This document shows positions 1 through 40,470 of a stretch of 40,470 nucleotides of DNA, piece by piece. Under the pieces are notes generated by a model. The model had not been told where the DNA came from, made no database searches, and worked only from the letters and a program-made list of their open reading frames with translations. The stretch comes from a virus. Within the stretch, counting starts at the first letter, position 1, and every line of letters starts with the position of its first letter. Made by a program: the position numbers and the translations under genes. The stretch spans positions 1 to 40,470 of IMG/VR virus record IMGVR_UViG_3300005529_000436. One strand, given 5' to 3'.

Positions 1-171
1 CGTCTACGCGAGTGGCTGCACTGCCCTGACGGAGCTGAAGGCTGATGCTGCTGAGTACGTCTACGCGAGTGGCTGCACTGCCCTGACGGAGCTGAAGGCT
101 GATGCTGCCAAGACCGTCGACGCGAGTGGCTGCACTGCCCTGACGGAGCTGAAGGCTGATGCTGCTGACCG
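1..171 (+). repeat. Three tandem 57-bp repeats
   Basis: Three consecutive 57-bp units (1-57, 58-114, 115-171) are nearly identical and differ only near the unit ends. Since 57 is 19 codons, each unit encodes one 19-residue protein repeat and copy number can change without a frameshift. The array runs off the left edge, so the true copy number is unknown. Such an array is a likely place for assembly breaks and recombination. Confidence 0.95.
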
Positions 172-472
172 GCTTGCACTGTTGGAGAACGGCCACGAAC
201 TAATTACAGACTTGCGCCCATGGCGAAAAGAGATGGCAGAGGCCGAAGAAATTTTTCGTGCTGCCGATCCTCAAATCGGTGACTGGTGCACCTGGATTCA
301 CCACGAAATACAATTTGAGCGCCTATCTGAACCGTGGCAGAACCGCTTTAAGTACATTGCCACAGAAAAGCCCGAGAACGAGCGGGCATGGAGGTTCCGG
401 CTTATCAGGCCAACTTCCCAAAAAACTGTTATGCAGGCCATCAATTCTGCCGGAAAAGCGGAGGTGCAGTGA
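2..472 (+). CDS. C-terminal part of a 19-residue-repeat phage protein
   Basis: The frame is open from the left edge and the 5' end is missing. It begins with three repeats of the form V(Y/D)ASGCTALTELKADAA, with regularly spaced Leu and Ala, which suggests a solenoid like leucine-rich repeats. About 100 non-repetitive residues follow, starting around LENGHELITDLRP and rich in charge and Trp. I know similar SGCTALTELKADAA repeats from uncharacterised phage proteins but no function for them. A TTG at 182 could be read as a start, but the repeats continue in frame with the rest, so I treat all of it as one protein. The stop overlaps the next start by one base (TGATG), which fits one operon with the recombination genes. 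Confidence 0.75.
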   Translation, partial: VYASGCTALTELKADAAEYVYASGCTALTELKADAAKTVDASGCTALTELKADAADRLALLENGHELITDLRPWRKEMAEAEEIFRAADPQIGDWCTWIHHEIQFERLSEPWQNRFKYIATEKPENERAWRFRLIRPTSQKTVMQAINSAGKAEVQ

Positions 473-1506
473 TGGCCAAAGCGAACAGCAAAGCTCTTCC
501 GATGGTCGCTCCGGCTTCCGATCTGGTGCTGCAGGACAGCGCCGATCCTGCAGCACTCATGGAAGTCAATCAGTCTCAGGCTATGACCCGCGCACAGCAG
601 GAGGTTCAGGGCGCAATCCTTCTGGCGAAGAAATTCCCGCGCAATGAGGACCAGGCGTTCCTGAAACTGCAGAAGTCATGCCAGCGGTCATCGTTCGCCG
701 AGGAAACCAGCTACCGCTTCCCGCGTGGCCGTCGGCAGAATCCGGAGACCGGAGAGTGGGAGAACAACTACGTGGAAGGTCCGAGTGTGGACCTTGCGCG
801 TGAAGCTGCCCGCTGCTGGGGCAATGTGCGCTATGGCTTCGATGTCATCTCGGAAACGAAGGTGGAGCGTCACATTCGGGCTTACGCCTGGGACGTGGAG
901 GCGAATACCTGGGTCACTCAGGACGCATTCTTCAAAAAGCTCATCCAGCGCAAAGTCAAGGTCAATGGTATTGACGAAACGCGCTGGGTAGAGCCTGACG
1001 AGCGCGATCTGCTGGAACTCACAAACCGGCATGCTGCGAAGGCCGTGCGTAACTGCATCCTGCAGATTCTCCCCAAGGACTATATCGAAGACGCGCTCCG
1101 CACTGCTGGCGAAACGAAGCGTAACCGCGACAAGTCCGATCCCGAAGGAGCGCGTAAGCAGATTGTTCTCGCTTTCGGGCAGCTCAACATCACGCCGGAG
1201 ATGTTGGAGAAATACCTGAACCATCCAGTGGCTCAGTGCTCTCCTGCCGAACTCGACAACCTGCGCGGCATCTGGAAATCGATCAAAGACGGCAATTCCA
1301 CTTGGTTTGAATACACCAGTAAAGCCGAAGACGAGTCTCAGGAAGTGCCTCCGGAAATGGAGCGCATCAACGAACTGTTTGGCCTTTTGGGGTGGACAGA
1401 AGCGAAGCGCACGAAGTTCATGGCGCAGTACAAAGGTCGCGCTGCTGAAGCGCTGGCTTTCCTTGAAGCCGAAATGGACAAAGAGGATGGAGGTGCGCAG
1501 CAATGA
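472..1506 (+). CDS. Candidate phage single-strand annealing / RecT-like recombination protein
   Basis: 344 residues from the ATG at 472, which overlaps the previous stop. The first 50 residues are low in complexity. A conserved-looking centre follows, including the segment EGPSVDLAREAARCWGN and later NRHAAKAVRNCILQILP. I have seen this GPS..LA...A..WGN pattern in phage proteins encoded next to exonucleases, and such proteins are often annelase candidates of the RecT/Sak type. No catalytic motif is visible, as expected for an annealing protein. The strongest argument is context: the next gene, overlapping by four bases, is a PD-(D/E)XK nuclease, and the annealase-plus-exonuclease pair is the standard phage recombination unit. 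The role is inferred. A general phage DNA-binding protein is the alternative. Confidence 0.55.
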   Translation: MAKANSKALPMVAPASDLVLQDSADPAALMEVNQSQAMTRAQQEVQGAILLAKKFPRNEDQAFLKLQKSCQRSSFAEETSYRFPRGRRQNPETGEWENNYVEGPSVDLAREAARCWGNVRYGFDVISETKVERHIRAYAWDVEANTWVTQDAFFKKLIQRKVKVNGIDETRWVEPDERDLLELTNRHAAKAVRNCILQILPKDYIEDALRTAGETKRNRDKSDPEGARKQIVLAFGQLNITPEMLEKYLNHPVAQCSPAELDNLRGIWKSIKDGNSTWFEYTSKAEDESQEVPPEMERINELFGLLGWTEAKRTKFMAQYKGRAAEALAFLEAEMDKEDGGAQQ

Positions 1507-2663
1507 GCACATCGCCTTCGGCTCAACTATCGTCCCTCGTTCAGATTCAGCCACTCTCACAATCGCGCTTTGAAAAGATGGCCTGCCCGCACAGCTATGT
1601 GTATCAGGAAGTCTACGGAGAAGAGCAACCCGACAATCCATATTCCCGCCTGGGGACTGAGGTGCATGGCATTCTCGCTGCTTACATCGATCACTGCGTA
1701 AACACAAAGAAGCCCAGCGACTGGGCCGAGCTTGATCGGTTGATGCGTGGTTGCAGTGAAGGAGCCGCAGAAATCCTCAACGGTTTCCGCGAGAGCTTCA
1801 CCATCAACCCGAAGCAGGTCGTAGCCACTGAATGGCATCTGCAATTCGATGAACAGTTGAAACCGATCCTGCCACATGAAAACCGGGTGGCGATGCTTGA
1901 AGGAACGTTCGATGTAGCCCAGCGCGAAGGCGAACGCCTGGGCCGCATTCTCGACTTCAAAAATTACTTCCGCATCGTTGAGCCGGACACGTTCCAGTCG
2001 AAGCTGTACCCGCTGCTATGGATGTTGCTCGACTCGACGCTGGAGGCCGTTGACTTCACTCTGGTCTTCACCCGTTACGGCGCCGTGCGCTCTGTCGGTT
2101 ACACCCGCGCAGATATCGGCAGGCTGCGCACCCTGGTCATGCGTGAGCGTGAGCGCCAGGTGGATATGCACACGCACCCGGAGAAGTACGAAGGCAATAC
2201 CTTACCAGGCAAGCACTGCATCTACTGCCCGCTGCTCCGCGCGAGACGTTGTCCGCTGGAAGGCCGCAACCCTTACGAGATGAGCGCTACAGACCGCCTG
2301 CTGTGGCATGCCTATCTGAAGCAGGCCATCAAAGCGAACCTTGAAATCCTACGCGACTATGCCAGCCGTGGCCCAATCACGGCAGAAGACGCAAACGGTA
2401 AGCGCATCATCGCCGGCGAAGTCATCAAGGAGCGCCGCAGTTATCCCCTGGTCGCTACGCTCGAAGCGCTGGAGGACTGGAACCATGCCGAAGGCGAGGA
2501 CCTGACTCCGAAGCTGAATGTTTCATCCACGCCGTTCAAGGGTTACCTGAGCGCAAAGAAGCGCGCTGTTCTCGATCAGCGCATGCAGGACATCGCAAAT
2601 GTCCGCACTTACACCGAGTTTTCCGTACTGATTACTTCTGACAACGAAGAGGGAGAAGAGTAA
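1503..2663 (+). CDS. Cas4/RecB-like PD-(D/E)XK exonuclease with Fe-S cysteines
   Basis: 386 residues, starting in an ATGA overlap with the upstream gene. Nuclease motifs appear in order: GTEVH (the histidine of motif I), EGTFDV (acidic residue), LDFKNY (the D...K core) and QSKLYPLLW (the QxxxY motif of RecB-type nucleases). A Cys near residue 28 (MACPHSY) and a later CIYCPLLRARRCPL cluster make four cysteines arranged as in Cas4/AddB nucleases that hold a 4Fe-4S cluster. The expected role is resection of double-stranded ends to give single strands for the upstream annealing protein. Family assignment is firm; the direction of digestion cannot be read from sequence. Confidence 0.85.
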   Translation: MSTSPSAQLSSLVQIQPLSQSRFEKMACPHSYVYQEVYGEEQPDNPYSRLGTEVHGILAAYIDHCVNTKKPSDWAELDRLMRGCSEGAAEILNGFRESFTINPKQVVATEWHLQFDEQLKPILPHENRVAMLEGTFDVAQREGERLGRILDFKNYFRIVEPDTFQSKLYPLLWMLLDSTLEAVDFTLVFTRYGAVRSVGYTRADIGRLRTLVMRERERQVDMHTHPEKYEGNTLPGKHCIYCPLLRARRCPLEGRNPYEMSATDRLLWHAYLKQAIKANLEILRDYASRGPITAEDANGKRIIAGEVIKERRSYPLVATLEALEDWNHAEGEDLTPKLNVSSTPFKGYLSAKKRAVLDQRMQDIANVRTYTEFSVLITSDNEEGEE

Positions 2664-2942
2664 ATGGCAACAACTGCCACGGTCACATCGGCAACACGTT
2701 CGCAGGCCGTAGATAACCGCATCGGCACTATCACGTTCTGGCACAAGGCAAAGAGCTTCGGCACGGTCACAGTGGATACCACGCCACCTCAGCAATTCTT
2801 TGCACACGCCACAAACTTCCCGGCGGAACAGAGACCTTTCATCGCCCAGGGAAAAACGGTGCAATTCTCTTCCCGCGGGGGACAAGAGATCGGAGAAGGA
2901 AAGAAGCCGCGAGTCTCAAAAGCAAAGCTCCTGAAGGACTGA
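2664..2942 (+). CDS. Cold-shock-domain-like small nucleic-acid-binding protein
   Basis: 92 residues, starting directly after the previous stop (TAAATG). Residues about 19-68 follow the CspA plan: GTITFWHKAKSFGTV in place of the G.I.WF...KGFGFI strand pair, then QFFAHATNF for the DVFVH segment, then a hydrophobic strand ending GKTVQFS. The aromatic RNP positions are partly kept (F, W, F, F). The C terminus is basic (KKPRVSKAKLLKD). I infer an OB-fold protein that binds single-stranded DNA or RNA. Since it sits in the recombination operon and no other SSB is obvious nearby, it may serve as the phage single-strand binding protein. That role is inference. Confidence 0.6.
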   Translation: MATTATVTSATRSQAVDNRIGTITFWHKAKSFGTVTVDTTPPQQFFAHATNFPAEQRPFIAQGKTVQFSSRGGQEIGEGKKPRVSKAKLLKD

Positions 2943-2945
2943 ACT

Positions 2946-3113
2946 ATGACACCGGAAGAGCATCTTCTGTTACGCGATCTTGTCCGCGAAAGCTGCAGGC
3001 CCTCCCCGTACTGGCATTCACTGCCGGCGTATCGGGATAGGGATGTGGTAGAGCGCGACATTGAGTGGTTGAAGCAAAGGGAATATTCACAGAGCGGCGT
3101 AAGGCCGCATTAG
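2946..3113 (+). CDS. Small hypothetical protein, 55 residues
   Basis: ATG at 2946, three bases after the previous stop, and an open frame of 55 codons ending TAG at 3111-3113. The protein starts MTPEEHLLLRDLVRES, is strongly charged and probably helical (YRDRDVVERDIEWLKQRE), and has no Cys cluster or membrane segment. It fills the gap between the cold-shock-like gene and the replication gene exactly, which supports it as a real operon member. I do not recognise a family. Confidence 0.55.
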   Translation: MTPEEHLLLRDLVRESCRPSPYWHSLPAYRDRDVVERDIEWLKQREYSQSGVRPH

Positions 3114-3131
3114 GAAGGGCTGGTCAAGAGG

Positions 3132-4181
3132 ATGGGTGGTTTTACGAAACTGTTCTCCACCATAACCACCTCTACCGTTTGGATGGAGCCGGACCAGACG
3201 CGAATTGTTTGGGTGGCGATGATGGCAATGTGCGACCAGTACGGAAGGGTGATGGCCTCAATCCCTGGACTTGCTCACATCGCCAGAGTTCCAGTCGAGG
3301 CAACACGAGAGGCAATAGATCGCTTTATGGCACCTGATCCCGATAGTCGGACGCCGGACTTTGACGGGAGACGCATAGAGAAGATCGAAGGCGGATGGCG
3401 GCTGCTCAATTATGAGCGTTACCGCGAAGCGCGAAGCGCAGATGAACGACGCGAATACCTCAGAAACAAAAAGCGGGAAGAGAGGGACCGCAAGCGTCAA
3501 CAAAAACGTCAACAGGTGTCAACAGATGTCGCGCAAGGTCAACATAGTCAACCGCGGTCAACCAAAGCAGAAGCAGAAGCAGAAGCAGAGTTAACAGAAG
3601 ACTCACTACGTTCGTCTTCTTCCTCCGAGCTGCGCGATGCGCACTCGGAGCCGGAAAATCCGCCAAAGCTCAAGGGCACATTGCCGTTGAACGATGGCAC
3701 AGACTTCCCCATCACCGACGACCAGGTGAGCGAGTGGAAGGCGCTGTATCCAGCCGTTGACGTAATGCAGCAGCTGCGCCACATGAAGGGCTGGCTTTCC
3801 GCGCATCAATCGCGGAGAAAAACACGCAAGGGGATTTTGAAGTTCATTCACAGTTGGCTCTCACGGGAGCAGGACAAGGGGAGGAATGTACCCGATGCAG
3901 CAACTCAGCGTAGTAGCGGCGCAAGCCAGCGGGTCAGCGCTAATCAGGAGGCCATCCGAAGAGCGGCTGAACGACGCGGAATTTTCGATATTGACGAAGC
4001 TCACGACGCAGATGGTCACAGCGTATCCGCACCAGGAATTGGGGGATTCGCTGGAGATGTTTCTGCGGGGTTTCGAGATTCTGACGGTTCGCCATGGCCT
4101 ACCGCGCGTAAAGGAAGCGCTGCAGGAACTGCTGGTCACACCGGGCCGGAAATTCTTTCCCCATCCATCCGAACTCGCTGA
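3132..4181 (+). CDS. Phage replication initiator, lambda O-like (helix-turn-helix N terminus)
   Basis: 349 residues. The N-terminal 100 residues (GGFTKLFSTITTSTVW, MMAMCDQYGRV, PGLAHIARVPVEATREAIDRF, GGWRLLNYERYRE) match the winged-helix front end common in phage replication initiators, in which a segment like WLLNYxxYR ends the domain. A low-complexity, highly charged linker follows (KKREERDRKRQQKRQQ, then AEAEAEAE encoded by a 6-bp repeat at about 3566-3588). The linker DNA carries the iteron-like repeats described separately. Near the C terminus, RVSANQEAIRRAAERRGIF resembles tails of other phage replication proteins, so I keep the long frame even though its last 287 bases overlap the next gene. 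In lambda the O protein binds iterons inside its own gene; the same arrangement is inferred here. Confidence 0.7.
   Translation: MGGFTKLFSTITTSTVWMEPDQTRIVWVAMMAMCDQYGRVMASIPGLAHIARVPVEATREAIDRFMAPDPDSRTPDFDGRRIEKIEGGWRLLNYERYREARSADERREYLRNKKREERDRKRQQKRQQVSTDVAQGQHSQPRSTKAEAEAEAELTEDSLRSSSSSELRDAHSEPENPPKLKGTLPLNDGTDFPITDDQVSEWKALYPAVDVMQQLRHMKGWLSAHQSRRKTRKGILKFIHSWLSREQDKGRNVPDAATQRSSGASQRVSANQEAIRRAAERRGIFDIDEAHDADGHSVSAPGIGGFAGDVSAGFRDSDGSPWPTARKGSAAGTAGHTGPEILSPSIRTR
3496..3562 (+). repeat. Six GTCAAC iterons inside the O-like gene: candidate replication origin
   Basis: GTCAAC occurs at 3496, 3508, 3518, 3538, 3547 and 3557. Spacings are 12, 10, 20, 9 and 10 bases, near multiples of one helical turn. 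The copies fall in different reading frames, so the protein does not explain them. Directly after comes a purine-rich stretch (about 3563-3601, with repeated GAAGCA and then GTTAACAGAAG). Iterons in the middle of the O gene followed by a purine-asymmetric region is the lambda ori plan. Origin function is inference. Confidence 0.6.
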
Positions 4182-4416
4182 GGTTTTGACAGACATGCAG
4201 ACGAAAGAACGGCAGCAGTTTTTACGCGATCATCCATTCACGCCATGCGGTCAGTGCGAAGACGGCATGGTGTTCGTAGACGCAGAAGGCAAGCCCTGGG
4301 ACTGGCGGAAAGGCGGCTACCGCGCAGCGAAAGAGTGCGACTGCAAGGTGGCATGGCGCAACCAGACAAAAGCATTCACAGGGAACGATGGAAAGGCAAA
4401 GGCGGCAGGGGAATGA
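3895..4416 (+). CDS. Candidate helicase-loader-like replication partner with C-terminal Cys cluster
   Basis: I choose the ATG at 3895 because the strong SD AAGGGGAGG (3876-3884) lies 10 bases upstream; an ATG at 3886 in the same frame is only one base from that SD. This gives 173 residues. The middle (LEMFLRGFEILTVRHGLPRV, then PGRKFFPHPSELAEVL) resembles proteins that follow phage O-like genes and act like lambda P in loading the host helicase. The C terminus has CGQC and later CDC, likely a zinc site. No Walker A motif is present, so it is not a DnaC-type ATPase. The first 287 bases overlap the O-like gene in another frame. It overlaps the methyltransferase start by ATGA. Confidence 0.55.
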   Translation: MQQLSVVAAQASGSALIRRPSEERLNDAEFSILTKLTTQMVTAYPHQELGDSLEMFLRGFEILTVRHGLPRVKEALQELLVTPGRKFFPHPSELAEVLTDMQTKERQQFLRDHPFTPCGQCEDGMVFVDAEGKPWDWRKGGYRAAKECDCKVAWRNQTKAFTGNDGKAKAAGE

Positions 4417-6155
4417 GGAAGAAGATTTTTGCTGCGGACTTGTTCTGCGGCGCGGGTGGAACTTCGCAGGGCCTTTTGATGGCCGCTAATGAGTTGCGGG
4501 CAGACCTGGAACTTATCGCCATCAATCACTGGAACGTCGCAATCGACACGCATTCGGTAAACCATCCCTACGCAAAGCACCTATGCACTGGGCTGGATGA
4601 AATCGGCGACCCGCGCAAGCTCGTTCCCGGTGGGCGCCTGAACCTGCTTTGTGGTTCTCCCGAATGCACCCATCATTCCGTCGCCCGCGGCGGCAAGCCG
4701 ATGAGCGACCAGTCCCGTTCGTCCGCGTGGCACATTCTGCGCTTCGCAGAGGCCCTTTACATCGACAATCTCCTCATCGAAAACGTGCCGGAGTTCCTGT
4801 CATGGGGACCGCTGGGCGTGAATGGCAGGCCGTTGAAATCGAAGCGTGGCCAGCTTTTTGAACAGTTCATCGCTTCGCTTCGTGCTCTCGGATACAGCGT
4901 GGAGTGGCGTGTTCTCAACTGCGCCGATTATGGCGACCCGACGACCAGGAGACGGTTATTTATCATTGCCCGACGCGGGAACAAGGCAATTCGCTGGCCT
5001 GATCCGACGCATGTTCCTGCAACCCAGCTTTCGCAGGACGGGCTATTTGCAGATGAACGCAAGCCGTGGCGTTCAGCCCGCGAGATCATAGACTGGTCGA
5101 TTCCGTCAAAGAGCATATTCGACAGAAAGAAGCCCCTTGCGGATAAGACGCTGGCCCGCATTCAAGCAGGGCTGAAGAAGTTCTGCGGCCTGGATGTTGA
5201 CCTGAAACGTTGCTTCACTGAGGACCTGCGACCGTTTCTTGTCGTCTTTCGCAATCATCAAGACGCGCAATCGATCGATGAACCAGTTCCAACGCTCACA
5301 ACAATAGGCGCGAATGTGGGACTTGTCGAGCCTTTCATCATCGGGGCAGGCGGTCCTACCCGTCATGGAAAACCGCGTGGACTGAATGAGCCGATGCGAG
5401 TGGTGCTTACTCGCAACCACTCGCACCTGGTGCAGCCGTTTGTCATGCAGACCGACCAGACCGGCAGCAATGGAAGCTGCGTCAAGTCTGCTGATTCTCC
5501 CCTAATCACCCTTGTCACTAAGGAAAATACGGCGGTAGTCGAACCGTTTATCGTTCCGCAGGGGCGATGGAATGAAGCGCGCCCGGTAGACAGACCCATC
5601 GACTCCATCACGACGACGAGCCGCGGCGTCGGCCTAATAGAACCATTTCTCACGCATTTTCGTGGCGATCACGCAGGTAGGAGCGACGGGGAAAAGCGCA
5701 GCAGTTCTCTGAATAGTCCGCTACCGACACAGGACACCAGCAATCGCTTTGGGCTGGCAGAACCATTTGTCGTCACCGTGAACCACGGCGAAGGGAGTTC
5801 GCCACGCTCTGCGCGCAGCGTGGACGAACCCATGCCGACAGCGACACAGAAGATCGGTGAAGGATTATGCCAGCCGTTCATCATTGCCTACTACGGCACA
5901 GATCAATTTGCATCGCCCGATGAGCCGCTGCAAACGATCACCACGAAAGATCGTTTCGGATTGATCGAAGCCGAGATTACACACTATCGCCTTGACATCC
6001 GCTTCCGCATGCTTCAGCCGCGTGAGCTGGCGCGGGCACAGGGCTTCCCCGATGAGTATATTTTCACCGGCAATCGGGAAGCTGTTGTAAAGCAAATTGG
6101 CAACGCCGTTCCGCCGAATACAGCCAAAGCGCTCATCAGCGAGGTTCTGGCATGA
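4413..6155 (+). CDS. DNA cytosine-5 methyltransferase with long repeated spacer
   Basis: 580 residues from the ATG at 4413 in an ATGA overlap. Motif I is DLFCGAGGTSQGL (SAM binding), motif IV is LCGSPECTHHS with the catalytic Cys after Glu instead of the usual Pro-Pro-Cys, motif VI is ENVPEFL, motif VIII is DYGDPTTRRRLFII, and motif X is QIGNAVPPNTA. The enzyme should methylate cytosine C5 in a specific DNA sequence, probably to protect phage DNA from host restriction or to mark it. Between motifs VIII and X lies an unusually long region of about seven degenerate 33-40 residue units, each starting (E/Q)PF and containing a (D/E)EPxxTxT-like core; this is the target-recognition zone. No partner restriction enzyme is evident, though the next gene encodes an HNH nuclease. 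Confidence 0.93.
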   Translation: MRKKIFAADLFCGAGGTSQGLLMAANELRADLELIAINHWNVAIDTHSVNHPYAKHLCTGLDEIGDPRKLVPGGRLNLLCGSPECTHHSVARGGKPMSDQSRSSAWHILRFAEALYIDNLLIENVPEFLSWGPLGVNGRPLKSKRGQLFEQFIASLRALGYSVEWRVLNCADYGDPTTRRRLFIIARRGNKAIRWPDPTHVPATQLSQDGLFADERKPWRSAREIIDWSIPSKSIFDRKKPLADKTLARIQAGLKKFCGLDVDLKRCFTEDLRPFLVVFRNHQDAQSIDEPVPTLTTIGANVGLVEPFIIGAGGPTRHGKPRGLNEPMRVVLTRNHSHLVQPFVMQTDQTGSNGSCVKSADSPLITLVTKENTAVVEPFIVPQGRWNEARPVDRPIDSITTTSRGVGLIEPFLTHFRGDHAGRSDGEKRSSSLNSPLPTQDTSNRFGLAEPFVVTVNHGEGSSPRSARSVDEPMPTATQKIGEGLCQPFIIAYYGTDQFASPDEPLQTITTKDRFGLIEAEITHYRLDIRFRMLQPRELARAQGFPDEYIFTGNREAVVKQIGNAVPPNTAKALISEVLA

Positions 6156-6658
6156 TCTCTCAGTCCCAATTCATGCAGCGCACAGGCGTTTTGTACGACA
6201 GCATGTGCAAGCGCTTCAGGGCAAAGCATTGGAAGAGCGGCAAGCGCGCTGGTTCCGTGCGCGATCCGGGCCGCGAAGTGCCGTTCACGAAAGAGCAGTT
6301 CCGCTCATGGGCAATGCAGGAAGTCGGCTACCAGGCGAAGCCGTGCCCATACTGCTCTCGCCCCATCGACGTGCTGAATATGAGTCCAGACCACCGCATT
6401 CCAGTCAGCCGCGGCGGTTCTCTGGCGCTGTCGAACCTTGATGCCATCTGCGCAGACTGCAATCGCTTAAAGGGCGCGCTCACCGGCAAAGAGTTCGGTG
6501 CATTCCTTGACGGCATGCGCACCTTCCCCGTAGATGCCCAGCGCGACATCTTCAAGCGGATGCGCGCCGGGGCTATGGGTTTACGCAACAGGTTTTTTGA
6601 CCGCAAATCGAAATCCCCACAACCACAACTTCAACCCCAACAAACCGAGTTCTTCTAA
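6152..6658 (+). CDS. HNH endonuclease
   Basis: 168 residues, starting in an ATGA overlap with the methyltransferase. Two CxxC pairs (CPYC at 65-68 and CADC at 100-103) surround the HNH core: the DH pair at 80-81 (SPDHRIPVSRGG), an Asn at 95 (LSN) and NRLKG after the last Cys. This is the zinc-bound beta-beta-alpha-metal fold of HNH nucleases. It could act in packaging, since many phages carry an HNH protein near terminase, but this one lies in the early operon far from the terminase genes. A role beside the methyltransferase, or as a homing nuclease, is also possible. The C terminus is Gln/Pro-rich. Confidence 0.85.
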   Translation: MISQSQFMQRTGVLYDSMCKRFRAKHWKSGKRAGSVRDPGREVPFTKEQFRSWAMQEVGYQAKPCPYCSRPIDVLNMSPDHRIPVSRGGSLALSNLDAICADCNRLKGALTGKEFGAFLDGMRTFPVDAQRDIFKRMRAGAMGLRNRFFDRKSKSPQPQLQPQQTEFF

Positions 6659-6669
6659 GGAGATTCACT

Positions 6670-7317
6670 ATGGATCAATCATTCTTTCCGCAAACCGTCC
6701 GCCGTGAGCTGAAGCTGCGCAGCGCCACTTCTCTCGTAGGCAAAAACGAAGAACGCCGCATCAAGTTTGCGCTTACCATGCCACTGACCGGCGGCTCACT
6801 CGTCGGCATGCCCGGATGGCTCGGCGAAGCCCACGATGCCGTAGCCAAGTCCATCAACACCGCTACCGTCGACGTGAGTTTCAAGGGCATGAACATTGAA
6901 GTCTTCGCTACTGACCAGAGCGAACGCCAGCTCATCATGCACAACTGCCAGTTGATGAAGTTTGCCGTCATGCGCTCCGGCGAAAGCGAAAATCCCGACG
7001 TAGACCTGGTGTTCAATGCCTACGCGCCATTTTCGACAGAAGCATGGAAGTGGGCAGGCGACATCAGCGGATATCACTTCTTCGCCCGGTTCGAGCAGAC
7101 GCAGACCAGTCTTGACGACGCCGCAGAGGATGATGCCGAGGAAGAGGATGAGGACGATTCGCAGATGTCCCTGCAGGGTCCGGACAGCGAGTTCGAGGAA
7201 GAACGCCGCGAAGCCCTGAAGCCTGAGCACGATGCCGAGTTTGCCAGTGCGAAGGACAAAGCTGCAGCACGTCGTCCGCGCGGATTCAATAAGCCAACGA
7301 ACGCCAGCGTTCAGTAA
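6670..7317 (+). CDS. Conserved-type phage early protein with acidic tail
   Basis: 215 residues behind a clear SD (TAAGGAGATT). The first 130 residues form a compact alpha/beta region (KLRSATSLVGKNEERRIKFALTM and MHNCQLMKF are typical pieces). A very acidic stretch (DDAAEDDAEEEDEDD) follows and then a basic, Pro-containing end. An acidic tail after a folded domain recalls single-strand binding and DNA-mimic proteins, but no OB-fold signature is visible. I do not recognise the family with certainty. It belongs to the early operon by spacing (11 bases after the HNH gene). Confidence 0.7.
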   Translation: MDQSFFPQTVRRELKLRSATSLVGKNEERRIKFALTMPLTGGSLVGMPGWLGEAHDAVAKSINTATVDVSFKGMNIEVFATDQSERQLIMHNCQLMKFAVMRSGESENPDVDLVFNAYAPFSTEAWKWAGDISGYHFFARFEQTQTSLDDAAEDDAEEEDEDDSQMSLQGPDSEFEEERREALKPEHDAEFASAKDKAAARRPRGFNKPTNASVQ

Positions 7318-7325
7318 GGAAGACG

Positions 7326-7508
7326 ATGAAGGTCTCAGTGATTGCCGGATCGTGCGAGATGTACGTGTACGGCTTGGACATGCGGTGCCCGCTCTGCAAA
7401 ACGCTGGTGCGGAGCGGGGAGCGCCATAGTTGCAAGCCTTTCAACATCAACCTGCCTGCCGAAAAGAAACGGAGGAAGCGGAATGCCCTTCCCAAAAACA
7501 GCAGATGA
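7326..7508 (+). CDS. Small zinc-finger-like protein, 60 residues
   Basis: SD AAGGAAG lies seven bases before the ATG at 7326. The protein has CPLC at about residues 21-24 and HSC further on, giving a possible Cys3-His zinc site, then a basic tail (EKKRRKRN). The 3' end overlaps the next gene by 26 bases. A short nucleic-acid-binding role is plausible; no family is recognised. Confidence 0.55.
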   Translation: MKVSVIAGSCEMYVYGLDMRCPLCKTLVRSGERHSCKPFNINLPAEKKRRKRNALPKNSR

Positions 7509-7701
7509 GATGAAGTCGCAAGGATATGTATTCGACAATGATGCAGTTTGTCGTGGATGTGGTGAAGACATCGAATGGTGGCAAACTCCGCGCGGAAAGA
7601 AGATTCCTATGAATCCGATGCCGCGCGGATCGTCGGAAGCAGTAGCGCATTGGAGCACCTGTTCTGATGCGCCGCTGTTTAGGAAGGAGGCAAAAGCGTG
7701 A
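7483..7701 (+). CDS. Small CxxC protein, 72 residues
   Basis: The ATG at 7483 follows GGAGGAAGC, a good SD, so I prefer it to upstream in-frame starts. The protein begins MPFPKTADEMKSQGYVFDN and contains CRGCGEDIEWWQTPRGKKIPMN followed by HWSTC, so Cys, Cys, His and Cys could hold one zinc ion. I recognise the pattern C..CG..I.W..TP.GK..P.. from small phage and bacterial proteins of unknown role. It overlaps the next gene by four bases. Confidence 0.6.
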   Translation: MPFPKTADEMKSQGYVFDNDAVCRGCGEDIEWWQTPRGKKIPMNPMPRGSSEAVAHWSTCSDAPLFRKEAKA

Positions 7702-7943
7702 CACCACGCTACTGCACCATCTGCCGCAACGAGATCACGGACGAGCATCGGCTGCGCCGGAATAGCCCGTACTGTTCCGACGAGTGCAGGCGGACCGCCA
7801 AGAACGAAAAACGCGATCACCGCGCCGGGGAGAAATGTCGCTTATGCGGGCGCAAGTTTCGGCGCAAAGCGGATACCGCCATACCAAGCGCACAAATGGA
7901 AACTAGCGCTGTTGTGACGGTCGCACAACCTAACCAAATATGA
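7698..7943 (+). CDS. Small double zinc-ribbon-like protein, 81 residues
   Basis: GTG start at 7698 in a GTGA overlap. CTIC at residues 6-9 with CSDEC later makes one four-Cys site, similar to DUF2116-type or treble-clef knuckles, and CRLC starts a second half site that is not completed. The last 25 residues lack Cys and look like unrelated sequence, so the original protein may have been longer and lost its end. It is the third Cys-rich small gene in a row. Confidence 0.55.
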   Translation: MTPRYCTICRNEITDEHRLRRNSPYCSDECRRTAKNEKRDHRAGEKCRLCGRKFRRKADTAIPSAQMETSAVVTVAQPNQI

Positions 7944-7959
7944 GGGGAGAGTGGAGAAA

Positions 7960-8253
7960 ATGGAACACTGCGAACGCGGGCACAATCACATGCTCGATTT
8001 GTCGGGCCTTAACAAGCAGGAACGCAACGCCGTCATCGTCCTTGTCATGGGCATACTGAAGGGCGATCTGATGCTGAAGCAGAGGAATGAATTTGCTGAA
8101 TGCCTGGACAAGCTGGAGAAACGGAAGCGGGAACTGGAAGAAGAGAATGTCGTCCTGAAGAGATTGCTGCGGGAAGGAATCCACTTGCCCGATGCAGACC
8201 GGCTTGCCGGCGTACTCGATTTCGTGTCAGGAAAACTGGAAAATGGCGGCTGA
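7960..8253 (+). CDS. Small coiled-coil protein, 97 residues
   Basis: The ATG at 7960 is preferred. An in-frame GTG at 7951 directly touches the AGGGGAGA SD, while the ATG has better spacing from it. Residues about 40-70 (CLDKLEKRKRELEEENVVLKRLL) form a heptad-like coiled coil. The start (MEHCERGHNHMLDLSGL) has a few Cys and His. No family is recognised. The end overlaps the next small gene by 11 bases. Confidence 0.55.
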   Translation: MEHCERGHNHMLDLSGLNKQERNAVIVLVMGILKGDLMLKQRNEFAECLDKLEKRKRELEEENVVLKRLLREGIHLPDADRLAGVLDFVSGKLENGG

Positions 8254-8383
8254 CTATCTCGCGGCGAGTGCCGCAATCGCCTTTTTCATTTGGATGCTGG
8301 TGATGCCGCACTACTGTCACAAGGCATCGGTGCAGCTAAGGAACGAGATGACAAAACAGGACGCAGACGTTGAAGCCCTATAA
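8243..8383 (+). CDS. Small single-pass membrane protein, 46 residues
   Basis: ATG at 8243 inside the end of the previous gene. The first half (YLAASAAIAFFIWMLVM) is one hydrophobic membrane segment, followed by a short charged cytoplasmic or periplasmic tail. It overlaps the next start by 14 bases. Size and position suit an early phage membrane protein, but nothing specific can be assigned. Confidence 0.5.
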   Translation: MAADYLAASAAIAFFIWMLVMPHYCHKASVQLRNEMTKQDADVEAL

Positions 8384-8612
8384 AGACCAGTTCCTGGAAT
8401 GGGAGCGGAGAACATTGCTGGAAGCACTGAAAGAGGCGGATGGCAACCAGTGCCGCGCAGCCCGGAGCCTCGGCATTCACCGAAACACCTTTGCCCGCAG
8501 GCTAATGAACCAGGGCATAACTGATGCCGAGATCAACGCCACGAAGATCATCCGAAAGAAGAAATGGCGGGTGGGAGATTTCCTGGCATCCGCTCAAGGA
8601 GGTGCAAGGTGA
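8370..8612 (+). CDS. Fis-type helix-turn-helix protein, candidate late activator
   Basis: 80 residues from a TTG start at 8370, supported by AGGA eight bases upstream. Residues about 14-45 (LLEALKEADGNQCRAARSLGIHRNTFARRL) are a clear Fis/NtrC-type DNA-binding helix-turn-helix. The rest is short and basic (IIRKKKW), without an ATPase domain. As the last complete gene of the early operon, right before the late genes begin on the other strand, it is well placed to be a late-gene regulator like Q. That role is inference. Confidence 0.7.
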   Translation: MKPYKDQFLEWERRTLLEALKEADGNQCRAARSLGIHRNTFARRLMNQGITDAEINATKIIRKKKWRVGDFLASAQGGAR

Positions 8613-8677
8613 GTGCAAAATATACGCCGGGTCCGTGGAAGAAATCAGGCCCATGCAGAATTCAAACCGCTGCATGA
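8609..8677 (+). pseudogene. Truncated remnant of a TPGPW-type phage gene, 22 codons
   Basis: GTG at 8609 has a strong SD (AAGGAGG six bases upstream) and overlaps the previous stop. It encodes MSAKYTPGPWKKSGPC and a few more residues, then TGA at 8675. The start MSAK.TPGPW is familiar from longer phage early proteins, so I read this as an N-terminal stub whose body was lost where the early and late modules meet. It could also be expressed as a micropeptide. Confidence 0.5.
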
Positions 8678-8680
8678 CAT

Positions 8681-9106
8681 TTAACCCCAAAGCTGGGCTT
8701 CAGCTTCACGTCGCTTGAGCAATCCTTCGGATACGGCTCCGGCGATGTGATCCCACTTTAGAAACTCAGCTTTTGCTGCCTGATAGTTTCCTTTATTCAG
8801 CACTCTTAGCAGCGTCGAATGCTTGAGCGCTTCAAGCCCGAGGTTAAAAGCGAAATCGACCAGGGCATCGAATTGGACCTGCGTGAGCGGAACCTTGACG
8901 AGATGATTTACCCATAACTGTGCGCTCTGCACGTCTCTGTGCAGCAGATCCTCTGCCTGCGCCTCTGTGATCGTCGCGCCTTCATGCACATCATGTCCCG
9001 TATGGCCGTAGCCGATAGTCCAGACTCCGCCCTGGTCCTGATAAGCGGTCAGACGAAGACCTTCCGATTTCTTAATGAGGTTGAGTCCAGTTTCCGAAAT
9101 CTCCAT
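8681..9106 (-). CDS. Endolysin, T4-type lysozyme (GH24)
   Basis: 141 residues, close to the size of P21/lambda-group lysozymes. The catalytic pattern E-x8-D-x5-T is exact: E15 (KKSEG), D24 (YQDQ) and T30 (VWTIGYGHT). It hydrolyses the MurNAc-GlcNAc bond of peptidoglycan at the end of infection. There is no signal peptide or membrane anchor, so release would need a holin; a holin-like gene lies 28 kb away at 37061. SD GAGGTG is near the start. It is the last gene of the leftward late region and faces the early operon tail to tail, with only three bases between. Confidence 0.95.
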   Translation of the reverse strand: MEISETGLNLIKKSEGLRLTAYQDQGGVWTIGYGHTGHDVHEGATITEAQAEDLLHRDVQSAQLWVNHLVKVPLTQVQFDALVDFAFNLGLEALKHSTLLRVLNKGNYQAAKAEFLKWDHIAGAVSEGLLKRREAEAQLWG

Positions 9107-9114
9107 CTATCACC

Positions 9115-9600
9115 TCACTGCATAATGTAAGTAGCGGTGAACCATACATTGCCGGACGTGCCTGTGCATCCCACTCCCGCCGTCTGGATGCCAGCCTGCA
9201 AACTGTCTCCAGCGGCAGCGGTGCCCGTCGCATTTGAGGAAAAAGTAAAGGCTCCGTTCGTCATGGTCAGGGTTGCGACCCAAGTAGAAGATGTCGCATC
9301 AAAGACACCCAGCACTGGATATGTCGTGCATCCAGTCACCGCAGTGGACACGCTGGCATTGAGTCGCGTGAATTGTATGGGCGCAGTCGGCGTCCAGAAC
9401 GTGCCATTTCTGCCCGTGCTGGCATAGGTGACAGAACCCGATGGCGCCCAGGTCATCGTCGGCGCGTTACTCATCTTCACGCCATTGATGGTGATGCCCT
9501 GCGGGAAAGAGTTCGGGCCGTAATAGGGCACATTCTGGAAGGCCGCGCAGACCAGCGCGACCGGACACAGCAATAGAAAGATGGCTGCTTTACGCCACAT
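9115..9600 (-). CDS. Secreted beta-rich protein, 161 residues
   Basis: A strong SD (AAAAAGGAGA) precedes the ATG at 9600. The N terminus MWRKAAIFLLLCPVALVCA is a textbook signal peptide with a short basic start, hydrophobic core and probable cleavage after VCA. The remainder is rich in Thr, Ser, Gly and Ala with alternating hydrophobics, typical of beta structure, and has Cys pairs that could form disulphides after export. It lies between the tail spike and the endolysin. Export is unexpected for a virion part; it may be a surface or decoration protein made by the lysogen or late in infection. Confidence 0.65.
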   Translation of the reverse strand: MWRKAAIFLLLCPVALVCAAFQNVPYYGPNSFPQGITINGVKMSNAPTMTWAPSGSVTYASTGRNGTFWTPTAPIQFTRLNASVSTAVTGCTTYPVLGVFDATSSTWVATLTMTNGAFTFSSNATGTAAAGDSLQAGIQTAGVGCTGTSGNVWFTATYIMQ

Positions 9601-9614
9601 AGAAATTCTCCTTT

Positions 9615-11324
9615 TTAACGTGCGTACCAGTTGTTATCTGTGCCGCAGGTCAAGGCAATCGATCCTGCGGCGGACATGGTGTAGGGAGCAATATTCGTCC
9701 CGTTCTGGAAGATTTGCTGGCTGCTGGATGTCTGTATTGTGACATTGCTACCGGATGTGTTCGTGCGGTAAATCGTCAGTTCCTGCCCGGTGTTCGGCAA
9801 TCCATCCACCATGACGAGGCCGCACTGCGGAAGCGTCAGCATAATAGCTCCGCTGGCAGCATTGGCCATCACGCTTTGGTTGTCTTCCGTCAGCGCAGTG
9901 CTTGCCGTCACTGAGACGACATTGGTTTCCAAGCCCTGCATCTTGACACTCCCCGACGCGCGCACAGCAAAGTTGGAATACTGTGCAGTAAAGCCGGAAA
10001 AGAAAACATCCCCTTTCCCGCCCGAGAAGTTCTGCACCTCGATTCCGCCCTCGACAGCCGATGTATCCAGCGGAGTGACAAAGATTTTCGGAGTCACAGC
10101 CTGAAGCGCGGAAGCGTTATTGCCCTGTACGTCGAAAGCCGTCTGCCGCGCATTGAATCGCTGCTGATAGTAATCTCCGCATCCGGAAAGATTCGATACG
10201 CTGCTGAGTGTCGGCGCGGTGCCGTCCGTAAGAAAATAGCTTATCCACACGCCCGATGCGCCCGCCGGAGAAGATGGTGCTCCGGCCTGAGACGTGTTCA
10301 TATTGATGCATCCGATATTATTGATGACCAGATTGCTCGTGAAGGTGTTTTGTATCCAGGCAAGATTTGCATTGGGGAAACTGGTATCGTCAGGCCACTC
10401 CAGATAGCCGCTCGTAATCACCACGCCATTGGCGCTTAGGTCGAAAGCGGCCAATGCGGGCGAGTCCAGATAGCTGTCAAGGTAAGTGTTTCCCGAGCCG
10501 CCAGTATCGATCACAACATAATCGCTGGCATAGCTGGCGTCGGATGCGCCGGAGTTCGATTCATGATTATTGCATGGCGGAGTCGTGCAGGTGTAGGGAA
10601 AACCGAACCCATGCAGGCGCATCGTATGGATGCCGGTTCCCTGATTGTAGATGGCTGCGCTCTGTGCATTCCGCACGTAAAGCGTATCGATGTTGCTGTC
10701 AATCGCCGTGGGCTGTAACTGAATGCCGTAATTTGGTCGGCTGGCCGGGGTGAATGAGCTGGCACTGTAGCTCACCGTCACATTGCGCATGTCAAAGAAC
10801 GACCGATGGCTTCCGGAGGCTTCGCCCAGCAGAATTCCGGTATCCGTCGTATCGTTGACCATCACATCATCGATTGATAGCCCGCGGAAATACTGAAGCT
10901 CGAACGCATGGGTGATGTATTTGTTCCCCAGGATATTCAGATCGCGGAAGGTGCATCCCTGCGCCTGGTTCGTATTGCCGAGAAAGAACAGGTCTCCGCC
11001 CACGCTGGCGTTGACGTTGATCGTCGTGGCCGGGACCGCATTGTTGGCTGTCTGCGTCGGCGCCGAAGTCCCCAGAACGCTCACACATGCTCCATTCGTC
11101 GGCTCGGTCAATGTAGAAGACACGTTGTAGTTGCCCACGCCGAGTTGCACCACCTGGTTTGTTCCTGTGGCGTTGGCGGCAGATACCGCAGCATTCCAGG
11201 CCGCAGTCAACGTGGGATAGAGATATCCATCCACATAGAAAGAGCCTGCGAATTTGGCCTGCTGCGCTGCTGCGCCAAGTGCCACGCAGAGCATCGCTAA
11301 GCTAGTAAAAATAGAACGCAACAA
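9615..11324 (-). CDS. Tail spike-like beta-helix protein with signal-peptide-like start
   Basis: I choose TTG at 11324 (GGGGAG five bases upstream); the frame is open further up but that part overlaps the preceding gene. This gives 569 residues. The start MLRSIFTSLAMLCVALGAAAQ looks like a signal peptide. Then comes YVDGYLYPTLTAAWNAA, the usual entry of pectate-lyase-type tail spikes (a target segment followed by short parallel beta-helix coils such as NVTVSYSAS, DDVMVNDTTDTGILL and RDLNILG). The C terminus (LTIYRTNTSGSNVTIQT) is beta-rich. Such proteins bind or cut host surface polysaccharide. No catalytic residues can be picked with confidence. Confidence 0.75.
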   Translation of the reverse strand: MLRSIFTSLAMLCVALGAAAQQAKFAGSFYVDGYLYPTLTAAWNAAVSAANATGTNQVVQLGVGNYNVSSTLTEPTNGACVSVLGTSAPTQTANNAVPATTINVNASVGGDLFFLGNTNQAQGCTFRDLNILGNKYITHAFELQYFRGLSIDDVMVNDTTDTGILLGEASGSHRSFFDMRNVTVSYSASSFTPASRPNYGIQLQPTAIDSNIDTLYVRNAQSAAIYNQGTGIHTMRLHGFGFPYTCTTPPCNNHESNSGASDASYASDYVVIDTGGSGNTYLDSYLDSPALAAFDLSANGVVITSGYLEWPDDTSFPNANLAWIQNTFTSNLVINNIGCINMNTSQAGAPSSPAGASGVWISYFLTDGTAPTLSSVSNLSGCGDYYQQRFNARQTAFDVQGNNASALQAVTPKIFVTPLDTSAVEGGIEVQNFSGGKGDVFFSGFTAQYSNFAVRASGSVKMQGLETNVVSVTASTALTEDNQSVMANAASGAIMLTLPQCGLVMVDGLPNTGQELTIYRTNTSGSNVTIQTSSSQQIFQNGTNIAPYTMSAAGSIALTCGTDNNWYAR

Positions 11325-11814
11325 GGCTGCTCCCCGGTGAAGGCGGTACTGGAGTCGTGACGACAGAACCAGCGACACTCACCGTCTGTTGGATACCGTT
11401 GACGAAAAACAGAAGGCTGGACGCCGGACTGGGTGTAAAGCTGAGCGTGAAAGTCGTGTTCGTGCCGTTGATTGCGCCGACAATCGTTCCGGCGGCGCTG
11501 GTGTCCACCTGGACGCGCGGTGTTGTGCCGATGGAAGCCACCTGCTGATCTACCAGTCCGATCTCACCGATCTGCGGATGCACGTAGACGACGGTGTAGG
11601 TTGCCGCCGCAAGGTAAGCAACCGTATGTCCGAACCCGTCAGCGATTTGCGGGTTAGCCGCTGGCGTTCCCGCCGCATCCGAATAGACGCTGACCAGAGG
11701 CGAAGGTGGATTGGTGCTCACGTTGGCCGGCTGTGAGCAGTAGTAGACCAGCGCTCCGGAAAGCGCCTGCCCCATCGCGTTCTGTATCCAGTCGTCTCTT
11801 CGATAGAAGGCCAT
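11302..11814 (-). CDS. Tail fibre / appendage N-terminal-domain protein
   Basis: 170 residues starting directly after the stop of the small Cys gene (TAAATG), with AAGGA nine bases before. The pattern DWIQNAMGQALSGALVYYC, SPLVSVYSDAAGTPAANPQIADGFGH and TYTVVYVHPQIGE is a recognised module of phage tail-fibre proteins, where a carboxypeptidase-regulatory-like beta sandwich is followed by an attachment part. The second half (NGTNTTFTLSFTPSPASSLLFFVNGI) is the receptor-domain type seen in collar or fibre proteins. It probably connects the baseplate or tail to the downstream tail spike. The 3' end overlaps the spike by 23 bases. Confidence 0.7.
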   Translation of the reverse strand: MAFYRRDDWIQNAMGQALSGALVYYCSQPANVSTNPPSPLVSVYSDAAGTPAANPQIADGFGHTVAYLAAATYTVVYVHPQIGEIGLVDQQVASIGTTPRVQVDTSAAGTIVGAINGTNTTFTLSFTPSPASSLLFFVNGIQQTVSVAGSVVTTPVPPSPGSSLVAFYFY

Positions 11815-11943
11815 TTAGAGCGTTCCTTTCCCCGCACAAAAAGGGCAGCGGATTTGCTGCCCTTCATCGCCCGTGCCGCGCCCGCTGCCATCGCATAACG
11901 AGCACACCCGTTTTTGGAATAACTTCCGCAGTCGCTTCAGCAT
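11815..11943 (-). CDS. 42-residue DnaJ-type zinc-finger micro-protein
   Basis: An open frame from ATG at 11943 to TAA at 11815, fitting exactly between two genes (four bases after one stop, directly before the next start). The protein is MLKRLRKLFQKRV followed by CSLCDGSGRG and later CPFCAGKG. These are two CxxCxGxG units, the zinc-binding repeat of DnaJ, in a basic 42-residue protein. A perfect hairpin at 11841-11864 lies inside the coding part. Function is unknown; a chaperone-like or RNA-binding role is only a guess. Confidence 0.65.
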   Translation of the reverse strand: MLKRLRKLFQKRVCSLCDGSGRGTGDEGQQIRCPFCAGKGTL

Positions 11944-11947
11944 GGAT

Positions 11948-12634
11948 TTACGCCAGCAATTTCGCTGCGATAGTTCCCGTGCCGCTCAGCCCCGAAACGA
12001 GGAAGCGCAGGAACCGGGCAGTGGTCAGTGTGAACTGCGCCTGCGATTGCGTGACCGCGCCGCCGCTCACCGTCGCTACCGTGCCGACCGTCGAATATTG
12101 CAAGTCCTGGTCAGTCTCCGAGATTTGCAGAGAAACCGTGCAGGCCGTGGGGATGGTCGGAAAAAGAACCTGCGCCTGATAGGTCCGCGCGCCGTCCGTC
12201 TTCGAGTCATTGAACGGGCTGGCCGCAGGAATGCTTGCGCCGTTGGCAATCGTCTCGCCTATTTCTGGCTGCGGAATGATTGCCAGCCCCGAATCTGCGG
12301 TGGTGCTCAGATTTGAACCGGTCAGCGCAAACGAAATGGTTCCTTGTCCGGTGGTCGCATTGATCGACACGGCGGTAATCGCGGCATTCGTCACGTTGAA
12401 TTCGCCGCTTCCGCTCTGCGTCCCCCGAATGCTGATGAGCGAACCGACTGCGGGAATGTTGCCCTCGATCACCGTTCCGGTGACAGTAGCAACGTTCGTG
12501 GCCAGAGCCACATCTGCGATCTGGAACCGGGTAGGAGCTACGTCTGCCGGCCGGTTGCCCAGCAGGTAAGTAGGCCACTGAGCTACCAGAAGCTTCGGCG
12601 GCGTCTTGAAAGGGCTGTCGTCGTAAAGAGGCAT
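11948..12634 (-). CDS. Tail-associated beta-domain protein
   Basis: 228 residues from the ATG at 12634, preceded by GGAG eight bases upstream; an in-frame upstream ATG at 12703 overlaps a hairpin and lacks an SD. It begins MPLYDDSPFKTPPKLL. A beta-sandwich-like repeat (NVATVTGTVIEGNIPAVGSLISI, FNVTNAAITAV) then clearly resembles modules of the giant tail protein at 17984-23299. The end (TARFLRFLVSGLSGTGTIAA) looks like a discoidin-type strand pair. I infer a virion or tail component. Confidence 0.65.
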   Translation of the reverse strand: MPLYDDSPFKTPPKLLVAQWPTYLLGNRPADVAPTRFQIADVALATNVATVTGTVIEGNIPAVGSLISIRGTQSGSGEFNVTNAAITAVSINATTGQGTISFALTGSNLSTTADSGLAIIPQPEIGETIANGASIPAASPFNDSKTDGARTYQAQVLFPTIPTACTVSLQISETDQDLQYSTVGTVATVSGGAVTQSQAQFTLTTARFLRFLVSGLSGTGTIAAKLLA

Positions 12635-12655
12635 GTTTTCTCCAATCCAATAGAA

Positions 12656-12676
12656 AAGGCCGCAGTGAGCGGCCTT
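12656..12676 (-). terminator. Hairpin terminator candidate before the minus-strand gene at 12634
   Basis: Stem AAGGCCGC (12656-12663) pairs with GCGGCCTT (12669-12676) across a five-base loop. Read leftward it is followed by TTCTATT, a modest U-tract. It would stop leftward transcription after the antisense stretch under the inserted plus-strand cassette. Confidence 0.5.
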
Positions 12677-12694
12677 CGTGACTAAAGTAATTTC

Positions 12695-12704
12695 TACGTG
12701 CAAA
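12695..12704 (+). promoter_or_regulatory. Operator-like word TACGTGCAAA in front of the plus-strand cassette
   Basis: TACGTGCAAA here is identical to 38202-38211 in the lysogeny control region, where an inverted copy also lies at 38243-38252. A weak -10-like TACACT follows at 12717-12722. The position, 44 bases before the cassette start at 12748, suits an operator. I could not find a convincing -35. Confidence 0.5.
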
Positions 12705-12747
12705 TGATGTGCGTGTTACACTGAAGGCCCCAGTAAGGAGATACTTC

Positions 12748-12960
12748 ATGCAACGCTGGTTAGCTGTGGTGTTGCTGTTTTGCTGTACTGCCTACGCCTC
12801 GCATCCCGTCCATGTGCGCAGCACTGTGACGAAGCATGGCACTTACCGTCAATCCCACTATCGCACTTCTCCGGACCACACCCAGCGCAATAACTGGTCC
12901 GCTAAGGGAAATACCAATCCCTACACCGAAAAGCCCGGGCATGCGAAGGTGAAGCGATGA
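12748..12960 (+). CDS. Small secreted protein of the HYR...NNWSxKGNxNPYT type
   Basis: 70 residues behind a perfect SD (AAGGAGA, 7 bases). MQRWLAVVLLFCCTAYAS is a signal peptide with probable cleavage after YAS. The mature part (VRSTVTKHGTYRQSHYRTSP then NNWSAKGNTNPYTEKPG) matches a motif I know from small secreted or periplasmic bacterial and phage proteins of unknown role (VRGYxRKDGTYVxPHYRSxPxxxxxNNWSxxGNxNPYTGK). It is on the strand opposite to the surrounding late genes and has its own upstream control word, so it may be expressed from the lysogen. Confidence 0.75.
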   Translation: MQRWLAVVLLFCCTAYASHPVHVRSTVTKHGTYRQSHYRTSPDHTQRNNWSAKGNTNPYTEKPGHAKVKR

Positions 12961-13193
12961 TGAGCTGGATTCGAGATATCCTTCATGTCCTCAATGAAGG
13001 TTCAGGATTTTTTCTTTTAATAATCGCTATCTATGCTTCACGCTGTGCTGAAGAAACGAGAAAGACAAGGCTTGAAATTGAATGCCTTCATGAAGACGCC
13101 GACCGCAGGTATCATTTTCATGACGAAAAAGCTATGGAAGACGAAATCGCTATGAATGAACACATCTCAGAACTTCTGGAAAAGAGGTCATGA
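12957..13193 (+). CDS. Small membrane protein with charged tail, 78 residues
   Basis: ATG at 12957 in an ATGA overlap with the previous gene (a second ATG at 12960 is also possible). Residues about 18-28 (FFLLIIAIYAS) form a membrane segment, and the rest (RCAEETRKTRLEIECLHEDADRR) is a charged helix, likely coiled coil. It is part of the three-gene plus-strand cassette. Its codon use is more AT-rich than the flanking late genes, a hint of a separate origin. No family recognised. Confidence 0.6.
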   Translation: MMSWIRDILHVLNEGSGFFLLIIAIYASRCAEETRKTRLEIECLHEDADRRYHFHDEKAMEDEIAMNEHISELLEKRS

Positions 13194-13196
13194 GCG

Positions 13197-13406
13197 ATGA
13201 GCAAACTTTCTATCGATATTGCCGTAGGAATTTGTTTGGCAGCCGCGTTTATCGCTATCAGCGGCGCGATTTTTCAAGGCATTGTCTTTCCACTTGCAAA
13301 ATTTTCATGGGATAAGCTGTCGAGTAAAGCGTCCCTGATTCCAGGAATGGCTGTAGGCGGCTTCTTTTTGCTCCTGACATGGTTACTGGTTCACAATCTT
13401 TCGTAA
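13197..13406 (+). CDS. Two-segment membrane protein, 69 residues
   Basis: The ATG at 13197 is three bases after the previous stop. Residues about 8-31 (VGICLAAAFIAISGAIFQGIV) and 48-66 (IPGMAVGGFFLLLTWLLV) are membrane segments joined by a short charged loop, so both ends are probably on the same side. Last gene of the plus-strand cassette; its end overlaps the end of the leftward gene at 13383 by 24 bases. Small size and two segments would fit a holin or antiholin, but the position outside the lysis genes argues for a lysogenic conversion or exclusion function. Unproven either way. Confidence 0.6.
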   Translation: MSKLSIDIAVGICLAAAFIAISGAIFQGIVFPLAKFSWDKLSSKASLIPGMAVGGFFLLLTWLLVHNLS

Positions 13407-14345
13407 GATGTAGCCCAGAGCTGGTCCACCTACGGCAGCTCCTACTGCATAAGGCGCATATTTTTTGATTTCTCCCAAGATGTTATTTGTAGCTTCGTCT
13501 AATTTTGCTCCTCGGGCATATTCCTTCAATGCCCGCGTATAGTCCTCGCCGCGGCCTACAGTCCCCGCGGCATCTCCAATGTCTTGATGAAACAGGCTCC
13601 TCAGTTGTCCCATTTCACGTTTCATCGCCGGACTGAGCCGCTGTGCTTCATCTGCTGAAGTACGAGAAATATTGCTGGCAAAGTCCCGTGCCTCCTGGTA
13701 AGTCAAAGGAGAGCTACCTGGTTCAGTAACGCGTCGGAGAAGTTTTCCCGCAGCCTGCGGCATGGATGTTCCCCGCTGCGCCAACTCCTGCACCCGCAAA
13801 AGCTGATTTCCCGAATTTGTCAGGTTGACTGGAACATCAGCCGCGTCTTTCATGATCGAACCAAACAAGTGAGATGCAAATTTGCGGCTTGGAATGGCTT
13901 CTATTGCTGCCTCTGAAGTAGGTCCCCCCATAAAAGTAGCAGGGATCTGAGACGCCTCCAAGCCTCCCAGAGCTATATGTCCAAGCGCGTTAAGTGGCTG
14001 TGTAGGCAGCTCGGAAATGCCGCGCACGATCTTTGCGCCGCCCAGTGCCGGACTGCCGACAAATTCTGCGGCACCACTATCTCCGATGCCGGAAAATCCT
14101 TTATCTCCCCGTCCCTGCATATGGCCGAGAATACGCCCTAGCCATGTGCGGTTTCCGCCTTGCTGAACATCTTCCTCTACCTGCTGGCCCCACGTCTGCG
14201 GCTTGCCCGCTTCAAACACACGCATCGGCTGCGCAGGCTCAGACGTTATGTCAGTACCATCAAGCACTGCGCCCTTCGGCAGGGGAGGCATTGTTTCATT
14301 ATCAATGTACTGTGCGCCCTTCGGCAGGGGAGGATCGCTCGGCAT
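13383..14345 (-). CDS. Internal virion / ejection-type protein
   Basis: 320 residues. The N terminus carries two copies of a PPLPKGA motif (residues about 5-11 and 20-26) that I know from phage internal virion proteins. The middle is helical and Gln/Arg-rich (ELAQRGTSMPQAAGKLLRR, RDFASNISRTSADEAQRLSPAMKREMG). The C terminus (YAPYAVGAAVGGPALGYIL) is hydrophobic with glycines, as in proteins that cross the host membrane during DNA ejection. It follows the two other internal-protein genes at 14345 and 15774, and its ATG overlaps the upstream stop by one base (TAATG). Confidence 0.55.
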   Translation of the reverse strand: MPSDPPLPKGAQYIDNETMPPLPKGAVLDGTDITSEPAQPMRVFEAGKPQTWGQQVEEDVQQGGNRTWLGRILGHMQGRGDKGFSGIGDSGAAEFVGSPALGGAKIVRGISELPTQPLNALGHIALGGLEASQIPATFMGGPTSEAAIEAIPSRKFASHLFGSIMKDAADVPVNLTNSGNQLLRVQELAQRGTSMPQAAGKLLRRVTEPGSSPLTYQEARDFASNISRTSADEAQRLSPAMKREMGQLRSLFHQDIGDAAGTVGRGEDYTRALKEYARGAKLDEATNNILGEIKKYAPYAVGAAVGGPALGYILRKIVNQ

Positions 14346-15772
14346 TATTCCACCGCCTTTCCAGTGTCGCTATAGACCCATTTACCGCCACGCACTTCGA
14401 TCTGCTTTCCATTCATCATTGCCTTGCGCCCGCCACCTGTGTCGTTGCCTGAAGGCTCTCTTTTATTTCCGCTACCTTTGCCCGCGGCAGCATATCCCTG
14501 AATCCATTGCTGGGCTGCTGCGATGCGGGCTTTGAGGTCCGCCGGAGATTGTGCTTCGCCGAACATCTTGCGAAGTTCCTGGCGATATTCCTGGCCACCT
14601 CGCGCTCCAAAGTGTGTACGCACGATGGCACTTGCCAGCAAGTCAAGGTTCGTGTCCAGATTGGCAAATTCAGGATGGTCTGCGCCACCCTTGTTCACCA
14701 TGAACTCATTCCATCGTCCAACAGCTGGTCCGAGAGAGGATGCCATTGAATCAATCTGGTTCGTGATCTTCGGAATCATGGGGAGCACTGTAGCCGCCAT
14801 CTCTCCCATATTCCGCATTTGTGTAGTCGGCTGGTCCTGCTTGTCGGATGCCTGCTGTTCGCGGAATTGCAGGTTTTCGCGTTCAAGGCCTAACTTCGCC
14901 AGAGCAGTCTGAGCACTCTGACGCGCCACATCAATGCGCTGTTGCGCCATACGATATTGAGGGCTGTTCGGATCAGCCTGAAATTTCTTAAGCTGCGCGG
15001 TTGCTTCCGCCTGCTCCTCCTGAGCGGCCTTCAAGTCATGGGCTGCCTGCTGCATCGGAGGCATCTCAGCATAGGTCAATGGCGCAATGTTTCCCTGGTC
15101 ATCCAGTTTGAAGCCGTGCTCCCGCAAATTCGCAGTAATCTTGTTCCGATTGTTTTCCGCAGTTTCGTTCTGCTTTTCCTGTGCCAATCCAAGTTGCGCC
15201 TGCCGCAGTTCAGGCTGCAGGTCAAGGTTCTTCGTTTGCGCATCTTCCTGTTTCTCGCGCTCCAAAGCGCTCATCTCGTTCAGCAGCCCCTGCTGTTGCA
15301 AGTTACGGTTGAGTTGTGTGCCGGGAATTAGCGCCATCATTCGTGGAGCCAGAACGTCCCCGGCGATATTGCCGGCAACAGAAAGGCCATGCGCAATCTT
15401 TCCCAGCAAGCCTGGATGCGCCGATCCCGGTTCACCCCAATGCTTGCGGTTCTTCTCTGCATCCATCTGCTGAGTTACATAATCCATCTGGCGGTCAATA
15501 GGGGATTCCTCTACCACATTTCGTCCGCTGGGCATTTGCAGGATTTTTCCCAGCGCTCCGCCATCATCGCCGGAAGGTAACGAAACAGGCGCAGATGGCG
15601 TATCTGTGTTGACGACCCCAAGCGCCCCGCCCTGCTTCTGCTGCGATCCGGGTATGCTGCCAAGTGCAAGCATGGAAGACGGCGCGCCCTGCACCTGTTG
15701 CGACGGGAGCACAATCGTAGCCTGATAGTCTTCTGGTTCGAGAATTGTGCCAAGAGCTTTAGAAGTCGCCAT
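14345..15772 (-). CDS. Large coiled-coil internal virion protein
   Basis: 475 residues from the ATG at 15772, two bases after the upstream stop with GGAGG in range. The long centre (about 150-300) is an Ala/Gln/Glu/Lys-rich helix with coiled-coil character (EKQNETAENNRNKI, AAQEEQAEATAQLKKF). The front is disordered and Gly/Pro/Gln-rich. This composition is typical of podovirus internal core or ejection proteins. The end has a beta segment (KQIEVRGGKWVYSDTGKAVE). No lysozyme or transglycosylase active site was seen. Confidence 0.55.
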   Translation of the reverse strand: MATSKALGTILEPEDYQATIVLPSQQVQGAPSSMLALGSIPGSQQKQGGALGVVNTDTPSAPVSLPSGDDGGALGKILQMPSGRNVVEESPIDRQMDYVTQQMDAEKNRKHWGEPGSAHPGLLGKIAHGLSVAGNIAGDVLAPRMMALIPGTQLNRNLQQQGLLNEMSALEREKQEDAQTKNLDLQPELRQAQLGLAQEKQNETAENNRNKITANLREHGFKLDDQGNIAPLTYAEMPPMQQAAHDLKAAQEEQAEATAQLKKFQADPNSPQYRMAQQRIDVARQSAQTALAKLGLERENLQFREQQASDKQDQPTTQMRNMGEMAATVLPMIPKITNQIDSMASSLGPAVGRWNEFMVNKGGADHPEFANLDTNLDLLASAIVRTHFGARGGQEYRQELRKMFGEAQSPADLKARIAAAQQWIQGYAAAGKGSGNKREPSGNDTGGGRKAMMNGKQIEVRGGKWVYSDTGKAVE

Positions 15773-15773
15773 T

Positions 15774-16460
15774 TTAGTGTCCGCCTCCGCTTCCCGCACC
15801 ACTTCCAAAAGGTTTCCAGCCTAATCCTCCTGCCGCACTCGCCCCGCCTTCAATCGTCTGCAGCATCTGGTTAAGGTTCTGGAACCAGCCGCTCTGTCCC
15901 GCCTTGATCTCGGTGTTGATGTCCTGATTCTGCAGGCCCATCGAATCGAGCATCGCGCTCGTGTCCGTGCCATATAGACCCTGTAATTGTTTCGCCGCGG
16001 ACTGCTGCTGCTGTTGCTTGAGCTGCGCGTTCTCCGCGCCGATACCTTCAGAGGTTGAGGCCAGAGCCTTCGACCGCTGCCGCGCCGCATCATCCAGCGC
16101 AGAAGAGAATCCCGAAGCGTTGCGTGTCCGCGCCGCTTCCAGGTTCGCCTGCCCGGTAATTCCGGAATTTGCTCCGCCCGCGCCTGCCTCCGCATAGTTC
16201 AGCATCTGCGTCAGATCGCCCTGCGTGAAGCCCTGCGGATTCGTGAGTTCGCGCGTCAGAAATGGCGTAAGTGTGCTGTTGATGCCAGAAGCTGCACTGC
16301 CATACTGCGAAGCCGTGCTTCCGGCCGTCTTCTCAGCCTGCGAGGCCTGCGATTGTGCCGCGCGGTCGCAGAGTGCCAGCGGGCCATCGTACTCGAAGAA
16401 TTCCTCTTCAAGCCGTTTTCCGGTTTCAATGTCGAAGACTATTTTCGTGTATATTTTCAC
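15774..16460 (-). CDS. Virion-associated helical protein
   Basis: 228 residues from GTG at 16460; longer in-frame extension overlaps the GNAT gene on the same strand. The first part (VKIYTKIVFDIETGKRLEEEFFEYDGPLALC) matches the start of proteins placed just after or before the tail nozzle in many podovirus-like genomes. The rest is Gln/Ala/Ser-rich (AQSQASQAEKTAGSTASQYG) with a run of Gln and a Gly-rich C terminus. I infer a virion component inside the head or tail. Confidence 0.6.
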   Translation of the reverse strand: MKIYTKIVFDIETGKRLEEEFFEYDGPLALCDRAAQSQASQAEKTAGSTASQYGSAASGINSTLTPFLTRELTNPQGFTQGDLTQMLNYAEAGAGGANSGITGQANLEAARTRNASGFSSALDDAARQRSKALASTSEGIGAENAQLKQQQQQSAAKQLQGLYGTDTSAMLDSMGLQNQDINTEIKAGQSGWFQNLNQMLQTIEGGASAAGGLGWKPFGSGAGSGGGH

Positions 16461-16461
16461 G

Positions 16462-16890
16462 CTATTTCCCGTCCGGTGTTGTTGGGCGGCTCCATGAATG
16501 CCAACCTTCACGGTCGCGCTGCCAGCCAAGGGTTTTGAGTCTCCGGCGAAATTTCTTTTCCACTTCCTCTGGTATCCAGCACACCAAGTTATCCAGGCCG
16601 CGCTCCCATGCGTCCTGCACAATCGCGGGCTGCATCCCTCGCATCGCTTCCACTTTGTCCAGCGCGTCCAGATCAGGAGACAACCACAAATACGTCTCTG
16701 CTTCTAGGCGCAGCGCCGACGCTGCAATCACTTTTCCGTTGCGTTCAACCACCTTCTGAATCAGAAACAGCGGCGATTCGAGGTTCGGCATCTTATAGTC
16801 AAGGCCCATGCGCTGATGAATGCGCGCAATATCGTCTATGTCTTCTGGCCTTGCATCGCGGATCAGATAGCCACGCTCATTTGTAATCAT
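16462..16890 (-). CDS. GNAT-family N-acetyltransferase
   Basis: 142 residues, ATGA overlap with the upstream gene. The N terminus IRDARPEDIDDIARIHQRMG is the usual first strand and helix of GNAT enzymes. The core strands (VIAASALRLEAETYLWLS) and the C-terminal GLDNLVCWIPEEVEKKFRRRLKTLGW, including the late LGW/F motif, fit the fold. The acetyl-CoA loop (Q/RxxGxG/A) is not clear, so it may be a divergent or non-catalytic member. Phages of this type often place a GNAT gene among tail and internal protein genes; its substrate is not known. Confidence 0.65.
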   Translation of the reverse strand: MITNERGYLIRDARPEDIDDIARIHQRMGLDYKMPNLESPLFLIQKVVERNGKVIAASALRLEAETYLWLSPDLDALDKVEAMRGMQPAIVQDAWERGLDNLVCWIPEEVEKKFRRRLKTLGWQRDREGWHSWSRPTTPDGK

Positions 16891-17492
16891 GACGCAGTCA
16901 AGTTTCTCTTCGGCCCTTGTGCTGGCCGCGTGGTAAAACTTCCCAATCCTTGACCACCCTGAAATCCCGTTGGGCTGGCTGTGCCGCTGCCCGCGCTTGG
17001 CAGCAGCGTCATCTTTGTTGATCCGCTGAGAGTGACCGCAACCGGATTACTGGCCCCGCCGTATACCGTCTTCGCCGATGCCGGAGAGCCGTGATACTGC
17101 GCATAGGACCTGAAGTACCAGGTGTGCAAAGTTCCCCCGTCATCCTGCGTAGGCAGCGGAAAGGGATGTGATGTCCGCGATGCGCCGTGGTCAATCACAA
17201 TCGGCTGCGAAAAGCTGGGCGAGTTCGAGACCTCCGTAAAATATTGGATTCCCCTCTGGATCGGAACATTGTGCGTGATCGAGACATGCACCATCTCGCC
17301 GGAAGATTTCACCGAGATCGAATCCGGTGGCGGTGGAGCTGCTGTCTGTCCCACGGGACTTGCAGCCACATTCGATGCCAGCGTATTGATCGCCGTAATG
17401 ATGCGCTGAAAGAGAGCGCCCATTTTTGAGTCTTTCTGGTTGATGTCCGCCAGAAAGCGGCCTCCATCCAGTTGCGCATTGCCGCTGCTCAC
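16887..17492 (-). CDS. Fibronectin-III-like virion protein
   Basis: 201 residues from a GTG start at 17492 (GTGA overlap with the HNH gene). Residues about 65-155 (MVHVSITHNVPIQRGIQYFTEVSNSPSF, TWYFRSYAQYHGSPASAKTVYGG) follow a fibronectin III or Ig-like sandwich, with the Tyr/Trp strand signature. The end is Gly/Pro/Ser-rich. Such domains decorate tail proteins and bind weakly to carbohydrates. The N terminus before residue 60 is helical and Pro-rich and may connect to a partner. Confidence 0.65.
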   Translation of the reverse strand: MSSGNAQLDGGRFLADINQKDSKMGALFQRIITAINTLASNVAASPVGQTAAPPPPDSISVKSSGEMVHVSITHNVPIQRGIQYFTEVSNSPSFSQPIVIDHGASRTSHPFPLPTQDDGGTLHTWYFRSYAQYHGSPASAKTVYGGASNPVAVTLSGSTKMTLLPSAGSGTASPTGFQGGQGLGSFTTRPAQGPKRNLTAS

Positions 17493-17983
17493 GCTGCCAC
17501 CTTATTGGGCTGCGCGAATTCACCATGATGCAATGCCGCCGCACGGTCGTAAGCTGCTGCCGCGTCTTTCTTGTCGAGAAAGTATCCGAGGAAAACTCGT
17601 TTTCCGTTCACACCGATATTGCTTGACCATCGGCTGTTTGCCTTATTCCACTTCACGCCTTTGTAGCCACTTGTGTTATCGCGCTGTGGCCCGCGATTAT
17701 ACGAATTTTGTGAGCGGGTGCAGATGCGCAGATTTTCTCTGCGATTGTCCAACGGATTTCCGTTTTTGTGGTCTACATCCAAGCCGCTAAGTGCGCACAT
17801 AAGTTGGCGATGAAGGAAGATGTGCTTGCGCTTGCCTCCTCCGATTCTCACTCGCCGACGCACATAATAAGCCTGCTTGCTGGCGCTCCAGTGCGCATGC
17901 CACTTCCATTTGGAAAGCTCTTCAAAATCGGCTTCATCCACGATGGCGAACAATCCTTTGTTCAAAGGGAGCAGTTTGTCCAT
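17489..17983 (-). CDS. HNH-AP2 homing endonuclease (free-standing)
   Basis: 164 residues, ATG directly after the stop of the giant tail gene (TAAATG). A His at about 58 (FLHRQLM), the DH pair at 71-72 (DVDHKNGNPLDNRRENLR) and the following Asn/Arg positions form the HNH nuclease domain. Residues about 104-160 (SGYKGVKWNKANSRW, GKRVFLGYF, AAAYDRAA) form an AP2 DNA-binding domain. This domain pair is typical of homing endonucleases, which spread by cutting genomes that lack them. It sits between two tail genes without disrupting either and shares their operon spacing. Confidence 0.9.
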   Translation of the reverse strand: MDKLLPLNKGLFAIVDEADFEELSKWKWHAHWSASKQAYYVRRRVRIGGGKRKHIFLHRQLMCALSGLDVDHKNGNPLDNRRENLRICTRSQNSYNRGPQRDNTSGYKGVKWNKANSRWSSNIGVNGKRVFLGYFLDKKDAAAAYDRAAALHHGEFAQPNKVAA

Positions 17984-20900
17984 TTATCCACCTATTCCAC
18001 GCAGAGGTGCCCAGGCATCCGCGCCGCCTACCATGATGAGACGCGACAGCGAGAACCATCCGGCCTGTCCGGTGTTCGCCGCTCCGTTTACTGGCTGATT
18101 CACCGCAAACTGCACAAATACGCGTTGCCCGACAGCGTTCAGCGGGCGTTCATATTCCTCCTGCGACGGCGAAGAAAGCGCGACGCCTCCCGGCACGATG
18201 TAAATGTGCGCGGCATTCGCATTCAGCGTATTCGCCAGCAATGTGATTGTCAGCGGATTTGCAGCTACGGTCTGCCCCTCCATCAGCGCCTGCATGTAGC
18301 TGTACCGCTTGCGGTGCATGCCCAATAGCGGGTTTTGCTGCGCCTTCGCGGTGTTCGTGAAGCCGTAGGTCGTATAAAGTGCTGGAATCGCGCCCAGGTC
18401 AATATCGAATGAAGGGTTATCTCCCGCAGGATAAGTACCCGATGGTGCAGGCCCGAACTGATAGCACCGCAACGTTGCCACGCCATTGCCCAGGACCAGC
18501 GGTGCCGAGTTCTGATCGACATAATTGAACTGGTTGCCGCGCTGCACAAAATCAGCGTAAGGCGAAGGAATCTGCCAGATGGACCACTTGCGCCGCATGT
18601 CTGTAGCGTTCAGTGTCCCGAACATCGTCGTATGCACCTGCGGCGAATCTGCCAGAGCGCCCATCGAATCTAGGCCGAGGTAATTGCACATCAAGATCAC
18701 GTTTGGCTGTGTCGGGTTTGAGTTCGGCATGCGCGGGTTGGGAATCCACTGGTTCGGCACCGCCATGGGGACGCCGATGTAAATCTTCCGGTTTACGATG
18801 TCATTGCGCAGCCAGATCGTATTGCCCGCGGCCCAGTTGATGGCTTCCCATATCTGCCAGATTTCCTGCATGATCTTCGCCGGCTGGCCGCCATTGAAGA
18901 CAAACACGCCGTTCCTGCAGGCTGTCACCAGCCACTCTTCGCCGTAGTCCCAGGCATTCGGCCCAATGGCTCCCACGCGATTCGAGACTTCATGCACGGC
19001 CCAGTCCGCCGGTTCATCGTTCGGCGAATCCTGCGAAGAGTACATGGAACTCTCTTTGAGGAAGTAGAGCAGGTCATACATCACAGCCGCGCCATTCACC
19101 GGTTGAGTGTTCTGTTCGCTCAGGTCCATTGGCCCGGTGACTCCATCCACGCCTTCAGGGTTGTTCACGTAGGAGCCATAGACCTGTGTGCTGTTGATCG
19201 GCTGCAGCGTTGGGAAAATCTCGATCCGGTCAATCTCCACATCGCCCTGATACGGGATGTTCGACGCATAGAAGCGCAGCAGCAGATCGGACGGGACGGA
19301 TTCAAACGCATTTGCCAGCAGCGTTCCGGTGAAGGTCTGCATGTTTGTTGTCATGGATGCAAAGTTCACCGTGAAACTGCCATAGGTTGCGCCATAGCCG
19401 CTTCCCGTGTTGCCTTCCGTCAGATCAATCACCAGCGCGCCGGAAGTTGCCCCCGACGGACAGCGGCATGTCACGCGCACCGAATACTGCACGTTCGGCA
19501 GAAGAATCGGGACCTTGTACGCATCCTGATAGGCGCTCTGCGTAAGCATGCCCAGAATGCTCTGCGTTGCCGCCGTCATGTTGCGGATATAGAAAGAGTT
19601 TCCAAAGATCGGCGAATTCTGCAGCGTCACGACCGTCTGAACCGGCGTGAAGTTTCCCGTGGCCCCAGTAATTACAGGCGGGGGTGTGCCAATCGGCTTG
19701 ATCTTGAATGTGCCACCTACGGAGATGACCGTGCCCACCGTGTTGTCGAGCGCCGTGCCTGTGCCTGAGATATACACGGTCTGCCCGAGCACATAGCTCT
19801 GTGTGCCCGTGATCGTGATATCTGTGCCGTCAGACGAGATGCTGGATGAACTGCCCTGTGTGCCTGCTGCCGGGTTGTAATTCTGGTCGACCGTCCATCC
19901 CAGCGGCGTAATCGAATTCGATGTGGATGGCAGGTAGCCACCGTCAAAGCTCAGATTGTTGAAGTTCTGCACCTTGTTCTGGCACAGCCCGTGAAAGAGC
20001 CTGCCCGCATAGGCCACGCTCCATGCCGGGTTGCCCAGTTCAATCTGGTTAAACAGATTGTTTCCCTGTACATCGATGGCTGTTGCCGCCAGCAGAACCG
20101 CATCTGTGAAGGTGAACTTTGCCGTGGTCGTCGTATTGTCATTGATGACCGTGGCTGAGGTCTGATAGTTCTGTCCGTTCAACACGTACTGGACTGGCTG
20201 CGGGATGTAATAGAAGTTCGCCCCAGGAACTCCGTTGTCTCCGGCCTCGGTGAAGGCAATAATGCGCGCCACTACGTTCGGCGGACCCAACGGAATGTTG
20301 CCCGCATACACGTAGTTCGAATTTTCCGGCGTGGTGAACGTCACCGGAGGCGAAGGCGCAGTCAGCGCTCCATTGCGCGTCAGGAAGATCACGACAGCCT
20401 GCCGTGTTCCAGCTCCGATCACCTGTGTCGATGAGCCAACAACAGACAGCAGACCTCCGCCGGAGTTGCCGAAGATCGGGCTGTTCGTCGTGCCCAGCGT
20501 CGTGATACCAGGCTCAATCTGAAACTGTGTGCCTGCCGTCGTTGCCTGTCCGGTCTCTGCCGCTGCCGTGAAATTCTGGTTTGCTGGAAAGCCTGCAACG
20601 GTGAACGTCCCGGAAGTGGTTCCGGTAGCCGACGCAATCACAGCATCCGTGACGTTCAGGATGCCGTCACCGTTCAGCGTGTTGGTGATCGTGACCAGTT
20701 CTCCCTGTGCAGGAGCAACGCCTGAAATCAGCGTCCAGTTGTAAGTGGCAACGCCGTTCTGCAGGCTGCTCTGTGTGATCGAGAATGCACCTGAGTTCAG
20801 CGTGTTCACTACTGGCCATGTCGCGTTCCAGCCCGACACGCCTACACCCGTCAGCGCAACCTGGTCTCCGATCTCGACACCCGGCACTGGGAGCTGCGTG

Positions 20901-23299
20901 GTCAGCGTGGCAACCGTGCGCTGGTAAGTGCCAGTCGTCTTGTCAGGATCGCTGCCCGAATACTGATAGTTCGAGGTGGGAACGTTGAACGTGAAGTACC
21001 AGCGGCCATATTCTGCGCCTGGTGGCACGGCCATTCCTACGCTCGTCACTTTCCATGTGCCGTTGCCGAAAGCGGAGTTAGCGATGTAAACATACACGTC
21101 CTGCCCGCTGTTGAACGCATTCACCAAGTCGGGATCGGGATTGACCTGATGAATGTAGGCGTTCGCGTAGTAGACCGTGATGACGTTGCCCGCGCTGGTC
21201 GAACCAGGTCCCGATGACCACAAAAGCTGCTGAAAGAATCCCGGCTGGTCAGGGTCGGACTTCGCCGCCGGCTGTGTGATTCCCGTTGGGCTGGCGGCAA
21301 TGGGATAACTGTACTGCGGGATAGCGGTGCCAGAATCGCTGGTGCTGGTAACATTTGCATGGACGAAGACCACTTTAAATTGCGAAGACGAAAGCCCCGT
21401 TCCCAGCACATTGAAGGACAGGCCATTCAAATATGTGCCCGCGCTCAATCCTTGGATCGTGACGACTTCGCCCGCCGTGAATCCATTGGCCGCGGTGAAG
21501 GTCACAATGTTGCTGGTAATACTGAATGCCGTGATCGTCGCAGTGTTGCCGCTTGAAAGCGTGGCCTGAAACGTCGGCGATGCACCCGGTCCAACCTGCG
21601 TGACACGGTCAATCCAGCCCTGCGGCGTGTACTGCCGTGGAATATCGACTCCCTGCGTCAGATCGGAGAAGCACAGGTACTCTCGGTCGAAGAGCGTTGT
21701 GCTTTTTGAAAAACTGCCCGGCGTGATCGTTTCGAGAATCGCATTCAGCACGCCGGGGTTGTTGGTTACATCTTCCAGCCACAGTGTTCCCGAAGCATCC
21801 AGCGCCAGTGTCTTGATTGCTCCGTTGCTGGCTAGAAACGTCTTCACATAATTGAAGTTCGCCTGCTGCGGTGTCTGGTTGACGCTGATGCTCACGTAGT
21901 CGAGGTTGACCACCCCATCGCCGTTCGAGGCAATCAGCCGGATCCCAAACGTGGGATTATTCACCTGCTTGGCGATAAGCGAAGTAGACCCTGAGACTGA
22001 GGCTGTTCCCGCCGTGAGTGAAGTAAGCGCTGTAGTAGGCGCCCATGAAGTCTTGATCTGGAACTGTGTCGCGGTCGCGGAAAGTACGGTATATACGCCG
22101 TTTTCGTTGATGTCATGGTCCCGCACCTGAGGAAACTCGTTCTCAGGAATTCCGCTGATGTTCAGCACCTGCCCCGCGACGAAATCATTGTTTGCAATGA
22201 AAGTGACCACGTTATTGACATCGATGGAGTAGGCCGTCAGCGTTGCAGAATCGCCCGTAAAAGTGATTCCCCACAGATCGAGCAATCCGCCTGCGCTCAC
22301 TGTTCCGAGTGACGTTGGTAGCAGGATGTTGTTCTTTGGAAGTCCTACCGGTTGGCCGTTGTAGAGCATCTGCGCTGAGATCGCTGCTGTGCCTGAAGCG
22401 GCGAATCCCTTAATACTGACTTCGATTCCAGCAATGCCATTACCCTGCGGCACGTCGAACGCAAATCCGGTGACATCCAGGGCCTGCGACTGAGAGACGG
22501 GAGCATAGGTAACTTCGACAAAGATACTGCTGATCTGTAGCGTTCCGGGTGTTCCAGAGCCGTTAATCAGGCCTTGCAGGGTAACGCCAAGGCCTGAAAG
22601 TCCGTTTATGACATCAGGCGTCCAGGAATCGTAATCCCATAGGAAATTGCTTCCACCCAGCGTATAGAGCTGCGCAGCGGCGCCGCTAATAAAGACACTC
22701 TGACCTAAGCCAACAATATTGCCATTCAGAGTGAGTTGTGCTTCAACCTGCGTTCCTGTGCTGTTCGTGACCTGAGCAAGGAATTGAACCTGAATGCCAA
22801 GAATGCGCGAACCTTCGGGAATGTCGAATGGAAACTGTGTAGCCTTCAGGAAGCCTGTCGGAATGCTCCCGAAAAACCCGCTGAAGTTGCAGATGTAGAC
22901 CGTGCCGGAGATAGTGAATGGAAACCAGAAAGGAGGGTCGGGCAGCGATACAACTGAACCAGGAATCTCTGTGTCTGTGCTGGTCGCGCCTTCGCCGGCG
23001 AGCGTGACATTGGCATAGTTGCCATCGTTCAGCAAGACGCCCGTCGGATTTGTCCATTCGATTTCACCCACGCCAGTCTGCGTGTTGACCGCGCTGCTGC
23101 CACCGTTCGGCCCTGCCAGATCAGAGGCAATCTGGAAGACATTGAGCAGAGGCGCACGGCTCCCCACGCTGCCCAGAACGAAATCGACATCGTTGTTTTG
23201 CGGAGACGCGCCCTCCGGCAGATCGTGGGGATTGGCCATTGTCACCAATCCCCCGAACGTATCCAGAGTTACGCTCTGCTTACCAACCAGATTGTGCAA
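17984..23299 (-). CDS. Giant modular tail (nozzle-type) protein, 1771 residues
   Basis: TTG start at 23299 (GGAG nine bases upstream). The start TLDTFGGLVTMANPHDLPEGASPQNNDVDFVLGSV has the G.....P..LP.GA...N.V pattern of tail nozzle or tubular proteins, and this gene follows the adaptor. About residues 155-266 and 279-476 are two copies of one module (F.FD(I/V)P.G..I.GI.V...AQ..(L/Y)NG..VG); the second is split by an inserted beta domain (about 351-445). Similar domains recur at about 584-660 and near 20545-20760 and 19640-19850. Later parts (STSNSITPLGWTVD, QVYGSYVNNPEGVDG, NGVFVFNGGQPAKIMQEI) are beta-propeller-like. It is far larger than T7 gp12 (about 800 residues). Likely roles are tail tip and receptor contact. 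Confidence 0.75.
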   Translation of the reverse strand: MHNLVGKQSVTLDTFGGLVTMANPHDLPEGASPQNNDVDFVLGSVGSRAPLLNVFQIASDLAGPNGGSSAVNTQTGVGEIEWTNPTGVLLNDGNYANVTLAGEGATSTDTEIPGSVVSLPDPPFWFPFTISGTVYICNFSGFFGSIPTGFLKATQFPFDIPEGSRILGIQVQFLAQVTNSTGTQVEAQLTLNGNIVGLGQSVFISGAAAQLYTLGGSNFLWDYDSWTPDVINGLSGLGVTLQGLINGSGTPGTLQISSIFVEVTYAPVSQSQALDVTGFAFDVPQGNGIAGIEVSIKGFAASGTAAISAQMLYNGQPVGLPKNNILLPTSLGTVSAGGLLDLWGITFTGDSATLTAYSIDVNNVVTFIANNDFVAGQVLNISGIPENEFPQVRDHDINENGVYTVLSATATQFQIKTSWAPTTALTSLTAGTASVSGSTSLIAKQVNNPTFGIRLIASNGDGVVNLDYVSISVNQTPQQANFNYVKTFLASNGAIKTLALDASGTLWLEDVTNNPGVLNAILETITPGSFSKSTTLFDREYLCFSDLTQGVDIPRQYTPQGWIDRVTQVGPGASPTFQATLSSGNTATITAFSITSNIVTFTAANGFTAGEVVTIQGLSAGTYLNGLSFNVLGTGLSSSQFKVVFVHANVTSTSDSGTAIPQYSYPIAASPTGITQPAAKSDPDQPGFFQQLLWSSGPGSTSAGNVITVYYANAYIHQVNPDPDLVNAFNSGQDVYVYIANSAFGNGTWKVTSVGMAVPPGAEYGRWYFTFNVPTSNYQYSGSDPDKTTGTYQRTVATLTTQLPVPGVEIGDQVALTGVGVSGWNATWPVVNTLNSGAFSITQSSLQNGVATYNWTLISGVAPAQGELVTITNTLNGDGILNVTDAVIASATGTTSGTFTVAGFPANQNFTAAAETGQATTAGTQFQIEPGITTLGTTNSPIFGNSGGGLLSVVGSSTQVIGAGTRQAVVIFLTRNGALTAPSPPVTFTTPENSNYVYAGNIPLGPPNVVARIIAFTEAGDNGVPGANFYYIPQPVQYVLNGQNYQTSATVINDNTTTTAKFTFTDAVLLAATAIDVQGNNLFNQIELGNPAWSVAYAGRLFHGLCQNKVQNFNNLSFDGGYLPSTSNSITPLGWTVDQNYNPAAGTQGSSSSISSDGTDITITGTQSYVLGQTVYISGTGTALDNTVGTVISVGGTFKIKPIGTPPPVITGATGNFTPVQTVVTLQNSPIFGNSFYIRNMTAATQSILGMLTQSAYQDAYKVPILLPNVQYSVRVTCRCPSGATSGALVIDLTEGNTGSGYGATYGSFTVNFASMTTNMQTFTGTLLANAFESVPSDLLLRFYASNIPYQGDVEIDRIEIFPTLQPINSTQVYGSYVNNPEGVDGVTGPMDLSEQNTQPVNGAAVMYDLLYFLKESSMYSSQDSPNDEPADWAVHEVSNRVGAIGPNAWDYGEEWLVTACRNGVFVFNGGQPAKIMQEIWQIWEAINWAAGNTIWLRNDIVNRKIYIGVPMAVPNQWIPNPRMPNSNPTQPNVILMCNYLGLDSMGALADSPQVHTTMFGTLNATDMRRKWSIWQIPSPYADFVQRGNQFNYVDQNSAPLVLGNGVATLRCYQFGPAPSGTYPAGDNPSFDIDLGAIPALYTTYGFTNTAKAQQNPLLGMHRKRYSYMQALMEGQTVAANPLTITLLANTLNANAAHIYIVPGGVALSSPSQEEYERPLNAVGQRVFVQFAVNQPVNGAANTGQAGWFSLSRLIMVGGADAWAPLRGIGG

Positions 23300-23302
23300 G
23301 GG

Positions 23303-23677
23303 CTAGACGCTCCGGATGAACTGGGCTTCAAATTCAACCGTGTCGGTTGGGACGGTAACTGCTCCCAGTTCTTGCAAAGGCTCATTCGCAGTTGGGCTGG
23401 CGGCAAGCACGTAAATCTGAATTTTGTTGGTAGATTTGTTCCAGGAATAGCTGTAGCCGCTTCCGGCCACGGACTGGAAATAAACAATCTCTGGTGTTGC
23501 CTGCGCCGAGTCAAGTGCGTATTCCCCGCCGTTGCCCTGCGAAATCGCTTGCCAGTTCAAGGCAATTCCACCAGCGGCATAGGTTCCGCTCAAAGCCACA
23601 GTGCCGTGAAGAATAAGGCGGCGCTGCGTGTTGTCTACACCATTCGGGTAAGCATTCAAAGCAAGTGATGCCGGCAT
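23303..23677 (-). CDS. Small virion protein, 124 residues
   Basis: Strong SD GAGGAGG before the ATG at 23677. The protein is beta-rich (RRLILHGTVALSGTYAAGGIALNWQAIS, EIVYFQSVAGSGYSYSWNK, KIQIYVLAASP), like phage decoration or minor capsid/tail proteins that form a small sandwich. It lies between the adaptor and the giant tail gene. The class is recognised from similar phage proteins; the exact role is not. Confidence 0.6.
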   Translation of the reverse strand: MPASLALNAYPNGVDNTQRRLILHGTVALSGTYAAGGIALNWQAISQGNGGEYALDSAQATPEIVYFQSVAGSGYSYSWNKSTNKIQIYVLAASPTANEPLQELGAVTVPTDTVEFEAQFIRSV

Positions 23678-23739
23678 TTCTGACCTCCTCAGTCAGATAA
23701 AATTCGTCCGTCAGGACGAGGGTTGAAGTGAAATAAAAA

Positions 23740-23757
23740 GCCGCTCACAAGAGCGGC
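23740..23757 (-). terminator. Rho-independent terminator, leftward
   Basis: Stem GCCGCTC (23740-23746) pairs with GAGCGGC (23751-23757) with an ACAA loop. Read leftward it is followed by TTTTTATTT. It lies downstream of the adaptor gene and should reduce transcription into the tail genes. A second small hairpin, CGTCC/GGACG, lies at 23705-23718. Confidence 0.8.
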
Positions 23758-23779
23758 CAAAAGAGGAAAGTTTTCGTGT

Positions 23780-24613
23780 CTACATGAAGTACGGATTCAG
23801 GCCCAGGCCGTCATCGTCACCATACGATCCGCGGCGATAATCCACGCCCTGCGCGCGCCGCACCATCTCATTGCGCAGCTCGTTGCGCTCTTTGTCCGCA
23901 TCTGCAAAGAGCGAATCGGCCAGCGGGGAACCGAGCCGCCGCGCATAGAGTGCTGAAACACGGAAGGCAACCGCCTCAACCGAATCCAGGATCGGGATGT
24001 AGGTAGTCGTGAAATTGATGTTTGCGCCGTAAAAGGTGGGCAATGACATCCGGAAACGCAGACGCACATCGCGCGTAATCAGCGCACCAGGCATCCAGAT
24101 TCCATCAGTCCGCCATTCCCACAGCCCAAAGGAGTCGTTCTGGTTGCCCGGCGGAATACCGGACTGCGCCTGACTCATGGGCTGAAAGATATCCTGTGTG
24201 CCCGTTGCGCGTTCCCACATGCGTAGTGGCACCAGTAGATTTGAAGGCAGAGCCAGCGAAGAATTCACCTGCTTGCCATCGAAGTAGCCATTGAAGCCGA
24301 TGGACACCTGCGTTTCCGGCGACGGCACGGCCAAACCATACGCGCCATTCACTGGCGTAAGGCCTTCGAGAATGTAGTTGTCTGCGATCAGTGTTGGCGA
24401 TCCCACGTTGCGCAGCCCGCGATAGAGCCACCGCAACGCAGAATTCAGGAATTGCTGCATGGCGGGAGAGATCAGCGGATTATCAACGAAAATCTGGCCC
24501 TCACCGATGGTGCCCGTAGCGCCCGCCTGGTCGTCATTGACCATGGAGCGGACGAGCGAACTGACATCTTCAAGGCTCGGATATGTGTTATTTCCGCCGA
24601 TGAGTGTTGGCAT
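23780..24613 (-). CDS. Head-tail adaptor-type protein
   Basis: 277 residues, SD AAGGAA eight bases upstream. The front (YPSLEDVSSLVRSMVNDDQAG) and PAMQQFLNSALRWLYRGLRNVG resemble adaptor proteins (T7 gp11, P22 gp4 group) that sit under the portal. The middle is beta-rich (ETQVSIGFNGYFDGKQ, VRLRFRMSLPTFYGANI) and helices near the end (DADKERNELRNEMVRRAQG) complete the pattern. It follows the capsid region and precedes the tail genes, where the adaptor is expected. No sequence motif is diagnostic, so the call is by position and fold impression. Confidence 0.6.
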   Translation of the reverse strand: MPTLIGGNNTYPSLEDVSSLVRSMVNDDQAGATGTIGEGQIFVDNPLISPAMQQFLNSALRWLYRGLRNVGSPTLIADNYILEGLTPVNGAYGLAVPSPETQVSIGFNGYFDGKQVNSSLALPSNLLVPLRMWERATGTQDIFQPMSQAQSGIPPGNQNDSFGLWEWRTDGIWMPGALITRDVRLRFRMSLPTFYGANINFTTTYIPILDSVEAVAFRVSALYARRLGSPLADSLFADADKERNELRNEMVRRAQGVDYRRGSYGDDDGLGLNPYFM

Positions 24614-24736
24614 GATGGGAATTCCTTGACTGTGCGACCGTCGGAGTATGTCACCACGGCCTTAATCGCGCCGATTGGATGGGGAGACTCGTGCCACCCG
24701 TGCAGCAACGCAGAAAGGCCGTGGAGCCTGGAACCG

Positions 24737-24976
24737 CTACTGCTGCTGTTCGGGCGCAGACTGTGCGTCCGCTGCATCGTGCGGCATAAGGTCGGCAATC
24801 GCCTTCTTCAGCGATTCGTTGTCCTGTTCGGCTGCGGCAATCGCAGCATTCATGTTGTCGATCTGCTGCAAGGCTCCGATCAGCTTGTTTTCGAGGAAGT
24901 ATTGAAAGATCGCCTGACCCTAAGCAGCGAACTCCTGCTGTAATTCGTGTTGGTACTGCTCTCTACTTTTTGGCAC
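24737..24976 (-). pseudogene. Small coiled-coil gene interrupted by an in-frame amber codon
   Basis: GTG at 24976 has a near-perfect SD (AAAGGAGG, six bases upstream) and lies inside the end of the previous gene. It encodes MPKSREQYQHELQQEFAA, then TAG at 24922-24920, and the same frame continues for 60 residues (GQAIFQYFLENKLIGALQQ, a helical EQDNESLKKAIADL, an EQQQ end) to a TAG at 24739-24737. Both halves read like one 78-residue helical protein. No good restart exists; an ATG at 24853 lacks an SD. This is a nonsense mutation, readthrough or a sequencing error. TAG ends other genes here, so it is not globally reassigned. The remaining 24614-24736 stretch has no convincing gene. Confidence 0.55.
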
Positions 24977-25823
24977 CAGTGGCCTCCTTTGCCTTTGGTT
25001 TTTCCGGCTCCGCCACGTCCTCTGGCTCCCACCACCGCAGATGATCCGGCACGTCATCCTTCGACTTCACGCCAGCCTCAACCGTGCGCTTCCAATCAAT
25101 GACGCAGAGGAATCCATCGGGATGCTTATGGAAGGCCACGCCGGTCTTGATGCCTTCACCGCAGTTCGGGCAGAATGCAGGACGCTCCACGCGCTTATGC
25201 CAGTTCGTCTCCACGCCGAAGTAATCGGCGGCCATGTGGTAATCCATGTTCAGCTCGAACTCAAGCTCCTTCGGGTTCGCCAGTTCCAGTGTCCGTGCCT
25301 TTTCGAGCAGCCCGCGATAGTAGGTTTCCTTCCGCGCAACGGCCTTCTTTACTTCCTCCTCAGTTGGCGGGTAGTTCAGCGACCAGAAAACTCCCTGCTG
25401 CGTCAGATTGTTTCCGTATGCCAGTACAAACTTCGGGTCAAGTCTCAGGTCCTGATCCAGGCTAGTGTTCGAGGGGTTGCAGATGTCCATCGCCACGCGC
25501 CGCGCATCATGAGAGCGCGCAATCAGGTTGCCGTTGTCGTCGTTGTCCGGCTGCTGGAATGGGTGCGCCAGCTTCGTGACGAGCGTCCACGGCTGACCGG
25601 CAGGGCATGCACGGATAATCAGCCTGCGGATATGCGGAGGCAGTTCCACCGTGAATTCACGCCCGGACACGCTGTAGAGATATACGAAGTATTCCGGCTT
25701 GCGGAGCAGATTCGGGTCTACGTGGCTGCTGAAGTTTTTGGAATTCTCGCTGCCAGCGAGCGCCGCGCTGGGTGCCGCATCCGGTGAAAATGTCCGTCCG
25801 AGGGTTGCTGTTGCATCTGCCAT
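24963..25823 (-). CDS. Phage protein with zinc-ribbon-like Cys pair, 286 residues
   Basis: Good SD (AAGGAGA) before the ATG at 25823. The middle (PPHIRRLIIRACPAG, ARRVAMDICNPSN, LDPKFVLAYGNNLTQQGVFWS) looks like a compact phage fold I do not recognise. CPNCGEG near residue 220 forms one zinc half-site with nearby His and Cys (HKHPDGFLC). A charged C terminus rich in Glu, Pro and Lys follows. Gene order (capsid, GroES, two unknowns, adaptor) suggests a head or head-tail joining component. Ends by overlapping the amber-interrupted gene by 14 bases. Confidence 0.6.
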   Translation of the reverse strand: MADATATLGRTFSPDAAPSAALAGSENSKNFSSHVDPNLLRKPEYFVYLYSVSGREFTVELPPHIRRLIIRACPAGQPWTLVTKLAHPFQQPDNDDNGNLIARSHDARRVAMDICNPSNTSLDQDLRLDPKFVLAYGNNLTQQGVFWSLNYPPTEEEVKKAVARKETYYRGLLEKARTLELANPKELEFELNMDYHMAADYFGVETNWHKRVERPAFCPNCGEGIKTGVAFHKHPDGFLCVIDWKRTVEAGVKSKDDVPDHLRWWEPEDVAEPEKPKAKEATGAKK

Positions 25824-25836
25824 TTTTAGAGTCTCC

Positions 25837-26535
25837 TTATGCGCTGTGCTGCGAGAACCCGCGTCCCATGGATCGCACCTTGGCGATGGCCTGGGAGAGG
25901 TTTCGTTCCATCTCTTTCACTTTTTTGTCGATGAGTGGTGTCCGGCATCCCTGCCGGGTAAATGAAACGGCGTTTCCGCCGAAAGCAAGCCGAGCATTCA
26001 GGCGGGCATCTTCGATGATGCGCACCTGCTCCCGGTCCTCGCGCTCTTTCAACTCCATGCGCGCGGCCTTCTTCTTTTCCAGGCTGATGTCACGCGCCTG
26101 CATGACAATCGGCACGACCATGTCCAGAATCAGGTCGTTGAGCGGCATGTGCTCGACCTTCATCTGTCCCTGGGAAAATTCCTTGTGGATGAACTTGAAC
26201 AGGACCTCGTAGCGCCCGGAGTATGGATACTCGCCGAGAATCTGAAGGCCCGTGTCCTCATCATGGTTGCGCAGGTAGTACAGTTCCGGCGTTCCGTATT
26301 CTTCCGGCGATGTCCACTGCATCAGCATCCAGGCGGGTTCGCCGCAGCCTGAAAGCAGATCGCGGTAGCCGTGGAATCCATCTGCCCAGTAACCGCCTGC
26401 GCGAAAGGTTTCCGTCTGCCCCCAGGCAATGCGGAAGTTTGGCTCATCGTAGCGGTTCAAGCCGCCGATCTGCGTCAGGCGCTCCTGAAACTCCTGCGGG
26501 CACTGGTTACGCTCATCCCTACTGAGCAACCACAT
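25837..26535 (-). CDS. Hypothetical head-region protein, 232 residues
   Basis: The ATG at 26535 overlaps the co-chaperonin stop by one base (TGATG). The front half is aromatic and compact (PNFRIAWGQTETFRAGGYW, YRDLLSGCGEPAWMLMQW, GYWADGFHGY). The back half is a charged helix (SLEKKKAARMELKEREDREQVRIIEDARLN). I do not recognise a family. The context, next to the capsid and co-chaperonin genes, suggests an assembly factor or virion protein. Confidence 0.55.
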   Translation of the reverse strand: MWLLSRDERNQCPQEFQERLTQIGGLNRYDEPNFRIAWGQTETFRAGGYWADGFHGYRDLLSGCGEPAWMLMQWTSPEEYGTPELYYLRNHDEDTGLQILGEYPYSGRYEVLFKFIHKEFSQGQMKVEHMPLNDLILDMVVPIVMQARDISLEKKKAARMELKEREDREQVRIIEDARLNARLAFGGNAVSFTRQGCRTPLIDKKVKEMERNLSQAIAKVRSMGRGFSQHSA

Positions 26536-26975
26536 CAGGCCCTGCCCATTGCGGGGATGTGTTCCATCTGCTCTGCTGTGATCTGCGGCTGCTCCACGAG
26601 CAGACGCTCCACGCCCCGGATGTCCTGCACGCGCACCAGCAGAAACTCTTCTCCGTCCTTGCTGAACGGCTCACAGTTGTATTCGCCGAAAAGCACGATG
26701 TCTCCGGGCTTGATGGGCATGTGGAAGACGGCTGCGCCCATCGTTACGAAATCGCCCACCGCAACCACTTCGCCCTTGTTCGACTGCTGGCGGTACTTGT
26801 CAGGAATGGCAATGCCGCCCTTAGTTTCGGAATTGTCTTCCTGAATGCGCTTCACCATCACGCGGTCAAGGATCGGGCGGAACGGCTCATACTGCTGTTT
26901 CGGCTGTTCAGGCTGCTGAGCGTTCTTTTCGCTCATCGCGGCAATCTTCTGGTCAATCTCTTCAAGGGTTTGCAT
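26535..26975 (-). CDS. Phage GroES-like co-chaperonin
   Basis: 146 residues from the ATG at 26975 (GGAG upstream). A helical N-terminal extension of about 30 residues precedes a GroES domain: RPILDRVMVKR (first strands), the mobile-loop region ETKGGIAIPDKYRQQSN with the GGI.(I/L)P anchor, NKGEVVAVGDF, KPGDIVLFGEY and EEFLLVRVQDIRGV. This is clearly the 10-kDa co-chaperonin fold with the GroEL-binding loop intact. It sits directly downstream of the major capsid gene. As with T4 gp31, it probably replaces host GroES on GroEL for folding the capsid protein. That pairing is established for T4 and inferred here. Confidence 0.88.
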   Translation of the reverse strand: MQTLEEIDQKIAAMSEKNAQQPEQPKQQYEPFRPILDRVMVKRIQEDNSETKGGIAIPDKYRQQSNKGEVVAVGDFVTMGAAVFHMPIKPGDIVLFGEYNCEPFSKDGEEFLLVRVQDIRGVERLLVEQPQITAEQMEHIPAMGRA

Positions 26976-26997
26976 GGGAGTCTCCGGGAAAAAGAAA

Positions 26998-27023
26998 CGG
27001 GAGCCTCGGCAAAAAGGCTCCCG
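26998..27023 (-). terminator. Rho-independent terminator after the major capsid gene
   Basis: Stem CGGGAGCCT (26998-27006) pairs with AGGCTCCCG (27015-27023), with an eight-base loop. Leftward it is followed by TTTCTTTTT. It lies between the capsid and the co-chaperonin gene, so it could lower co-chaperonin and tail expression relative to the capsid. Confidence 0.85.
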
Positions 27024-27043
27024 GCTAAGGGTCATGGCAACCG

Positions 27044-28366
27044 TTAGATCGTCGGCACCGCTGCGCCCTGAATGTACAGGCCCGCCTTCGGTGCAGAATT
27101 GGCAAGGTTGAATGCCGCGTTGTAGGCAAACATATGGCTGGTGAGATACGTGCCGTTGGTCGTACCCACGTCCGGCACAGGCACAACCGTCATGCCTCCG
27201 CCGAAGTCGTACAGTTCCAGCGGAATCATCTCGCCGATGTACCAGGTATCCATCAGAAGCAGGTCAATCCTGTTCGGCTGTGCCGTCCAGGACTCGTGAT
27301 ATTCACGGCCGCCGAACGTCTCAGGGAAATACTTCCGCGCCCGGTCGGGAACGGTTTCGCCCTTTTCGATGTTCTGCGTGATCTGCGTGTTGTAGTACAG
27401 GTTCGAGATGGCATACGCCTGCTCGGGAGGCCCGTACCAGATGCCGCTTTTCACGGCCTTGTTGTCAGGCCCGAGAGCGCGGCCCAGCAGCACCTGCGCG
27501 CGCTGCGCAATACCCGGGGTCACCGCTCCGCCATTCAGGTTGATAGTCGGAGTCGAGAGACGGCCCGGATAGTTCGCGCGGTTGATGCCGGCCAGCGTTC
27601 CGGTGTTCGAGTTGACCTGCCATGCGCGAATACCGAGCACGGACGAGCCAACTGCGCCCGAAGAACCAGCGACCATCAGGAAATCGCCTGTCGTTGTGCC
27701 CGCAGGCAAAGCGCCAGCCGAATAGATGGTCTGCGAAACCGGATCGACGAACGAGATGGTAAAGCTCCCGCGCGCCGTTCCGCCTTCAGACGGGAACACC
27801 TGCACCACCTGCTGATCGGTAAAGCAGGCAGCCACGTTCAAGCCCACGATGGACGAAGCAGACTGCCCCGAACCCGTGTTGTTGTTGACGGTGGCCGTCG
27901 AAGGAATCTGGTCGATCGCGCCCGATCCATCGCCATTGATAAGGCCCTCAATGCCCTGCATGGCCTGATCTAACGAATTCTTCAGTTCCTGCGCCTGCAC
28001 ATTGAACAGCCCGCGGTTCTTGCCCTGGGTTGCCCGCTGCGCAAGATACGAAATCTCGCAGACATTGAAGAGGAAGATGGGAGACAGCGCGAAATCCTGC
28101 CAGGACGAGCCGGTTCCACGTAGCAGAGAACTGGCATCACCTGTGCCCTGGGCAATTGCGGCGCCCGCCTGTGCCCGGAAAGGCACACGGAACGAAGGCC
28201 GCGTAACGCCACCAGCCGCCGTCACATTCGAGACGGGGATTGTGGTGGCACGATTCTTAAAGAGAGAGTATGCAGTGGTGCCTTTGAAGATGAGGTCTGG
28301 AATGTCTTTTGAAAAAGCTTCCAGCTCAACTGCTTCCACCGCCGATTCAACAAGGGGATTCGGCAT
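27044..28366 (-). CDS. Major capsid protein (HK97-like)
   Basis: 440 residues, SD AGGAAA seven bases upstream. The front helix (VESAVEAVELEAFSKDIPDLIF), the VTRPSFRVPFRAQ strand, FNVCEISYLAQRATQ and the ANSAPKAGLYIQG C terminus fit podovirus-type capsid proteins. A long central insertion (about 160-290, Ser/Gly/Thr-rich, with ATVNNNTGSGQS and QVVQVFPSEGGTARGSFTI) is probably an extra surface domain. It follows the scaffold gene and is enclosed by a terminator downstream, as expected for the most abundant virion protein. The fold call rests on context and these segments. Confidence 0.8.
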   Translation of the reverse strand: MPNPLVESAVEAVELEAFSKDIPDLIFKGTTAYSLFKNRATTIPVSNVTAAGGVTRPSFRVPFRAQAGAAIAQGTGDASSLLRGTGSSWQDFALSPIFLFNVCEISYLAQRATQGKNRGLFNVQAQELKNSLDQAMQGIEGLINGDGSGAIDQIPSTATVNNNTGSGQSASSIVGLNVAACFTDQQVVQVFPSEGGTARGSFTISFVDPVSQTIYSAGALPAGTTTGDFLMVAGSSGAVGSSVLGIRAWQVNSNTGTLAGINRANYPGRLSTPTINLNGGAVTPGIAQRAQVLLGRALGPDNKAVKSGIWYGPPEQAYAISNLYYNTQITQNIEKGETVPDRARKYFPETFGGREYHESWTAQPNRIDLLLMDTWYIGEMIPLELYDFGGGMTVVPVPDVGTTNGTYLTSHMFAYNAAFNLANSAPKAGLYIQGAAVPTI

Positions 28367-28503
28367 GACCGTTTCCTGAAATTGATCTCGACAGCCCTGA
28401 GTCAGGGGGCTTCGGGGTGGAGTCTCCGATTATGTTGCAGTGCTACAGGTGCGGGGCTGCTAGTTTAACGACACATTGCGGTCGGACCCGCGCCCGCGGA
28501 ACT
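28367..28503. other. 137-bp spacer between scaffold and capsid genes
   Basis: No gene on either strand is convincing. Leftward it holds a CATAAT box (about 28429-28434) without a clear -35, an imperfect hairpin with AGCCC/GGGCT ends (about 28393-28411), and the capsid SD. It could carry a weak internal promoter to raise capsid expression, but I cannot show one. Confidence 0.4.
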
Positions 28504-29826
28504 TTATCGCCAGCTAACGCGCTTGCCGCTCTTCAGAGTGGCGCGCCCTTGGACCAAATCCATGTCGCTGGTCTTGTCGTAATCGATCAGGCTGCGATCC
28601 GGCTTCTGCGCCACGCGGACAACTCCGCTGGCCGCCGCGGAGGTGGGCTTGCCCTGCTGCGGTTGCTGTTTCCCGCCGGGTTTGGCTGCTGACCGTTTGC
28701 CGTTCAACGAATTTCCATAGCGGCGCATGACAACACTCTTCGTTGCCTGCTCCGCAATAGCGTCGATCTTGGCGTTGATGAACGATGCGATGCGTTTCGG
28801 GTCTCGGCTCTTCGCCGACAGAAGCGCCTTAATCTGCTTCTGGTAAGACTGGTCACCTTCCATCAGGCGGCTCACTTCATCGATCACGCCCTGCGCCAGA
28901 TCGCGCTTTGCATCCATGCTCAGGTTCAACTGCTTCAGGTAAGGCCCGAGCGCCTTGCCTGTGACCTCATTGAAGTGCTGCGAAGTAGTAGACCGGATAC
29001 CTTCGCGGAAGCTGTTTTCTTCTTTCGTCTGCAGCGCCTTTTCGCGCTCACTCAGTTTCTGCTCGGAAGGATTGACGGCGTTCTTCTTCGCGTTCTGGAC
29101 GGACTGGTTCTGCTCGTTCAGCCAGCCAATCATATTCTTTATCAGCGTCGAAGCTTTGCTCTGTGCTGCTTGCTTAAACTCAGCGCTGGCTCCCGGCATG
29201 TTCGCCATCTCAAACGCCTCGGCAAGCTGCCCCAGCACTGTTCCCAGGCCAGCTCCATTCAGAGCAGCTACCAGGTGCGGCTTTACCATCTCGCCAAAGG
29301 CTTCCGGACTCTGCTGCGCTACGCGGTCGAGGAATGCCGGAGCCAGCTTAACCAGGCCTTCGCCGGCGATCTCTGCCACGCGGTCAAGCACGGAAGCATC
29401 ACCCGAAGCCAGCAGCGCGTCTACTTCCTCCATATCCGCGATACGACCCTGAATGTCCGCAATGCCATCTTGTCCGCCGATGGCTTGCAACGCTGCGCTG
29501 GCTGCGCGCGCATCTTCTACTTTCGGGAAAACCTGTTTGTACGCCTGGTAGCGAAAGTATCCATCGCCAAGCTCCTTGATGGTTCCGGCCTGTGCAGGAT
29601 CGGCCTCTTTCGCCGTCTTCAGGAATGAGCGGACCTGTGCGGGAAGTTTGCGGCCATCAATGGCGCCTTCGCCTTCACCCTGCTTGCCGCCTTCGCCGTC
29701 TCCGGTTCCGTCATCCTCGACCGTCTCTGTGTCTTCCAGTCCAGTTTCTACAGGCTCTTCGACCACATCAGTTTCAAGCCCATCTACTGGCGTATCCATC
29801 ACGCTCGTTGCGTCAAATCCGTCCAT
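28504..29826 (-). CDS. Scaffolding protein
   Basis: 440 residues, SD CAGGAGAC. An acidic, Gly/Glu-rich N terminus (residues about 1-55, with DDGTGDGEGGKQGEGEG) is followed by long helical and Gln/Ala/Lys-rich parts (EQKLSEREKALQTKEENSF, GYFRYQAYKQVFPK) and a basic C terminus (NGKRSAAKPGGKQQPQQGKP, TLKSGKRVSWR). An acidic front, coiled-coil body and basic tail are the usual composition of phage scaffolds, whose basic end binds the capsid subunits. It lies directly upstream of the capsid gene, the classic place. No protease motif was seen. Confidence 0.75.
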   Translation of the reverse strand: MDGFDATSVMDTPVDGLETDVVEEPVETGLEDTETVEDDGTGDGEGGKQGEGEGAIDGRKLPAQVRSFLKTAKEADPAQAGTIKELGDGYFRYQAYKQVFPKVEDARAASAALQAIGGQDGIADIQGRIADMEEVDALLASGDASVLDRVAEIAGEGLVKLAPAFLDRVAQQSPEAFGEMVKPHLVAALNGAGLGTVLGQLAEAFEMANMPGASAEFKQAAQSKASTLIKNMIGWLNEQNQSVQNAKKNAVNPSEQKLSEREKALQTKEENSFREGIRSTTSQHFNEVTGKALGPYLKQLNLSMDAKRDLAQGVIDEVSRLMEGDQSYQKQIKALLSAKSRDPKRIASFINAKIDAIAEQATKSVVMRRYGNSLNGKRSAAKPGGKQQPQQGKPTSAAASGVVRVAQKPDRSLIDYDKTSDMDLVQGRATLKSGKRVSWR

Positions 29827-29840
29827 TGTCGAGTCTCCTG

Positions 29841-30458
29841 TTAGCTGCCATAGTTTGCCGGTTCCGGCTTGCCGAATACCGGCTCAATTTCGTATCCGTC
29901 CGCAGTCGCATAGATCGCGCAGACACCACCAGGCTTCACCGTCTCGCCCGTTTCCGGTTCACCGCCACGTTCACCGCGCACCAGATTTTCGAGCACAGTC
30001 ACATTCGAGGTGTGGGCAAAGAAAACAGTCAGGCCATCTGTCTTTGCCCGCCGCAGTTCACGGTCATAAAACTCATAAGCGCGCTCTTCAAACTCCTGCA
30101 GGCTTTCGCCGTTGGGAATCTTGATCTCTGCGTTCTCGACGAAGAGTTTCAGCGCGGGCATGTTTTCGCCTTTGTCAGTGCCGCTCAGAACGCCTACATG
30201 CCACGGCAAAAGCCCGCGGTCCTGCGTAATGGGCAAGTTCGCTGGCAATGCGAAGGTTTCAGCCGTCACCACCGCACGGAAGAGAGGACTGCTGATGACA
30301 CGCTGAATCGGGAACTGTGACAGAAATTCCGCCGCAGCCTGTGCCTGCTGCTCCCCGATCTCATCGAGCGGCACATCGATCCATCCGCGAAAGCAGTTGT
30401 TTGCGTTCAGCTTCGTTTCCCCGTGCCGGCAGATCAGCGCCACCAACTTACCGGGCAT
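29841..30458 (-). CDS. Histidine phosphatase (phosphoglycerate-mutase-like)
   Basis: 205 residues, ATG directly after the portal stop (TAGATG). RHGET at 11-15 holds the phospho-acceptor His12 and Arg11. SSPLFRA gives Arg61, GESLQEF (about 118-124) fits the acidic proton donor region, and FFAHTSN holds the second His (H149). All key residues of the superfamily are present, so it is probably an active phosphatase rather than a structural relative. Its substrate is unknown. It sits between portal and scaffold, inside the head assembly genes, which is unusual and may be a late metabolic function. Confidence 0.85.
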   Translation of the reverse strand: MPGKLVALICRHGETKLNANNCFRGWIDVPLDEIGEQQAQAAAEFLSQFPIQRVISSPLFRAVVTAETFALPANLPITQDRGLLPWHVGVLSGTDKGENMPALKLFVENAEIKIPNGESLQEFEERAYEFYDRELRRAKTDGLTVFFAHTSNVTVLENLVRGERGGEPETGETVKPGGVCAIYATADGYEIEPVFGKPEPANYGS

Positions 30459-32990
30459 CTATACCCTGTCTCCCAGCCGCTTGATTGCCGTGCGTTGTTT
30501 CACCTTGCCGCCTGTCAGCGTTGGCTGCTCTGTCTCTTGAATGACTTCATGCGGCACCATCTCCTGCGCACCGCCGAAGTCCTGAGCATTCGCCGCAATG
30601 CCTGCCTTCTGCAGAGCTGCAACTGCTTCCGGACCCGGCATCTTGTCCACCGGAATCGAGATTGAGATGCGCGGCGGGATCGGCTGCACGTTCTGGCTGG
30701 AAAGCTTCGCCGCCACATCCGAATGCTGTTTCCAGTGCAGTTTCACATTGGCAAACGCAGCCTGCTGCTCCGGTGTGCCATTGCGGTAACGTCGACCTTC
30801 AGCCGAGTTCATCCAGTCAAAGCAGGTGGATGCCTCGGCATTGTGATCTTCAGAGGCATCCTGCGCCACCTCTACCGTAGAAATCTCCGGTGCAATCGCC
30901 TGCAAGGCTTGCTGCGCCTTCTGAATCATGGCCTGCGCTTCCGGCGGGATCGGCTGGCCTGCGATAGCATCAATCGTCATGCCCTTGTTGATCTCGTCAA
31001 GCTGCTGCTGCATCTGCACGAACTGCGGATTCGGAACCGGACCAGTCTTCAGGAGCACTTCAAATTCGGCCTGTTGCTTTTCGACCGACGCCGCACCGGG
31101 AACAACAAGATCATTCATGCGGATGGCATCCTTCGCCACCTTCGCGTTCTTCGGTTCAGCCAGCAGCTTCGCGTAGAACGGATTCTGCGCTGCACCCGAA
31201 ACCAGTTCCACAAAGCGCTGCTCACGCTGCGACTGGCTCTCCGGAAAGTTTGAGTCGTATTCGGGATAGCAGAGCGTGTTGCCTTTCATGTCTGCTACTT
31301 CCAGATCGACGCGGCCCTGACCTGGAACCGTATCGCTGATTCTGCCTTTGCGGTTCTTCGCCGCGCACTGCGCTGCCTGCCAGCAGGCCACAGCCATGCC
31401 CGATTGCATGGAGTTCCATGCTGTGCCGATCCGCTGCAGCGCCTGGTCGCGCTGAATGGCGATGCCGCCTACGGTGTCCGTGTTCGTCGGCGCGCCAAAG
31501 AGCGATGGCATCGCACCGTCCAGCAGTTCCGGAAGGCCTTCGCTGAACCACTTGATAAAATCCGGCATCGCAGGCTGATGCGTCGGCGTCGGCTCTACGA
31601 AGATAAGCTGGTCTACTGGAACACCCGGTTGCCGCTGGAACGGACCAGAATAGCCTGGAACCTGACGCTGCTGTCCAAGCGCCTCCAGGTCGAATGCTTC
31701 ACTGTCGTAATGCCTGCGCGGAACCGTTGAAACGAAGTAATCATTCATCAGGTCCATCCAGTTATTTAGCCGCTTCTGGACGCTGATGTTGTTGGTGCCG
31801 AGCGCGCGCCGGTTCTGTCCATTGCCTGGACCTGGATGCAGCACGGTCAGATGGTCGTCCATCGACTCATTGCGCGCGAAAGCAAATTCCTGTCCGGCCA
31901 TCACCACCAGAACGCCGTCAGGGAACTTCTGCAGCAGACCGTCGCGCGCCGTCTTCGCCGTTTCGTCAAAGAACATCGAAGGGCGCATCCATGTGTACTG
32001 CTCCGTGACATCGCGCATCATGGCATCGCCTGTCACATACGAACCGAGCAGCGCCAGCTTTGTGTTTACGCGCGCGATCTTGTCCAGTTCGATTTCGCCG
32101 ATGCCGCATGAGCCGGGTTTAATCTTCTTCGCAATCCACGGATACCGTGCTTTTGAGGTTGCAACGTCGTATTCCCAGTAGAGCTGCATGAACTGCATTT
32201 CAGACTGGTCCTGCACGGCTGTAGGAACCTTCGCTTCCAGCTTTCCAAGCACTGAGGTCAGTTCGCAGATGCGTGGCGCGCCTTTGGATGATGCGACGGT
32301 CGCACTCTCTAACTCTTCGTCTTCGGGGACCTCCGCCTCATCGATGACAGCATCTTCATACCCGAACCGCTGCGCATCCGCCACCGAGCGCGTGTAAAGC
32401 ACTACGCGGTCATCGGTGTAGAAGTAGCCAGCAACCTCAACCATGCGGGTACGCAGGTCATTGTTCTTCTGCCAGCAATACCGATACTTGTTGGCGGCAT
32501 CCGCTGCCGTCACATCCGGGCCGGAATCAGGATCGCGCGGAAAGAACTGCACCTTTGGCACTTCACGCGCCAATGCGGAAACGATGATGTCTCGCCGCGA
32601 TCCGTAGATGTTCGTGGAGTACAGCGCCGATGAATCCGCCGTGGCACTTACACCCCAACGGGTATTCTCACCAGGCAACGACCACCCCCCACCACGCCGC
32701 GGCAACAGGTGCTGATAGCCGCGCTCAAACAGCCGCGCTTCCCACGCCTGCTCTACTTCAAACCGGCGCGAAGCAACGTCCGTGCGTGAGCACAACAGAA
32801 CCAGTTCCTTCAGGCAGCGCTTTTCGTCGTCCGTCAGCGTGTACTCCGACGTGGGATCAGTCGTGTACATCGGCTGGTCGGACACATCAAAAGGCGCAAG
32901 TTCGCCGAGCTGCAACTGATCGGGATCGAATGCAGTTGCGTCGGTGGGATTGTTTTCGGTTGTCGTCTGATCTTCCAGAATCTCAGGCAT
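30459..32990 (-). CDS. Portal protein (short-tailed phage type)
   Basis: 843 residues. The front is acidic and disordered (about 1-50). The core (SRRFEVEQAWEARLFERGYQHL, YSTNIYGSRRDIIVSALAREVPKVQFFPRDP, VVLYTRSVADAQRF) matches portal proteins of podovirus-like phages with the large head-tail connector. Later helices (MIQKAQQALQAIAPE, EQQAAFANVKLHWKQHSD) give the stem and wing parts. The C terminus has a helix and a basic stretch (KVKQRTAIKRLGD). It forms the ring through which DNA enters and leaves. Position after the terminase genes and before the scaffold supports the call. Confidence 0.85.
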   Translation of the reverse strand: MPEILEDQTTTENNPTDATAFDPDQLQLGELAPFDVSDQPMYTTDPTSEYTLTDDEKRCLKELVLLCSRTDVASRRFEVEQAWEARLFERGYQHLLPRRGGGWSLPGENTRWGVSATADSSALYSTNIYGSRRDIIVSALAREVPKVQFFPRDPDSGPDVTAADAANKYRYCWQKNNDLRTRMVEVAGYFYTDDRVVLYTRSVADAQRFGYEDAVIDEAEVPEDEELESATVASSKGAPRICELTSVLGKLEAKVPTAVQDQSEMQFMQLYWEYDVATSKARYPWIAKKIKPGSCGIGEIELDKIARVNTKLALLGSYVTGDAMMRDVTEQYTWMRPSMFFDETAKTARDGLLQKFPDGVLVVMAGQEFAFARNESMDDHLTVLHPGPGNGQNRRALGTNNISVQKRLNNWMDLMNDYFVSTVPRRHYDSEAFDLEALGQQRQVPGYSGPFQRQPGVPVDQLIFVEPTPTHQPAMPDFIKWFSEGLPELLDGAMPSLFGAPTNTDTVGGIAIQRDQALQRIGTAWNSMQSGMAVACWQAAQCAAKNRKGRISDTVPGQGRVDLEVADMKGNTLCYPEYDSNFPESQSQREQRFVELVSGAAQNPFYAKLLAEPKNAKVAKDAIRMNDLVVPGAASVEKQQAEFEVLLKTGPVPNPQFVQMQQQLDEINKGMTIDAIAGQPIPPEAQAMIQKAQQALQAIAPEISTVEVAQDASEDHNAEASTCFDWMNSAEGRRYRNGTPEQQAAFANVKLHWKQHSDVAAKLSSQNVQPIPPRISISIPVDKMPGPEAVAALQKAGIAANAQDFGGAQEMVPHEVIQETEQPTLTGGKVKQRTAIKRLGDRV

Positions 32991-33185
32991 TTACTTGTGC
33001 ATGGCCTTCAGGCCCTTTGCGCTGGCCGCCATGCGCCGCACAGAAGGGTTTGTCGAGTGCAGCGCACTATTCAGGCGGCTCTCGGGGATGGTTTGGTCCT
33101 CGGGAATGCCAAGCGCTTTATGCAGGCGTCCCTTGCGCACTGTGAATGATCCTTTGCTGCCAAGATTAACCGCATGCTTTTCCAT
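32991..33185 (-). CDS. Small conserved-type phage protein, 64 residues
   Basis: Directly precedes the portal gene without a gap. HKALGIPEDQTIPESRLNSALHSTNPSVRRMAASAKGL is a pattern I know from small proteins next to podovirus portals (LGIPE..IP...L..A..S.NP..R..A). It is basic and helical. Role unknown, but the position suggests head assembly or packaging. Confidence 0.7.
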   Translation of the reverse strand: MEKHAVNLGSKGSFTVRKGRLHKALGIPEDQTIPESRLNSALHSTNPSVRRMAASAKGLKAMHK

Positions 33186-33190
33186 CGGCG

Positions 33191-33583
33191 TTACTCCGCG
33201 TCCAGTCCTGGAATGCTCATGGCAGGCTCAGCGCTATCCTCTTCGCTGCTCCCGTCGTCATTGCTGGCCAGCTCGCGCGCATGGTCATGGGCTTCAGAAG
33301 CGCTGCCGTGTTCCGAATGGTGAACGTGACCATCGCCATGGTGCGACTCCACAGAGTGCGATCCTTCACCGTGCGTGATGTGAATCTCATGCGCCGGACC
33401 ATGTGCCGCTACCACCTGCGCAGCATCGTGCTCGTCGCCTTCATGCTCATTGCCGACAGTGCCGAGGGCCTTGTTCTTTTCGGGAACCGGACGCTGCGCT
33501 CCTTTGGACTCAAGCCTGCGCTCGTGCTGAACCATCTGTGGACGATTGGTGAACGGTGTTCCGTCCTTTGCTTTCCACGCCAT
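33191..33583 (-). CDS. Histidine-rich protein near the terminase
   Basis: The perfect SD AAGGAGGA, five bases before the ATG at 33583, selects this start over upstream in-frame codons, giving 130 residues. The first part (MAWKAKDGTPFTNRPQMVQHERRLESKG) is a helix-forming front of a kind found beside portal genes. Residues about 55-105 hold more than a dozen His (HEIHITHGEGSHSVESHHGDG), an unusual density that suggests metal binding. The end is acidic (SNDDGSSEEDSAEPAMS). It overlaps the upstream gene by 74 bases in another frame. Confidence 0.65.
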   Translation of the reverse strand: MAWKAKDGTPFTNRPQMVQHERRLESKGAQRPVPEKNKALGTVGNEHEGDEHDAAQVVAAHGPAHEIHITHGEGSHSVESHHGDGHVHHSEHGSASEAHDHARELASNDDGSSEEDSAEPAMSIPGLDAE

Positions 33584-33950
33584 TTGATTCCTCCTTGGCT
33601 TTCTTCTCTTCGTCCGCAATGTGCTGGTTCACGTAAGCCTGCCAGCTTGACGTGGTAGCATCCTGCGGAAACTTTGGGGTCTTGCCTGCGTTCGGTTGAT
33701 GCGCTCTCGCGTAAGCTGCTCCTGCTTGGCTGGACATCGGCATCAGCACCAGGCGCATGCGATCGCATTCCTGCCTGAGCGCTGCATTTTCGTCACGTAA
33801 CGCCGCAATGACCTCGTCCTTCTCGCGGACACGCTCACGCATCAACACCTTCAGCGCCGCAACCTCCGATTCGAGGTGCTGCACATAGCGGCTGCGCAGA
33901 AGCGTTTCGCAGAATCCACGGAGTTTCGCTGCAATATCAATGAATGTCAC
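33510..33950 (-). CDS. Coiled-coil protein between terminase and His-rich gene
   Basis: GTG at 33950 is chosen: GGAGGG lies five bases upstream and the start overlaps the terminase stop (GTGA). This gives 146 residues. Residues about 20-70 (VQHLESEVAALKVLMRERVREKDEVIAALRDENAALRQECD) form a long coiled coil. The rest is polar, with an acidic Lys/Glu helix (IADEEKKAKEESN). The last 74 bases overlap the His-rich gene. Unknown function; small coiled-coil proteins in this place may assist terminase or portal assembly. Confidence 0.6.
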   Translation of the reverse strand: MTFIDIAAKLRGFCETLLRSRYVQHLESEVAALKVLMRERVREKDEVIAALRDENAALRQECDRMRLVLMPMSSQAGAAYARAHQPNAGKTPKFPQDATTSSWQAYVNQHIADEEKKAKEESNGVESKGRNTVHQSSTDGSARAQA

Positions 33951-35509
33951 TGCACCCTCCGCATCCATGCCGGCGAACCCGACTGGTCCCGCTCTGCTTT
34001 CTTCAGTTTCGTCATGTTGTGCTTGAAGATGACCATCTTCTGCGCGAATGGGTCTTCAACCCGGCTCAGTTGCTCCTGCAGCTTCTGCTCATCCGGCTTT
34101 TTACCCGGCTTGCCCGTGATGCCGTACAGCCCATAACCCGCGCCTTGCAGCGGGTCGTCACCCAGAAACTCCGCAATGCGCTCCACATCGTCTTCATCAC
34201 GTGGAGCCGCTGGTATCACATCAATCAGCTTTGAGCATGTGTCGGCAATCTGCCATGCTGCCGCCTGCACAGGCTGGCCGTCCGCTGTTTCACCCACGCG
34301 AACACGCTTCCGCAGAAGCTGATACATCAACTGCTCACGCCCCAGTTTGTCTCGCGTGGACATCGTGGGAGCAGGCAAACCATGTTGACGAAGAACCGGA
34401 GCCATGCGCATCGCCACGCTATTCGGGTTCTCGCCCATCGTGGACGTAGCCTTCGACGCGAAAGCATCATGGCTCAGGAAGTAAGCCTGAAACTTCGGCA
34501 TCGGACCGTCTGCGTCCAGGCTGGCCCGCGCTATCGACTCGGCAAGCACTTCCGGCGGCTGATGTTTCACGCACAGTTCGCGGTACGTGCGGATGATGCC
34601 CAGATCATCCATGTAGTGCCAGTACGTGGCCGCCCAGTGCTCAAATCCCCAGTCCGTTGAAATCCAGCGCTTGTGCCATGGCTTGATGCCTTCGGCTGCG
34701 TCGGGATCATAGACGTTCTCTGCCGGGTCCCACGCGCCGAAGAAGTAGCCGCCGACCACGCCCCATGTGCCGTACTTCAGAGCGTCACGAATTGCCGCTG
34801 GGTAACTCTCAAGTCGCGCAATGAATGCCGGATCGTTTGCATAGATCGGGTTGTCCAAATACGTGCAGGGGAAGTATTCGTAGTCCTCTGGCCGGTAGCG
34901 TGAGCGCTGCGCCTCGTCCATCTCATCGCATGGCACTTTGTCCACGAACAGTTTCTTGCACCAGCCTGCACCGATGCCGATGGGGTTTCCTGCGCCGTCT
35001 TTCGTGCAATGCGGCGATACCGGGCAGCGGTTCCATGCCGACGTTGCCTGCCATTGCTTGTACGTGAACTCGCAGACCTCGTCATAGCCGATCTTGTACC
35101 ACTGACCTTGCCAGTCCCACGCGTTGTGCTCGTACTGCATGGAGCCGAAGTGTGTCGTGGCGCCGTTGTGCCATGTGACAACCTTCTTCGACTCGTTGAA
35201 GTCGCGGTAAAGCTCACGCGGAATCTTCTCCCGGAAGCGCGTGATGAGTGTAGCTTCGAGCTTCGGATGTGTCCGCCGCAGCAGCAGCGTGTGAACCTGC
35301 TTAGCCGCAACCGGGTCCGTGAACTCGTTGGCCGCAATCATGTGCTCCACGATCAGAGCCAGCGTCTTGCCTGGTCCAGCAGCCCCGCCAAGCAATTTGT
35401 GCGGCGTCGGCGAAGCATGAAACCGCGCCTGCATCGGGTAAGGGCTGTAATAGTCGTCCAGGTTGATTTCGCGCGCAAAGCGTTCAATACCGCTCTCGAC
35501 CGAAATCAC
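33947..35509 (-). CDS. Terminase large subunit
   Basis: 520 residues from GTG at 35509, overlapping the small-subunit stop (GTGA); an in-frame upstream TTG/ATG run overlaps that gene. The ATPase has a Q motif (PMQARFHAS at about 25-33), Walker A GGAAGPGKT at 41-49 and Walker B KIGYDEV with D143-E144. The nuclease half has WISTDWGFEHWAA (about 260-272), where the first Asp should bind metal, and GYGLYG near the end. The enzyme cuts and pumps phage DNA into the procapsid. The walker motif and the pair with the small subunit make the call secure. Confidence 0.95.
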   Translation of the reverse strand: MISVESGIERFAREINLDDYYSPYPMQARFHASPTPHKLLGGAAGPGKTLALIVEHMIAANEFTDPVAAKQVHTLLLRRTHPKLEATLITRFREKIPRELYRDFNESKKVVTWHNGATTHFGSMQYEHNAWDWQGQWYKIGYDEVCEFTYKQWQATSAWNRCPVSPHCTKDGAGNPIGIGAGWCKKLFVDKVPCDEMDEAQRSRYRPEDYEYFPCTYLDNPIYANDPAFIARLESYPAAIRDALKYGTWGVVGGYFFGAWDPAENVYDPDAAEGIKPWHKRWISTDWGFEHWAATYWHYMDDLGIIRTYRELCVKHQPPEVLAESIARASLDADGPMPKFQAYFLSHDAFASKATSTMGENPNSVAMRMAPVLRQHGLPAPTMSTRDKLGREQLMYQLLRKRVRVGETADGQPVQAAAWQIADTCSKLIDVIPAAPRDEDDVERIAEFLGDDPLQGAGYGLYGITGKPGKKPDEQKLQEQLSRVEDPFAQKMVIFKHNMTKLKKAERDQSGSPAWMRRVQ

Positions 35510-35940
35510 TGCGCTGTATCCCGCTCGGGCGGCCTCGGCACACTGTTGCGAAGGATCACGCCGCCGGAGTGCTCCATCTCGATCTTGTCCCCGTACTTCT
35601 TCGGCAGCAGCTTCGCCGCAATCCACTTGCGCGTATCCACACGGACACGAGCTGCATTAGCCGACTGACTATCTGTCGCAGAATCTGCGATATCGACCAT
35701 CTCATCGGCCAGCAGTTCTGCCTGAACTTCACGCGCGCGTGTGTATTGAGCGCGAAATCCCGAAAACTTCGGGTCTTCACTCGCAAGCCACTTAATGACC
35801 GTCTGGAAACTCGGCATCTCTACCGTGCCGCAAGCGGCACGCAGGCTCTTGCCTTCCATCAGACGCTCACATAGGGTGTCTGCTATTTCCTGCGAGAACT
35901 TGGACGGCCTTCCGGGCTTTCCTTTGCCATTACGCGCCAT
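35506..35940 (-). CDS. Terminase small subunit
   Basis: 144 residues from the ATG at 35940 (MARNGKGKPGRPSKF). GRPSKFSQEIADTLCERLMEGKSLRAAC is a helix-turn-helix front as in phage small terminases, followed by PSFQTVIKWLASEDPKFSGFRAQYTRAREVQAELLADEMVDIAD, the usual continuing pattern with YxxAReVQAE. The C-terminal part (RKWIAAKLLPKKYGDKIEMEHSG) is also typical. It binds phage DNA and hands it to the large subunit. The start overlaps the previous gene by 11 bases. Confidence 0.93.
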   Translation of the reverse strand: MARNGKGKPGRPSKFSQEIADTLCERLMEGKSLRAACGTVEMPSFQTVIKWLASEDPKFSGFRAQYTRAREVQAELLADEMVDIADSATDSQSANAARVRVDTRKWIAAKLLPKKYGDKIEMEHSGGVILRNSVPRPPERDTAQ

Positions 35941-36160
35941 AGAACGTAACACATCCGCCGCTCAATTCCATCCGCTGTGCTTCCACTTCCAGCCAGCCTG
36001 ACGGCTGACCAGGCTGGTTATCGCGGTTCTGCGCCGTGTACACGTAGCAGTTCACGAAATGCACATGCTGGACGTGAATCTCCGTGTCCTGGGTTCCTTC
36101 GTCCACAGACCAGACCTGCGGGGCATTCTCTTTCTTGTGGAAGTACACGCGATACAGCAT
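35930..36160 (-). CDS. Small hypothetical protein, 76 residues
   Basis: The ATG at 36160 sits on the stop of the micro-membrane gene (TGATG), with AAGGA nine bases upstream. The protein (LYRVYFHKKENAPQVWSVDEG, VQHVHFVNCYVYTAQN, SGWLEVEAQRMEL) has alternating hydrophobic strands and several aromatic residues, and looks like a small beta protein. It is common for short unknown genes to precede the small terminase. No family can be named. Confidence 0.6.
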   Translation of the reverse strand: MLYRVYFHKKENAPQVWSVDEGTQDTEIHVQHVHFVNCYVYTAQNRDNQPGQPSGWLEVEAQRMELSGGCVTFYGA

Positions 36161-36243
36161 CACCAGAGGTCCTTGTTCCTATTGGCCCACGCCAGCAGAA
36201 GAAACATCGCCAGAGCGATAGCCAGAATTGATGCCTGCACCAT
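36160..36243 (-). CDS. 27-residue single-segment membrane micro-protein
   Basis: ATG at 36243 has a strong SD (GGAGG five bases upstream) and the stop overlaps the next ATG (TGATG). The peptide is MVQASILAIALAMFLLLAW followed by ANRNKDLW, one membrane helix with a short basic tail. It is nested in the 3' end of the gene at 36179-36469 in another frame. SD plus coupled stop/start argue that it is real. A lysis-regulation role (antiholin-like) is only a guess. Confidence 0.6.
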   Translation of the reverse strand: MVQASILAIALAMFLLLAWANRNKDLW

Positions 36244-36469
36244 GCTTGCCTCCGATGAGCCGCAACCGACGCGACTCCTTACGGAACTTACGATCTAACT
36301 GGGCCTTGCGCACGTCCTGGAACTTGTCGCAGTCCTGATGGTCAAGTGCGTACAGTTCCTGAAACTCCATCAGCGCGTCCGGCTGCCACACAATGGCACG
36401 GCGGATCGGCGTGGAGTCATAGCAGCCCGAGCAGCTTGCAATCCCGCGTTCGCGGTCAATCGAAATCAA
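36179..36469 (-). CDS. Small Cys-containing protein, 96 residues
   Basis: TTG start at 36469 overlapping the upstream stop (TTGA). CSGC at about 13-16 and HQDC further on could bind zinc. The rest is basic and helical (DVRKAQLDRKFRKESRRLRL). The last 65 bases overlap the 27-residue membrane gene, so the real end may be unimportant or the overlap is dual coding. No family recognised. Confidence 0.5.
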   Translation of the reverse strand: MISIDRERGIASCSGCYDSTPIRRAIVWQPDALMEFQELYALDHQDCDKFQDVRKAQLDRKFRKESRRLRLIGGKHGAGINSGYRSGDVSSAGVGQ

Positions 36470-36648
36470 GAGAAGTGCCGACCTTCCAGAACGGAAATGC
36501 GCGTCTCGTGATCTTCGATATTCTCTTCGGCTTTATCCAGCCGCCGGTGATGATCCACGACAGACTGCGCAAGCTTGCCATGGATATATGCCCCGACCAG
36601 CAATGTGACGCCAACTCCAGCCCAACTACCGATTGCCGACCAATCCAT
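36466..36648 (-). CDS. Membrane-anchored coiled-coil protein, 60 residues
   Basis: SD GAGGAG six bases before the ATG at 36648. Residues about 9-23 (AGVGVTLLVGAYIHG) form a membrane segment; the rest (VVDHHRRLDKAEENIEDHETRISVLEG) is a coiled coil. This layout recalls small holin accessory or spanin-like proteins (anchor plus coil). A terminator lies just upstream, so it would start its own transcript or be reached by readthrough. Confidence 0.6.
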   Translation of the reverse strand: MDWSAIGSWAGVGVTLLVGAYIHGKLAQSVVDHHRRLDKAEENIEDHETRISVLEGRHFS

Positions 36649-36668
36649 GCACGCTCCTCAAAAAAGAA

Positions 36669-36688
36669 GCCCCTCGTGGGAGGGGCTA
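36669..36688 (-). terminator. Rho-independent terminator, leftward
   Basis: Stem AGCCCCTC (36669-36676) pairs with GAGGGGCT (36681-36688), loop GTGG, followed leftward by TTCTTTTTT. It separates the holin-like genes from the small genes that lead into terminase, so expression beyond it may need antitermination or a second promoter. Confidence 0.88.
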
Positions 36689-36886
36689 ATCTGCCTTGGT
36701 TCTTCCTGTAGAGGAAGCTTGCTTCAGACGCATCGGCGGCGCTTGGGACTACTGCCCAGGATTGCCTGGTGGATGAACTAAAAGCCCATCTTCATCCGGC
36801 GCCGCTCCCGCGCGCTCTGGCGCTCCGCATTCTCCTTTCGTGAAAGATGAAGTGCGAAGCTAATCAGCGGACTGCTCCGCCGATGT
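36689..36886. other. Short non-coding stretch between two membrane genes
   Basis: No gene is convincing. Leftward there is an open segment ending KENAERQSARERRRMKMGF (stop near 36780) whose only good SD-spaced start would be a CTG. Small hairpins (CTTCCT/AGGAAG near 36706-36721, CCAGG/CCTGG near 36755, GCGGA/TCCGC near 36867) are present. It may hold a promoter for the genes below 36650, but none is clear. Confidence 0.35.
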
Positions 36887-37048
36887 CTAAACTTTCTTCA
36901 GCGCAGCAATAGCTGCTTCCAGTGCAAGGAAGCGATCATGCACAGTCTTTTCGAGCGCCTGAATCGCCGCACTGATTCTGCCACTTAGAAACACGCCGCC
37001 GAAAAATCCAACCAGCGCCGCGATAAGAAACACAACCACGTAATCCAT
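36887..37048 (-). CDS. 53-residue membrane protein with coiled-coil tail
   Basis: ATG at 37048 with GGAGG (plus AAGGA) upstream; stop TAG at 36887. MDYVVVFLIAALVGFFGGVFLSG is one membrane helix with glycines, followed by RISAAIQALEKTVHDRFLAL and AAIAALKKV, an amphipathic helix. It lies directly after the holin-like gene. The layout resembles that of the 60-residue protein at 36466 and may be a related small lysis accessory. Confidence 0.65.
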   Translation of the reverse strand: MDYVVVFLIAALVGFFGGVFLSGRISAAIQALEKTVHDRFLALEAAIAALKKV

Positions 37049-37060
37049 GTCCTTCGCCTC

Positions 37061-37573
37061 CTACGATTTGTTTCCGACCTTCACACCGAGCACACTAACC
37101 TGCGACTCACCAGGCATTCCCATCACGGATTTCAGAGTTTCCATGACGCTCGGAACGCCCACAAAACCAAGCATGATCGTGGCAAAAATCCAGAGCACAT
37201 TGCTCGGAATCTCAAAAGGCGTCATTTTGGAGTGAAACACCGCATTGACGAGCGGGATAATGCCGTAATTCGCCAGAATCAGCGTCGTGATTCCATAGCA
37301 GAAGTAAGCCCGCGCGCCGCTTGAATGCGGATCAGCCTTCACATTGTCCGAAGTCGCAGCGATGATCTTGTTCTGTTGGTCGATCTGCGCTAAGGCAAGA
37401 GCTTGCTGCTGATCGGCAATGTGCTGTTGCGCCTCCAGCTTTTTCTGCGGATCGGGGATTAGATCAATGAGCGGCTTGGCGATGGATGCGATAGCACCCA
37501 GGAGGGAAGCCGGTCCTGAAGCTGCAGCTCCGGCAACTGTGGCGATTGTGCCGACAACTGGATTCGTGCTCAT
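37061..37573 (-). CDS. Holin-like membrane protein, 170 residues
   Basis: ATG at 37573 in an ATGA overlap. A Gly/Ala/Ser-rich start, an amphipathic helix with Gln and Lys (KKLEAQQHIADQQQALALAQI), and then YFCYGITTLILANYGIIPLV and NVLWIFATIMLGFVGV as two clear membrane segments. The layout (helical front, DPHSSGARAYF before the membrane part, two or three segments at the end) fits the three-segment holin type of gene-transfer agents and phages. It would let the endolysin reach the wall. A different membrane role is possible, so the call is moderate. Confidence 0.6.
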   Translation of the reverse strand: MSTNPVVGTIATVAGAAASGPASLLGAIASIAKPLIDLIPDPQKKLEAQQHIADQQQALALAQIDQQNKIIAATSDNVKADPHSSGARAYFCYGITTLILANYGIIPLVNAVFHSKMTPFEIPSNVLWIFATIMLGFVGVPSVMETLKSVMGMPGESQVSVLGVKVGNKS

Positions 37574-37842
37574 TGTGCCCACCCCTCAATCAGTGATTGG
37601 TGATACTTGGACCCGTCAATGGCCCGGTGAATGACGCGCTCAACGATGTTGCATGATTGGCCGCGGAGCCGCGGCAGTTTCTCGCTGAGCAAACGCAGAT
37701 ACTTGCCTTTAATCCATCGCGCAAGGCCGTCTTGCACCCATTCACGCGCAGCTTCCAGCGAAAGAAAGCACAGCGGCTTTGTGCCGGCAGGCTGATTCAG
37801 CCGATAGACAGGAACGAGCTTGGAGACACGGGTATTCGCCAT
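37570..37842 (-). CDS. Small basic late protein, 90 residues
   Basis: I prefer ATG at 37842 (MANTRVSKLVPVYRL), although a longer in-frame start exists at 37878 with a weak SD. It is basic, with a WIKGKYLRLLSEKLPRLRGQ helix and few acidic residues. No motif is recognised. It is the first gene after the leftward promoter at 37959-37986, so it is probably expressed first among the late genes. Confidence 0.55.
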   Translation of the reverse strand: MANTRVSKLVPVYRLNQPAGTKPLCFLSLEAAREWVQDGLARWIKGKYLRLLSEKLPRLRGQSCNIVERVIHRAIDGSKYHQSLIEGWAQ

Positions 37843-37958
37843 AAGTACAGGGGGCCGTGCGAAGTGGCGGCACAGCATCGCACCCTGTTGGCGAGAGGAA
37901 GGGTAGCCTTGACGAAGTAGGCGGGATGTTTCCGCCTGACGGAGGCCTTACGATTCAC

Positions 37959-37986
37959 ACACTACACGCAATCTGTAGCGTGTCAA
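37959..37986 (-). promoter_or_regulatory. Leftward promoter with overlapping dyad
   Basis: Leftward, TTGACA (37986-37981) and TAGTGT (37964-37959) are 16 bases apart. The spacer holds a dyad with ACACGC/GCGTGT arms (37964-37969 and 37978-37983), so a repressor there would cover the promoter. TACACGCAAT at 37963-37972 is a weak match to the TACGTGCAAA word. The leader (to 37843) also has an AGGCGG/CCGCCT hairpin at 37919-37937. Likely start of the late transcript. Confidence 0.6.
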
Positions 37987-37996
37987 GTAAATTCTG

Positions 37997-38182
37997 CTAC
38001 TCAGTGTTGCGCTTCTCTGGAAACTCAGCCTCCCAGAGCCGAAGGATTGCAAGCTGAATGCACGCATTGTCCGTAATCTCAAGCTTTTCCGAGATTTCAG
38101 CCAGCCGCTTCAGGGTCTTCGCGCTGAACCGGTAAGTGCGATTCGAGGTCTCACTACCAGATGTCGCTTTCTCTTTGACCAT
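37997..38182 (-). CDS. Ribbon-helix-helix regulator (first)
   Basis: 61 residues. RTYRFSAKTLKRLAEISEKLEITDNACIQLAILRLWE fits the Arc/MetJ/CopG fold: a basic strand, then two helices with a turn rich in small residues. It lies just downstream of its likely promoter (38188-38216), whose -10 is only five bases from the ATG, so the message is probably leaderless. It is the last gene before the late promoter (37959-37986), which holds a dyad. I infer a repressor for both promoters, binding the TTACGTGCAAA-type words. Confidence 0.7.
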   Translation of the reverse strand: MVKEKATSGSETSNRTYRFSAKTLKRLAEISEKLEITDNACIQLAILRLWEAEFPEKRNTE

Positions 38183-38187
38183 GCCCC

Positions 38188-38216
38188 AAGATATCGCGTA
38201 TTACGTGCAAAAGCAA
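38188..38216 (-). promoter_or_regulatory. Leftward promoter of the first RHH gene
   Basis: Leftward, TTGCTT (38216-38211) and TATCTT (38193-38188) are 17 bases apart. The operator word TTTGCACGTAA (38211-38201 leftward) lies in the spacer. The -10 ends at 38188, so transcription would start about at the ATG (38182), giving a leaderless message. The gene also lacks an SD. Confidence 0.6.
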
Positions 38217-38264
38217 GTAACCTAACCGCAGAATTACCACAATTTGCACGTAATTTGCACACGA
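38201..38264. promoter_or_regulatory. Inverted operator repeats TTACGTGCAAA
   Basis: TTACGTGCAAA at 38201-38211 is perfectly inverted at 38243-38253 (TTTGCACGTAA), with 31 bases between. A further TTTGCAC follows at 38254-38260, and GCACACGA at 38257-38264 recurs inverted and direct at 38508-38530. This looks like a multi-site operator for a looping or cooperative regulator. TACGTGCAAA from it also appears at 12695-12704. Confidence 0.65.
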
Positions 38265-38285
38265 AATGAATCAAGATGTGCAACA

Positions 38286-38465
38286 CTATCTGTGCGTTTC
38301 CCGAATTGGTGCTGGCACACGCGCAGGATTTTCCTCCGCCTCCAGGGTGCGGGAGATGCAGTAGCGGATTGCGTTGGTGCGGTCGAGTCCGAGTTTCTGA
38401 GCGAATTTATCCAAGGCTTTGAGCTGGGCAGCAGTCAATCCAATGTGAACGCGCGTAAGAGCCAT
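38286..38465 (-). CDS. Ribbon-helix-helix regulator (second), 59 residues
   Basis: ATG at 38465, stop TAG at 38286. MALTRVHIGLTAAQLKALDKF, then AQKLGLDRTNAIRYCISRTLEAEE fits CopG/Arc well (RVxIxL..xQLxxLD..A...G.xRxxAIRxxI). A TAGCAT box (38477-38472) six bases upstream of the ATG suggests a leaderless message here too; no SD is present. It is divergent from integrase, whose promoter dyad it may bind. The short tail after residue 48 is polar. Confidence 0.72.
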   Translation of the reverse strand: MALTRVHIGLTAAQLKALDKFAQKLGLDRTNAIRYCISRTLEAEENPARVPAPIRETHR

Positions 38466-38493
38466 GCGGAGATGCTAAAGCCTATGGCATGTG

Positions 38494-38531
38494 TTGTTTG
38501 GTGACTATCGTGTGCCTGTTATGCACACGAT
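38494..38531 (+). promoter_or_regulatory. Integrase promoter with dyad over the -10
   Basis: TTGTTT (38494-38499) and TGTTAT (38517-38522) are 17 bases apart. The -10 lies exactly in the centre of a perfect 9-bp dyad: ATCGTGTGC (38507-38515) and GCACACGAT (38523-38531). A protein bound there would block integrase. The half-site GCACACGA is shared with 38257-38264. Confidence 0.6.
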
Positions 38532-38561
38532 CTACACAGATTTCCACGGAAAAGCGCAGAA

Positions 38562-39920
38562 ATGAGCATTGTCAATATGACCTCCGTTACTGATGGTTCC
38601 AATTTAAAACATGTTACTTCGTCAGTAATAAATCAACACACTTTGGGCCATCACGAATGCCCAGCCTGTGAAATTCAGAAGGCTGCCTTGGTACGCTCGA
38701 TTTCTGCTGACCTGACCTTGGAAGAAGCTCTCGATCAATACATCGCTCTTCGTTCCATCGACGCAACCCCCGGCGCGATCTCTGCTCGGTATGTAAGTGA
38801 ACACACCCAGCGGATGGACCGTAATCACAAAGAATCTCTTCTACTCTTCTTTCGCGGAATGCGACTCCAAGACATCCACTGGTACAACATGCGGGCTTAT
38901 CAACATGCGCGTGTCGCTGGCGCGGAGCCATTTATACGTTTTCGACGCCCGCAAGATGCCAAACCAACCATGAAGAACGGGGAAATTATTGCTCCCCCGA
39001 AAGGCAAGACTCCCTGCCCATGCAAACCTCAGCAAGTGAATCAGGAACTGGGAACGCTTAGGACCCTGAAGGAATTGTCGGGGTGTTGGACGCAGGAAGA
39101 TGAACTGTATTACCAGCAGCTCACTGCACAGCATAGCGGCATCCCGCGCGCTCTCACGCCGGAAGAACAGCGCGTCTGGATCGATGTCTCGCGCTGTCAG
39201 GATCGATGGATGATCGTTCACTGGTGGTCGATTGTAGCCATCGACAGCACCATGAGTACAAATGAGGTTGACGGCCTGCGCATCGGAGATCTCAACCTTT
39301 ACCAGCGCGTCGTCACTGTGCCATGGCCCTGCGCGAAGAACCGTTTCCGCAAGCGCACCATCGCTATTGAGAATGCGGATGCGCTTTGGGCCTGGGAGCG
39401 ATTGCTGGCGCGGGCCTACGATCTCGGTGCGCGCGAACCCCAGCACCATCTCTTTCCATTTGGGGAACGTGGCGCAGGGACAGAAAATGAAAAGAGGAAG
39501 TCCAAGTATGATCCCACCCGCCACATGACCGGCAGCGGCATCAAGCGCCAATGGAACGAAGTCCGCGAAGCCACCAGGCTTGACTGGGTGGATCGCTATG
39601 GCATGCGTCACACTGGCGCAACCAGGCTTGCTGAGGCTGGCGTTCCCATCGACATCATCATGTCCCGCATGGGCCACGCGACGGAAGAAATGCGACAGCA
39701 CTACACGCAGATCAGCGTGTCTGCTCAGCGCCGCTGGCTGAGGCCTCAACCGTACACACAGCACATGTACGCGCCACCGCCGGCACAGATGCCAATGCAG
39801 GCACCTCCGCAGTATCCTCCACAAATTCCACCCTATGGACAAGCCAGCCCGACAGAGTACACATCCCGCACGTGGCCTGAATACCCACATCATCCTCAGG
39901 TGGTGAACTATGGACGCTGA
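38562..39920 (+). CDS. int: Phage integrase, tyrosine recombinase with altered catalytic residues
   Basis: 452 residues. The catalytic half (about 195-390) has a Lys in the beta-hairpin (AKNRFRKRT, K259), Arg349 (YGMRHTGATRLAEAG), His372 (GHATEEM) and the nucleophile Tyr381 (QHYTQI). The usual first Arg (TGxR) is absent; the place reads TMSTNEVDGLR (T233), and the His of HxxR is Tyr346. I recall integrases with a similar TMGTNE segment, so this may be a real subfamily. The N terminus has HxxxHHECPAC (residues 26-36), a possible zinc site. The tail after 395 is Pro-rich (APPPAQMPMQAPP). It lies beside the tRNA piece at 40351, the probable attachment site. Confidence 0.85.
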   Translation: MSIVNMTSVTDGSNLKHVTSSVINQHTLGHHECPACEIQKAALVRSISADLTLEEALDQYIALRSIDATPGAISARYVSEHTQRMDRNHKESLLLFFRGMRLQDIHWYNMRAYQHARVAGAEPFIRFRRPQDAKPTMKNGEIIAPPKGKTPCPCKPQQVNQELGTLRTLKELSGCWTQEDELYYQQLTAQHSGIPRALTPEEQRVWIDVSRCQDRWMIVHWWSIVAIDSTMSTNEVDGLRIGDLNLYQRVVTVPWPCAKNRFRKRTIAIENADALWAWERLLARAYDLGAREPQHHLFPFGERGAGTENEKRKSKYDPTRHMTGSGIKRQWNEVREATRLDWVDRYGMRHTGATRLAEAGVPIDIIMSRMGHATEEMRQHYTQISVSAQRRWLRPQPYTQHMYAPPPAQMPMQAPPQYPPQIPPYGQASPTEYTSRTWPEYPHHPQVVNYGR

Positions 39921-40047
39921 ACATACTCAGCAGCATATTGATTGTCCGGCCTGTGAAAATCTGCGCATAGAAGCCCTGATGCAATTCCATTTAGTTCGTT
40001 TGGAGTGTTTGATTCTATTGAAGCTGCTGCTCCGAAAAAAATCTTAG
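39910..40047 (+). CDS. 45-residue Cys protein resembling the integrase N terminus
   Basis: ATG at 39910 overlaps the integrase end by 11 bases. The protein (MDAEHTQQHIDCPACENLRIEAL then a Leu-rich helix ending RKKS) repeats the motif seen in integrase residues 26-42 (H...HxxCPACEIQKAAL): H, then CPACE, then a short helix. I infer a small partner made with the integrase, perhaps a directionality or regulatory peptide; it could also be a duplicated N-terminal fragment. The C-terminal Leu run may be a coil or membrane helix. Confidence 0.55.
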   Translation: MDAEHTQQHIDCPACENLRIEALMQFHLVRLECLILLKLLLRKKS

Positions 40048-40057
40048 AAAATAATTC

Positions 40058-40086
40058 TTGACATATTTTCCCGAACGCGCGACTAT
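40058..40086 (+). promoter_or_regulatory. Promoter giving a leaderless message for the XRE-type regulator
   Basis: TTGACA (40058-40063) is followed after 17 bases by GACTAT (40081-40086), with an overlapping TATACC (40084-40089). The ATG at 40093 is seven bases after the -10, where transcription should start. No SD lies before it, as in lambda cI from PRM. Confidence 0.65.
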
Positions 40087-40092
40087 ACCTAC

Positions 40093-40296
40093 ATGGCCAA
40101 ATACTTCAGCCACGAAGAACTTGTCGAAGACCTAAGAAAAGAGGTCGGAGAAAGCTCACAGACTGAGGTTGCTGCTAAGTACGGAGTCTCGCGTTCGACG
40201 ATTAACGAAATTCTAAGCGGCAGGCAGGGCATCAGTGAGCGCTTTGCAGAAATTCTCGGTTACGAGCGCGAATTGATGTTTCGCAAGGCCAGCTAG
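40093..40296 (+). CDS. XRE-type helix-turn-helix regulator
   Basis: 67 residues. QTEVAAKYGVSRSTINEILSGRQGISERFAEILGY (about 23-57) is a clear Cro/C1-type helix-turn-helix. No oligomerisation or peptidase domain follows. The strong promoter and lack of SD suggest a leaderless transcript. It lies between integrase and the attachment site. I infer a lysogeny regulator (repressor, Cro or antitoxin-like); the small size favours a Cro-like or anti-termination helper rather than a full CI. Confidence 0.75.
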   Translation: MAKYFSHEELVEDLRKEVGESSQTEVAAKYGVSRSTINEILSGRQGISERFAEILGYERELMFRKAS

Positions 40297-40324
40297 TAGT
40301 TCTTGTTTTGAAGCACTTTTTGAG

Positions 40325-40355
40325 CTAACGATTTGACCTGCTTGCTCTAACGATT
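40325..40355 (+). repeat. Direct repeat CTAACGATT at the edge of the tRNA piece
   Basis: CTAACGATT occurs at 40325-40333 and 40347-40355, 22 bases apart, or about two helical turns. The second copy runs into the tRNA piece, whose anticodon region CGATT CGT AATCG is itself a dyad. This could be the core or arm binding sites of the integrase. Confidence 0.45.
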
Positions 40356-40398
40356 CGTAATCGGCAGGTCACCGGTTCAAGTCCGGTCGTCGGCTCCA
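40351..40398 (+). other. 3' piece of a tRNA-Thr(CGT) gene, probable attachment core
   Basis: The stretch starts within the anticodon stem (CGA, loop TTCGTAA with anticodon CGT, TCGGC), then AGGTC variable loop, a perfect T arm (ACCGG TTCAAGT CCGGT), the 3' acceptor strand CGTCGGC, discriminator T and CCA at 40396-40398. The 5' half is missing: bases before 40351 do not pair (AA instead of GC opposite TCGGC) and no D arm is found. Phages that insert in tRNA genes carry such a 3' copy so the host gene is restored. It lies just after integrase and the regulator. No gene was seen in the remaining 72 bases. Confidence 0.78.
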
Positions 40399-40470
40399 GT
40401 AAAAATCCTCAGACTGGTATTCACCAATCCTCCACACTTCCCACAGCTATCCACAGTTCTGCACCACTTA

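Follow-up and report, generated by a model that had tools for sequence, protein, structure and literature searches.

The DNA analysed here, referred to as the window, is a complete virus record of 40,470 bp (IMG/VR record IMGVR_UViG_3300005529_000436), and the features of interest lie in and around a predicted replication initiator gene that carries a row of short repeats within its own coding sequence (Table 1). The C-terminal part of the initiator shares 61% identity with a Ruminococcus phage protein annotated as a replisome organizer. This domain has six relatives among the loci collected in this study, and according to tblastn it also sits behind other N-terminal domains in Vibrio and Ruminococcus phages. 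The window protein has no Pfam match and does not reach the gathering score of PF09681; some of its relatives match HTH_36, and 7 of 62 match Phage_rep_org_N weakly (best E 0.015). A PDB sequence profile search with the initiator gave no match, and Foldseek with the initiator model returned weak matches of the winged helix-turn-helix (wHTH) type only, none with E <= 0.001. The AlphaFold2 model, built with 62 relatives, predicts a wHTH followed by a single continuous long helix.

Two further genes lie close by. A 176-aa ORF in another frame (3886-4416), for which no family was matched, shares about 296 nt with the end of the initiator gene, and a protein similar to its product is encoded at one relative locus only (L236). 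A cytosine-5 DNA methylase (4413-6152, Pfam DNA_methylase) contains a long insert in which EPF motifs are repeated. At the very start of the record (1-168) there is a 57-bp tandem repeat in 2.9 copies.

Table 1. Features of the initiator gene, in window coordinates.
Feature	Position	Strand	Basis or remark
Initiator gene	3132..4181	+	349 aa; PHROG 1032 replication initiation protein, E 2e-5
Predicted winged helix-turn-helix domain, aa 1-93	3132..3410	+	AlphaFold2, mean pLDDT 87
Predicted long helix, aa 94-128	3411..3515	+	AlphaFold2
Putative reader segment ERREYLRNKKREERDR, aa 105-120	3444..3491	+	Mutual information and partial Mantel against the iteron word
Iteron 1, GTCAAC	3496..3501	+	
Iteron 2, GTCAAC	3508..3513	+	
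Iteron 3, GTCAAC	3518..3523	+	
Iteron 4, GTCGCG, degenerate, in phase	3528..3533	+	Similar degenerate interior sites in relatives
Iteron 5, GTCAAC	3538..3543	+	
Iteron 6, GTCAAC	3547..3552	+	
Iteron 7, GTCAAC	3557..3562	+	
Purine hexamer tract (AAGCAG)4.2, encodes AEAEAEAE	3565..3589	+	Putative unwinding/helicase-loading site
Conserved C-terminal domain, ~aa 173-259	3648..3908	+	tblastn

Phased words and a purine tract inside the gene

The array begins at codon 122, within the DNA coding for the end of the long helix and the linker, and its six exact copies of GTCAAC follow one another at steps of 12, 10, 20, 9 and 10 bp in two reading frames. The earlier note had described this cluster with its near-helical spacing and changing frames, and the description was accurate for the exact copies, but a degenerate in-phase seventh site, GTCGCG at 3528, had been overlooked. 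As this site fills the 20-bp gap, the steps become 12, 10, 10, 10, 9 and 10 bp. GTCAAC-type arrays in relatives also often contain one degenerate in-phase interior site (L018, L050, L086, L102, L103 and L116). Over the 40-kb window GTCAAC is found 22 times against 19.3 expected, and thus only the cluster is special. When the codons of the gene were shuffled synonymously 20,000 times, the array stretch held at most four copies of GTCAAC compared to the six observed, and in 200 shuffles no 6-mer formed a phased chain of more than three, again compared to six.

Searches of viral and genome contigs resulted in 256 loci including the window, 167 of which were non-redundant; in the genome contigs the window protein as a lone query found no match and the alignment as query found 13 loci. 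In 160 of the non-redundant genes, 6-mers recurred at 10 bp in 105 versus 15.6 in synonymous shuffles (z 24), with further peaks near 20, 30, 40 and 50 bp. Another set of peaks, at 6, 12 and 18 bp, stems from the hexamer tract. The detected arrays are always in the linker and consist of short words with a period of 10-10.5 bp, followed by the purine hexamer tract. What varies is the word: GTCAAC, GTAACG, GTGGAC, GTAGAA, GTAGAC, GTCGAC, GTTAGC, GTCAGC, GTCAAT, TGTCCC, GTCCGAC and more, most of them containing an initial GT. About one third of the relatives have no clear array by the detector used, and some of these are short or truncated genes. A GTCAAC scan of viral contigs gave mostly chance or low-complexity matches and no new GTCAAC-type helix. 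The window-wide count, the codon-preserving shuffles and the comparison with relatives had all been proposed as checks in the earlier note; the cluster alone was unusual, shuffling did not reproduce it, and its position and spacing of about 10 bp are conserved.

Repeats of this kind could be a mere by-product, either of a protein linker that is itself repetitive or of slippage during replication; the hexamer tract belongs to the simple repeats, and one relative (L044) has a 21-bp tandem expansion. However, a period of 10-11 bp does not correspond to whole codons and shifts the frame, synonymous shuffles abolish the array, and the sister genes L004 and L005 keep the words while their spacers differ. 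We therefore consider a by-product highly improbable.

The purine-rich stretch that the earlier note had placed downstream on the same strand was found as the hexamer tract, and the purine asymmetry in the window is mainly that of these 25 nt. A period-6 tract is present in 111 of the 160 family genes and starts a median of 10 nt after the array, and in 95 of 109 genes the N-domain is richer in GC than the 60 nt that follow the array. Alanine in the tract is encoded by GCA in 388 of 390 codons across the family versus 20% elsewhere, a uniformity which indicates that the tract is kept at the DNA level, although slippage too would make the codons uniform. At five loci (L018, L051, L109, L110 and L097) the hexamer repeat is on the opposite strand or codes for another dipeptide; in the first four the coding strand carries a pyrimidine-rich or inverted tract, with SVSVSV, PLPLPL or PTPTPT replacing AEAEAE.

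Helix residues and the array word

Of the protein columns, those at positions 113, 110, 109 and 114 of the window protein share the most mutual information with word bases 3-6, and together they make up one face of the long helix (i, i+1, i+4, i+5). The window protein has Y109, L110, K113 and K114 at these positions, and R118 nearby is invariant in 62 sequences. With core similarity controlled, aa 105-120 have a segment-wise partial Mantel correlation of 0.49, reached in 0 of 2000 permutations, and no segment of the wHTH exceeds 0.14. The four helix residues recover the three variable bases in 77 of 109 words when homologues with a core identity of >= 0.7 are held out, compared to a mean of 15 (maximum 34) for random quadruples of core columns and a mean of 10 (maximum 23) for quadruples from the HTH recognition helix, a comparison that somewhat favours the four helix columns since they were picked on the same data.

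The relationship can be written as simple rules. At base 3, K114 goes with C. At base 4, L, N, S, A, T or M at position 110 goes with A, K or Q mostly with G, and E with C. At base 5, R113 goes with C (43 of 43 readable), and K, W or Y at 113 mostly with A. By these rules L110, K113 and K114 of the window give GTCAA, matching the observed word, which is a matter of consistency and not a test because the window is included in the rule table.

It is usual for wHTH domains to contact DNA by the HTH helix, and it could be that the word is read by the HTH recognition helix also in this family, while the later helix hitchhikes through its linkage to the array, which would be strong as the two are near each other in the DNA. 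The HTH residues, however, fail to predict the word, and the recognition helix was rejected as its determinant; the covariation is confined to one helix face instead of extending over the whole linked segment. A natural contrast, likewise at odds with reading by the HTH helix, is provided by two relatives, L167 and L176, which have an identical 95-residue winged-helix core, yet arrays of TGTCCC and GTAACG, respectively. On either flank the two genes have a DNA identity of about 92%; only at gene nt 301-462, the stretch of the helix and the array, does it drop to 27-57%, and it is back to 100% at the tract. A similar pattern with lower background identity was observed between two PF09681 loci (L511 and L512). 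These comparisons suggest that helix and array have been swapped between phages as a cassette of about 160 bp. Since the reader helix and the array adjoin in the gene and would be exchanged together, like lock and key, the specificity may jump in a single recombination step that leaves the match unbroken.

The rules were also applied outside the family. Scanning for GTAACG arrays by the word alone brought up other initiators, for the most part PF09681 replisome organizers, and a helix of the same type was found upstream in 31 of 131 GTAACG arrays versus 0 of 129 GTCAAC arrays. PF09681 and the window family are distantly homologous in the N-domain and helix (hhalign probability 95, E 3e-8). The residue rules were fixed on the window family before 80 PF09681 loci were fetched, some PF09681 phages, phi187 included, having been examined already before this test. 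Of the PF09681 genes, 40 had both a recurring word and a prediction from the rules, and in 39 of them the predicted word ranked first, in a test that varied two of the three variable bases, mostly base 3 (GTAAC or GTCAC), in which a word ties with its reverse complement because both strands were counted, and in which genes with N at the base-3 position have no prediction and so were unscored. That the same residues work in the distant PF09681 argues further against reading by the HTH helix, as do some ORFs with helix and array that seem to be without the wHTH (L422, L428, L432, L453 and L467, with a reader-type helix and a GTAACG array; judged by eye, from short N-terminal stretches). We regard such reading as quite unlikely, and the word choice appears to be made by the helix after the wHTH.

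Genes for a helicase loader or DnaB come downstream in several named PF09681 phages. In Bacillus phage 031MP003 (L592) the helix predicts GTAAC, yet the initiator gene is without an array, and the densest GTAAC cluster (L592 24480-24600, 50 kb searched) is intergenic and distant from that gene.

A candidate origin within its initiator gene

We propose that the window contains an intragenic replication origin together with its own initiator, with phased words read by a helix, a tract and a swappable cassette of about 160 bp, and we give this reading a probability of roughly 0.8. Computation provides the array, its phasing and conservation, the covariation, the swaps and the out-of-family prediction; from these we infer binding, unwinding, helicase loading and origin activity. 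The long basic helix after the wHTH would read the 6-bp word GTnnnn, and protomers would dock once per helical turn via this helix, so that the initiators become aligned on one face of the DNA, docking being supported by the phasing and the covariation. By analogy with lambda and SPP1 gp38, the adjoining purine-asymmetric tract is probably the site where the strands are opened or the helicase is loaded, and the C-terminal domain probably recruits the helicase machinery. A replication origin had been predicted here in the earlier note, and the shuffles together with the layout conserved in relatives support that reading, origin function being argued from analogy and gene context.

The main alternative is autoregulation, in which the array would serve the initiator as an operator for repressing its own operon and would not be an origin. 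Initiators often repress their own genes, and mere binding sites would yield the same covariation. On the other hand, the array is about 360 nt inside the gene, away from the position of a promoter, it is followed by the tract, and the arrays known from within genes of lambda and SPP1 serve as origins (PMC7466680, PMC6316719), and we thus find autoregulation an unlikely explanation. As for the generality of the proposed origin design, we think it likely, with less assurance than for the origin itself, that a widely distributed phage initiator family reads its origin via a post-wHTH helix (in a few ORFs, it appears, with no winged domain before it), that a residue-to-base code links positions 114, 110 and 113 to bases 3, 4 and 5, and that reader and sites form one self-matching cassette.

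Replication origins are rarely mapped in phage genomes. If the rule holds, the initiator sequence could reveal the origin as well as its specificity word in many phages, among them uncultured ones, and the relatives would offer a natural series of matched protein-DNA pairs for studying how the specificity of initiator and origin changes jointly. The jump of specificity in one recombination step would also have a bearing on phage incompatibility, superinfection and satellites that mimic origins.

Comparison with known in-gene origins

The lambda ori design to which the locus had been likened in the earlier note applies to the in-gene layout, with the initiator N-domain, the iterons and the purine tract, but not to O-likeness in sequence, as the window protein has no detectable similarity to lambda O (BLASTP E 0.73). 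In lambda the iterons are likewise in the middle of the initiator gene O, between the N- and C-terminal domains, and are followed by a purine/AT-rich stretch (PMC7466680). As in lambda-type origins, the phased direct repeats are conserved with the initiator among relatives, and an AT-rich, purine-asymmetric stretch is beside the iterons. Lambda has four 18-bp iterons 20-24 bp apart, whereas the window has 6-bp words at steps of 9-12 bp, and a basic reader helix before the lambda iterons was looked for and none was seen. In SPP1, gp38 binds direct repeats inside its own gene 38 (oriL), beside an AT-rich unwinding element, and the genes of the helicase loader and the helicase come after gene 38 (PMC6316719). 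The window shares this in-gene direct-repeat design, a likeness based on the published description and not on sequence.

The same cassette of reader helix, GTAAC or GTCAC words and purine tract is present in PF09681 initiators (phi11, A500, SM1, phiEf11 and others), in which the words occur in both orientations, e.g. GTAACGTTAC, unlike in the window family, and the tract is of the GATA or GAACTA type. The cassette was not present in TP901-1 rep and 80alpha ORF20. We found no published account of the helix and array cassette of PF09681. Likewise, the literature search found no description of the helix-word rule, of phased words set by a post-wHTH helix or of an exchange of helix and array only, and nothing joining GTAACG with phage, repeats and replication, the search covering the listed titles and abstracts and few subscription papers.

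In the RepA_N plasmids pSK41 and pPR9 the Rep boxes bound by the N-domain are in the centre of the rep gene, the origin codes for the linker, and N-domain and origin are swapped as a module (PMC5703833). No RepA_N domain was matched in the window protein and its relatives by Pfam, and the N-domain had no plasmid match. The rep gene of pUSA03 does not carry the same cassette, its repeats being longer and no such reader helix being visible by eye. The RepA_N swap comprises the entire N-domain and the origin, about 500 bp, whereas in the window family it would be the helix and the array alone, about 160 bp. In-gene origins and the swapping of an N-domain with its origin are thus already known from lambda, SPP1 and RepA_N (PMC5703833), and what is apparently new here is the short helically phased words, the seemingly readable helix-to-word code and the swapping of helix and array alone.
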